Positions 1 through 43,554 of a stretch of DNA of 43,554 nucleotides are shown here, in pieces. The DNA is from Alphaproteobacteria bacterium. GTDB taxonomy: Bacteria; Pseudomonadota; Alphaproteobacteria; ATCC43930; CGMCC-115725. The notes beneath the pieces are model-generated. The model made no database searches and was not told the DNA's origin. It saw only the letters and a list, made by a program, of their open reading frames with translations. Each line of letters starts with the position of its first letter. Positions within the stretch are counted from its first letter, which is position 1. The DNA is taken from the NCBI GenBank assembly GCA_030041385.1, contig JASHNY010000196.1:1-43554 (forward strand), given 5' to 3'. Position numbers and translations under genes: made by a program.

Positions 1-236
1 ATCGCTGGCTCGCTGCGAACTAGGACGCCGCACCGCATAATCCCCCTGCGGCCGGCGCTCAACGAATAGTTCATCCTTCTTCACGGCATTCCCCTGAACA
101 GAAGTCACCTATTTGTGTACCAGATTTGGTATCGTCAAGAGCCCATGAAACGCTATTAGCTGTAGCATGATCGATCATTTTGAGGAACATCAAAAGAACA
201 AATTTTTCTGCCAAGCTCCTTTCGTCGGAGCTGCCC

Positions 237-647
237 ATGACGAAACACGCCGCCAATCCCTGTTGTCCGCCTGTTGCGCCGCCCTGTTCCGCCCTGTTAT
301 CGGGGGCGGGAATCGCGCAATCTCAACCGGTTGCGCCTGATGTTTTTTCGCGTCGCGGGCGCGATGCGCGGGGGCGGTTCGCCAAGGGCTCTTCGGGCAA
401 CCCCGGAGGCCGGCCGCGCGGCATCCCCAACCCGAGATGCCGGCTGCGCGATCTGCGCGCCGAGCCGGTGAGCGCGGCGGCGCTGGGCCGGCTCATCGAG
501 CGCAAGCCCTATCTGCTGCGCCGGCTCGCCGCGCAGCTTCTGCCGCCGGCGCCGCCCTGGGGCGTCGATTGGCGGCATGACGTGGTTGACGGCCGGGGCT
601 TACCCTCGCTAGACCCACCCCCTACCGCGGGAGGACGGGCGAGATGA
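237..647 (+). CDS. DUF5681-type small basic protein
   Basis: A 136-residue protein of unknown function. Its middle carries the glycine/arginine-rich signature [17 protein letters not shown], which marks the DUF5681 family, often found near phage or mobile genes and in many alphaproteobacterial genomes. The ATG at 237 is preceded by GGAG seven bases upstream. A longer reading frame reaches 180 but needs a TTG start without a good ribosome site. The stop overlaps the next start (ATGA at 644-647), so translation is probably coupled to the oxalyl-CoA decarboxylase gene. The N-terminal 30 residues are Pro/Cys-rich and unlike the family core. The family call is fairly safe; the role is unknown. Confidence 0.65.
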
Positions 648-2344
648 GCGAAGCGGAAATCTCAGGCGACATGACGGACGGCTTTCACCTGGTGGTGGAG
701 GCGCTGAAGCTGAACGGCATCGACACGATCTACGGGGTGGCCGGCATCCCGATCACCGACCTGTTGCGCCTGGCGCAGAACGAGGGCATCCGCTATCTCG
801 GCTTCCGCCACGAGCAATCGGCCGGCAATGCGGCGGCAATCGCCGGCTATCTGACGCAGAAGCCGGGCATCTGCATGACCGTGTCGGCCCCCGGCTTCCT
901 GAACGGCTTGGTCGCCTTGGCTAACGCGACGACCAACTGCTTTCCGATGATCATGATTTCGGGGTCGAGCGACCGTGCGATCGTCGATCTCGAACAGGGC
1001 GACTATGAGGAGATGGACCAGCTCGCGGTCGCCCGGCCGCATTGCAAGGCGGCCTATCGCGTCAACCGCCCGCAGGATATCGGCGTCGGCATCGCGCGGG
1101 CGATCCGCGCCGCCGCCTCGGGGCGGCCGGGCGGCGTCTATCTCGACCTGACCGCCGAGGTGCTGGGGTCGGTTCTCGACATGGAGACGGCGAAGAAGTC
1201 GCTGGTCAAGGTCGTCGATCCGGCGCCAGCCTCGCCCCCGGCGCCGGAAGCGGTGGCGCGCGCGCTCGACCTGCTGGCTTCGGCGCAGCGCCCGCTGGCG
1301 ATCCTCGGCAAGGGTGCGGCCTATGCACAGGCCGACCGGGAGATCCGCGCGTTCATCGAGAATACCGGCATGCCGTTCCTGCCGATGTCGATGGCCAAGG
1401 GCCTGTTGCCCGACGACCACCCGCAATCGGCCGCCGCCGCCCGCTCGTTTGCGATCGGCCAGGCGGATGTGGTGATACTGGCCGGGGCGCGGCTCAACTG
1501 GCTGTTGAGCCACGGCCGCGCGCCGCTGTGGAACGCGAACACGAAATTCGTCCAGATCGACATTTCGCCGACCGAGTTCGACAGCAACCGGGCCATCGCG
1601 GCGCCGGTCGCCGGCGACATCAAATCGGTCTTTGCCGCCTTCAACGCCGCGCTCAAGCCCGGGCAGATCAAGCGCCAGGCCGCGTGGATGGACGAGATGG
1701 GCAAGCGCAAGCAGCAGAACGTCGAGCGCATGGCGGCGCGGCTCAACGCCGATCCGAGCCCGATGAACTTTTCCAGCGCCTTGCGCGCGGTGCGCAACGC
1801 GCTGGCCACCCAGCCCGACGTCTACATCGTCAACGAAGGCGCCAACACGCTCGATTTCGGCCGCAACATCATCGACATGAGCCTGCCGCGCCACCGCCTC
1901 GACAGCGGCACCTGGGGGGTGATGGGCATCGGCATGGGCTACGCGGTCGGCGCCGCCGCGGTGACCGGCAAGCCGGTCGTCGCCATCGAGGGCGACAGCG
2001 CCTTCGGCTTCAGCGGCATGGAGATCGAGACGATCTGTCGCTACGGGCTGCCGGTGACGACGGTGGTCTTCAACAATAACGGCGTCTATCGCGGCGACGC
2101 GGAGGGCATCGCCTACACGCCGACCGGCCTTCTGCGCGACGCGCGTTACGAGAAGATCATCGAGGCGTTCGGCGAGCGCGGCTATCACTGCACCGACACG
2201 CCGGGCCTCACCCGCGCGTTGACCGAGGCGCTGGCTTCGGGCAGGCCGGCGCTGATCAACGCCGTGATCGACCCGACCGCCGGCACCGAAAGCGGGCACA
2301 TCCAGAGCCTCAACCCGAAAAGCGCCGTCGCGCCGAAGCGCTGA
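644..2344 (+). CDS. oxc: Oxalyl-CoA decarboxylase (ThDP-dependent)
   Basis: 566 residues, matching the roughly 568 of Oxalobacter formigenes OXC. It decarboxylates oxalyl-CoA to formyl-CoA and CO2 in the cytoplasm, using thiamine diphosphate. Visible landmarks are the cofactor-activating glutamate in [10 protein letters not shown] (E57), the active-site Tyr-Glu pair in GDYEEMDQ (Y121/E122), the ThDP/Mg motif starting [13 protein letters not shown] and ending NNNGVYRG, and the C-terminal [10 protein letters not shown] lid. In that lid a His replaces the Arg of the Oxalobacter enzyme, as I recall for E. coli YfdU. A GGGAGGACGG ribosome site precedes the ATG, which overlaps the stop of the upstream DUF5681 gene. 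No formyl-CoA transferase gene (frc), its usual partner, lies in the window. Confidence 0.93.
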
Positions 2345-2369
2345 CGGGTCAACTAAGTCCGCAACCTAG

Positions 2370-3191
2370 TCAGGATTGGATCAGCGCCGGGCGATCGCCT
2401 TCCACGAGAACGCGCCACAGCACGCGGCTTTCACGGCGATCGTAATCGCCGTGGGCGCGATGCATCGTGGCGCGGTCGTCGATCACCAGCACATCGCCCT
2501 TGGTCCACTGGTGGGTGTAGGTGATCTCGGGCCGGATCATGCGGTCGATCAGATCGGCCATGTAGGCCTTGCTGTCTTCCGGCGTCATCCCGTCGATGCA
2601 GGCAACCTTCTGGATGTGGAAAAACACCGCCTTCGTTCCATGCACCGGGTGGGTGCGGACCATCGGGTGGATGACCGGCTTGCCGTATTTGGCGCGGTCG
2701 TCCTCGCGGGTGTCGAGGCGCTGCTCGTCAAGCGTGTTGATCGTGCGCATCGCGTCGAGGTGGCGCTGCTCGGCCTCAGGCAAGGCGGCATAGGCGGCGC
2801 GCATATTGGCGACGCTGGTGGCACCGCCGGCGGACGGGATTTCGACGCCGTAGAGAATCGTCGCGAGCGGCGGCCGTTCGTGGTTGGTGTGGTCGGTATG
2901 CCAGCGCTCGGCCGGGCGCTGGCCGTTGCGGTGCCAGACCATGCCGATGTCGGGGTGCCCCTCCATGTGGTGCTGCGAATAATGCTGGCGCATCGTCGGA
3001 CCGAAAGCCCGGGCGGCCGCGAGATATTGGCCCGGGGTCAGCGACTGGCCGCGAAACACCAAAGCCAGGTGCTCGGCCAGGGCATGCGAGAGCTGCTCGC
3101 GGGTGTCGCCGTCGACCGGCTGCGACAGGTCGATGCCGGCGATCTCGGCGCCGATGGCGGGCTTGAGCGGCGTGATCGTCAGCACGGCCAT
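2370..3191 (-). CDS. TauD/TfdA-family Fe(II)/2-oxoglutarate dioxygenase (copy 1)
   Basis: 273 residues. A non-haem iron oxygenase of the taurine/2,4-D dioxygenase family, which couples 2-oxoglutarate decarboxylation to substrate hydroxylation. The iron ligands are visible as WHTDHTNHE (HxD) and a distal His in ATMHRAHGDYDRR, with the 2-oxoglutarate-binding Arg following in RRESRVLWR. The ATG at 3191 was chosen because GGAGGAA lies directly upstream; an in-frame extension to 3245 lacks this. It converges on oxc with a 25 bp gap and is divergent from the epimerase gene. The substrate cannot be read from sequence: taurine, alkylsulfonates, phenoxyacetates and other small acids are all possible. 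Confidence 0.87.
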   Translation of the reverse strand: MAVLTITPLKPAIGAEIAGIDLSQPVDGDTREQLSHALAEHLALVFRGQSLTPGQYLAAARAFGPTMRQHYSQHHMEGHPDIGMVWHRNGQRPAERWHTDHTNHERPPLATILYGVEIPSAGGATSVANMRAAYAALPEAEQRHLDAMRTINTLDEQRLDTREDDRAKYGKPVIHPMVRTHPVHGTKAVFFHIQKVACIDGMTPEDSKAYMADLIDRMIRPEITYTHQWTKGDVLVIDDRATMHRAHGDYDRRESRVLWRVLVEGDRPALIQS

Positions 3192-3317
3192 GATTTCCTC
3201 CGCGTTTTGGTGGACTTTGGTTGCGGCCATCCTACGATCGCGCACAGTCGCCGTCCCACCCGCAATTTGCTCGACCCAGCCCGGCGCTGGCGGAAGGGTG
3301 GCGACCGTGCGAGCGCG

Positions 3318-3347
3318 TTGCGCGCTGCGGGTTCCCGAGACTAGGCT
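3318..3347 (+). promoter_or_regulatory. Candidate sigma-70 promoter for the epimerase gene
   Basis: TTGCGC at 3318-3323 and TAGGCT at 3342-3347 are separated by 18 bp and lie about 36 bp before the ATG at 3383. TAGGCT is also the -10 element proposed for rpsU in this window. Pattern match only. Confidence 0.4.
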
Positions 3348-3382
3348 TGCAAACCCTTGGTCTTCGCATCGGGAGGATCACC

Positions 3383-4324
3383 ATGACGATTTTCATCGCC
3401 GGCGGCACCGGGTTCATCGGGCGGCGGCTCGTGCCGCTTTTGGCGCAACGCGGCGAGGAAGTCGTCTGCATGGACCTCAACCCGCAGACCGCCGATTTTT
3501 CGAGCCTCGGAAAGCAGGTGCGGGTGGTCCGCGGGGATGTCAGCCAGTTCGACGACCTCATCTCGGCGATGAGCGCGGCGAAACCGGATCGCGCCATCAA
3601 CCTCGCCTATTTCCTCGGCAGCGAGCACGCGCCGCACCGGGCGTTCAAGCTCAACATTCTCGGCATGGATAATTGCTTCGAGGCGGCGCGCCTCGTCGGC
3701 TGCAACCGCGTTGCCTATGCCAGCTCGCTGGCGGTCTCGGGCGAACAGAAATTCTATGGCGAACGGGTGGTTACCGAGGACGATTTCCGCCACGGCCACG
3801 TGCAGTACGCGATGCACAAGATTTTCAACGAGTGGCAGGCGCAGGATTACCGCGAAAAGCACGGCATGGAGATCACCGCGATCCGCCCGGCCAATGTGAC
3901 CGGGCCGGACAAGATCGTCGGCTCGGTCGATCATGTGTTCTGCATCACCGATCCGGCGCGCGGCAAGGCGGTCAAATTCCCCTATCGCGACGCGATGCGC
4001 TGTCCAATCCACGTCGACGAAGTCGCCGAGATTTTTGCCCGCGTGATCATGACCGACAAGCCCAAGCAGTGGGTCTACAACACCGGCGGCATTGCCATCA
4101 GCCTCGGGGAGATCGCCGAGATCGTGCGCGAGTTCCTGCCCGATGCGCAGATCACCTTCGACAAGGACACCGGCGGCCGCGAGCTTTCGGGCAATTTCCT
4201 GATCGACAACACCCGCCTGGTCTCGGAATTCGGCGTGCAATACCGGCCCTATCGCGAGCGCGTCTTGCAGATCATCAACGATATCCGCCGCGAGGAGGGA
4301 CTGCCGCTGGTGGCCGAGCGGTAG
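3383..4324 (+). CDS. NAD(P)-dependent epimerase/dehydratase (extended SDR)
   Basis: 313 residues, the usual length for an extended short-chain dehydrogenase acting on nucleotide sugars or related carbonyl compounds. The N-terminus shows the Rossmann motif GGTGFIG, the middle an ASSLAVSG strand and the catalytic YAMHK (YxxxK) motif. The C-terminal half contains the substrate-domain segments AIRPANVTGPDK and CPIHVDEVAEIFARV. A strong GGGAGGATCACC site precedes the ATG; upstream in-frame starts lack one. It stands alone on its strand before DUF1192 on the other strand. The exact substrate is unclear and it is not an obvious GalE. Confidence 0.85.
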   Translation: MTIFIAGGTGFIGRRLVPLLAQRGEEVVCMDLNPQTADFSSLGKQVRVVRGDVSQFDDLISAMSAAKPDRAINLAYFLGSEHAPHRAFKLNILGMDNCFEAARLVGCNRVAYASSLAVSGEQKFYGERVVTEDDFRHGHVQYAMHKIFNEWQAQDYREKHGMEITAIRPANVTGPDKIVGSVDHVFCITDPARGKAVKFPYRDAMRCPIHVDEVAEIFARVIMTDKPKQWVYNTGGIAISLGEIAEIVREFLPDAQITFDKDTGGRELSGNFLIDNTRLVSEFGVQYRPYRERVLQIINDIRREEGLPLVAER

Positions 4325-4328
4325 CCTC

Positions 4329-4511
4329 CTATCGCCTGAACAGCGCCTCCGCGCCGCCGCGGTGGCTCCGTTTGGCGGCGATCTCGGCGCGGGCGCGGGC
4401 AATCTCGCCTTCGAGATCGGCGATATATTCCTCCAGCTCGGCGATGCCGAGCAGGCTCAGGTCGCGCGGCTTGGGCGGCTGGCGCCGCGGCAGCAGGTCC
4501 TCGTCGTCCAT
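4329..4511 (-). CDS. DUF1192 family small protein
   Basis: 60 residues. The sequence MDDEDLLPRR followed by the helix LGIAELEEYIADLEGEIARARAEI fits the DUF1192 family, small alphaproteobacterial proteins with one amphipathic helix and no known function. The start at MDDED fits the family length better than an upstream in-frame ATG at 4559. It ends 4 bp from the epimerase stop (convergent) and is divergent from trcR. Confidence 0.8.
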   Translation of the reverse strand: MDDEDLLPRRQPPKPRDLSLLGIAELEEYIADLEGEIARARAEIAAKRSHRGGAEALFRR

Positions 4512-4624
4512 CTTGGCCTCCCGCGCGTTTGCCGACTTCCCACTTCGGCACCCGACCATTATATCGGATCGATGATATGTTCGCAGAAGCGGCGCCGACC
4601 TGCGCGCCCGATCGGGGTTACAAG

Positions 4625-5200
4625 ATGCTCACACCGCTGATGCCCAAGGCGACCGCCGTATGGCTGGTCGAAAATACCTCCCTCACCTTCGAGCAGATCG
4701 CCGAGTTTTGCGGCCTGCACGCGCTCGAAGTGCAGGCGATCGCCGATGGCGAGGTCGCCAACCAGATGCAGGGGCTCGACCCGGTCGCCAACGGCCAGAC
4801 CACGGCCGAGGAGATCGCCCGCTGCCAGGCCGACCCCGAGGCGCGGCTGCAACTCTCGCCGCAGGCGATACCGCCGCAATACGTCCGCCACAAGGGGCCG
4901 CGCTATACGCCGATCGCCAAGCGCCAGGACAAACCCGACGCCATCGCGTACCTGTTGCGCAATCACCCGGAATTGTCCGACGCCCAAATCTCGAAACTGA
5001 TCGGCACCACCAAGCCGACGATCAACGCGGTCAGGGACCGCACCCACTGGAATAGCCCGAACATCAAGCCGCGCCACCCGGTCGGGCTCGGCCTGTGCAC
5101 CCTGGACGAGCTCGACCAGGCGATTGCCCGCAGCCTGCGCGGCAAGCCGCGCCCGATCGTCGAGGCCGAAGCCGAGGAAGAAGTGCCGGCCGAGGATTGA
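4625..5200 (+). CDS. trcR: Cell-cycle transcriptional regulator TrcR (DUF1013)
   Basis: 191 residues. The N-terminal PLMPKATAVWLVENTSLTF, a helix-turn-helix-like LTFEQIAEFCGLHALEVQAIADGE, and the second helix-turn-helix-like segment LSDAQISKLIGTTKPTINAV identify the DUF1013 family. One member, TrcR, is a conserved alphaproteobacterial cell-cycle regulator. The start at 4625 (MLTPLMPKATAV) matches the family N-terminus as I recall it; in-frame upstream starts at 4529 and 4577 would add unconserved residues. The C-terminal tail is acidic. Its divergence from DUF1192 leaves a short shared promoter region. Confidence 0.88.
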   Translation: MLTPLMPKATAVWLVENTSLTFEQIAEFCGLHALEVQAIADGEVANQMQGLDPVANGQTTAEEIARCQADPEARLQLSPQAIPPQYVRHKGPRYTPIAKRQDKPDAIAYLLRNHPELSDAQISKLIGTTKPTINAVRDRTHWNSPNIKPRHPVGLGLCTLDELDQAIARSLRGKPRPIVEAEAEEEVPAED

Positions 5201-5334
5201 GCTGAAAGCACCGACCGCCGCCCAACCTGCGCATCTCGGCTCAATCGTAAAACGTCGCGACATTTCGGCGCGCCTGACGTACCCTGAGTTTAAGGCCGTA
5301 AAAAAAGGCCTCATCAAACAGGGAGGAGTGCGTC

Positions 5335-6609
5335 ATGCAAACGGCCGAGTCCGTATTGCCCGTCCCGTGGTGGAAAGAGCCGACAAAAGAACAGTGGCAT
5401 GCCTGGGTTGCCGCATGGCTGGGCTGGACCCTGGATGCTTTCGATTTCACGATCTTCCTGCTGATCATGCTGCCGATCTCGCAGGAATTTCATGTGCCGC
5501 TGACCGCTGTCACCGCGGTCTTTACATTGACGCTGTGGATGCGGCTCGTCGGGGCGACGGCCTCGGGCTGGCTGGCGGATCGGGTCGGGCGGAAGACGCC
5601 GCTGATGATTTCGATCGCCTGGTACTCGGCCTGCAACCTGATTGCCGGGTTTTCGCCTGCCTTTTGGTTCCTGTTCCTGTTTCGCGCCCTGCTCGGCATC
5701 GGTATGGGCGCCGAATGGCCGGTCGGCGCCGCGCTGGCGATGGAGACCTGGCCGATCCGCTCGCGCGGCTTCATGGCCGGCGTATTGCAGTCGTCGTGGG
5801 GGCTCGGCGCATTGTTGTCCAGCGCCGCCTATGGCCTGCTGTACAACTACATTGGCTGGCGCGGCCTGCTCATCATCGGCGTCCTGCCCGCGCTGCTGAT
5901 CATCTATGTGCGCATCTACGTCAAGGAACCGGCGGTCTGGCTTGAAAACCGGCGCTTGCAGCGGGCCGAGCGCCGCGAGGTCCGGGCGCCGCTGCTCAGC
6001 ATCTTCAAGCGGAACATCCTCGGCAACACGCTGAGCGCATGCTGGTGGATGGCGAGCGGGTTTGTCGTCGGCTACTCGATCGGCGGACTATTCCCGACCT
6101 ATCTGCAGCGCGACCTGCATCTGAGCCCGGGTCTGGTCGCCTTGCCGATCATGCTGCAGAGCATCCTGTTTTTCCTGTCGGGCTCGGCTTGGGGTTGGGT
6201 TTCCGACCGCCTCGGCCGGCGCTGGGCGATGATCCTGCCCGCGCTCTGCGGGATACCGATCACGCCGCTTTACCTGTTCACCCACGACTACACGATGATC
6301 GTGATCTTCTTCTCGCTGCAGGGATTGTTCGCCGCCGGCGGCATCTACGGCCAGAACCCGAGCTATCTGTCTGAACGGTTCCCGACCGAGGTACGCGCGA
6401 CCGCGAGCGGGTTCTGCTATCACCAGGGGGCGATCTTCGGCGGCCTGGTCGGGCCGATCATCGCCTATTTCGCGATCAACTGGCACCTCGGTTTCGCCAT
6501 TCCGATGCTGATCGGGACACTGGGCGGACTCGCCAGCTTCATCATTGCCTTGCTGCTCGGGCCGGAAACCCGGGGCAAGGAGCTGGTCGCGGACCTGGTC
6601 GTCGCCTGA
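5335..6609 (+). CDS. MFS transporter, carboxylate/sialate:H+ symporter-like
   Basis: 424 residues with about 12 hydrophobic segments. The first helix WLGWTLDAFDFTIFLLIML and the loop 2-3 motif GWLADRVGRKTPL are typical of the major facilitator superfamily, and the aspartate-bearing first helix is common in the sialate/lactate and aromatic-acid symporter families. The middle loop holds ENRRLQRAERRE. A GGGAGGAGTGCGTC ribosome site precedes the ATG. It converges on prpE across a GC-rich hairpin. With oxc and prpE nearby a monocarboxylate or dicarboxylate is a reasonable substrate, but that is inference from context. Confidence 0.82.
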   Translation: MQTAESVLPVPWWKEPTKEQWHAWVAAWLGWTLDAFDFTIFLLIMLPISQEFHVPLTAVTAVFTLTLWMRLVGATASGWLADRVGRKTPLMISIAWYSACNLIAGFSPAFWFLFLFRALLGIGMGAEWPVGAALAMETWPIRSRGFMAGVLQSSWGLGALLSSAAYGLLYNYIGWRGLLIIGVLPALLIIYVRIYVKEPAVWLENRRLQRAERREVRAPLLSIFKRNILGNTLSACWWMASGFVVGYSIGGLFPTYLQRDLHLSPGLVALPIMLQSILFFLSGSAWGWVSDRLGRRWAMILPALCGIPITPLYLFTHDYTMIVIFFSLQGLFAAGGIYGQNPSYLSERFPTEVRATASGFCYHQGAIFGGLVGPIIAYFAINWHLGFAIPMLIGTLGGLASFIIALLLGPETRGKELVADLVVA

Positions 6610-6617
6610 GCGCCCCG

Positions 6618-6654
6618 CCGTCCCCTCTCCCCAGCTCGCAGGGAGAGGGGGCGG
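6618..6654. terminator. GC-rich hairpin between convergent MFS and prpE genes
   Basis: A 14 bp stem with one mismatch (arms 6618-6631 and 6641-6654, core CCCCTCTCCC/GGGAGAGGGG) and a 9-base loop fills the gap between two convergent genes. There is no T tract on either side, so it is either a bidirectional terminator of the high-GC type or a dispersed CCCTCTCCC-type palindrome. Confidence 0.5.
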
Positions 6655-6659
6655 TGACT

Positions 6660-8573
6660 TCAGCCCTGCGCCGGATAGCCGATCCGCGCCAACGCCGCGG
6701 TGATCTCGCCGAGGATCGCGGGATCGTCGATCGTCGCCGGCACGCGGTAGTCCTCGCCGTCGGCAATGCGGCGCATTGTGCCGCGCAGGATCTTGCCCGA
6801 ACGGGTCTTGGGCAGGCGATCGACGACTAGTGCCGCCTTGAAGCTTGCCACCGGGCCGATCCGTTCGCGCACCAGCGCCACCGCCTCCCGCTCGATTTCA
6901 TCGGCACGGCGGTTGACCCCCGCCTTCAGCACGATGAGCCCCAGCGGCACCTGGCCTTTCAGCGCGTCGGCCACCCCCATCACCGCGCATTCGGCGACAT
7001 CGGGATGCGCGGCCAGCACCTCCTCCATGCCGCCGGTCGACAGGCGATGCCCGGCAACGTTGATGATGTCGTCGGTGCGGGTCATCACATAGAGATGGCC
7101 GTCGGGCTCGATGAACCCGGCGTCGCCGGTCTGGTAGTAGCCGGGATAGGCCGAGAGGTACGAGCCGATGTAGCGCGCGTCGGCCTGCCACAGCGTCGGC
7201 AATGCGCCGGGCGGCAACGGCAGTTTGAGCGCGATGGCGCCAATCTCACCCGGTTTCAATTCGCGGGCGTCACCCTCGGCCGCGGCGTCGAGCACGCGCA
7301 CGTCCCATCCTGGCACGGCAAAACTGCACGAGCCGTGCTTGACCGGCATCGGCGACAGGCCCTGGCAGTTGGCGGCAATCGGCCAGCCGGTTTCGGTCTG
7401 CCACCAATGGTCGATGACAGGCACTTTGAGCTGCTCTTCGGCCCAGGCGACGGTCGGCGGATCGGCACGTTCGCCGGCAAGAAACAATGCGCGAAACCGC
7501 GACAGCTCGTAGGTGCGGATCAATCTGCCGTCGGGGTCCTCGCGCTTGATCGCGCGAAAGGCGGTCGGGGCCGTGAAGAACGCCGCGACACGGTGCTGCG
7601 CGATGACCCGCCAGAACGCGCCTGCGTCGGGAGTGCCGACCGGCTTCCCCTCGTACATGACCGAGGTGCAGCCGTAGATCAGCGGAGCATAAACAATATA
7701 GGAATGGCCGACGACCCAGCCGATGTCGGAGGCGGTAAACCACACCTCGTCAGGTTGCACCCCATAGACGTAGCGCATCGACCACGAGAGGGCGACCGCG
7801 TGGCCGCCATTGTCGCGCACGACCCCTTTCGGAATCCCGGTCGTGCCCGAGGTGTAGAGGATGTAGAGCGGGTCCATCGCCGACACCGGCACGCAATCGG
7901 CGGGCGTTGCCGCCGCCATCAATTCGTCCCAGTCGCGGTCGCGCCCGCGCACCAGCGTCGCCTCGCACATCGGACGCTGCAACACCACGCAAGCGAGCGG
8001 CTTTGCCGTCGCCTCCTCGATCGCCGCGTCGAGCAGCGGTTTGTACGGAACCACGCGGTTGATCTCGATCCCGCACGAGGCGGTGACGATCACCTTCGGC
8101 TTGGCGTCGTCGATGCGGGTCGCCAATTCGTGCGCGGCAAACCCGCCGAACACGACCGAATGAATCGCGCCGATGCGGGCGCAGGCGAGCATCGCCATCG
8201 CCGCCTCCGGCACCATGGGCATATAGATCAGCACGCGGTCGCCGCTGGCGACCCCGAGCCCGGCCAGCACCCCCGCAAACCGCGCCGTTTCGTCGCGCAA
8301 CTGGCGATAGGTGAAGGGCCTGATCGTGCCGGTGACCGGGCTGTCCCAGATCAGCGCATTGCGCTCGCCGCGGCCGGCGGCGACATGCCGGTCGAGCGCG
8401 TTCCAGCAGGTGTTGAGCCGCGCGCCCGAGAACCAGCGGTAGAGCGGCGGCGCAGCGTCGTCGAGCACCCGGTCCCAGCGCCGTTCCCAATCGATCGCCT
8501 CGGCCGCTTCGGCCCAGAATTCCTCTCGGCGATCGAGCGAGCGGCGATAGGTTTCGGCATAAGATGGGATCAT
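6660..8573 (-). CDS. prpE: Propionyl-CoA synthetase (acetyl-CoA synthetase family)
   Basis: 637 residues, the normal PrpE length. It converts propionate, CoA and ATP to propionyl-CoA via propionyl-AMP. The N-terminal YAETYRRSLDRREEFWAEA and RWFSGARLNTCWNALDRHV, then SVVFGGFAAHELATRIDDAK, are characteristic of PrpE rather than Acs. The adenylation motif YTSGTTGIPKGVV, the WWQTETGWPI A5 motif and the C-terminal lysine motif TRSGKILRG are present. The ATG at 8573 follows a GGGAGGAAACGTTGCG site; an upstream in-frame extension to 8627 is not needed. It is divergent from the GFA gene. Acetate or other short acids could also be used. Confidence 0.88.
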   Translation of the reverse strand: MIPSYAETYRRSLDRREEFWAEAAEAIDWERRWDRVLDDAAPPLYRWFSGARLNTCWNALDRHVAAGRGERNALIWDSPVTGTIRPFTYRQLRDETARFAGVLAGLGVASGDRVLIYMPMVPEAAMAMLACARIGAIHSVVFGGFAAHELATRIDDAKPKVIVTASCGIEINRVVPYKPLLDAAIEEATAKPLACVVLQRPMCEATLVRGRDRDWDELMAAATPADCVPVSAMDPLYILYTSGTTGIPKGVVRDNGGHAVALSWSMRYVYGVQPDEVWFTASDIGWVVGHSYIVYAPLIYGCTSVMYEGKPVGTPDAGAFWRVIAQHRVAAFFTAPTAFRAIKREDPDGRLIRTYELSRFRALFLAGERADPPTVAWAEEQLKVPVIDHWWQTETGWPIAANCQGLSPMPVKHGSCSFAVPGWDVRVLDAAAEGDARELKPGEIGAIALKLPLPPGALPTLWQADARYIGSYLSAYPGYYQTGDAGFIEPDGHLYVMTRTDDIINVAGHRLSTGGMEEVLAAHPDVAECAVMGVADALKGQVPLGLIVLKAGVNRRADEIEREAVALVRERIGPVASFKAALVVDRLPKTRSGKILRGTMRRIADGEDYRVPATIDDPAILGEITAALARIGYPAQG

Positions 8574-8687
8574 CGCAACGTTTCCTCCCGTTTCCGCGAA
8601 TTTGCGCCGGGGCAGCGGGCTTGCCAAGCGGCTCGACTAGTTCACCAGTCCGGAGGAAAATAAAGCGAGGTATTCAGGGAGGATGGC

Positions 8688-9113
8688 ATGGAGCGGGTGG
8701 CCGCTTGCCATTGCGGAAAGTTGCGGGCGATCGCTACGGGCGAGCCCGAGCGTGTCTATGTCTGCCACTGCAAATCCTGCCAGCGGCGGACCGGCGCGGT
8801 CGTGCATTCCGGCTCGCGCTGGCTCAAAAGCCAGGTACGGATCGAGGGAGAGCACAAGATTTATGGCCGCGTGGCCGACAGCGGCTTCGAAATCCGGTTT
8901 CATTTCTGCCCGGATTGTGGATCGAGCGTGTTCTGGGAGGGCGACCGCGGTCCCGAGTATTGCGGGATCGCGGTCGGCTGCTTTGCCGACCCCGATTTTC
9001 CGCCGCCCGTTTATTCCGCCTACGAAGGCGCAAAGCACCCCTGGCTGGGCATCGCCACCGCTGAGGAACATTACCCCGGCCCGCGCCCGGCCAATTTACC
9101 GGTTGGAGGCTGA
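8688..9113 (+). CDS. GFA-family zinc-binding protein
   Basis: 141 residues with the Mss4-like beta-tent fold of the GFA (glutathione-dependent formaldehyde-activating enzyme) family. Zinc ligands are visible in ACHCGK, the core CHCKSCQRRTG and the late FCPDCGSSVFW. Most members have no proven activity despite the family name. The gene ends 2 bp before the acyl-CoA ligase start and both read rightward, so they are very probably one operon. It is divergent from prpE. The family call is firm; the function is open. Confidence 0.87.
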   Translation: MERVAACHCGKLRAIATGEPERVYVCHCKSCQRRTGAVVHSGSRWLKSQVRIEGEHKIYGRVADSGFEIRFHFCPDCGSSVFWEGDRGPEYCGIAVGCFADPDFPPPVYSAYEGAKHPWLGIATAEEHYPGPRPANLPVGG

Positions 9114-9115
9114 CG

Positions 9116-10756
9116 ATGGCCGGCCCTTACGACACCGGGCTCGAGAAGAACGCGGCAAATTTCGTGCCGCTGTCGCCGATCGGGTTCCTGCTGCGCACTG
9201 CCACGATCTATCCGAACCGCACTGCGGTCGTCGAGCCTGCCCCGGCGAAAGCCGGGGGCAGTCGCCGCTATACCTGGCGACAGGTACTCGAACGCTGCCG
9301 GCGCTTGGCCGGCGCGCTGACGGCGCACGGGGTCGGCCGCGGTGATACGGTCGCCCTGATGGCTCCCAACGTGCCGGAGGCGTTCGAGGCGCATTTCGGC
9401 GTGCCGATGGCCGGGGCGGTATTGAATGCGCTGAACATCCGCCTCGACGCCGAGACGATCGCCTTCATCCTCAAGCACGGTGAGGCCAAGGTGCTGCTCA
9501 CCGACACCGAATTCGCCCCGGTGATCGGCCGCGCCCTGGCCCTGCTGGACAGGAAGCCGCTGGTTATCGACATCGCCGACCCGGCCGGACCCGGCGGCGA
9601 GCGGCTCGGGACCCTCGATTACGACGCGCTGATCGCCGGCGGCGACCCCGATTTCGCCCCGGTCCGGCCGCGCGACGAATGGGACGCGATCGCGCTGAAC
9701 TACACCTCGGGCACGACCGGCAACCCCAAGGGCGTCGTCTACCACCACCGCGGCACCTATCTGAATGCGATCGGCAACATCCTGGTATGGGGCCTGCGGC
9801 AGCACCCGGTCTATCTGTGGACCCTGCCGATGTTCCACTGCAACGGCTGGTGCTTTCCGTGGACCGTGACGGCGCTCGCGGGGACCCATGTGTGCCTGCG
9901 CCGGGTCGAGGCGCCGGCGATCTACGATGCGATCGAGCGCGAGGGCGTCACCCACCTGTGCGGCGCGCCGGTGGTGATGAACGCGCTGTTGAACGCGCGT
10001 GGCCCCAACAATCCCTTGCCCCGTCCGGTCGAGATGATGACCGCCGGTTCGGCGCCGCCGGCCGCGGTGATCCAGGGCATGGAAAAGCTCGGCTTCAAGA
10101 TCACCCATGTCTATGGGCTGACCGAGGTGTTCGGCCCGTCGGTGATCTGCGCCTGGCACGACGAATGGGATGCGCTCGACGCCGACGCTCGCGCCCGCCT
10201 GAAGGCGCGGCAGGGCGTCGCCTACCCGGTACTCGAAGGGCTGACGGTCGCGGACCCGGCGACGCTGGACCCTGTGCCGGCCGACGGCGAGACGATGGGC
10301 GAGATCTTCATGCGCGGCAATATCGTCATGAAGGGATATCTGAAGAACCCGCAGGCCACCGAGGAAGCATTTGCCGGGGGCTGGTTCCACACCGGCGACC
10401 TCGGCGTCATGCACGAAGACGGCTATATCGAGATCAAGGACCGCTCGAAAGACATCATCATTTCGGGCGGCGAGAACATCTCGACGATCGAGGTCGAGGA
10501 TGTGCTCTACCGGCACCCCGCCGTGCTCGAAGCCGCGATCGTCGCCCGGCCCGACAAGCAATGGGGCGAAATCCCCTGCGCCTTTGTCACGTTGAAAGAC
10601 GGCGCCAGCGCCAGCGCGGCCGACATCATCGCCTTTTGCCGCGACCGCCTCGCTCATTTCAAGGCGCCGCGCCACGTGATCTTCGGGCCGCTGCCGAAAA
10701 CCTCGACCGGCAAGATCCAGAAGTTCGTGCTCAGGGACCGAGCGAAGGTCGAGTGA
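9116..10756 (+). CDS. Acyl-CoA synthetase (AMP-dependent ligase, DmdB/medium-chain type)
   Basis: 546 residues. It activates a carboxylic acid to its CoA thioester through an acyl-adenylate. The P-loop YTSGTTGNPKGVVYHH, the MFHCNGWCFPW segment, the A5 motif VYGLTEVFG, the hinge KDRSKDIIISGGENIS and the catalytic lysine motif PKTSTGKIQKFVLR are all visible. MFHCNGW is common in medium/long-chain and 3-methylthiopropionate ligases (FadD3/DmdB-like). It follows the GFA gene by 2 bp and converges on kup. The substrate is not deducible. Confidence 0.88.
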   Translation: MAGPYDTGLEKNAANFVPLSPIGFLLRTATIYPNRTAVVEPAPAKAGGSRRYTWRQVLERCRRLAGALTAHGVGRGDTVALMAPNVPEAFEAHFGVPMAGAVLNALNIRLDAETIAFILKHGEAKVLLTDTEFAPVIGRALALLDRKPLVIDIADPAGPGGERLGTLDYDALIAGGDPDFAPVRPRDEWDAIALNYTSGTTGNPKGVVYHHRGTYLNAIGNILVWGLRQHPVYLWTLPMFHCNGWCFPWTVTALAGTHVCLRRVEAPAIYDAIEREGVTHLCGAPVVMNALLNARGPNNPLPRPVEMMTAGSAPPAAVIQGMEKLGFKITHVYGLTEVFGPSVICAWHDEWDALDADARARLKARQGVAYPVLEGLTVADPATLDPVPADGETMGEIFMRGNIVMKGYLKNPQATEEAFAGGWFHTGDLGVMHEDGYIEIKDRSKDIIISGGENISTIEVEDVLYRHPAVLEAAIVARPDKQWGEIPCAFVTLKDGASASAADIIAFCRDRLAHFKAPRHVIFGPLPKTSTGKIQKFVLRDRAKVE

Positions 10757-10788
10757 GTTTGGCGCGCCTCACCTATCCTGGGCGGCGC

Positions 10789-12735
10789 TTAAATCTCGAT
10801 CTGGCGGCCGATCTCGACGAAATTGCCCGGCGGCAGGTTGAACAGGTCCACCGCATGCACCGCGTTGCGAAACAGGAACGCGAACACCGGAAGCTGCCAG
10901 CGGTGCAAATAGCGGGCCTCGCGGTCGCGGATCACCTGGTCGCGGCTGCTGAGGTAGACGGCTTTGTCGAAATCGACCGGGCAGCCGCGCGCCTTGGCGC
11001 CGCGCAACGCGGCCGTCAGGTCGGGCACCTCGACAAACCCGTAATGAACGGTCATCTCCCACAGGCCGGGAAACACCTCGCTCAGCTCCAGCCGCTTGGC
11101 GGGATTGACACGCGGCCGCATCTCGAAGGCGACCGTCAGCGCGATCAAGGTTTCGGGCAGGGCGCTGAACTGGTCGAGGTGCTGTACCATCTGCGGCGGA
11201 ATCTTCTCGGTCATCCGCGTCAGGAAGATCGCCGTGCCGGGAACGCGCGCGATGGTCTTGCGTCGCAGCCGCCGCTGGAACTGCGCCGGCGTCATCGCCA
11301 CCGCCTGTTGCTTGCGCTGCATCGCCGCGACGCCCTGACGCCAGGTCGTCATGATCGCGAAGATGATCGCTCCCAGGATCAGCGGGAACCAGCCGCCGTC
11401 TGCGATCTTCAGCAGATTGGCCGAGAAGAAGGCGAAATCCACCAGCAGAAAGATGCCGCTGGTCAGCGCCGCCACCGGGATCGACCAGTGCCAGCGGCTG
11501 CGCATCAGATTGTAGAGCAGCGCCGTGGTCAGCAGCATCGTGGTTGATACGGCGGTGCCGTATGCGCCGGCGAGCCGCGCCGAGCTGCCGAAGGCGACCG
11601 TCAGCCCCACCGTCAAGACCATCATGATCCAGTTGACGGTCGGCACGTAGATCTGGCCGTACTCGGTATCGGAGGTCTGGCGGATGCGCAGCCCCGGAAA
11701 CCAGCCGAGCTGAACCGCCTGCCGGGTCAACGAGAACGAGCCGGTGATGATTGCCTGGCTGGCGATGACCGTCGCCACCGTCGCCAACACCACGAGAGGA
11801 TAGATGGCCCAGCCCGGCGCCAGCCGGAAAAACGGGCTGCCGTAGGCGCCGTCGCCCGGCTGCCCCGCGGTCAGCAACGCGACCTGGCCGGCATAGTTGA
11901 GCAGCAGGGCGGGCAGGACGACCAGATACCAGGAGGCGCGGATCGCATTCTTGCCGATATGACCGATATCGGCGTAAAGCGCCTCGGCCCCGGTCAGCGC
12001 CAGGAAAACCCCGCCCAGCACGGCAAGGCCCTTCCACCCGCCATGGGCGAGAAAACCGATCGCGTAAAGCGGGTCGACCGCGATCACCACCCCGGGGTGA
12101 TGCCAGACGCCGCGGATGCCGAGCGCGCCGATCACAACAAACCACAACAACATCACCGGGCCCAGCACCGCTCCGAGACGCGCCGTTCCCCGGTGCTGCA
12201 TGGCGAACAGGATCAATAGGATCACCACCGAGAGGGGCATCACGTAACGCTGCAGCGCCGTGCTGGCGACGTTGACCCCCTCGATCGCGCTCAGCACCGA
12301 GATTGCCGGCGTGATGACCCCGTCGCCATAGATCAGCGCCGCCCCAAACAGCCCCATCACGACTAGCGCCGGGGCGCGGCTGAACCCCGGTCCGGCAACC
12401 AGCGACATCAGCGCGAGGATGCCGCCCTCGCCGTGGTTGTCGGCGCGCATCACGAACAGGCAGTACTTGACCGACACGACGATCACGAGTGCCCAGAAAA
12501 TCAGCGACAGCACGCCGAGCGCCACCGCTGGCGAAAACCGCCCGCCGACGCCTTCGATCACCGCCGGCAGCGTGTACAGCGGGCTGGTGCCGAGGTCGCC
12601 ATAGACGATGCCAAGTGCGATCAGCGCCGCCGCAGGAGTCGCCCGGGGCGGCGCCGGCGCCCGCACGGTATCCGCGCCGGCATACCCGTTAGGCTTTGAC
12701 GGCTTCGGCGGCTTCTGTCGGCGGCGGGGCGGCAT
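10789..12735 (-). CDS. kup: Kup-family low-affinity potassium transporter
   Basis: 648 residues, close to E. coli Kup (622). A K+:H+ symporter of the inner membrane. The first helix carries ALGIVYGDLGTSPLYTLP, the family signature, followed by about 12 hydrophobic segments. The C-terminal 200 residues are a soluble domain with VPGTAIFLTRMTEKIPPQMV and end in FVEIGRQIEI. The N-terminus is a basic, proline-rich tail. The ATG at 12735 was chosen; a TTG at 12786 would add 17 residues and neither has a clear ribosome site. It lies 132 bp downstream of the second TauD gene on the same strand. Confidence 0.93.
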   Translation of the reverse strand: MPPRRRQKPPKPSKPNGYAGADTVRAPAPPRATPAAALIALGIVYGDLGTSPLYTLPAVIEGVGGRFSPAVALGVLSLIFWALVIVVSVKYCLFVMRADNHGEGGILALMSLVAGPGFSRAPALVVMGLFGAALIYGDGVITPAISVLSAIEGVNVASTALQRYVMPLSVVILLILFAMQHRGTARLGAVLGPVMLLWFVVIGALGIRGVWHHPGVVIAVDPLYAIGFLAHGGWKGLAVLGGVFLALTGAEALYADIGHIGKNAIRASWYLVVLPALLLNYAGQVALLTAGQPGDGAYGSPFFRLAPGWAIYPLVVLATVATVIASQAIITGSFSLTRQAVQLGWFPGLRIRQTSDTEYGQIYVPTVNWIMMVLTVGLTVAFGSSARLAGAYGTAVSTTMLLTTALLYNLMRSRWHWSIPVAALTSGIFLLVDFAFFSANLLKIADGGWFPLILGAIIFAIMTTWRQGVAAMQRKQQAVAMTPAQFQRRLRRKTIARVPGTAIFLTRMTEKIPPQMVQHLDQFSALPETLIALTVAFEMRPRVNPAKRLELSEVFPGLWEMTVHYGFVEVPDLTAALRGAKARGCPVDFDKAVYLSSRDQVIRDREARYLHRWQLPVFAFLFRNAVHAVDLFNLPPGNFVEIGRQIEI

Positions 12736-12867
12736 TCCGTGGGTATGAGGCTGGAGGGCTGCTGAGCAAACGGCGCCCACCAGCAAATCATCACTGTGCC
12801 AGCCGGCAAAACGCCTTGACGCGCGGAGGGACCTGCTCCAGCCGTCAGGCGAAGCGGCTGGGCGCGC

Positions 12868-13743
12868 CTAATACGGGCGGTCGCCCTTGACCGTGACGCG
12901 GTTGCCGGAGCGGGTGTGCGGCCAGTAATCCCACATCGCGTGGTGCTGCACGCAGCGATTGTCCCAGAACGCGATCGAGTTCTCCTGCCAGCGGAACCGG
13001 CATTGGAACAGAGGGTTGGCCATGTGCTTGTAGAGGTAGTTCAGAATTCCGGTGCTCTCGTCGCGCGGGATGCCGTTGATGTAGCGGGTGAAGCCCTCGT
13101 TGACATAGAGCGCCTTTTTGCCAGTCACCGGGTGGGTGCGCACGACCGGGTGGTCGGCAAACGGATAGCTCTCCTTGTCCTTGATCCCGTAATTGGCGTA
13201 CTGGCCCCGGTAGTGTTCGCCGGTGTGCCGCGCCGTGAGGCCCTCCAGGTAGGTCTTCATGCGGTCCGACAACGCCTCGTACGCCGCATACATGTTCGCG
13301 AACAGCGTATCGCCGCCCTTGGGCGGACATTTCCGGATGTAGAGGATGCTGCCCATCGGCGGTTCGGGATCGCATGACACATCGCTGTGCCAGCCCTCGC
13401 CGTTGGCCCGCGGCGAATCCTTGTCGGCATAAATGATCATCAATTCGGGATGGCCGGGCTCCGCCGGCGCCGCCGGGTGAATATGCAGCTCGCCGAACCT
13501 GCGCCCGAAATCGAGATGCTGTTCCTGGGTCAGGTGCTGATCGCGAAAAAAGATCACGCAGTTCTCGGTCAACGCGCGGTGGATCTCGTCCATCTGCTGG
13601 TTGCTGATGTCGCGCAGGTCGACCCCATCGATCTCGCCACCGATGATCGGGGTCAGCTTATCGACGGTGATCGTCTCGTAGGGCGCGCCTTCGTCGGCGA
13701 CATGCTTGATGCGAGGTCCGCTGCGATCGCGAAACAGGGTCAT
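12868..13743 (-). CDS. TauD/TfdA-family Fe(II)/2-oxoglutarate dioxygenase (copy 2)
   Basis: 291 residues. The iron motif HSD in GEGWHSDVSCD, the distal His in CVQHHAMWDYWPHTRSGNRV and the following Arg define the family. It is closer in length to taurine dioxygenase than copy 1 and differs from it throughout, for example IHPAAPAEPGHPE near residue 90. The ATG at 13743 follows AAAGGAG, a good site; the in-frame extension to 13788 is rejected. It is downstream of a ydcH-like gene on the same strand and upstream of kup. The substrate is unknown and no sulfonate transporter lies adjacent. Confidence 0.87.
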   Translation of the reverse strand: MTLFRDRSGPRIKHVADEGAPYETITVDKLTPIIGGEIDGVDLRDISNQQMDEIHRALTENCVIFFRDQHLTQEQHLDFGRRFGELHIHPAAPAEPGHPELMIIYADKDSPRANGEGWHSDVSCDPEPPMGSILYIRKCPPKGGDTLFANMYAAYEALSDRMKTYLEGLTARHTGEHYRGQYANYGIKDKESYPFADHPVVRTHPVTGKKALYVNEGFTRYINGIPRDESTGILNYLYKHMANPLFQCRFRWQENSIAFWDNRCVQHHAMWDYWPHTRSGNRVTVKGDRPY

Positions 13744-13783
13744 GGCGGGACTCCTTTGTGCACACGAGCCGCCCCGACACATT

Positions 13784-13809
13784 GTCATTGCGGGCGTGCC
13801 GGCGCAATC
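13784..13809. repeat. Possible degenerate half-copy of the 25944 palindromic repeat
   Basis: 26 bases starting GTCATTGCG and ending GCAATC resemble the left arm of the repeat at 25944-26029, with several mismatches in the middle. It lies in the 110 bp gap between tauD copy 2 and a ydcH-like gene. Resemblance by eye only. Confidence 0.3.
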
Positions 13810-13853
13810 GCGCGCCTCCGCGCGGCTCGTTCACGCAAATGCGGATTCGGGCC

Positions 13854-14021
13854 CTAATGCCGTTCGAGCTGGTAGAGTTCGTCCTTGATGCGCAATTTCT
13901 GCCGCTTCAGGTCGGCGATCGCGTCATGGTTGGGCAGCGGCCTGGTATTCTCCTCGTCGATCGCGCGTTCGAGCGCCGCGTGCTGCTGCTTGAGCACCTC
14001 GATGCGATCGTTCAGGGACAT
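13854..14021 (-). CDS. YdcH family (DUF465) small coiled-coil protein, copy 1
   Basis: 55 residues, nearly all one charged helix: LNDRIEVLKQQHAALERAIDEE, then the family's HDAIADLKRQKLRIKDELYQLE. DUF465 proteins of this size are common in alphaproteobacteria and have no settled function. The ATG at 14021 follows AGGAGAAACCGC; a longer frame to 14051 adds an unconserved tail. A second YdcH protein lies 1.3 kb away at 15370. Confidence 0.83.
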   Translation of the reverse strand: MSLNDRIEVLKQQHAALERAIDEENTRPLPNHDAIADLKRQKLRIKDELYQLERH

Positions 14022-14158
14022 GCGGTTTCTCCTGCGATGACAAGCCGGCATTCGATGGTACTGCCGATGGCGACCGCCGGCCAGGGATTGTCACATCCCC
14101 GTCATCGAGATATGCCGCAGCGAGCAGGATCAAGGGACAAAATCGCGGCGAGGGTGAG

Positions 14159-14800
14159 ATGCGACAACAAGGCGAGCGCCGGCGCCTGATCGTCGGCATC
14201 AGCGGCGCCTCCGGAATCGTCTACGGCGCCCGGCTGCTGCAGATATTGCGGAGGCTTCCGATCGAGACCCACCTGGTGATGAGCCGCGCCGCGGAGGTTA
14301 CGCTGGCGCTCGAAACCGAGCTGAAGCCGGCCGATTTGCGCGCCTGCGCCGATGTCGTCCATTCGATCGGCGACATGGCGGCGTCGATTTCCTCGGGGTC
14401 GTTTCCGACGATGGGCATGATCGTCGCCCCGTGCTCGATCCGCAGCATGGCCGAGATCGCCACCGGCGCGACGACCACGCTGTTGACCCGCGCTGCGGAT
14501 GTCGTGCTCAAGGAACGCCGGCGCCTCGTCCTGATGGTGCGCGAAACGCCGCTCCACATCGGTCACCTGCGCACGATGACGGCATTGTCGGAAATGGGCG
14601 CGGTCATCGCGCCGCCGGTGCCGGCCTTTTACGCCAAGCCGCAATCGCTGGACGAGATGGTCGACCAGAGCCTCGGCCGCGTGCTCGACCTGTTCGGGCT
14701 CGATTCCGGGACCGTCCGCCGCTGGGGTGAGACGCCGGAACCGGGCGAACCGCCGCTGCGTTCGGCGCCGCGCCGGCGCACGATCAGCGACCGCGAATGA
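14159..14800 (+). CDS. ubiX: UbiX flavin prenyltransferase
   Basis: 213 residues. UbiX joins a dimethylallyl group to FMN, giving the prenylated flavin used by UbiD-type decarboxylases, including the one in ubiquinone synthesis. Motifs: GISGASGIVYG near the N-terminus (FMN phosphate), SSGSFPTMGMIVAPCS, LLTRAADVVLKERRRLVLMVRETPLH, and AFYAKPQSLDEMV. The C-terminal 25 residues after the family core are Pro/Arg-rich. Its 3' end overlaps the convergent TIGR02444 gene by 17 bp. UbiD itself is not in the window. Confidence 0.92.
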   Translation: MRQQGERRRLIVGISGASGIVYGARLLQILRRLPIETHLVMSRAAEVTLALETELKPADLRACADVVHSIGDMAASISSGSFPTMGMIVAPCSIRSMAEIATGATTTLLTRAADVVLKERRRLVLMVRETPLHIGHLRTMTALSEMGAVIAPPVPAFYAKPQSLDEMVDQSLGRVLDLFGLDSGTVRRWGETPEPGEPPLRSAPRRRTISDRE

Positions 14801-15305
14801 ACCGATCGAGCGCCCGGCGCAGCGTTTCCGCCTCGGGCGCCGCGGAAGCAGCCCCGAGACAGGCCGCGAGATTGGCTGCCGCAACCGCGCCGCGGTCCGC
14901 CGTCGCGGTGGTTCGGGGCGCCGGCAGCGTTGCCGTCAGCCGCGCCTGCACCAGCCGCTCCGCAGCGATTTCGAGCGCTCCGATGCGCTGCCGCAGGGCT
15001 TGGATGTCGGGGTCCGGAACGGGGCGAAGCCGGCGCCGCAGCCGGCGCAATTCGGCGATCACCGCGTCTCGGAGCGGCGCCGCGGCAGCCTCGGCTGCGG
15101 CGAGGCCGGCGGCGTCGACCACCTGACACCGGGTAACGGCCAGCCACAGCGAAAACAGGACCAGATTGACGTCGCACCCGCGCCGATCTTGCAGCGCGAT
15201 CAACGCCTCGGCGACGCCGGGCTCGCCATAGAAGACGAGCGAAAACCGCCAGAATGCCTCGCTGTCGGCGCGCCGTCGGCGGGCCTCGTTGATTTTGGCC
15301 GCCAT
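14784..15305 (-). CDS. TIGR02444 (DUF2390) family protein
   Basis: 173 residues. The N-terminal AFWRFSLVFYGEPGVAEALIALQDRRGCDVNLVLFSLWLA is the hallmark of the TIGR02444/DUF2390 family, small cytoplasmic proteins of unknown function. The rest is alanine/arginine-rich helix. The start at 15305 gives MAAKINEARRRRADSEAFW, the usual family N-terminus; the frame runs open to 15509 but that part overlaps the opposite ydcH gene. The end overlaps ubiX by 17 bp on the other strand. Confidence 0.8.
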   Translation of the reverse strand: MAAKINEARRRRADSEAFWRFSLVFYGEPGVAEALIALQDRRGCDVNLVLFSLWLAVTRCQVVDAAGLAAAEAAAAPLRDAVIAELRRLRRRLRPVPDPDIQALRQRIGALEIAAERLVQARLTATLPAPRTTATADRGAVAAANLAACLGAASAAPEAETLRRALDRFIRGR

Positions 15306-15337
15306 TGCCCGCTCTCCCGCGACCGGCGTCAAATTCG

Positions 15338-15346
15338 TGCTATAAT
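15338..15346 (+). promoter_or_regulatory. Extended -10 promoter element before ydcH copy 2
   Basis: TGCTATAAT, a perfect extended -10 box (TGnTATAAT), lies 24 bp before the ATG at 15370. No good -35 is visible, which fits an extended -10 promoter. Start of transcription would be near 15353. Confidence 0.5.
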
Positions 15347-15369
15347 GTGGACCTGAACGAGCCTCTGCG

Positions 15370-15573
15370 ATGGACCTCGACGTCGAAGCGCTGAAAGCCA
15401 AATTGTCCGCTCTCAGGACAGAACATCGCGATCTCGACGACGTGATCGCGCGCATCGTTGAGTGTGCCCCGTTCGACCAGTTGCAATTGCAGCGGCTCAA
15501 AAAGCGCAAGCTGGCTCTGAAGGATCAGATCTCGAAGATCGAAAGCGAGCTGCTGCCCGACATCATCGCGTAG
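15370..15573 (+). CDS. YdcH family (DUF465) small coiled-coil protein, copy 2
   Basis: 67 residues. LKAKLSALRTEHRDLDDVIARI followed by DQLQLQRLKKRKLALKDQISKIESELLPD is a classic DUF465/YdcH sequence, the second half matching the LKRQKLRIKDEL part of copy 1 at 13854. One long helix is expected. It has its own extended -10 promoter, sits in the 64 bp divergent gap from the TIGR02444 gene and ends 1 bp from the convergent GGDEF gene. Function unknown. Confidence 0.85.
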   Translation: MDLDVEALKAKLSALRTEHRDLDDVIARIVECAPFDQLQLQRLKKRKLALKDQISKIESELLPDIIA

Positions 15574-15574
15574 C

Positions 15575-16285
15575 TCAGCGAGACGGCGCGCGTTTCTGAC
15601 GGTACATGGCGCGGTCTGCGGCTTCGATCGCAACCTGCGCATCGTCCCGCCCGGAAAACGAATAGACCCCGTGAGCCGCGCTCAGCGCGATGTCGGCGCC
15701 GGCCCAGTGCAGCGGCGTCGAACCGATCGCCTCGGCCAGCGCGGCCGCCTTGCGGTTGGCCTGTTCCTGGCTGGTATGCGCCAGGATGACGCCGAACTCG
15801 TCGCCGCCGAGGCGGCCGACAATGTCGCTCGACCGGACATTATCGAGCAGCAGCTTGGCCACCAGCCGCAGCGCCGCGTCGCCAGCGAGATGACCGTAGG
15901 TATCGTTGATCTGTTTCATGCCGTTGACGTCGAAATAGACGACGCTCGACGGCACACCGTAGCGCTTGGTGAAGGCGATCATGCGGGTCAGTTCCCGCAC
16001 AAAGGCGCGGCGGTTGGCGATGGGCGTCAGCGCGTCCTCGTCGGCCAGCCGTTCGAGCTGGGAGATCTGGGCGCGCGCTTCGGCGAGTTCGCGGCGCAGT
16101 TCGTCGCCCTCGGCTGCAAGCCGCGCCAGCACGGCGCGCACCTGAGGGGTCAATTCCGCTTCGGGCAGCCCAGCGGCGAGCACCAGCTCCGGCGGCTCCT
16201 CCGCGGCATCCGAGTCCGCCTCGGCCGATCGCCCGCGACGCGGTCGCTCGACGCCGGACGACACCCTTTGTGCAATGTTCTGCAT
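15575..16285 (-). CDS. GGDEF-domain diguanylate cyclase
   Basis: 236 residues. Makes cyclic di-GMP from two GTP. The N-terminal 45 residues are low-complexity and acidic; residues 48-82 form a likely coiled coil (LARLAAEGDELRRELAEARA), then the GGDEF domain begins at DALTPIANRRAFVREL. The active-site GGDEF is intact at 160-164, with an inhibitory RxxD site (RSSD, 151-154) exactly five residues before it, so product inhibition is likely. No transmembrane segment or sensory domain is visible. The start at 16285 gives MQNIAQRV; longer in-frame starts run into the purE upstream region. Confidence 0.88.
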   Translation of the reverse strand: MQNIAQRVSSGVERPRRGRSAEADSDAAEEPPELVLAAGLPEAELTPQVRAVLARLAAEGDELRRELAEARAQISQLERLADEDALTPIANRRAFVRELTRMIAFTKRYGVPSSVVYFDVNGMKQINDTYGHLAGDAALRLVAKLLLDNVRSSDIVGRLGGDEFGVILAHTSQEQANRKAAALAEAIGSTPLHWAGADIALSAAHGVYSFSGRDDAQVAIEAADRAMYRQKRAPSR

Positions 16286-16434
16286 GCGCCAGCCGCGCCT
16301 CCCCCGCTCGCGGATGGATTCGACAACGCTAAGGCCCCGCTTCTCTATAAGCGACAATACCGGGCCGCCAAAGCGAAGAATTCGCCCCTGGCTTGTAGAC
16401 GCCCGCGCCGCCACCAGCGACGCCCGAGCGCGCC

Positions 16435-16462
16435 TTGCCCGTCGGCGCAACGCCCCTATAAT
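16435..16462 (+). promoter_or_regulatory. Sigma-70 promoter for purE-purK
   Basis: TTGCCC at 16435-16440 and a perfect TATAAT at 16457-16462, spaced 16 bp, lie 45 bp before the purE ATG. The rest of the 220 bp gap to the GGDEF start holds no recognisable riboswitch. Confidence 0.55.
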
Positions 16463-16506
16463 GCCGCCCCTTGCGGCCTACCCGGCCCTGGCGCGACAGG
16501 AGCGGC

Positions 16507-17001
16507 ATGAGCGAAGCCGGCCCGGCTGTGGGCATCATCATGGGCAGCCAGTCCGACTGGGAAACGATGCGGCATGCTGCCGAAACGCTCGATCGGCTCG
16601 CCATTCCCTACGAGACCCGAATCGTCTCCGCCCACCGTACCCCGGACCGGCTCTACGATTATGCCCGGACGGCCGAGGTGCGCGGCCTCAAGCTCATCAT
16701 TGCCGGCGCCGGAGGCGCGGCGCACCTGCCCGGCATGACCGCGGCGCTAAGCCCGCTGCCGGTGCTCGGCGTCCCGGTCGAAAGCCGCGCCCTGAAAGGC
16801 ATGGACAGCCTGCTTTCGATCGTGCAGATGCCGGCCGGAATTCCGGTGGCGAGCTTTGCCATCGGCCCGTCGGGCGCCACCAATGCGGCGCTGTTCGCGG
16901 CGGCGATACTCGGCCTCGCCGACCCGGCCGTAGCCGCTGCGCTCGCATCCTGGCGCCGAGCGCAGACCAGCAGCGTGGCGGAGCGGCCCGGCAAATCATG
17001 A
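16507..17001 (+). CDS. purE: PurE, N5-carboxyaminoimidazole ribonucleotide mutase
   Basis: 164 residues, the class I PurE length. Converts N5-CAIR to CAIR in purine synthesis. The N-terminal [13 protein letters not shown], the [13 protein letters not shown] catalytic histidine segment, [14 protein letters not shown] and [19 protein letters not shown] are all family landmarks. The ATG at 16507 follows ACAGGAGCGGC. purK starts 13 bp after its stop, giving the usual purEK operon. Confidence 0.96.
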
Positions 17002-17014
17002 ACCTCGTTTCCGC

Positions 17015-18088
17015 ATGACGATGCTGGCGCCGGGCGCCACAATCGGCATTCTCGGCGGCGGACAACTCGGCCGAATGACGGTGCTCGCCGCCGCTGCGCT
17101 CGGCTATCGCTGCCACGTCTTCGCCGGAGACCGCGACGCGCCGGCCTCGCAGCTCTGCGCCGCCGCGACCATCGCGCCTTTTTCCGACGAGGCGGCGCTG
17201 GCGCGGTTTGCCGCGGCGGTCGATGTCGCCACGTTCGAATTCGAGAACATTCCGGCCGATTCCGTGCGGCGCATTGCCGCGGCTGTCCCCGTGTTGCCGC
17301 GACCTGAGATCCTGGAAATCGCGCAGCACCGCCTCGACGAAAAGAATTTTCTGCGCTCGATCGGAGTCGCCACGACCGAGTTTCGCGCGGTAGAGAGTGA
17401 AGCCGACCTTGCCCCCGCCCTCGCCGCGCTCGGCGCCCCGGCCGTCTTGAAAAGCGTGCGCATGGGCTATGACGGCAAGGGCCAGGCGACCATCGACGCC
17501 GGCACCGAGCCGCGGCAGGCGTGGCGGCGGATGGGCGGCACGCTCGGCATTCTCGAAGCCTTTGTCGATTTCGCCCGCGAAATCTCGGTGGTCGTCGCCC
17601 GCGGCGCCGACGGCGCTTTCGCCGCCTATCCGCCGGTCGAGAACCGCCACGTCGACCATATCCTCGACACAACCATCGCCCCGGCCGCATTGCCGCCCGC
17701 AACGCTGCGCGAGGCCGAGGCGATTGCCCGCCATGTCGCCGAGCGGCTCGACCTGGTCGGTGTGCTTGCGGTCGAGATGTTCGTGACCCGGAGCGGCGGC
17801 CTTCTAGTCAACGAATTGGCGCCGCGGCCGCACAATTCCGGCCACTGGACGATCGACGCCTGCATTACCAGCCAGTTCGAGCAATTGGTGCGGGCAATCT
17901 GCGGCCTGCCGCTGGGCTCGACCGAGCGCCATTCGGACGCGGTGATGAAAAACCTGATCGGCGACGAGGTGGCCCACTGGCGCGACGCGGTCGCCGACCC
18001 CCGCGCCAAGCTCCACCTTTACGGCAAGAAGGTAACGAGGCCCGGCCGCAAGATGGGCCACGTGACCCGGCTCCTGCCGCGGAACTAG
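17015..18088 (+). CDS. purK: PurK, 5-(carboxyamino)imidazole ribonucleotide synthase
   Basis: 357 residues, an ATP-grasp enzyme that makes N5-CAIR from AIR, ATP and bicarbonate for PurE. The N-terminal TIGILGGGQLGRMTVLAA, the segment ATFEFENIP, the grasp strand PAVLKSVRMGYDGKGQ and the metal-site segment LLVNELAPRPHNSGHWTIDA are diagnostic. Starts at 17015 and 17021 are both possible. It ends 6 bp from the convergent COQ9-family gene. Confidence 0.95.
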   Translation: MTMLAPGATIGILGGGQLGRMTVLAAAALGYRCHVFAGDRDAPASQLCAAATIAPFSDEAALARFAAAVDVATFEFENIPADSVRRIAAAVPVLPRPEILEIAQHRLDEKNFLRSIGVATTEFRAVESEADLAPALAALGAPAVLKSVRMGYDGKGQATIDAGTEPRQAWRRMGGTLGILEAFVDFAREISVVVARGADGAFAAYPPVENRHVDHILDTTIAPAALPPATLREAEAIARHVAERLDLVGVLAVEMFVTRSGGLLVNELAPRPHNSGHWTIDACITSQFEQLVRAICGLPLGSTERHSDAVMKNLIGDEVAHWRDAVADPRAKLHLYGKKVTRPGRKMGHVTRLLPRN

Positions 18089-18094
18089 GCGCAC

Positions 18095-18733
18095 CTACCG
18101 TAGCGGGCGCAGCAGGCCGAACGGGTTGGGCAGGCGCTCCAGCGCAGCTTCGAGGCGCTGGCGCGCCGCGGTCACGCGCCGCAGATCGTCGAGCCGGCGA
18201 TCAACGAAGCGCTGCGTATCGGCAAATTCCGGCGACCGGTCTTCGAGCCAGTACACGACCGCGGCGGCGTACAGCGCGGCCAGCGTCGCACGCTTCGTAT
18301 AAAAGCTGAAATCGGTGGAGCCGTCGCCGGCCGCGTACCACATGCCATCGACGGTTTCGTACAGCAGACGGCAACCGAGCACCGCGTTGGGCGGCAGCGC
18401 AAGCACCGCAAGGCCGCGACGTACCGCCTCGCGATGCGGCGCAAGGATGGCGAAGCGTTCGCGGATCGCCAGCCTGATCCGGTCCGAGGTGCCGAGTTCG
18501 TCGAGCACCGCGCCTTCCAGCCGGTCGAACAGGCGCTGGTCGGCCCAGCGGCTGAACCCGGCGACGAGATCGGGGGCGCCGCCCGGAAACAGCGCCAGCG
18601 CCGCGCTCTCGGAAATGCCGCAGCGTCGTGCCGCAGAGCGCAACGCCTGATGCGACCAGCCGTCGAACGGCACATCGGGCAGGATCGCCTCGATCAGCCT
18701 ATCGCGGTCGCGCGCGGCGGTCGGGCTTTTCAT
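18095..18733 (-). CDS. COQ9-family protein
   Basis: 212 residues. Resembles COQ9, a lipid-binding TetR-fold protein that assists ubiquinone synthesis (the COQ7 hydroxylation step in mitochondria). The N-terminal helix set DRLIEAILPDVPFDGWSHQALRSAARRCGISES is the TetR-like part, and DGMWYAAGDGSTDFSFYTKRATLAALYAAAV is the conserved COQ9 segment. Its ATG overlaps the def stop (ATGA, 18730-18733), so it is probably translated with def. With ubiX in the same window it fits a ubiquinone role, though the two genes are not in one operon. Confidence 0.88.
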   Translation of the reverse strand: MKSPTAARDRDRLIEAILPDVPFDGWSHQALRSAARRCGISESAALALFPGGAPDLVAGFSRWADQRLFDRLEGAVLDELGTSDRIRLAIRERFAILAPHREAVRRGLAVLALPPNAVLGCRLLYETVDGMWYAAGDGSTDFSFYTKRATLAALYAAAVVYWLEDRSPEFADTQRFVDRRLDDLRRVTAARQRLEAALERLPNPFGLLRPLR

Positions 18734-19293
18734 GCGACTTCCGTGCCGGCCAGCAGCTCCGCCACATCGAGCGGATGGCGCTGCAGTTCTTCGACAAAGC
18801 CGAGCATGCGATGGTCGGTGATGCGCTGCGGATAGAGGATGCCGTCGAGATGGTCGCATTCGTGCTGGACGACGCGGGCATGAAAGCCCGCCGCCTCGCG
18901 CGCGATGGTCTCGCCGTCGAGGCCGACGCCGCGATAGCGCACCCGCAGATAGCGCGGCACCACGCCGCGCAGCCCGGGCACCGACAGGCAGCCCTCCCAG
19001 CCGAGCACGCGCTCGTCGCCGACCGGTTCGACGACCGGATTGATCAATACGGTCAGTTCCTGCTCGCCGTCGCCGGGCACATCGGTAATCCGCTCGCCAC
19101 CGACTTCGAAGACGACGATGCGGTGCGGCGCGTGGACCTGCGGCGCAGCGATGCCGGTACCGCCGGCATCCGCCATCGTCTCGATCATGTCGGCTACGAG
19201 CCGCCGCACCCACGGCGCAGTCGGGTCGGCAACCTCGGCGGCGCGGGTGCGCAAGACCGGATTGCCCATGCGGGCGATCTTCAATAGAGCCAT
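18730..19293 (-). CDS. def: Peptide deformylase
   Basis: 187 residues. Removes the N-formyl group from nascent proteins. All three motifs are present: GTGIAAPQV (residues 46-54), EGCLS with the metal Cys (C102) and QHECDHLDG (H144, E145, H148). The Leu-to-Ile change in GTGIAAPQV is seen in other alphaproteobacterial paralogues. The next gene is the COQ9-family gene with a 4 bp overlap, rather than fmt, the common partner. The upstream gap faces rpsU divergently. Confidence 0.95.
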
Positions 19294-19339
19294 GCGCTCA
19301 ATATGTGGCTGCCCGCACGCAAGGTAAAGCGGCGCCCAG

Positions 19340-19368
19340 CTTCACAGGCCGCGGCGAAGATGCTAGGC
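19340..19368 (+). promoter_or_regulatory. Sigma-70 promoter for rpsU
   Basis: TTCACA at 19340-19345 and TAGGCT at 19363-19368 with a 17 bp spacer lie 38 bp before the GTG start. The spacing is optimal. Confidence 0.55.
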
Positions 19369-19406
19369 TTTGTGTTCTCTCGACCGGATTGCGGAGAAAT
19401 GCGCCC

Positions 19407-19610
19407 GTGCAAGTCCTCGTTCGCGACAACAACGTCGATCAGGCCCTCAGGGCCCTGAAGAAGAAAATGCAGCGCGAAGGCGTGTTCCGCGAGATGAAGC
19501 TCCGTCGCAATTACGAGAAACCCTCAGAGCGCCGGGCCCGCGAAAAGGCCGAGGCCGTGCGCCGCTACCGCAAATTGCTGCGCAAGCGGATGGAGCGCGA
19601 GGGGTACTAG
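19407..19610 (+). CDS. rpsU: 30S ribosomal protein S21
   Basis: 67 residues. [20 protein letters not shown] at the N-terminus and the very basic tail [16 protein letters not shown] identify bS21 of the small ribosomal subunit. The start is a GTG at 19407, read as Met-Gln-Val-Leu-Val, with GGAG ten bases upstream; a longer frame back to 19305 is not conserved. An ATG at 19399 is out of frame. The stop codon falls inside a 17 bp tandem duplication. The gene is monocistronic and converges on pntB. Confidence 0.94.
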
Positions 19611-19637
19611 CCGGAGCGCGGTACTAGCCGGAGCGCG
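19604..19637. repeat. 17 bp perfect tandem duplication over the rpsU stop
   Basis: GTACTAGCCGGAGCGCG occurs at 19604-19620 and again at 19621-19637 with no gap. The first copy contains the rpsU TAG stop. It occupies half of the 68 bp gap between rpsU and the convergent pntB. Confidence 0.9.
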
Positions 19638-19678
19638 GGCGTCTCGAGCGCATCGGCGCGGGCGGCGGCGGTGCTGCC

Positions 19679-21079
19679 CTATTCCAGGGCCTTGACGATC
19701 TCCTCGCACATCTTCTTGGCGTCCCCGAACAGCATCATCGTGTTGTCGCGATAGAACAGTTCGTTCTCGACCCCGGCGTAGCCCGAGGCCATCGAGCGCT
19801 TGACGAACAGCACCGTCTTCGCCCGTTCGACATCGAGGATCGGCATGCCGTAGATCGGCGACGAGCGGTCGGTCTTGGCCGCCGGGTTGGTCACGTCGTT
19901 GGCACCAATCACAAAGGCGACATCCGTTGACGGGAAATCGCGGTTGATCTCGTCGAGTTCGAGCACCTCGTCGTAAGGCACGTTGGCCTCGGCCAAGAGC
20001 ACGTTCATGTGGCCCGGCATGCGGCCGGCGACCGGATGGATCGCATAGCGCACATTGACGCCGTCCTTCTTCAGGATGTCGGCCATTTCCCTGAGCGCAT
20101 GCTGGGCCTGCGCCACCGCCATGCCGTAGCCGGGCACGACAATGACCGATCCGGCGTTCTTCAGGATGAACGCGGCGTCTTCGGCGCTGCCGGATTTGAC
20201 CATGCGGTCGCCATGCCCGGCGCCGGCGCCCGCGCCCGCCGCCTCGCTCTCGCCGCCGAAACCGCCCAGGATCACGTTGACGATCGAGCGGTTCATCCCC
20301 TTGCACATGATGTAGCTGAGGATCGCGCCCGACGAGCCGACCAGCCCGCCGGTGATGATCAACAGGCTGTTCGACAGGGTGAAGCCGATCCCGCATGCGG
20401 CCCAGCCGGAATACGAGTTCAGCATCGAGATGACCACCGGCATGTCGGCGCCGCCGATCGGCACGATCAGCAGAAACCCGAAGGCCAGCGCCAGCGCCGT
20501 CAAGAGCCAGAATGCGGTCGCCGCCTCGCTGGCGACGAACGCCAGGATTACCAGCACGATCACGATGGCGATGCCGGCGTTGAGAATGTGCTGGCCCGGA
20601 AACACCAGCGGCCGGCCCGAAACCAGCCCCTGCAATTTGGCGAAGGCGACGACCGCGCCGGTGAAGGTGATCGCGCCGATGGTCAGCCCGATCGCCATCT
20701 CGACCAGGCTCTCCGCATAGATCGCGCCCTTGATGCCGATGCCGTAGGCCTGCGGATCGGCAAAGGCGGCCGCCGCGACGCACACCGCCGACAGGCCGAC
20801 GAGGCTGTGGAACGCGGCGACGAGCTGCGGCAGCGCGGTCATGTGGATGCGCTGCGAGATGTAGGTGCCGATCGCGCCGCCGATGATCACGCCGACGATG
20901 ATCAGCCAATAGCTGACCACCTGCGGCGTCGAGAGCGTGGTCAGGATGGCGATCGCCATGCCAGCGATGCCGTACACATTGCCGGCGCGCGCCGTCTCCG
21001 GCGACGACAGCCCGCGCAACGCCATGATGAAGCAGATCGAGGCGACCAGGTAGAGAAGCGCCGACAGGCTTTCGCTCAC
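19679..21079 (-). CDS. pntB: NAD(P) transhydrogenase subunit beta (PntB)
   Basis: 466 residues. With PntAA and PntAB it forms the inner-membrane proton-translocating transhydrogenase, reducing NADP+ with NADH. The first 270 residues carry about eight hydrophobic helices; the C-terminal dIII domain holds VIVVPGYGMAVAQAQHALR, GRMPGHMNVLLAEANVPYD and INRDFPSTDVAFVIGANDVTNPAA, the NADP(H)-binding signature. The start codon is GTG at 21079. It is last in the operon, 10 bp after pntAB. Confidence 0.96.
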   Translation of the reverse strand: MSESLSALLYLVASICFIMALRGLSSPETARAGNVYGIAGMAIAILTTLSTPQVVSYWLIIVGVIIGGAIGTYISQRIHMTALPQLVAAFHSLVGLSAVCVAAAAFADPQAYGIGIKGAIYAESLVEMAIGLTIGAITFTGAVVAFAKLQGLVSGRPLVFPGQHILNAGIAIVIVLVILAFVASEAATAFWLLTALALAFGFLLIVPIGGADMPVVISMLNSYSGWAACGIGFTLSNSLLIITGGLVGSSGAILSYIMCKGMNRSIVNVILGGFGGESEAAGAGAGAGHGDRMVKSGSAEDAAFILKNAGSVIVVPGYGMAVAQAQHALREMADILKKDGVNVRYAIHPVAGRMPGHMNVLLAEANVPYDEVLELDEINRDFPSTDVAFVIGANDVTNPAAKTDRSSPIYGMPILDVERAKTVLFVKRSMASGYAGVENELFYRDNTMMLFGDAKKMCEEIVKALE

Positions 21080-21089
21080 CGCGACCCCG

Positions 21090-21497
21090 CTATTTCTTGC
21101 GCTGGAACATTTGCAGCATCCGCTGGGTGACGATGAAGCCGCCGAAAATGTTGACCGCCGCCAGCGTTACCGCCACGAACCCCATGATCTTCGCAAAGCT
21201 GATGCCGCGCGGCCCGGCGGCGATCAGGGCGCCGACGACGATCACGCTCGAAATCGCGTTGGTGACACTCATCAGCGGCGAATGCAGCGCCGGGGTCACC
21301 CGCCACACGACGTAATAACCGACGAAGACCGCCAGGACGAACACGGTCAATTCGAACACGAAGGGCGGTGCCGCGTGCGCACTCGGCGGTGCCGTGACCG
21401 TCAATGTCTGCGCCAGGTCGCGCAGCCGGTTGGCCAGGATCTGGGCATTGCCGGCAAGTTCGCCGGCGCGGGAAGCCAGCGCGGATGGGTTTGCCAT
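21090..21497 (-). CDS. pntAB: NAD(P) transhydrogenase subunit alpha, part 2 (PntAB)
   Basis: 135 residues. The membrane portion of the alpha subunit as a separate protein. About three to four helices follow a hydrophilic N-terminus: [22 protein letters not shown], then [20 protein letters not shown], which is the highly conserved part, then [18 protein letters not shown]. Separate AA and AB genes are the Rhodospirillum rubrum arrangement. The ATG at 21497 begins MANPSALA and lies 10 bp after the pntAA stop. Confidence 0.94.
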
Positions 21498-21507
21498 GCG
21501 TGTCTCG

Positions 21508-22677
21508 TCAGCTGGCCGCGACCGCGGCGGGTGGAAGCAGCGCCGGGTTGACGACGGCCCCATCGGCCGTCAATAGCGTCGCCTTGACGATCTCGTCGTT
21601 CCGGTCGATCCGCAACTGCTTGTCCTGGTCGAACAGCAGGGCAAGGAAAGCCTGGACGTTGCGGGCATAGAGCTGGCTCGCGTCGACGGCAATGCGCGAC
21701 GGAACATTGAGATAGCCGATGATCTTGACGCCGTTCGCTGTGGACGTGACCGCACCCGGCTCGCTGCCTTCGACATTCCCGCCGGCCTCGACCGCGAGAT
21801 CGACGATCACCGACCCCGGGGCCAGCGCGGCGACCATATCCGCGGTCAGCAAGACCGGCGCCTTGCGGCCCGGGATCAAGGCGGTGCAGATCACGATGTC
21901 GGTCCGCTTCAGCGCCTCGGCGATCTTCTGGCGCTGCCGGCGCTGGTAGTCTTCGCCCATCTCGCGGGCGTAGCCGCCGGCGGTCTCGGCGCTCTTGGCG
22001 GCCTCGTCATCGACGGTGATGAACGTCGCGCCGAGGCTCTCCACCTGCTCCTTCGCGGCGGCGCGGACATCGGTCGCCGACACGATCGCGCCGAGCCGGC
22101 GCGCCGTCGCGATCGCCTGCAGGCCGGCAACCCCGGCCCCCATCACCAGCACGCGGGCAGCCTTGATGGTGCCCGCCGCGGTCATCATCATCGGAAAAGC
22201 CCGGCCGAACTCGGCAGCGGCATCGACTACCGCCTTGTAGCCGGCGAGGTTGGCCTGCGACGACAATACGTCCATCGCCTGCGCCCGGGTTATGCGCGGG
22301 ACCAGCTCGAGCGCGAAAGCGGACAACCCGGCCTTGGCGTAGGCCTCAACGTCGTCGCGGTTCTGCATCGGCGCCAGCATGCCGACCAGAATCGCGCCGC
22401 GCTTGACGAGGCCGATCTCGTCGTCGGCTCCAGCGCCCGGCAGCAGCGGGCGCTGTACCTTGAGCACGAGGTCGGCGCCGGCGAGCGTGGCCGCCTCGTC
22501 GGCCGCGAGGGTCGCGCCGGCCGCGGCATAGGCCGCATCGGAGAAGCCGGCGGCAGCACCGGCGCCGGCCTCGACCGCCACGTCGAGCCCCATTCCGACC
22601 ATATGCTTGACCGTATCGGGAGTGGCCGCGACGCGCTGTTCATGCGCGCGCCTTTCCTTGACGACGGCGACCTTCAT
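21508..22677 (-). CDS. pntAA: NAD(P) transhydrogenase subunit alpha, part 1 (PntAA)
   Basis: 389 residues. The peripheral NAD(H)-binding dI component. The N-terminal [20 protein letters not shown], the catalytic loop [20 protein letters not shown] near residues 128-145 (with the Arg, Gln and Asp that orient the nicotinamide), and the Rossmann motif [22 protein letters not shown] are clear. Starts at ATG 22677; the frame is open further upstream but unconserved. First gene of the pnt operon, divergent from the sigma factor gene. Confidence 0.95.
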
Positions 22678-22733
22678 TGTGCGACTATCGGCTGCCCGCG
22701 GGCTGGTTGCAGCACCCCACAATGCCCCCCACC

Positions 22734-22755
22734 GTTCGCTTTGTGAAGAGCGAAC
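22734..22755. promoter_or_regulatory. Inverted repeat in the pntAA / sigma factor divergent gap
   Basis: GTTCGCT at 22734-22740 is repeated as AGCGAAC at 22749-22755 around an 8-base spacer. It lies 57-78 bp upstream of pntAA, in the 212 bp gap before the sigma gene. It may be an operator or an RNA hairpin; no regulator is assignable. Confidence 0.35.
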
Positions 22756-22889
22756 CGGATGGGTGCGGCGATGCACGCCTTGGTTTGGCCGCGTTTCGGG
22801 GCCGTGATAAGGTCGGACGCAGCGGCCCGGTGATTGCGCGGCAACACCGCCGCGAAGCCCACACGGGAATATTTCGGTCGGGAGACGCG

Positions 22890-23465
22890 TTGTTGCAGCG
22901 CTGGAAGTATGCAGAGCCGCCGGTGCGCAGGGTTGCCAGCGGCGAGCCGGCGAGCGCGCGGTTTGGCGAACGGCTGGTTGCGGTGCTGCCCCGGTTGCGT
23001 CGCTTCGCGCGCGGCCTGGCGCGCTCGGTGAACGAGGCCGACGATCTCGTTCAGGCGGCGTGCGAACGCGCACTGGCGCGAGAGCATCAGTTTCAGGAGG
23101 GTACGCGGTTCGACAGTTGGATGTTTCGCATCGTGCAGACGATCTGGATCGACCAGTTGCGGGCCCGCGAGGTCCGCAAGGAAGACGGCGAAGCCGCCGA
23201 CGAACGGCTCGGCACCAACGAGCCGGTACGCCGGGTCGAGGCGCGGCTTGCGCTTGCCGAAGTGCGCCGGGCCGTCGACCGGCTGCCGCCGGATCAGCGC
23301 ATGACCCTGATGTTGGTGACTGTCGAGGGACTTAGTTACAAGGAAGCGGCCGAAGCGGCGGGAGTACCGGTGGGCACGATCATGAGCCGGCTTGCGCGGG
23401 CACGGATCGCCTTGCAGCACCAGCTCGACGCCGCCGGCGGGAGTGCCAACGATGCTGATGCATAA
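22890..23465 (+). CDS. ECF-type RNA polymerase sigma factor
   Basis: About 191 residues. Region 2 reads RLVAVLPRLRRFARGLARSVNEADDLVQAACERAL, followed by FDSWMFRIVQTIWIDQLRARE. Region 4 reads VDRLPPDQRMTLMLVTVEGLSYKEAAEAAGVPVGTIMSRLARAR, a helix-turn-helix that contacts the -35. The start is uncertain: TTG at 22890 or 22893 lies behind GGGAGACG, and a GTG at 22923 is also in frame and would match typical family length. The 3' end overlaps the anti-sigma gene by 14 bp, the usual pairing. No alternative ATG exists before region 2. Confidence 0.87.
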   Translation: MLQRWKYAEPPVRRVASGEPASARFGERLVAVLPRLRRFARGLARSVNEADDLVQAACERALAREHQFQEGTRFDSWMFRIVQTIWIDQLRAREVRKEDGEAADERLGTNEPVRRVEARLALAEVRRAVDRLPPDQRMTLMLVTVEGLSYKEAAEAAGVPVGTIMSRLARARIALQHQLDAAGGSANDADA

Positions 23466-24318
23466 CGACGAGGCCCTCGTCGCCTATCTCGACGGCGAGC
23501 TCGACGATGCGGAGCGCCAGGACATCGATGCCTGGCTCGACAGCGACGCGAGTGCGCGCGACCGGCTCGTGGCGCTGGCTGCGTCGGCCGCGCTGGTGCG
23601 CAGCGCATTCGCCGATATCGTCAACGAATCGGTGCCGGAGCGGCTGATCGCCGCGGCCCAGGGCAAGAGCGCCATCACGGTGCCGCGGGAGGCCGAGATC
23701 ATCGTGCTCAATCCCGCGGCGCAGGCCGCGGCGGCGAAGCCGGCCCGGCGCCGCTGGGTGGCGACCGCCATTGCAGCTGGCATCGCCGGACTCGTGATCG
23801 GCGGCGGGGGCGGCTATTTCGGGCTCGGCATGCTGGCGCTGCCGGCCGCGACCGAGAACAGCACCCTGGCCGCGGCAACCAACGACTGGCTCGACAATGC
23901 CGCCGGCTATTACAAGCTGATGGTCAGCGCCGGCGACAACAAGCTGATCGACGTCCCTGCCAGCGGCGACACCCGCGAGGCCTTGCAGAAGATCAGCCAG
24001 GATCTGCCGCAGCAGGTGCGCCTGCCCGACCTGAAGCCGTGGGGACTCACCTTCCGCGGCGCCCGACTCGTGGTTGTCGACGGCAGGCCGGCGGCGCAAC
24101 TCGTCTACACCACCGACAACAAGGCGATCGGCCCGCTGACCTTGATCATCGGCTCGTCGAAGGAACCCGACATTGCCCCGACCTACGAGCGGCGGCAGGA
24201 CGTAAACCTGCTGTACTGGCGTCATCAAGGGCGCGCCTACGTGCTCGGCGGGCAAACCGATATCGGCTATCTGTGGGGCATCGCCAACGACATCGCCTGG
24301 CAGCTCGACGCGATCTGA
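23452..24318 (+). CDS. Membrane-anchored anti-sigma factor
   Basis: 288 residues. The N-terminal NDEALVAYLDGELDDAERQDIDAWL is the helical sigma-binding domain of the RsiW/ChrR-like kind but without zinc-binding Cys/His. One hydrophobic segment at about residues 102-124 (WVATAIAAGIAGLVIGGGGGY) anchors it, leaving a 160-residue C-terminal periplasmic domain with LRLPDLKPWGL-like text near residue 190 and LLYWRHQGRAYVLGG later. Overlap with the sigma gene and shared strand support the role. An ATG at 23458 is a second possible start. The signal it senses is unknown. Confidence 0.82.
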   Translation: MLMHNDEALVAYLDGELDDAERQDIDAWLDSDASARDRLVALAASAALVRSAFADIVNESVPERLIAAAQGKSAITVPREAEIIVLNPAAQAAAAKPARRRWVATAIAAGIAGLVIGGGGGYFGLGMLALPAATENSTLAAATNDWLDNAAGYYKLMVSAGDNKLIDVPASGDTREALQKISQDLPQQVRLPDLKPWGLTFRGARLVVVDGRPAAQLVYTTDNKAIGPLTLIIGSSKEPDIAPTYERRQDVNLLYWRHQGRAYVLGGQTDIGYLWGIANDIAWQLDAI

Positions 24319-24368
24319 CGGGAGTACCCAGAGCACCGGGCGACTGTCGGGCCCTGGACATGCCGGGG

Positions 24369-24863
24369 TTAGCTGTCTGCCGCCTCTGATGCGGCGTGGC
24401 CGGATTGAAGCTGGACGTAGTTTTCGATGCCGATCTTTTCGATCAGGCCGAGCTGCGTTTCAAGGAAATCGACGTGCTCCTCCTCGCCGTCGAGGATCGA
24501 CACGAACAATTCGCGCGACACGAAATCCCGCACCCCTTCGCAATAGGCAACGGCCTCGCGCAGTACCGGCATCGCCGCCTGTTCGAGCCTGAGGTCGCAG
24601 GACAATATTTCCTGCACACTCTCGCCGATCAGCAATTTGTTGAGGTCCTGCAGGTTGGGCAGGCCGTCGAGAAACAGGATGCGCTCGATTAAGCGGTCGG
24701 CGTGCTTCATCTCATCGACCGACTCGCCATACTCGTAGCGGCCGAGCTTGGTGACGCCCCAGTGCTTCAGCATCCGGGCGTGCAGGAAATACTGGTTGAT
24801 CGCGGTCAGCTCGTTTTTCAGAACCGCGTTAAGATGCTGGATAACGGTCCGATCGCCTTGCAT
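24369..24863 (-). CDS. bfr: Bacterioferritin
   Basis: 164 residues. A 24-mer haem-containing iron store. Ferroxidase ligands E18, E51, H54 and later Glu/His in [15 protein letters not shown] are present, as are Y25 and haem ligand M52 in [18 protein letters not shown] site precedes the ATG. bfd lies 92 bp upstream on the same strand, so the two may be co-transcribed, and a palindrome at 24936-24956 falls between them. It converges on the anti-sigma gene. Confidence 0.96.
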
Positions 24864-24935
24864 GGTCGGCCTCCGAGCCTGCCTCCCGCGGAATCAATGC
24901 GGGAGCATAACCCGGAAACGCTCGGCCAAACGCAA

Positions 24936-24956
24936 GATTGCAACGAGATTGCAATC
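24936..24956. promoter_or_regulatory. Palindrome before bfr, candidate iron-responsive operator
   Basis: GATTGCAA (24936-24943), CGAGA, TTGCAATC (24949-24956): perfect 8 bp arms around 5 bp, giving TGCAA-N5-TTGCA. It overlaps the last codon of bfd and ends 73 bp before the bfr start. The geometry is like Fur-family sites; no binding evidence. Confidence 0.45.
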
Positions 24957-25152
24957 AGTCGTCCCCGCCGACCTCTACCCCGGCGGCTGGCATCGGGGCC
25001 GATCGCAGCAGCTGGCGGACATAGGGAACGCACTTGCCGCATTGCGGCTCGCAGCCGAGCGCACGATAGACCATCGCCACCGAGCACCCCTCCCCGGCGC
25101 CGTGCGCTCGCACGTCGCGGTCGGTCAAGGCATTGCACAGGCAAACATACAT
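24955..25152 (-). CDS. bfd: Bacterioferritin-associated ferredoxin
   Basis: 65 residues. A [2Fe-2S] protein that reduces the Bfr haem to release stored iron. The four cluster cysteines are C4, C6, C38 and C41 (MYVCLC, PQCGKC), exactly the E. coli Bfd positions. The tail after residue 50 is unusual and acidic. Starts with ATG behind GAGG. Upstream of bfr on the same strand; two palindromes lie 43-85 bp upstream of its start. Confidence 0.92.
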   Translation of the reverse strand: MYVCLCNALTDRDVRAHGAGEGCSVAMVYRALGCEPQCGKCVPYVRQLLRSAPMPAAGVEVGGDD

Positions 25153-25194
25153 GCGTGCCTCGATGACGATCGGCTGAGAGGTATGTACCAGCAG

Positions 25195-25209
25195 TGCGAA
25201 TAGTTCGCA
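25195..25209. promoter_or_regulatory. Palindrome upstream of bfd, site 1
   Basis: TGCGAA-TAG-TTCGCA, perfect 6 bp arms with a 3 bp centre; it can also be read as TGCGA-N5-TCGCA. It lies 43 bp upstream of the bfd start. The same GAA-N3-TTC core occurs in Irr sites (ICE boxes) and the 15 bp length in Fur-type sites; I cannot separate these. Confidence 0.45.
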
Positions 25210-25222
25210 ACCTCACTTGCAC

Positions 25223-25237
25223 GCATTGCTGCAATGC
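25223..25237. promoter_or_regulatory. Palindrome upstream of bfd, site 2
   Basis: GCATTGC-T-GCAATGC, a perfect 7-1-7 palindrome centred 28 bp from site 1, in the gap between bfd and the AhpD-like gene. It could serve either gene. Confidence 0.4.
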
Positions 25238-25347
25238 GGCGAGCCCCCGTCGCCGCCACTCTCGCTTTAAGCGCTTCGCAACCCGGCCGGCCGGCCGCTA
25301 TGCTCCGTACCCGGGCGAACGATCAACCTTCTGGAGGAGACACCAAG

Positions 25348-25905
25348 ATGGCCGAGACGCCGACCTTTGGCCGCTACGCTGAGATCCCCTACGACCAGAT
25401 GACCCCGGAACAGCAGGAAGGCTACCGTTCGCTGATCGAGACTCGCGGCCGGCTGCCTGGCCCAAACAAGATTTACGTGCACAACCCCAAGCTGGTGAAG
25501 GTGATGGGGCCGCTCGGCGCCTATTTCCGCACCGGCTATTCGCTCAGCGAGCGCGAGCGCGAGATCGCCGTCATCATCACCAACGCCCATTTCCACTCGG
25601 CCTATCCGACCAACGCGCATGAGCGCGCCGGCAAGGCCGCCGGATTGCCGGCCGACAAGGTCGAAGCGATGCTGGAAGGCCGCTCGACCTCGTTCGACGA
25701 CGAGCGCGAGCAGGTCGTCTACGAGATGGCGACAACGCTGATCAATTCGCGCTGGGTGTCGAAAGGCCTCTACGACCGCGCAGTAAAGGCGCTCGGCCAT
25801 GAGGGCATCACCGACGTGACCTGCCTGATGGGCTTCTACAGCAGCGTGTCGATGACCCTCGCCTTCTACGACGTGCCTGCCGGCGCCGAGGGGTTGGCAA
25901 GGTAG
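25348..25905 (+). CDS. AhpD-like / carboxymuconolactone decarboxylase family protein
   Basis: 185 residues. The all-helical fold is recognisable from LSEREREIAVIITNAHFHSAYPTNAHERAG, the CMD/AhpD core segment, and from DEREQVVYEMATTLINSRWVSKGLYDRAVKALG. The redox CxxC pair of true AhpD is absent (SAYPTNAH at that place), so peroxidase activity is unlikely. Some CMD-family proteins act in catabolic gene clusters. GGAGGAGACACCAAG precedes the ATG; the 114-base upstream extension is dropped. It is followed by a palindromic repeat and the convergent duplicated-domain gene. Confidence 0.82.
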   Translation: MAETPTFGRYAEIPYDQMTPEQQEGYRSLIETRGRLPGPNKIYVHNPKLVKVMGPLGAYFRTGYSLSEREREIAVIITNAHFHSAYPTNAHERAGKAAGLPADKVEAMLEGRSTSFDDEREQVVYEMATTLINSRWVSKGLYDRAVKALGHEGITDVTCLMGFYSSVSMTLAFYDVPAGAEGLAR

Positions 25906-25943
25906 AACGTTCCGTCGCCCCTTTTGACTCTACTTTCCTGCCT

Positions 25944-26029
25944 GTCATTGCGAGCACAGCGAAGCAATCTCGGGCCGAAGGAGTCTCAGCCCATCGAGAT
26001 TGCTTCGTCGCTCCGCTCCTCGCAATGAC
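25944..26029. repeat. REP-like palindromic repeat
   Basis: An imperfect 86 bp hairpin: the left arm begins GTCATTGCGAGC and ends AAGCAATCTCG, the right arm is its reverse complement with a 6 bp insertion, ending CGCAATGAC. Such GTCATTGCGAG...GAAGCAATC palindromes occur dispersed in many bacterial genomes. It lies between two convergent genes and may terminate transcription of both. Confidence 0.75.
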
Positions 26030-26052
26030 GGTGCAGATTGAGTGGAAGCGGT

Positions 26053-26889
26053 CTAACCGCCCGACCCCGCCGCCGCCGTCAGGATATCGACGAAATCCTT
26101 AAGCCGCATCCCGGCCCGCCCGCCGGCCCTGATTGCCGCCTGGTTGACATGCGACAGCACGCCGTCGTGGTAAAGCGCACGTGAGTCCCCGATTGGGGCG
26201 CTGTCGGCCGAAACCGCGCCCGCCGGAATGCCGCGCCGGTCGAGATCCGGCAAGCGGGCGATGCCGGCGCCATCCATGCCGACCCCGGCGTCGCTGAAGA
26301 ACACGGCGCAGACGTCAGGGGCGACCGCGTTGTCGGGGCGGCCGCCGGACAATGCGGCGTGCGACGCGGTGACGACGATCTGGCCGGCATCCTCCGGCTC
26401 GATCATGCCGACCGAATCGGCGCAGACGAGCCGCGGCTCGCCCGGATTGTCGCGCAGGACATGGCGGTTGCCCTCGGTGATCGCGGACGGCATCTGCGTC
26501 GGCACGGGTGCCGCGCGCATCCGCTCGGCGCAGTCGCGCACGCTCTGGCCCGGCCGGCAGCCGAGTGCGGCGGCGATGCGGTTGACATGGCTGATCGTGC
26601 CGTGCGCCAGCATGTGGTCGCCGTCGCCGATGTGGCAGGTCTGCGCGTCGGCGGTCGCCGCGGGAACATCGATCCGGTCGAGGAATTCGAGGCCGATGAT
26701 CCCGGCGTTGTCCTTGCCGATGCCGGCATCGTTCATGACGACCCCGCGCACCCGCCATTTCGCCGCGTTGTAGGCGTTGTACCGGCCCCCGTAGGAGCCC
26801 GAGACGACGACATGCCCGTGATGCTCCGCGCGGCAGGCCGAGCAGCTCGGCACGGTCATGATCTGCACGGTTTCATCGGGTGTGTTCAT
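26053..26889 (-). CDS. Uncharacterised protein made of two tandem copies of one domain
   Basis: 278 residues; I do not recognise a named family. An N-terminal CSAC (residues 16-19) precedes repeat A (about 26-124) and repeat B (about 170-270). The copies align without a gap across residues 54-103 and 200-249 at a constant offset of 146: NDAGIGKDNAGI against SDAGVGMDGAGI, LEFLDRIDVPA against LPDLDRRGIPA, IGD against IGD, and ISHVN against LSHVN. No signal peptide or membrane helix is seen. The ATG at 26889 has GGAG upstream. It is divergent from the Rieske oxygenase gene with 119 bp between them, so shared control is plausible. Enzyme or binding role is unknown. Confidence 0.8.
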   Translation of the reverse strand: MNTPDETVQIMTVPSCSACRAEHHGHVVVSGSYGGRYNAYNAAKWRVRGVVMNDAGIGKDNAGIIGLEFLDRIDVPAATADAQTCHIGDGDHMLAHGTISHVNRIAAALGCRPGQSVRDCAERMRAAPVPTQMPSAITEGNRHVLRDNPGEPRLVCADSVGMIEPEDAGQIVVTASHAALSGGRPDNAVAPDVCAVFFSDAGVGMDGAGIARLPDLDRRGIPAGAVSADSAPIGDSRALYHDGVLSHVNQAAIRAGGRAGMRLKDFVDILTAAAGSGG

Positions 26890-27008
26890 GGTCTGCTCCG
26901 AGCGATGGCCAAGCCTGAAACATTTTCCCGGCGGGCGAAAACAATGGCAATATCGGAGGAAAAGCGCGACGGCGAACCGGCGCGGAGAACGACTCGCAGG
27001 AGGCTTCG

Positions 27009-28307
27009 ATGGTCACCAGAGCCCCGTATCTGAAGGCGCGGTACAGCGGCTACCACCATCGCCATGTCCCACAAGAAGACACCGAGCTGACCCATGTCGG
27101 GCCGGACACGCCGTGCGGCGAGTACATGCGCCGGTTCTGGCAGCCGATCTGCTATTCCGACGAGCTGAAGGACCTGCCGATCAAGGTCAAGATTCTTGGC
27201 GAGGAACTGGTCGCCTTTCGCGACGGCAGCGGCGAGGTCGGCCTCCTCGAACTGCATTGCCCGCACCGCGGCACCTCGCTCGAATTCGGGCTGGTCGGCG
27301 CCAAGGGCATCCGCTGCTGCTATCACGGCTGGCTGTTCGATTGCGACGGCACGATCCTCGAAACTCCGGGCGAGCCGGCCCACAGCAAATTGAAGGACCG
27401 GCTGTTTCACGGCGCCTATCCGGTGCACGAGGCGCACGGGCTGATCTTTGCCTATTTGGGCCCGCCCGAGAAGATGCCGGCGTTCCCGACCTACGACAGT
27501 TTCGTCCGCCCCGGCTATCGCGTAATCCCCGGCCAGAAATACATCTATCCCTGCAACTGGCTGCAGATCCTCGAAAACACGATGGACGCGATCCACACTT
27601 CGTTCCTGCACACGATCGTCAGCGGCGCCGTGTTCACCGACGAGTTCGGCGTCCTGCCCGAGTTGGAATTCATGGAAACCCCGGTCGGGATCATCTACAT
27701 CGCGACCCGCCGCATCGGCGACAACATCTGGTCGCGCTCGGTCGAGAACGTCTTGCCGACCCTGCAGCAGGTCGCCCCGATCTGGGAAACCGGTCAGCAC
27801 GAGATCGCCTTCAGCGGGCCGATGATGAGCCGCTGGATTGTGCCGATCGACGACACCAACTCGATGCAGATCGAGTTGCGCCACGTCAGCGAGACCCCGG
27901 GCATCGTCACGCCGGACTGGTGGGCCGACCGCAGCGTCATGCTGCCCGGCCAGATGCCGCCGGACACCTACGAGGAAGCCCAGCGGCGCCCGCAGGATTT
28001 CGAGGCGCAGGTGTCGCAGCGGCCGATCGCGATCCACGGCATGGAGCATCTCGGCACTACCGACCGCGGCATCACGATGTTCCGCAACCAGATCCGCCGC
28101 GGCGTCAAGGCGGTCAAGGCCGGGGACGACCCTGTCGGGCTGTTCCATGACGAGGATGCCGTGATCCCGACCTATTGCAACAACACGGTCGTGCGCGTGC
28201 CGCCGGCGAAAACGCCAGAGCTGGACAAGAAACTGCTGCGCGAGACCGGACGGCGCCTTGCCGCGGGTTATCTGAAGGCGCCGCCGCTACTCGCCGCTGC
28301 CGAATAG
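27009..28307 (+). CDS. Rieske-type aromatic ring-hydroxylating oxygenase, alpha subunit
   Basis: 432 residues. The Rieske [2Fe-2S] site is C84-P-H86 with C103-x2-H106 (CPHRG and CCYHGW). The mononuclear iron site is D193, H196, H201 in ENTMDAIHTSFLH. The architecture resembles single-component-alpha enzymes such as phthalate 4,5-dioxygenase and vanillate demethylase oxygenases. The C-terminal part has no further motif I can name. A CAGGAGGCTTCG site precedes the ATG. No reductase or ferredoxin for electron supply lies in the window, so it must borrow one. Substrate unknown; aromatic or heteroaromatic acid is the family norm. Confidence 0.88.
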   Translation: MVTRAPYLKARYSGYHHRHVPQEDTELTHVGPDTPCGEYMRRFWQPICYSDELKDLPIKVKILGEELVAFRDGSGEVGLLELHCPHRGTSLEFGLVGAKGIRCCYHGWLFDCDGTILETPGEPAHSKLKDRLFHGAYPVHEAHGLIFAYLGPPEKMPAFPTYDSFVRPGYRVIPGQKYIYPCNWLQILENTMDAIHTSFLHTIVSGAVFTDEFGVLPELEFMETPVGIIYIATRRIGDNIWSRSVENVLPTLQQVAPIWETGQHEIAFSGPMMSRWIVPIDDTNSMQIELRHVSETPGIVTPDWWADRSVMLPGQMPPDTYEEAQRRPQDFEAQVSQRPIAIHGMEHLGTTDRGITMFRNQIRRGVKAVKAGDDPVGLFHDEDAVIPTYCNNTVVRVPPAKTPELDKKLLRETGRRLAAGYLKAPPLLAAAE

Positions 28308-28327
28308 CGCCACCCGTTGTTTCTGCG

Positions 28328-28353
28328 TCGGCCTTGACCTGGGTCAAGGCCGA
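28328..28353. promoter_or_regulatory. 26 bp perfect palindrome with an FNR-type core
   Basis: 12 bp arms (28328-28339 and 28342-28353) around a 2 bp centre. The core TTGACCTGGGTCAA (28334-28347) has the TTGA-N6-TCAA form bound by FNR/FixK/Dnr-family regulators. The centre is 28340.5, and a possible -10 TAGCCT lies at 28370-28375; a start near 28382 would put the site at about -41.5, the class II activator position. Confidence 0.55.
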
Positions 28354-28430
28354 CCGGACCTTGCGCCCATAGCCTGCGGGGTCAACGTCGCAACCTCGAC
28401 CGCGACGACTTTCCCGCAGGAGAAGGGCCC

Positions 28431-28841
28431 ATGCTCTGCAGACGGTTTGTGGCGGCGCTCGCGATCGCGGGCGCCGTGGCCGGTCCGGTGCTCGCGCAAC
28501 AACACGGCGGCCCACACGGCGGACCCGCCGGCGGCGGAGGCCATTTCGCTCACTCCGACGGCACCTGGGCTGCACACCCCGCCTGGGTCGGCCACGGCGA
28601 ATTCAACCACTGGCGCCAGGGCCATTGGTGGCATGGCACCTACGAGGGCCGGACCGGATACTGGTGGATCGTCGGTGCCGATTGGTACTGGTACCCGGCC
28701 ATGGTCGCCCCGATCCCCGAGCCGACGCTCCCGCCGGGGATGGCACCGGGGTACTGGTACTACTGCGATGCCTACCGGCAGTATTATCCCTATGTCGGGG
28801 CCTGCCCGAGCGGCTGGCGCGCGGTGCTGCCGCAGCCCTGA
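28431..28841 (+). CDS. Small secreted His/Trp/Tyr/Gly-rich protein
   Basis: 136 residues. A signal peptide (basic MLCRR, hydrophobic FVAALAIAGAVAGPVLA, cleavage near AQ) is followed by a very His/Gly-rich stretch, then GHWWHGTYEGRTGYWWIVGADWYWYP, and a C-terminal YYCDAYRQYYPYVGACPSGWRAV. That ending is a motif I recall from alphaproteobacterial exported proteins of unknown function. Many His residues could bind metal. GGAGAAGGGCCC precedes the ATG. It sits behind the FNR-type palindrome and before a terminator-like hairpin. Confidence 0.78.
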   Translation: MLCRRFVAALAIAGAVAGPVLAQQHGGPHGGPAGGGGHFAHSDGTWAAHPAWVGHGEFNHWRQGHWWHGTYEGRTGYWWIVGADWYWYPAMVAPIPEPTLPPGMAPGYWYYCDAYRQYYPYVGACPSGWRAVLPQP

Positions 28842-28842
28842 C

Positions 28843-28862
28843 GCGGCTCCTTTCGGCGCCGC
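28843..28862. terminator. Hairpin after the secreted-protein gene
   Basis: 8 bp stem with one mismatch: GCGGCTCC at 28843-28850, loop TTTC, GGCGCCGC at 28855-28862, starting 2 bp after the stop codon. No T tract follows, so termination is tentative. Confidence 0.35.
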
Positions 28863-28946
28863 GGACCGAGCGCAGCGAGGAGGTAGGCGCAGCCAAACGA
28901 TATCGCGTAGCATGGGCGGCGACCAACCCAGCGGAGGGGAACCGCC

Positions 28947-29765
28947 ATGCTGATCGTCGATGCGCAGGTCCATATCTGGTCCGCCGGGCCGCCCACCAAC
29001 CAGATGCATCGCCAGGTGAATTCCTACAGCGCCGAGCAATGCATCAAGGAGATGGACGAGGCCGGGGTCAGCGCCGTACTGCTGCACCCGCCAGGCTGGG
29101 ATCCCAATTCCGGCAGAATCTCGGAAGAGGCGGCGGCCAGATACCCGAACCGCTTCGGCATCCTCGGCAATTTCCCGCTCGACAAGCCGGAAAGCCGCGA
29201 CCTGATCGCCGGGTGGAAGCAGCGGTCCGGCATGCTGGGCCTGCGGTTTGCCTTCACCCAGCCGCACCAGGCCAACTGGCTGACCGACGGCACAATGGAC
29301 TGGGTGTGGCCGGCCGCGGAGAAGGCGCAGATCCCGATCGCGCTGATGGCATCGAACCAGCTGCCGCTGGTCGGCCAGATTGCCGAGCGCCACCCCGGCC
29401 TCAAACTGATCCTCGACCACTACGCGCGCGTGCGCAACGCGATGGACGATGCCGCGCACGGTAACCAGGCGGCCCTGCTGGCACTCGCCAGACACCCCAA
29501 CATCGCAGTCAAATGCACCGGCGCGCCGGGAAATTCGAGCCAGCCCTACCCGTTCAGGAACATCCACAAATACACGCAGCAGATCGTCGAGACATTCGGG
29601 CCCGCGCGCAGCTTCTGGGGCACCGACATCACCCGCATGCCGTGCAGCTGGCGGCAATGCGTGACGATGTTCACCGAGGAGATGCCGTTTCTTAAGGGGC
29701 ACGACCTCGAACTGGTGATGGGTCGTGCGCTGTGCGACTGGCTCGGCTGGAAACTGCCCGGGTAA
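28947..29765 (+). CDS. Amidohydrolase family (Amidohydro_2) protein
   Basis: 272 residues with a TIM-barrel metal-dependent hydrolase fold. It begins MLIVDAQVHIW, matching the Amidohydro_2 start where the first His of HxH is lacking (D5, H9 visible). Later strands show LKLILDHYARV, IAVKCTG and FWGTDITRMPC. The family includes decarboxylases and hydrolases of aromatic and lactone substrates (ACMSD-like, 2-pyrone-4,6-dicarboxylate hydrolase-like). GGAGGGGAACCGCC precedes the ATG. It sits between the Rieske/secreted genes and the liv cluster, suggesting a catabolic step. The exact reaction is not deducible. Confidence 0.83.
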   Translation: MLIVDAQVHIWSAGPPTNQMHRQVNSYSAEQCIKEMDEAGVSAVLLHPPGWDPNSGRISEEAAARYPNRFGILGNFPLDKPESRDLIAGWKQRSGMLGLRFAFTQPHQANWLTDGTMDWVWPAAEKAQIPIALMASNQLPLVGQIAERHPGLKLILDHYARVRNAMDDAAHGNQAALLALARHPNIAVKCTGAPGNSSQPYPFRNIHKYTQQIVETFGPARSFWGTDITRMPCSWRQCVTMFTEEMPFLKGHDLELVMGRALCDWLGWKLPG

Positions 29766-29961
29766 ACCCATCCCGAGCCTGATCCGGCTCAGCCGTTCCG
29801 CGCCGAATAAATCCAGGGCTCCGCGCGGCATGACGGCCTGAAACCGCCGTGCCGGCCCGCCCGCAGCTGCGCATTCCAGGCCGCGGCGGCGAAGCGGGCT
29901 TCTGGCGTGCAACCCCGCCGGCTGATATCTTCCCGCCGCGGCTCAAGAACGGGGGGCCAAA

Positions 29962-31149
29962 ATGAGGCGTACAATTCAAGCGCTTGCCGCGTTATCCCTG
30001 ATTTCGGCGGCGGGCGCGCCGGCCTATGCGGCCGAGCCGGTGGTGATCGGCCTTGAAATCCCGCTTTCACCGCCGGGCGACCCGGCCGCTGGCCAGCTGA
30101 TCCGCCGCGGCGCCGACCTCGCCGTCCAGTACGTCAACACGGTCATGAAAGGCGTGCTCGGCGGCCGGCCGATCGCGGTCGATGTCGAGGATACCCAGGG
30201 TCGTGACGAGGCCGGAGTTGCCGGATATCGGCGCCTCGTCAGCGAGGACCACGCGGTCGGGGTTACCGGCTTTTTTCACAGCTCGGTCAATATCGCGGTG
30301 AACGAGGTCGCCAAGGAACTCGGCGTCGCGACGATCGGCACACAGACCTCGGCCGCCGACATTACCGCAAAGCATTACGAGGTGGCCTTTCGTACCCATG
30401 CGATCGACCCGATCCGGGTCGCGGCGTTTATCGATTTCGCCAGGAAGAAGGGCTTCAAGCGGATTTCGGTCGTCGCCGAGACGACCGATTACGGGATCGG
30501 CATCGCCAACGAGATGACGAAACAGAACGAGGAGAAAAACGCCGGGCTGACGCTTCAGCAGATCACCTTTGACCACGCCACGACGGACTTGACCCCGCAA
30601 TTGTTGCAAGTACAGGCGTTCAAGCCCGACCTCGTCATCAATGTCGGCGTCGGCCAGCCGCTCGACCTGATGATCGACCAGGCGGCAACGCTGGGTCTCC
30701 TGCCCAAGACGCCGATGCTGGTGTCTTATGACGCGCCGGTGCGGCCGCAATACTGGCAGCTTCATCCAAAGGACGGCGCCGGGATCTACTTCGTTGCGTA
30801 TTATTCCCCGTCGCAGCAGCTTTCCCCGCTCGGACAGTGGTTTGCCAAGGCCTATCAGGCCAAGTACGGCGAGCCGCCGGTCTATTCGGCGCTGAACGGC
30901 TTCGGCGACGTCGCAATCCTGGCGCAGGCGGTCGACCAGGCCAAGAGCACCGACCCGAAGGCGGTGGTAAAGGCGCTCGAGACCGGCACGTTCAAGAGCT
31001 GGGCGGCAACTTCCGTCACCTTTCCGGCCGCATCCGGTCCCTATTGGCACAACTGGTCGCCGCCATTATTGATCCTCGAATACACGGCCCCGAACCAGAG
31101 CTGGCGGGACGCACCGGTCATCATCACCCATACCGGCACCGCGTCGTGA
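29962..31149 (+). CDS. ABC transporter substrate-binding protein, branched-chain amino acid type
   Basis: 395 residues. A signal peptide (MRRTIQALAALSLISAAGAPAYA) precedes a Leu/Ile/Val-binding-protein-like (Peripla_BP_6) domain: IGLEIPLSPPGDPAAGQLIRRGADLAVQYVN and GVTGFFHSSVNIAVNEVAKELG. It would deliver the ligand to the two permeases that follow. These binding proteins often carry aromatic acids or amides rather than amino acids, and that is likely here given the Rieske and amidohydrolase neighbours. GGGGGG precedes the ATG. The next gene starts 43 bp later. Confidence 0.88.
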   Translation: MRRTIQALAALSLISAAGAPAYAAEPVVIGLEIPLSPPGDPAAGQLIRRGADLAVQYVNTVMKGVLGGRPIAVDVEDTQGRDEAGVAGYRRLVSEDHAVGVTGFFHSSVNIAVNEVAKELGVATIGTQTSAADITAKHYEVAFRTHAIDPIRVAAFIDFARKKGFKRISVVAETTDYGIGIANEMTKQNEEKNAGLTLQQITFDHATTDLTPQLLQVQAFKPDLVINVGVGQPLDLMIDQAATLGLLPKTPMLVSYDAPVRPQYWQLHPKDGAGIYFVAYYSPSQQLSPLGQWFAKAYQAKYGEPPVYSALNGFGDVAILAQAVDQAKSTDPKAVVKALETGTFKSWAATSVTFPAASGPYWHNWSPPLLILEYTAPNQSWRDAPVIITHTGTAS

Positions 31150-31192
31150 GGTGCCGGCGCCGCCTTCACCGAGCCGCGGCGCCCGGGCGCCG

Positions 31193-32089
31193 ATGATTTT
31201 CACCTGGCAGCTTTTCGCCCAGACCGTCATCGCCGGCGTCAGCATCGGCGTGCTCTATGCGCTGATGGCGCTCGGTATCACGTTTATCTATAGCATCGTC
31301 CGGATGATCAACTGGGCGATGGGTGAGTTCTACATGATCGGCAGCTATCTGCAGTACCTGTTGGTCGTGTATTTATTCGGCCCCGGGCTGTGGTATGTGG
31401 CATTGCCGCTGTCGGCGCTTGCGGTTTTCCTTATCGGCACCGTGATCGAGCCGATCCTGATCAAGCCGATGTTCGGCGCCGCGATCGAACGCAAGGACGA
31501 CTACGCCACGGTCGTGACCATCGCCTTATTGCTGTTGCTGCGCAATCTTGCGACCGGCCTCGCCGGGCCGTACCAGCGAACCCCCGGCTCGAACCTGCCG
31601 ACGATCATGCTGGGGCCCTTGCCGCAAAGCGGCGCGCGGTTTGCCGCTTTCGTCTGCGGCCTTGCCGCGATCGCGCTGTTCTACCTGTTGCTCAAGAAGA
31701 CCTGGTTCGGCATGGCCTTGCGCGCCGCGGCGCAGAGCCGCCTTGGCGTGCAGACCGCGGGCGTCGATGTATTGCGCCTCGACCAGGCCGCCTTCGGCAT
31801 CGGCGTCGCCTTGGCGGGGATTGCCGGCGCCCTGCTCGCCCCGGTGTTTTTCGTGTTTCCGACCGACGGCATCGTGACCACGGTCAAGGGCTTCGAGATC
31901 ATCGTGATCGGCGGCCTCGGCTCGATCCCCGGCGCGCTGGTCGGCGGCATCCTGCTCGGTCTCGTCGAGTCGCTCGGCGCCGCCTTCATCTCGTCGCCCT
32001 ACCAGAACGTATACGGCTTCCTCCTGGTGTTGCTGATCCTGGTGATCCGCCCCAGCGGATTGTTCGGCGAACGCGCGCGGCTGGCGTGA
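31193..32089 (+). CDS. livH: Branched-chain amino acid-type ABC permease (LivH-like)
   Basis: 298 residues with about eight membrane helices. [39 protein letters not shown] is the diagnostic N-terminus, and [26 protein letters not shown] is the conserved C-terminal loop contacting the ATPase. The ATG at 31193 starts MIFTWQLF; an in-frame GTG at 31151 adds 14 unconserved residues. Its stop overlaps the livG start by one base (TGATG). The symbol shows family only; the substrate may differ. Confidence 0.9.
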
Positions 32090-32829
32090 TGGATGCGCTG
32101 TTGACCACGACCGGCCTGTTCAAGCGCTTCGGCGGCGTTGTTGCCGCGAGCGGCGTATCGCTGAGCCTCAGGCCCGGCGAAATCCGTGGCCTGATCGGCC
32201 CGAACGGCGCCGGCAAGACGACCCTCGTCAACCTGATCACCGGCATCTACGGGCCAAGCGGCGGCGATATCCGGTTCCGCGGCGAGAGCCTTGTCGGCCT
32301 CGCGCCGCACCAGATCGCACGGCGCGGATTGCTGCGCAGCTTTCAGGTCTGCCGCCTGTTCGGCAATCTGTCGGTGGCGGAAAACCTGCTTGTCGCCGAC
32401 CTCGCGCGCGGCGCCCACGCCTTTGCCGAAACCCGGCAGCGGGCCGCGCGGGCACGCGAATTGCTCGACATCACGAACCTGGCACGCCTCGCCGACCAGC
32501 CGGCCAAGGCATTGTCGGGCGGGCAGCGGGCATTGTTGCAGGTCGCCTGCGGCTTCATGGTGCCCGAACTCAGATGCTATGTCCTCGACGAGCCGTTTGC
32601 CGGCATCAACCCGGTCATCAAAGATGCGATTGTCGAGCTGATCCGCCAGGCAAACGAGCAGCGCGGCATCGCGTTTCTGATCGTCAGCCACGAGATGCCG
32701 GTGATGCGCCGCCTGTGCCATGGCGTCAGCGTATTGATGGACGGGCATATCGTCAGCGAAGGGACGCTCGACGAGGTCGCCGCCCACCCCCAGGTCATCG
32801 CCGCCTATCTCGGCAAGAGTTGGGCATGA
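32089..32829 (+). CDS. livG: Branched-chain amino acid-type ABC ATP-binding protein (LivG-like)
   Basis: 246 residues. Walker A is GPNGAGKTT near residue 37-45, the signature LSGGQ near residue 142, and Walker [46 protein letters not shown] is the LivG-type C-terminal region. The ATG at 32089 overlaps the livH stop and its own stop overlaps the next start (ATGA at 32826), so translation is coupled. Symbol by family. Confidence 0.91.
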
Positions 32830-33578
32830 ACGGCGACGAACCTGACGGCGGCGAGCCGATCCTGGCAGTGGACGACATCCATGTCGGCTATCAGCATGGC
32901 ATCGACATCCTGCAGGGTCTGTCGCTCGCGGTCCGCAGCGACCGCCTGACGCTCGTCATCGGGCCGAACGGGGCCGGCAAATCGACCCTGCTGAAAAGCG
33001 TTTTCGGCCTGTTGCAGCCGCATCGCGGGACCATCCGGTTCGGCGGCGAGCGCATCGACGGGTTGCAGCCTTACGCGATCAAGCGGTGCGGCATCGCCTA
33101 TGTGACGCAGGAGATCAACATCTTCCCGCAGCTCAGCGTCGCCGAGAACCTGCAGATGGGCGGCTGGCTGTTCCGCCGCGACAAGGGACGCCTGGGCCGC
33201 CGGATGGATTGGGCCTACACGACCTTTCCGGCATTGGCGGAACGGCGCCGGGCGCGGGCGGGCGAATTGAGCGGCGGCCAGGGGCGGATGCTGTCATTGG
33301 CGCGCGAGATGATGACTGAGCCGAGCCTCATCCTGGTCGACGAGCCGACCGCCGGGCTTGCACCCAATCTCGTCGCGCAGACCTACGAATTGCTGCTGGC
33401 GGCCTGCGCCAGCGTCGGCGCCAGCATCCTCCTGGTCGACCAGAACATCGAGGATGCGGTCCAGCATGCAGACTACATCTACATGGTCAACCTCGGCCGC
33501 CTGAAAGCCGAGGGGCCGCGCACGGAATTCGGCCCGGCGCGGGTGGCGGAGCTGGTCCAGGAATGCCTGCTCGGCTGA
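32826..33578 (+). CDS. livF: Branched-chain amino acid-type ABC ATP-binding protein (LivF-like)
   Basis: 250 residues. Walker A is GPNGAGKST near residue 46-54, the signature LSGGQGRMLSLARE and Walker B LILVDEPTAGLAPN. YVTQEINIFPQLSVAENLQMG marks LivF rather than LivG. ATG 32826 overlaps the livG stop; the 3' end overlaps livM by 16 bp. The N-terminal ten residues are an acidic extension. Confidence 0.91.
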   Translation: MNGDEPDGGEPILAVDDIHVGYQHGIDILQGLSLAVRSDRLTLVIGPNGAGKSTLLKSVFGLLQPHRGTIRFGGERIDGLQPYAIKRCGIAYVTQEINIFPQLSVAENLQMGGWLFRRDKGRLGRRMDWAYTTFPALAERRRARAGELSGGQGRMLSLAREMMTEPSLILVDEPTAGLAPNLVAQTYELLLAACASVGASILLVDQNIEDAVQHADYIYMVNLGRLKAEGPRTEFGPARVAELVQECLLG

Positions 33579-34525
33579 CCGGCCACGCCGGCGCGCTGCG
33601 CGACGCCGCGTTTGCCCTGCCGGTCGTGCTCCTGCTGGCGGCAATGCCGCTGGTTACCGGCGCCTACCTGCTGCACGTGCTCACGATTACGCTCTACTAC
33701 GTGATCCTGGCGGCAAGCTGGAACCTGCTCGCCGGCTATACCGGGCAGTTTTCGTTGGCACAGCAGAGTTTTGCCGCGGTCGGCGCCTACGGTTCGGGCC
33801 TGCTGATCAAGTATTTTGCCTTTCCGCTGTGGGCGTCGATCCCGTGCGGTGTCGTAGCGGCAGCCCTGCTCGGCTGGCTGCTCGGGCGGATGGTCTTGCG
33901 CATGCACACGATCTATCTGGCGATCGCGACCTGGGCCTTTGCCGAGACGATCCACATTGTGTTGACCGCCGCGTACCAGATCACCCGCGGCGAACTGGGC
34001 CTCAGCGTGCCGGCGCTCTACAGCAATGTCAGGCCGGAGGCGTACTACTATACGTTTCTGGGGCTTGCATCGGCGAGCCTGCTGCTGATGCACCTGCTCA
34101 TCCGCTCGCCGCTCGGCTATTTCATGCGGGCGATCAGGGACGACGAACTGCGCGCCGAGAGCATGGGCATCGACACGACGCGGGTGAAGGTGATGGTGTT
34201 CACCCTGTCGAGCGCCTTTGCCGGGCTCGCGGGCGCCTTCTACGCGCACTACACGATCGTCTTGAGCCCGCAGATGGCGGATTTCGGCGAGATGGCGAAA
34301 TTGATCATCATGGTGGTCGTGGGCGGGCTCGGCTCGTTTATGGGGCCGCTGATCGGGGCGCCGCCGGTGCAGATTGCGATGACCTACCTTGCCCGCTACG
34401 GCGAATGGGACATGGTGATCTTCGCGCTGATCGTGATCGTGCTGATGCGCACGACGATCGGCGGCATCGTGCCGCTTGCCGGTCGCGCCTGGTCTCGCCT
34501 GCGGCCGCGCCGCGGCACCGCGTAG
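33563..34525 (+). CDS. livM: Branched-chain amino acid-type ABC permease (LivM-like)
   Basis: 320 residues, about eight to ten membrane segments. LAASWNLLAGYTGQFSLAQQSFAAVGAY near residue 50, the cytoplasmic loop SPLGYFMRAIRDDELRAESMGIDTTRVKVMVF and VGGLGSFMGPLIGAPPV are LivM signatures. The ATG lies 16 bp inside livF. The set SBP-H-G-F-M is complete, so this importer should be functional by itself. Confidence 0.9.
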   Translation: MPARLTGHAGALRDAAFALPVVLLLAAMPLVTGAYLLHVLTITLYYVILAASWNLLAGYTGQFSLAQQSFAAVGAYGSGLLIKYFAFPLWASIPCGVVAAALLGWLLGRMVLRMHTIYLAIATWAFAETIHIVLTAAYQITRGELGLSVPALYSNVRPEAYYYTFLGLASASLLLMHLLIRSPLGYFMRAIRDDELRAESMGIDTTRVKVMVFTLSSAFAGLAGAFYAHYTIVLSPQMADFGEMAKLIIMVVVGGLGSFMGPLIGAPPVQIAMTYLARYGEWDMVIFALIVIVLMRTTIGGIVPLAGRAWSRLRPRRGTA

Positions 34526-34534
34526 GAGGGGCGA

Positions 34535-35281
34535 ATGGAGAAGCGCAAGGTGCAGGGCGGCAAGGCGGTATATGGCGCGCGGCTCGGCATCTTGATGCTG
34601 GAGGCGCGCTTCCCGCGCATCCCGGGCGACATGGGCAATGCCGGCACCTGGCCGTTTCCGGTTCTGTACAAGGTGGTCAAGGGCGCATCGCCCGACCGTG
34701 TCGTGCGCGGAAGGGCGGCGGGGTTATTGCCGGATTTTCTCGCCGCCGCGCGCGAGCTGGTTGCCTGGGGCGCCGATGGCATCACCACCAATTGCGGCTT
34801 TCTCGCGCTCTATCAGGGCGAGCTTGCACACCATGTCGGGGTTCCGGTCGCGGCGTCGAGCCTGATGCAGGTGCCCTTTGTCGAAAAGTTGCTGCCGCCC
34901 GGCAAGCGCGCCGGGATCCTGACGATCAGCGCCCGCGACCTCTCCCCCGACCACCTGCGCGCCGCCGGCGTAGCGCCCGACACTCCGGTGGTCGGGACCG
35001 ACAACGGGCGCGAGTTCAGCCGCGCCATCCTCGGCGATGAGGCCGAACTCGACGTGGCGGCCGCCGAGGCGGACATTCTCGACGCCGGCCAGGACCTCGT
35101 CCGCCGCCATCCGGCGGTCGGCGCGATCGTGCTCGAATGCACCAACATGGCCCCCTACGCGCGGGCGCTCAGCGAGCGCCTCGGCCTGCCGGTGTTCGAC
35201 ATCGTCAGCTTTATCACCTGGTTCCACGCCGGATTGCAGCCGCGCGATTTCGGCTACCCGGCGAGCGCCGCTCACGCATGA
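34535..35281 (+). CDS. Asp/Glu racemase superfamily protein
   Basis: 248 residues. Two catalytic cysteines are visible, in GITTNCGFLAL (first half) and IVLECTNMAPYA (second half), the pair expected in Asp/Glu/hydantoin racemases and maleate isomerases. Start MEKRKVQGG with AGGAGGGGCGA upstream, 9 bp after livM. Other relatives are arylmalonate decarboxylases and AroM-like proteins, so racemase is only one option. Its place after the liv cluster suggests it acts on the imported compound or a product. Confidence 0.82.
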   Translation: MEKRKVQGGKAVYGARLGILMLEARFPRIPGDMGNAGTWPFPVLYKVVKGASPDRVVRGRAAGLLPDFLAAARELVAWGADGITTNCGFLALYQGELAHHVGVPVAASSLMQVPFVEKLLPPGKRAGILTISARDLSPDHLRAAGVAPDTPVVGTDNGREFSRAILGDEAELDVAAAEADILDAGQDLVRRHPAVGAIVLECTNMAPYARALSERLGLPVFDIVSFITWFHAGLQPRDFGYPASAAHA

Positions 35282-35333
35282 AGCAAACCGCTGCCGGTTG
35301 CGGCAAGCCGACCAACAATCTCGGGGAGGAGCC

Positions 35334-36641
35334 ATGATTTCGGGGTGCACACGGCGCGACGCGCTGGGGTTTCTCGCGGCGGCGAGCGCCGCCATCGCGC
35401 TCGACCGGCCGGCAAGCGCGGCTGGGTTCGACTGGAAGCGCTACAACGGCACCGAATTGCATTTCATGGTGTCGGTGCACCCGTGGACCGCCTGGGCGCA
35501 AAAGCAGCTTTCCGCGCTCGCCGCCGAAACCGGCATCAAGATCAACTGGGAGATCCTTTACGAGGATCAGCTGAGGCAGAAACTGCCGCTGCTGTTGCGC
35601 TCCGATCCCGGCGCGGTGGACGGGTTCTTCACCCTGCCCTCGTGGGACATGGCCGCCTTCTCGCGGGCCGGCTGGTACGAGCCGCTCGACAAGTACATCC
35701 ACTCGGACCATACCGCGCCCGGTTGGGATTTCGCCGACTTCTTTCCGAATATTCTGAAGACGCATCAGGTAAAGGGCGAACAGATCGGCATCCCGATCAC
35801 GATCGAGTTGCAGACGCTGTTCTACAACAAGACGATACTGGCGGCGAAACAGCTGGCCGTGCCGAAGACGCTTACCGAATTGATGGCGGCGGCAAAAGCG
35901 CTCAACGATCCCAAGGGCAACGTTGCCGGCTACGTGACGCGGGGCGACGGCGTGCAGGCCGTCTATACGTTGGCGCCGTTCATCTTCGCCTACGGTGCGC
36001 GCTGGCTCGACGACAAGGGCCAGCCGGAACTCGCTTCGCCGGGTTTTGTCGACGGGCTGCGCTATTACGGCGAGATTTTGCGGGCCGCCGGGCCGCCAAA
36101 CATCGTCGGCATGCAGTGGAAGACCACCTACCCGCTGTTCCAGCAGGCGCACGCCGCAATGTTCACCGACGCCACCAATTTCATCGCCTTTTTCAAGGAC
36201 CCGACCCAGTCGCGCATCGTCGACACGGTCGGGGTCGCGCCGCTGCCGGCCGGACCGGCCGGATCGCACAGCACCCTGATCTCGTGGGGCCCAGCCATCG
36301 CCGCCTCGTCGAAGAAGAAGGACGCGACCTGGCTGGCGATCCAGTACCTGACGTCGAAGGCGATGACGATTGCGGCGCTCGAGGCCACACACATGCCGCC
36401 GTCGCGCCAGTCGGTCTACAACAGCGACGTCTACGCCAAATCGGTACCGGCGGACCTGGTCGCGGCGACCAAGGCCGAGATCGGCGCCGCGGTGCCCAAC
36501 GGCGCCAACCCGGTGGTCGTGCCGGTGCCCGAGGTGCGTTCGGCGATCGGCACGGCGATCGTCTCGGTATTGCAGGGCAACGACGCGCGACAGGCGGCCG
36601 AGACGGCGCAGCAGGAAGTCGTCAAAATACTCAAGGGATAA
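35334..36641 (+). CDS. Extracellular solute-binding protein, sugar-ABC (family 1) type
   Basis: 435 residues. The N-terminus carries a twin-arginine type signal, TRRDALGFLAAASAAIALDRPASA, so folded export is likely. The mature part begins LHFMVSVHPWTAWAQKQLSALAAETGIKINWEI and shows KVKGEQIGIPITIELQTLFYNKTI, the usual hinge region of maltose/glycerol-3-phosphate-type binding proteins. GGGGAGGAGCC precedes the ATG. Two permeases follow directly. Ligand unknown. Confidence 0.87.
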   Translation: MISGCTRRDALGFLAAASAAIALDRPASAAGFDWKRYNGTELHFMVSVHPWTAWAQKQLSALAAETGIKINWEILYEDQLRQKLPLLLRSDPGAVDGFFTLPSWDMAAFSRAGWYEPLDKYIHSDHTAPGWDFADFFPNILKTHQVKGEQIGIPITIELQTLFYNKTILAAKQLAVPKTLTELMAAAKALNDPKGNVAGYVTRGDGVQAVYTLAPFIFAYGARWLDDKGQPELASPGFVDGLRYYGEILRAAGPPNIVGMQWKTTYPLFQQAHAAMFTDATNFIAFFKDPTQSRIVDTVGVAPLPAGPAGSHSTLISWGPAIAASSKKKDATWLAIQYLTSKAMTIAALEATHMPPSRQSVYNSDVYAKSVPADLVAATKAEIGAAVPNGANPVVVPVPEVRSAIGTAIVSVLQGNDARQAAETAQQEVVKILKG

Positions 36642-36647
36642 GCCGGC

Positions 36648-37568
36648 GTGGTCGCGCTCGTCCCGCAACAGCCGGCGCGCGTCCCGGCGACCGTGCGGCG
36701 GTGGCTGTGGCGGCGTGACTGGACCCCCGACCTGCTGCTGGCGCCAGCGCTGGTCGCCACCGCCGCGGTAATGGGGTTTCCGCTCGTCTTTCTGGTTTAT
36801 ATGAGCCTGCACAAATGGTCGCTGATCGGCTATGCCGCGCCGGCCTTCGTCGGGTTCGGCAATTTCGCCGCGCTGCTTGGCGACGACCGCTTCATCCAGT
36901 CGCTGCTCCGCACGCTGTATTTCACCGCTTTGGGTCTTGCCACCAACCTGCCGGCCGGTCTGGGCATCGCGCTCTTGTTGCAGCGCGACTTTTTCGGGCG
37001 GGGGTTTCTGCGTGCACTCCTGGTTTTTCCGATGGTGGCGACGCCGGTGGCGATGGGTCTCGTCTGGGTCATCATGCTCGACCCCTCGCTCGGCATCATC
37101 CGCTACCTGTTGGGATGCGTCGGCATCAGCCACCCGCCCTTGTGGCTGTCGGACACCAACTGGGTGGTGCCGACCCTCGTTCTCGTCGATGCCTGGATGT
37201 GGACGCCGATGGTGGCGCTGATTTGCAGCGCCGGTTTGGCGGCGTTGCCGGGCGAACCGTTCGAGGCGGCGACCGTGGATGGTGCTTCGGCCTGGCAGCG
37301 GTTCCGCTATCTGACCCTGCCATTGCTGATGCCGATGCTGCTGGTCGCCGCGATGCTGCGGCTGATGGACCTGTTGAAGGTCATCGACATCGTCTATGTG
37401 ATGACCGGCGGCGGACCCGGCCACGCCTCGGAGACGATCAACCTCTACAACTACCTGGTCGCCTTGTCCTACGACAAGATCGGCTATGGAGCGGCGGTGG
37501 CGCTGGTGCTGTTTGCGCTCGTGCTGGCCGCGACCCTGGGGTTGATCCGCCTGCGGCGGGCGACATGA
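36648..37568 (+). CDS. Sugar-ABC permease, MalF/UgpA type
   Basis: 306 residues, six membrane helices. The ATPase-contact EAA loop reads EAATVDGASAWQRFRYLTLPLLMP. The start is a GTG at 36648, 6 bp after the binding-protein stop. The N-terminal 25 residues are Arg/Pro-rich and cytoplasmic. The stop overlaps the next permease (ATGA at 37565). Confidence 0.88.
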   Translation: MVALVPQQPARVPATVRRWLWRRDWTPDLLLAPALVATAAVMGFPLVFLVYMSLHKWSLIGYAAPAFVGFGNFAALLGDDRFIQSLLRTLYFTALGLATNLPAGLGIALLLQRDFFGRGFLRALLVFPMVATPVAMGLVWVIMLDPSLGIIRYLLGCVGISHPPLWLSDTNWVVPTLVLVDAWMWTPMVALICSAGLAALPGEPFEAATVDGASAWQRFRYLTLPLLMPMLLVAAMLRLMDLLKVIDIVYVMTGGGPGHASETINLYNYLVALSYDKIGYGAAVALVLFALVLAATLGLIRLRRAT

Positions 37569-38383
37569 CGCGCGCCGCGCGCTTACGCCACGCCGGCCGG
37601 GCCGTCGCCGCGTGGCTGGTGATCCTGGCCCTGATGCTGCCGTTCCTGTGGATGGTGCTGGGCTCGTTCAAGACCGCGCGCGATTTCCTCAGCTATCCGC
37701 CGGTCTGGCTGTTCCGCCCAACCCTCGACAACTACGCCCAGGTGTTTGCCGACAACGCCTTCCCCCGCTATGTGCTCAACAGCACGATCGTCGCGGCCGG
37801 AGCGACCGCGGTCGGGCTATTGCTCGGCATTCCGGCCGCCTATGCGATGGCGCGGTGGCGGCGGACGGCGATCGGGATCGTATTGCTGGCCGCGCGGATG
37901 GCGCCGGGCATCGCCTTTCTGATCCCGCTGTTCGTCGCCTGTCTCGAACTGCACCTCGTCGGCAGCTATACCAGCCTGATCGCCAGCCACCTGATCTTCA
38001 CCCTGCCGCTGGCGGTGTGGATGATGATCGGGTTCATCGAGGCCGTGCCGGTGGAGCTCGAGCAGGCGGCGATGATCGACGGCTGCTCTGTGGTCGGCGC
38101 GCTGCTGCGCATCGTCGTGCCGCTGACCCGGCAGGGCATCGCCGCGACGGCGATCCTCGCCTTCATCGCCTCGTGGAACAACTTCCTGTTTGCGCTGGTG
38201 CTGTCGAACGACCAGACCAAGACCCTTCCGGTCGCCGTGCTCGGCTATATCGGCTACAACTCGATCCAATGGGGCGCCCTGATGGCCGCCGCCTCGGTCA
38301 TCACCCTGCCGGTGCTGGCGTTGGCACTGTGCGTGCAACGCTATATCGTGCGCGGCCTGGTCAGCGGCGCGGTCACCGGGTGA
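37565..38383 (+). CDS. Sugar-ABC permease, MalG/UgpE type
   Basis: 272 residues, six membrane helices. The N-terminal LMLPFLWMVLGSFKTARDFL and the EAA loop ELEQAAMIDGCSVVGALLRIVVPL are MalG-family features. ATG overlaps the previous stop. No MalK-type ATPase gene follows; the next gene begins 56 bp later and is an oxidoreductase. The importer must use an ATPase encoded elsewhere. Confidence 0.88.
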   Translation: MTRAARLRHAGRAVAAWLVILALMLPFLWMVLGSFKTARDFLSYPPVWLFRPTLDNYAQVFADNAFPRYVLNSTIVAAGATAVGLLLGIPAAYAMARWRRTAIGIVLLAARMAPGIAFLIPLFVACLELHLVGSYTSLIASHLIFTLPLAVWMMIGFIEAVPVELEQAAMIDGCSVVGALLRIVVPLTRQGIAATAILAFIASWNNFLFALVLSNDQTKTLPVAVLGYIGYNSIQWGALMAAASVITLPVLALALCVQRYIVRGLVSGAVTG

Positions 38384-38438
38384 ACCCGGCGCCGGCGCCG
38401 CGCCGCCCAGCCGAAACCGCGAGACATCACCGCGTAGA

Positions 38439-40070
38439 ATGGCGAAATCCTTCCAGCAGCGAAAATTGGACGGACGCCCGCTAAGCGGGCCGTTTCGCCC
38501 CAGCGGCGGGTTCGGATGGATTGCCGACCTGCCGGCCGAGTTCTGGGGCGAGACCGACACCAACGAGGAATCGCACCGTTCGGGATTGCGGATGCGGGAA
38601 GACGGGCACGAGCTGGGGCCGGCGCATGCGACCCACGCCGCGGTTCAAGACCTCGGCGAGGGGCGGTATTCGTTTTGGGACACCGTCGCCTATTTCTCCG
38701 CCTCGGACGGCAGCGACCCCAACACCAACGGCCGGTCCTATTCTGTCGCGCGGGCGGAGCCGCGTTCGGGTGCCCGTGCCGTGTTGCGCGCGATCACGCC
38801 GCCCGGCTACATGGCCGAATGGTCGGCGCCGGACCGGCCGCTCCGCTGTGCCGTGGTGGGGCTCGGCAACCGCGGATGGAGCCTGGCGCGTCTGGTCACC
38901 CGGCTTGACGGCGCCAAGGTTGCATGGCTCGTCGATTCTTCGGCCGAGCGGGCCAGCGAGCTGCGCAACCATATCGGCGTTCCGGGCTTGCAGACCGGGC
39001 CCGACCTTTCCACGGCGCTCGCCGATCCGGGCGTCGATGCGGTGTTCGTGACCCTGCCCGATCACCTGCATCGCGCTGCCGCCGAGCAGGCGTTTCGGGC
39101 CGGCAAGAACGTCTTTCTCGAAAAGCCGCTGGCCACGACAGCCGCGGACGGACTTGCGATCCTCAAGGCGTGGCAGACCAGCGGACGGGTGCTGCAGATC
39201 GGATACGTGCTGCGCCAGGCGCCGTTTTATCAGGCGATCAGAAACGTCATTCGCCAGGGTCGGCTGGGGCCGGTGCGGGTCATCAGCCTCAGCGAGCAGC
39301 TCGACGTGTTGCACGGTGCCAGCTTCATGCGGCGGTGGCACAGGCACAGCGCGCATTCCGGCGGGCTCATCGTGCACAAATCCTGCCACGATCTCGACCT
39401 CATCTGCTGGCTCCTCGATAGCTGGCCGAGGCTCGTGTCGAGCTTCGCCGGGCTGGGCACCTTTGATCGTTCCGCGCCCGCGCCGTTCTGCTCGCAATGT
39501 CCGGAGCGCGCCGATTGCGCCTATGTCGACCGCGGATTGCACGAGCGGCGCAGCGCGGCGGAACGCGCCAACCCCTCCGCGTTCGGTCTCGACCGCTGCG
39601 TGTTTCGCAGCGACAAGGACATCGTCGACAACCAGGTGGTGGCGTTCGAGATGGCGAATGGCGTACGCGGCACATTCCAACTGGTGATGCAAGGGCGGCG
39701 CACCGAACGCCGGATCACGGTGATCGGCGATGATGCCCGGCTCGACGGCGTGCTCGAAGACGGGCGCTTCACCCTCACCTATGCCGATGCCGATGAGAAG
39801 CCGATCAGCTGGTCGACCGACCAGCGCGACGGCCACGGCGGCGGCGACCTGTTGACCGTGACCGCGTTTCTCAACGCCTGCCTCGGGCGATCCCCGCCTC
39901 CGATCACCTCTGCCCCCGCGGCGATGGCCGGCCTCGCCTTCGCCGCAGCCGCCGAGACCGCGCGCAAAACCCGCTCCGTCGTTACGCTGAGCGACGCGGA
40001 TTTCGAGATCGCGATGGCTTCCGCCTGCACCGGCCTTGCGCGCCGGCACGGCGCGACCACTGCCGAATAG
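38439..40070 (+). CDS. Gfo/Idh/MocA oxidoreductase with an extra N-terminal domain
   Basis: 543 residues, long for this family (usually 330-400). Residues 36-104 form a separate domain (SGLRMREDGHELGPAHATH, then EGRYSFWDTVAYFSASDGSD and PNTNGRSY). I recall this text from proteins of surface-polysaccharide and glycan-modification clusters. Residues 136-260 are a Rossmann NAD(P) domain with VVGLGNRG and the EKP motif (228-230). The catalytic K314 and H317-D318 lie in HKSCHDLD, and C351/C354/C360 form a CxxC-x5-C cluster seen in some members. The ATG has no clear ribosome site. It may oxidise a sugar or inositol; the substrate is unknown. Confidence 0.83.
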   Translation: MAKSFQQRKLDGRPLSGPFRPSGGFGWIADLPAEFWGETDTNEESHRSGLRMREDGHELGPAHATHAAVQDLGEGRYSFWDTVAYFSASDGSDPNTNGRSYSVARAEPRSGARAVLRAITPPGYMAEWSAPDRPLRCAVVGLGNRGWSLARLVTRLDGAKVAWLVDSSAERASELRNHIGVPGLQTGPDLSTALADPGVDAVFVTLPDHLHRAAAEQAFRAGKNVFLEKPLATTAADGLAILKAWQTSGRVLQIGYVLRQAPFYQAIRNVIRQGRLGPVRVISLSEQLDVLHGASFMRRWHRHSAHSGGLIVHKSCHDLDLICWLLDSWPRLVSSFAGLGTFDRSAPAPFCSQCPERADCAYVDRGLHERRSAAERANPSAFGLDRCVFRSDKDIVDNQVVAFEMANGVRGTFQLVMQGRRTERRITVIGDDARLDGVLEDGRFTLTYADADEKPISWSTDQRDGHGGGDLLTVTAFLNACLGRSPPPITSAPAAMAGLAFAAAAETARKTRSVVTLSDADFEIAMASACTGLARRHGATTAE

Positions 40071-40161
40071 CGATGCGCCAGATTTGTACCCGATCGGACG
40101 GGCGTCCAAATGAGATTGCATCGGAAGGAATGAAACCCTGAATCGCACGATCACATCCGGG

Positions 40162-41982
40162 GTGGCTACCCCCGATGCCGATGCTGTCGCGCAGCGTGCC
40201 GAACCGTCACCGCGCGAGTTGCGCTTGTTGCGCCGCGCCGCACTTTCCGGAAATGCGGACGAGATCGACCGGGCCAGGCGCGAATTTCCTGACAACAAGG
40301 ACATCCTCAAGTATTCCGGAATCCTTTATTATCAAAAGAAGGAATTAGTATCGGCAACGGCTACGCTTGCTAAGGCGATGGCCATCGACCCCAGCGATAC
40401 TGAAGCGGCACTATTTCTGATGCGCGCGTATTACATTGCCGACAATCAAGATGAGTGCGTGAACATCGCCGAACATTTGCTAATGCTCTCCCCCGATCAT
40501 CCCGACGCACTGCGCACCCTTGGCCGCATCTACAACCGGCGGCGCAGTTGGGACAAAGCGGCTTCTGCCTGGCAACGCTTGGCACTAGCGATGCCTGATG
40601 ACTCCGAGGCCTCGCTGCAGGCGGCCCGATGCTACGAACGTTTGCACCGTCACGCCGAGACGCTGTTATTCGCCGATAAGGCCTTGGCCGTCGACCCGGG
40701 TTGCGGCGAGGCTGCGCGCATAAAGATCGATGCGGCAATCGCCGGCGGCGACGGCGATCATGGGCCGCTGGTCGACACGATCCCCGCCTATTACCGGATG
40801 GAGCCGACCCGGGCGTTGCGCCTGATACAGCAACTTGCTCGCAGCGAGCGCATCGAGGGCAGCGCGGCCATGGTCGCAGCCCTTCTCGCGGCTTACCCCG
40901 GCGACCAAAACATCGGCGGCCTGGCCACGGCACTCGCTGCGACATGGGCCCTCAAGGCGGAACGCGCACAGCTGCAGGGTGAGGACCGCACGGCGACAAG
41001 CTATGCCGCGGCGCTGAATATCATCGGGCCGGCCAGCACGGATGCCGTGGCGTTCAAACCGGCCGCCGCTGCAACTCAACATCCGGCCAGCGGCGAGGGA
41101 TCGGGTCTGACGGGGCCTGAGGCTTTCCCTGCGCGCAACCCGTCACCCGACCAGGCCCCCGTTGAGAAGCCAGCCGCCAGGTTACTCAGCGTACTCGCAA
41201 GCGGGGCCGCATGGGTATTGCCGTCAAAGCAAGCATTGTTGCGCCAGGCTCAGCGACTCCAGGTTCAAGGAGACGCTGAAGCAGTGCGCAACATGCTGCC
41301 TCGTCTGCTTGCCCGGGCGGGGCGAAATGCGAGCTACCTGCGGTCGATAGGATACCTCGCGGTTGCCGTGGCAGCCTGGCCGGCGGCGACGGACGCGTGG
41401 TCGCGCCTGCGCGCGGAATTGCCCGACGACGAGGACGCTTTGTTGCACCTGGCGCGGTGCCACGCCGCGTCGGGCGCGCACAAGGAGGCCACCGAGGCGG
41501 CGGCGGCGTTGTTAGCGCACGATCCCAAGCACGCGGAGGCGATGCAGATCCACACCAAAGCGCTGCTTACCGCCGGCATGATCGACGATGCGGCAGCGGC
41601 CGCAGCGGGACTGATCGCGGCATCGCCTACCCGAGCTTTGGCCTGGTTGGCCGGTCAGCCGGAGATATGGACCCCGCTTGTGGGCGCGGCTGCGTTTTCG
41701 CGTAACGCTTCGGTCGGGAGTCCCGAATTGGTGCAGGCCGCCGACCGTGCTGGAGTCGATTATCTTGGAAACGGGTACGGGCACGAAATCGACGGCGACT
41801 TTGTGGCTGCGTTTATCGCATTTCACGCTGCGGCTTTACTGCGGCCTGCCGACCGTGACGCAGCATTGGGTGTAGCCCGGGTGAGAAATGAGTGCCGGGC
41901 CCAGCTTGGGACAGGAGAGGCAAGCGCCACAGCGCTTACTCCACCGGTGGCCGCCACGCTTCACGCATTGTGCGAGGAGTGA
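40162..41982 (+). CDS. TPR-repeat protein, tandem paralogue 1
   Basis: 606 residues of helical tetratricopeptide-like repeats, for example NKDILKYSGILYYQKKELVSA and PDALRTLGRIYNRRRSWDKA; residues 320-345 are a linker before a second repeat block. It is paralogous to the next gene, sharing LRTLGRIYNRR and FLMRAYYIADNQDECV-like text. The start is uncertain: GTG at 40162 matches the paralogue's N-terminal length, but CTG at 40138 has the better GGAAGGA ribosome site, next to a tiny ATG-AAA-CCC-TGA reading frame. Several TTA codons and lower GC than its neighbours suggest transfer. Such proteins are common in glycosylation and polysaccharide loci; function unknown. Confidence 0.78.
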   Translation: MATPDADAVAQRAEPSPRELRLLRRAALSGNADEIDRARREFPDNKDILKYSGILYYQKKELVSATATLAKAMAIDPSDTEAALFLMRAYYIADNQDECVNIAEHLLMLSPDHPDALRTLGRIYNRRRSWDKAASAWQRLALAMPDDSEASLQAARCYERLHRHAETLLFADKALAVDPGCGEAARIKIDAAIAGGDGDHGPLVDTIPAYYRMEPTRALRLIQQLARSERIEGSAAMVAALLAAYPGDQNIGGLATALAATWALKAERAQLQGEDRTATSYAAALNIIGPASTDAVAFKPAAAATQHPASGEGSGLTGPEAFPARNPSPDQAPVEKPAARLLSVLASGAAWVLPSKQALLRQAQRLQVQGDAEAVRNMLPRLLARAGRNASYLRSIGYLAVAVAAWPAATDAWSRLRAELPDDEDALLHLARCHAASGAHKEATEAAAALLAHDPKHAEAMQIHTKALLTAGMIDDAAAAAAGLIAASPTRALAWLAGQPEIWTPLVGAAAFSRNASVGSPELVQAADRAGVDYLGNGYGHEIDGDFVAAFIAFHAAALLRPADRDAALGVARVRNECRAQLGTGEASATALTPPVAATLHALCEE

Positions 41983-41986
41983 AGAT

Positions 41987-42106
41987 ATGCAAGGATTTCT
42001 CGTTTCGCGCACTAAACCCCCCGCCGAAATAGCAAATCTTAACAAGGGACTTGGGGAAGATCTTGAGCGATTTCGTCTCGGAACCAGAGTCTCTTTTATC
42101 GTCTAG
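41987..42106 (+). CDS. Possible 39-residue protein between the TPR genes
   Basis: An ATG preceded by GAGGAGTGAAGAT, a better ribosome site than either TPR gene has, opens a 39-codon frame (MQGFLVSRTKPPAEIANLNK at the start) that overlaps the start of the second TPR gene. It has no recognisable family. It may be a real small protein, a leader coupling translation to the downstream gene, or chance. Confidence 0.3.
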   Translation: MQGFLVSRTKPPAEIANLNKGLGEDLERFRLGTRVSFIV

Positions 42107-43554
42107 CCCGACGCCCGAATCCCTCACTCAGTTGCGCGCCGCCGCGATGGCCGGCGATCCCGGTGACGCGCTGCCCAAGGTCGAGGCGGCGTTGCGTAAC
42201 TATCCGGACGACCCAGGGGTACAGAAGTACGCGGGCGTGCTGCATTATCGGCGAAAGGAATTCGGGCTCGCCGAGCCGTTGCTCACCCGGGCGGTATCCG
42301 CCGCGGCGACGGACTTTGAGGCGGCGATTTTCCTGATGCGGGTCTACTACAACATCGGCAACGACCAAAAATGCGAACTGACAGCCCGCGCCTTGCTAGG
42401 ACTGCAGCCGCACAACGCCGACGCGCTGCGGACGCTGGGCCGCATCTATAACCGGCGCAACGATTGGGCGCAGGCCGCCGAGGCGTGGCGGCATCTTGCC
42501 GAAGCCAATCCGGGGGAGGCGGAGGCACCACTGCAAGCCGCCCGCTCCTATCGTCGCCAAGACTTCGCCGCCGAGGCGCTGGAGTTCGCGAACAGAACGC
42601 TCTCGGTGGAGCCTGCCAATGCGGAGGCATTGCGCATCAAGGTCGAGGCGGCAATTGCGCTTGATCGATATGAGACCCTGCCGTCCGTCATCGTCGCTTA
42701 TTTCGATCTTCATCCGGATCGGGCGTTGGCTTTGATCGAGCGGCTGGCGCAAGGAAAGGACGTGCCGGCAGCGGCAGCCATGCTGGCCGCGCTTGCCGCC
42801 GCCCATCCTATGGACGAAGCGGTGTCCCAGACGATCGAGACGGCGGCGGAGGATTGGCGCGTTCTGGCAATTCGCAGCGAATTGCAGCGCAACGATAAAG
42901 AAGCGGCGATCTGCCTGGGTGCACTGCGCACATTGAGGCCTGAGGACCAGACGCTCACGGAAAGCCTGGACCGCATCAAGCGCTATTTTCTTACGACGAT
43001 GAAAGATGCCGCGCTGGTCGGCGACAACGATGCCACCATCGACGCCGCCGAAATGGTGCTGATGGTCGACCCTGGTGCCGACGAAGCGTGGTTTGCGATC
43101 GGTCGAAGCCGGCTGGTTCACAATGATCCCGGCGGAGCGGTCGCACCATTGCGTTCTGCCGCCGAGAGCGACCCCGAAAACGCGTGGTATTTGCTCAACT
43201 ATGCACGAGCGCTGCAACAATCGGGAAACCTGATCCCCGCGATCCCCGTCTATCGCCAAGTGATAGAGTTGTCGAACGGCCGGGACACGCCGCATTCGGC
43301 CGAGGCCAGGCGAGTGCTCGGCCGCCTACCCTCCATGCTGCTGGCGCGGGCGCGAGAAGCGTTGAGCGAGGGCCGCCCGATGGAAGCGCTCGCCGTCCAT
43401 GAATTCCTTACGGTAGAGGCTCCGACCAATCCCGACTTCGAGGCGCTGTTGGCAGCGTCCCTCGACACCTTGCTCGCCGCGGTCAAGCAGGCATACAAGG
43501 CGCACTCGCCGGCGACCCGGCTATTGGCGGAACGCTTCCTCGGCTCCGATCCGG
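42063..43554 (+). CDS. TPR-repeat protein, tandem paralogue 2 (cut by window end)
   Basis: At least 497 codons with no stop before the window edge. It begins at a TTG (42063) behind GGGGAAGATC, giving LSDFVSEPESLLSSSP, then TPR-like repeats with DALRTLGRIYNRRNDWAQAA, FLMRVYYNIGNDQKC and later YLLNYARALQQSGNLIPAIPVY. It aligns with paralogue 1 over the first about 250 residues. An in-frame TAG at 42030 bounds the start, leaving TTG 42051 as the only alternative. Continues beyond the window. The function is presumably protein-protein scaffolding. Confidence 0.75.
   Translation, partial: MSDFVSEPESLLSSSPTPESLTQLRAAAMAGDPGDALPKVEAALRNYPDDPGVQKYAGVLHYRRKEFGLAEPLLTRAVSAAATDFEAAIFLMRVYYNIGNDQKCELTARALLGLQPHNADALRTLGRIYNRRNDWAQAAEAWRHLAEANPGEAEAPLQAARSYRRQDFAAEALEFANRTLSVEPANAEALRIKVEAAIALDRYETLPSVIVAYFDLHPDRALALIERLAQGKDVPAAAAMLAALAAAHPMDEAVSQTIETAAEDWRVLAIRSELQRNDKEAAICLGALRTLRPEDQTLTESLDRIKRYFLTTMKDAALVGDNDATIDAAEMVLMVDPGADEAWFAIGRSRLVHNDPGGAVAPLRSAAESDPENAWYLLNYARALQQSGNLIPAIPVYRQVIELSNGRDTPHSAEARRVLGRLPSMLLARAREALSEGRPMEALAVHEFLTVEAPTNPDFEALLAASLDTLLAAVKQAYKAHSPATRLLAERFLGSDP

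Follow-up and report, generated by a model that had tools for sequence, protein, structure and literature searches.

A fused tandem of two probable DUF1805-like domains from an alphaproteobacterium, predicted to act in hydroxy- and oxo-carboxylate catabolism

Introduction

The described family closest to the protein of this work is DUF1805 (PF08827, COG3377), whose solved member TA1206 (PDB 1QW2) is a single domain of 102 residues. In PMC9425974, DUF1805, COG3377, and PDB 1QW2 share one row, and the archaeal DUF1805 is listed there beside the gene of a tRNA methylase, Trm11, rather than beside a gene of catabolism. The open-access passages covered, those of PMC9425974 and PMC10050317 among them, gave no function for DUF1805. 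The second point of comparison is the 3-oxo-isoapionate pathway with OiaK (NF042436) and OiaX (NF042437). Genes similar to these two lie next to relatives of our protein in haloarchaea, Actinomycetota, and Stella, although they are neighbours of the tandem family and not its homologues, and their scores stay below the cut-offs.

The window, meaning the whole analysed stretch of 43,554 nucleotides (contig JASHNY010000196.1 of assembly GCA_030041385.1), carries on its reverse strand a gene for a 278-residue protein, which is present as a single copy in the host genome. In this work, we compare this protein with its relatives by repeat structure, predicted fold, conserved residues, distribution, and gene neighbourhood.

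Results and Discussion

Internal repeat and predicted structure

The gene and its two domain copies of about 120 residues each are located as follows.

26053..26889, reverse strand: tandem, probably DUF1805-like protein of 278 aa, ATG start, stop codon included
26506..26868, reverse strand: domain copy 1, residues 8-128
26068..26436, reverse strand: domain copy 2, residues 152-274

Two homologous alpha/beta domains, fused in tandem, make up the 278-residue protein. By comparing the protein with itself at offsets from 20 to 239, the best ungapped match was found at an offset of 146 (score of 145, residues 41-127 on 187-273), and the runner-up reached a score of 28. The halves 1-146 and 147-278 gave a local alignment score of 162, compared with 32 ± 5.9 and a maximum of 65 in 2000 shuffles. 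Furthermore, the half profiles built from 52 proteins matched each other in hhalign with P 100 and an E-value of 9.7e-42. The original prediction had proposed two tandem copies at this very offset from motifs that are all present in the sequence, and the self-alignment, the shuffles, the half-profile match, and the structure model confirm it. The opposite outcome, a known single-domain family with no internal symmetry in the predicted structure, did not occur. The proposed lack of gaps holds for the core from residue 41 onwards, and gaps of 4 and 2 residues are present N-terminal of this position.

The 52-row alignment was obtained by removing near-identical rows (91 to 52); all plasmid loci were left out, as were L022, L025, L026, and L071 (truncated), L027 and L028 (split), and L115 (short). 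The 59-row domain alignment consisted of the halves of 28 of these 52 proteins and three split or single genes. The whole-protein model based on the former had a pLDDT of 95.5 and a pTM of 0.91, and the model of copy 1 alone, based on the latter, had a pLDDT of 97.7 and a pTM of 0.92. In the whole model, the same five strands are found in both copies. Copy 2 differs from copy 1 in the helix after strand 2, which has only three residues, and in the helix following strand 3, which is broken into two pieces. One extra strand was modelled at residues 142-146.

Relation to DUF1805

The top VIA fold match of both models was 1QW2, with Z of 8.2, rmsd of 3.3, and 95 aligned residues for the whole model (next match at Z 5.6), and Z of 7.8, rmsd of 2.0, and 73 aligned residues for copy 1 (next at Z 5.5). 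In Foldseek, 1QW2 was ranked third for the whole model (E 0.19, probability 0.92) and first for copy 1 (E 0.026, probability 0.99), so both models point to the TA1206 fold with Foldseek E-values that are not significant. No match at E of 0.001 or better was obtained with either model in Foldseek against PDB, or in the BFVD fold search. The sequence search of PDB with the protein, with the whole and half alignments, and with L016 gave nothing significant. A VIA Z near 8 is not decisive by itself.

On the sequence side, PF08827 was the Pfam family best spread over the relatives, found at E ≤ 1 in 18 of 21 whole proteins (best 1.1e-7) and absent from L011, L034, and L036. Of the 64 profile positions, eight of the 18 matches spanned those from about 9 to at least 57. 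The curated cut-off of 29.5 bits was passed by four of the 21 (L006, 30.2; L015, 30.9; L016, 30.9; L033, 32.5), and the window protein stayed under it with 20.8 bits. Of the separate domains, 22 of 59 matched the profile (best E 1.7e-4). None of the 61 genomes searched match by match passed the cut-off.

The PF08827 matches together with the 1QW2 fold result make distant homology to DUF1805 likely, although not certain. AlphaFold was trained with PDB entries, so the sequence and fold evidence for DUF1805 are not fully independent. Unlike the solved member, the window protein is not a single domain of about 100 residues but has two fused copies, and it scores below the family cut-off. The statement of the original prediction that the domain has no family name therefore gives way to a probable diverged DUF1805-like domain; it stands insofar as DUF1805 itself has no assigned function and the protein is below the threshold of the family.

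The sequence evidence for DUF1805 calls for caution above all because of the IMS profile (PF00817) of Y-family polymerases, which matched 13 of the 21 members (best E 7.9e-8, L032) and passed its cut-off in four of them (L006, L015, L032, L033). In L032, the IMS score was even higher than that of DUF1805 (32.8 vs. 24.7 bits). These matches are 27-52 residues long, compared with 148 positions in the profile, and lie around I-S-x-x-N-x-x-A-x-x-x-G in either copy (for example, at residues 254-282 of L032); the window protein had no IMS match at E ≤ 1. The profile search of PDB listed DNA polymerase IV at E of 0.39 or worse, and both models had low fold matches to Y-family polymerase over 46-60 residues. 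Since the matches extend over at most 52 residues, a small part of the profile, kinship with Y-family polymerases was rejected and the IMS match is read as a local likeness. As IMS is also over its cut-off in 4/21 members, part of the DUF1805 signal stems from a short stretch to which unrelated profiles respond as well.

Conserved residues and a putative site

The conserved segments of the two copies are given below; counts refer to the 52 aligned relatives.

26779..26796, reverse strand: copy 1 SYGGRY, residues 32-37, end of strand 2 and loop; most relatives have SHGGxY, S32 in 52/52
26710..26733, reverse strand: copy 1 NDAGIGKD, residues 53-60, loop after strand 3
26623..26640, reverse strand: copy 1 TCHIGD, residues 84-89, loop after strand 4; R at 86 in 37/52
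26581..26592, reverse strand: copy 1 SHVN, residues 100-103; N103 in 52/52, His in 32/52
26416..26418, reverse strand: copy 2 D158, in 52/52
26353..26364, reverse strand: copy 2 SHAA, residues 176-179; S176 and H177 in 52/52
26272..26295, reverse strand: copy 2 SDAGVGMD, residues 199-206; D200 in 52/52
26254..26256, reverse strand: copy 2 R212, in 52/52
26185..26202, reverse strand: copy 2 SAPIGD, residues 230-235; R at 232 in 37/52
26143..26154, reverse strand: copy 2 SHVN, residues 246-249

Equivalent positions are strongly conserved in both copies. The pair S32/S176 is invariant, and the others were counted, for copy 1 and copy 2, respectively, as D54/D200 in 51 and 52 relatives, G58/G204 in 52 and 48, I87/I233 in 52 and 50, S100/S246 in 48 and 50, N103/N249 in 52 and 50, and D89/D235 in 49 and 38. 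In addition, D158, H177, and R212 are present in all 52 in copy 2 only, and G234 of copy 2 is also invariant. On the other hand, the His of SHVN is poorly kept (32/52 in copy 1 and 26/52 in copy 2). The earlier suggestion of two similar sites with conserved Asp, Gly, and His thus survives as regards the similar sites and a His at H177, but not as regards the His of SHVN.

In each domain, the conserved segments G-S-H-G-G, N-D-A-G-x-G, and S-A-R-I-G-D are predicted at the consecutive strands 2, 3, and 4 or immediately following them. The loops at these strands are the usual place of the substrate cleft in such folds, so the models would put a cleft there. The fusion would then yield a pseudo-dimer within a single chain, with two such clefts. 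Copy 2 keeps the stricter residue set (D158, S176, H177, D200, and R212).

The clade of the window protein, 11 of the 52 rows, departs from the other relatives at three positions. All 11 have Y33 together with H86 and lack R232, whereas the other 41 have H33 without exception, R86 in 37, and R232 in 37. We count this three-residue change as one inherited event, though it falls in both copies. A KdgD-like gene occurs in the locus in 7 of the 11 rows, directly upstream in four. The replacement of H33 by Y and of R86 by H and the loss of R232, together with the KdgD-like gene, suggest that the window clade has changed its substrate.

Distribution, architectures, and phylogeny

Relatives were found in 26 of 99 related genomes by the single-protein search, and in 13 plasmid records from haloarchaea, Rhodococcus, Rhizobium, Aminobacter, Ponticoccus, and Methylovirgula. 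In the genome_contigs scan, 368 stretches fitted the pattern, 293 encoded a relative, and 80 were kept; Actinomycetota, SAR324, Poribacteria, and Latescibacterota are among their sources. Genome draws contained a relative in 4/299 genomes of the phylum, in 47/385 of the alphaproteobacterial class, and in 6/296 of the phylum to which the Nonomuraea genome belongs. The tblastn search of phages with a 97-residue stretch of L016 gave no match.

The family occurs in three forms: the fused tandem, which is the commonest, the split pair of Stella, and one-domain genes. With at most 11 candidates scored per genome, two matches in one open frame were present in 40 of the 47 alphaproteobacterial genomes, one match in four (G523, G609, G612, G684), and two matches in different frames in three (G517, with an internal stop, G681, and G691). 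Four of the six genomes of the Nonomuraea phylum had the fused form (G393, G857, G942, G953), and one match in a short frame was found in G879 and G932. The one-domain proteins of G337, G523, G612, and G932 have 131-134 residues. In Stella vacuolata (G040), two one-domain genes with a 4-base overlap lie between an SDR and a DctP-like gene.

The Stella locus L265:3500-9451 holds OiaK-like, RuBisCO-like, and SDR genes next to the overlapping one-domain pair, a natural split of the tandem protein. In the actinomycetote G942 (L266:8868-9815 and 9825-10706), two fused tandem genes stand side by side, which amounts to four domains, and this pair is flanked on both sides by genes of cluster number 76.

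The tree of 73 domain rows separates first from second halves with three label changes, compared with a minimum of two and a shuffled mean of 26.8. The second-half part of the tree holds the one-domain genes close to its base, and the two Stella genes group with each other on weak support (81/49). Many forks are unresolved in this tree, and the Rhodococcus and Aminobacter rows, whose branches are long or deep, cluster away from the others. The simplest reading would be a single old duplication with a later fusion.

Gene neighbourhoods

The neighbours were counted in family-bearing loci of at least 5 kb (81 loci, 80 in the group count), which form 27 groups at 60% identity. These are raw counts with no random background and no p-value, based on single-linkage clusters of uncurated ORFs, some of which overlap the family gene, with one annotated representative per named cluster. 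The recurrent neighbours are TPP enzymes, SDRs, carboxylate transporters, and KdgD-like or OiaX/OiaK-like genes, and no partner gene was universal among the loci examined. The acetolactate-synthase-like TPP gene was present in 50 of 80 loci and 16 of 27 groups, in 27 of the 50 loci on the same strand with a gap of less than 60 bases (ORF overlaps included). The other neighbours, as loci/groups, were SDR (30/14), E1-beta (27/10), E1-alpha (23/11), IclR (22/7), TctC (16/3), DctM (12/8), KdgD-like (10/2), and FMN dehydrogenase (5/2).

In 7 of the 10 loci with a KdgD-like gene, it lies just upstream of the family gene on the same strand, no more than 41 bases away. The KdgD-like product passed NF002958 (380.7 bits, cut-off 278) and came just under the KdgD equivalog (370.0 bits, cut-off 373.95). 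In the Bosea locus of the window clade (L042), the order is 2-hydroxyacid dehydrogenase, enolase-superfamily, Fe-ADH, two unannotated genes, TctC, KdgD-like, and the tandem gene. RuBisCO-like and DUF1537-type kinase genes are found beside the tandem form in three haloarchaeal plasmids, beside a one-domain gene in Actinomycetota (L261), where the RuBisCO-like sequence falls into two ORFs, and, by BLAST likeness, beside the Stella split pair (L265). The best NCBIfam names in L036 and L261 were OiaX and OiaK, and no match reached its cut-off (504.5 and 445.5 vs. 700).

The forward-strand neighbours of the tandem gene in the window are the following.

27009..28307, forward strand: Rieske oxygenase with a LigXa-like C-terminal match, between the tandem gene and the amidohydrolase
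28947..29765, forward strand: Amidohydro_2 amidohydrolase

Among 115 loci (L002-L028, the eight plasmid loci L029-L036, and the 80 genome_contigs loci L037-L116), the amidohydrolase had a homologue in three, namely L002, L037, and, as a partial match of 51%, L084. L002 and L037, which are probably one genome, carry an amidohydrolase of 83% identity directly beside a 78% orthologue of the tandem gene. It was not found beside the relatives of 74% (L038) or 67% (L039), whose neighbours are of the alpha/beta-hydrolase type.

Just downstream of the tandem gene, positions 25234-25905 encode a protein weakly related to carboxymuconolactone decarboxylase or peroxidase (CMD, 15.6 bits vs. 23), with no homologue in the 115 loci. 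An intergenic palindromic repeat at 25938-26036 adjoins the 3' end of the tandem gene, and its perfect 13-nt arms are at 25960-25972 and 25995-26007. At E ≤ 0.001, the genome contains 45 matches to this repeat, among them single places hit on both strands, and the element thus belongs to a dispersed repeat family.

Proposed function and alternatives

We hypothesize that the protein is an enzyme of small hydroxy- or oxo-carboxylate catabolism of the acid-sugar type, where the word enzyme is based on context and conservation, and that it would be used in several different pathways. Alpha-hydroxy-beta-oxo acids are the compounds of acetolactate-synthase-like and OiaK/OiaX-like chemistry. The best guess would be that the tandem protein acts on such an acid as an isomerase, epimerase, or lyase, because its recurrent partners are similar to families that produce or consume these acids. 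The explanation as a whole, that is, a fused tandem, DUF1805-like, hydroxy-/oxo-carboxylate catabolic enzyme, has in our judgement about an even chance of being right.

The same neighbourhoods could also mean that the tandem protein serves the adjoining TPP enzymes as a regulatory subunit or as a partner without catalysis of its own. Some TPP enzyme is present in 17 of the 27 groups, and the acetolactate-synthase-like one is adjacent in 10, often on the same strand and with tiny gaps. However, 10 of the 27 groups have no TPP enzyme, none is found within 8 kb in the three annotated haloarchaeal loci or among the five window neighbours scanned, and site-like residues are kept over all 52 aligned relatives, so that we regard a subunit role as quite improbable. 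The original prediction had instead looked to the divergent Rieske oxygenase gene, 119 bases away in the window, as a member of the same pathway. The survey of relatives speaks against this, because a Rieske homologue was found in 0/115 loci (tblastn, E 1e-6), many of which are short, so that absence is weak evidence for any single locus, and because the closest relative (78%) has the amidohydrolase as its divergent neighbour instead. The direct neighbourhood of amidohydrolase and tandem gene in L002 and L037 indicates that the Rieske gene may be an insertion between the two in the window, and a pathway shared with it is hardly to be expected.

Two further alternatives concern the chemistry of the domain itself. 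A serine hydrolase (lactonase or esterase) would use S32/S176 of G-S-H-G-G as the nucleophile, like the nucleophile elbow of alpha/beta hydrolases. The Ser is invariant in both copies, and 5 of the 21 members gave weak matches to UPF0227, the YqiA-type esterases, over the short G-S-x-G-G segment and what follows it. Moreover, lactone chemistry suits acid-sugar pathways, and the nearest NCBIfam names of the window amidohydrolase are lactone hydrolases, far below cut-off. Yet every UPF0227 match is under its cut-off (best E 0.086), Abhydrolase_6 was matched by 6 of 59 domains with a best E of 0.01, and the first fold match is 1QW2 and not an alpha/beta hydrolase. A conserved triad His was not found in the alignment either; the only well-conserved His adjoins the Ser, and that of SHVN is the poorly kept one. 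A serine hydrolase is in our opinion a distinctly weak candidate, too. It is very unlikely that each half is a swivelling beta/beta/alpha domain akin to RraA-like aldolases, AcnX, or PEP-utilising enzymes, acting as a metal aldolase or similar. This idea drew on low-Z VIA matches to swivel-type domains, presumably PA and phosphohistidine swivel domains, and on a visual similarity to known motifs. The half profiles compared by hhalign with RraA (PF03737) gave P of 0.2-0.3, and with the AcnX swivel (PF01989) and PEP-utilizers (PF00391) P of 0.2-1.3, like the 17 unrelated controls (0.0-3.4), although the comparison profiles of 36, 12, and 29 sequences were shrunk to 106, 73, and 57 columns, respectively, which weakens the test. 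The relation to swivelling domains was thus not borne out.

A wider form of the preferred reading, a catabolic enzyme with DUF1805-like domains, can be formulated. In it, an unrecognised superfamily of enzymes for branched alpha-hydroxy-beta-oxo acids of the acetohydroxy-acid or 3-oxo-isoapionate type would have the DUF1805-like domains as its founding fold and would occur in both archaea and bacteria as single, split, and fused proteins, and the window clade would represent a substrate switch through concerted change at positions 33, 86, and 232. We offer this as a speculation that is unlikely to hold in full.

Conclusions

For a widespread hypothetical protein, present in 47 of the 385 alphaproteobacterial genomes drawn, this work provides a probable link to a family, describes three architectures that occur in nature, and lists a few metabolic contexts. 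If the link to DUF1805 holds, the protein would give a lead to what the DUF1805 fold might do, and this lead could be tested by ordinary enzymology.
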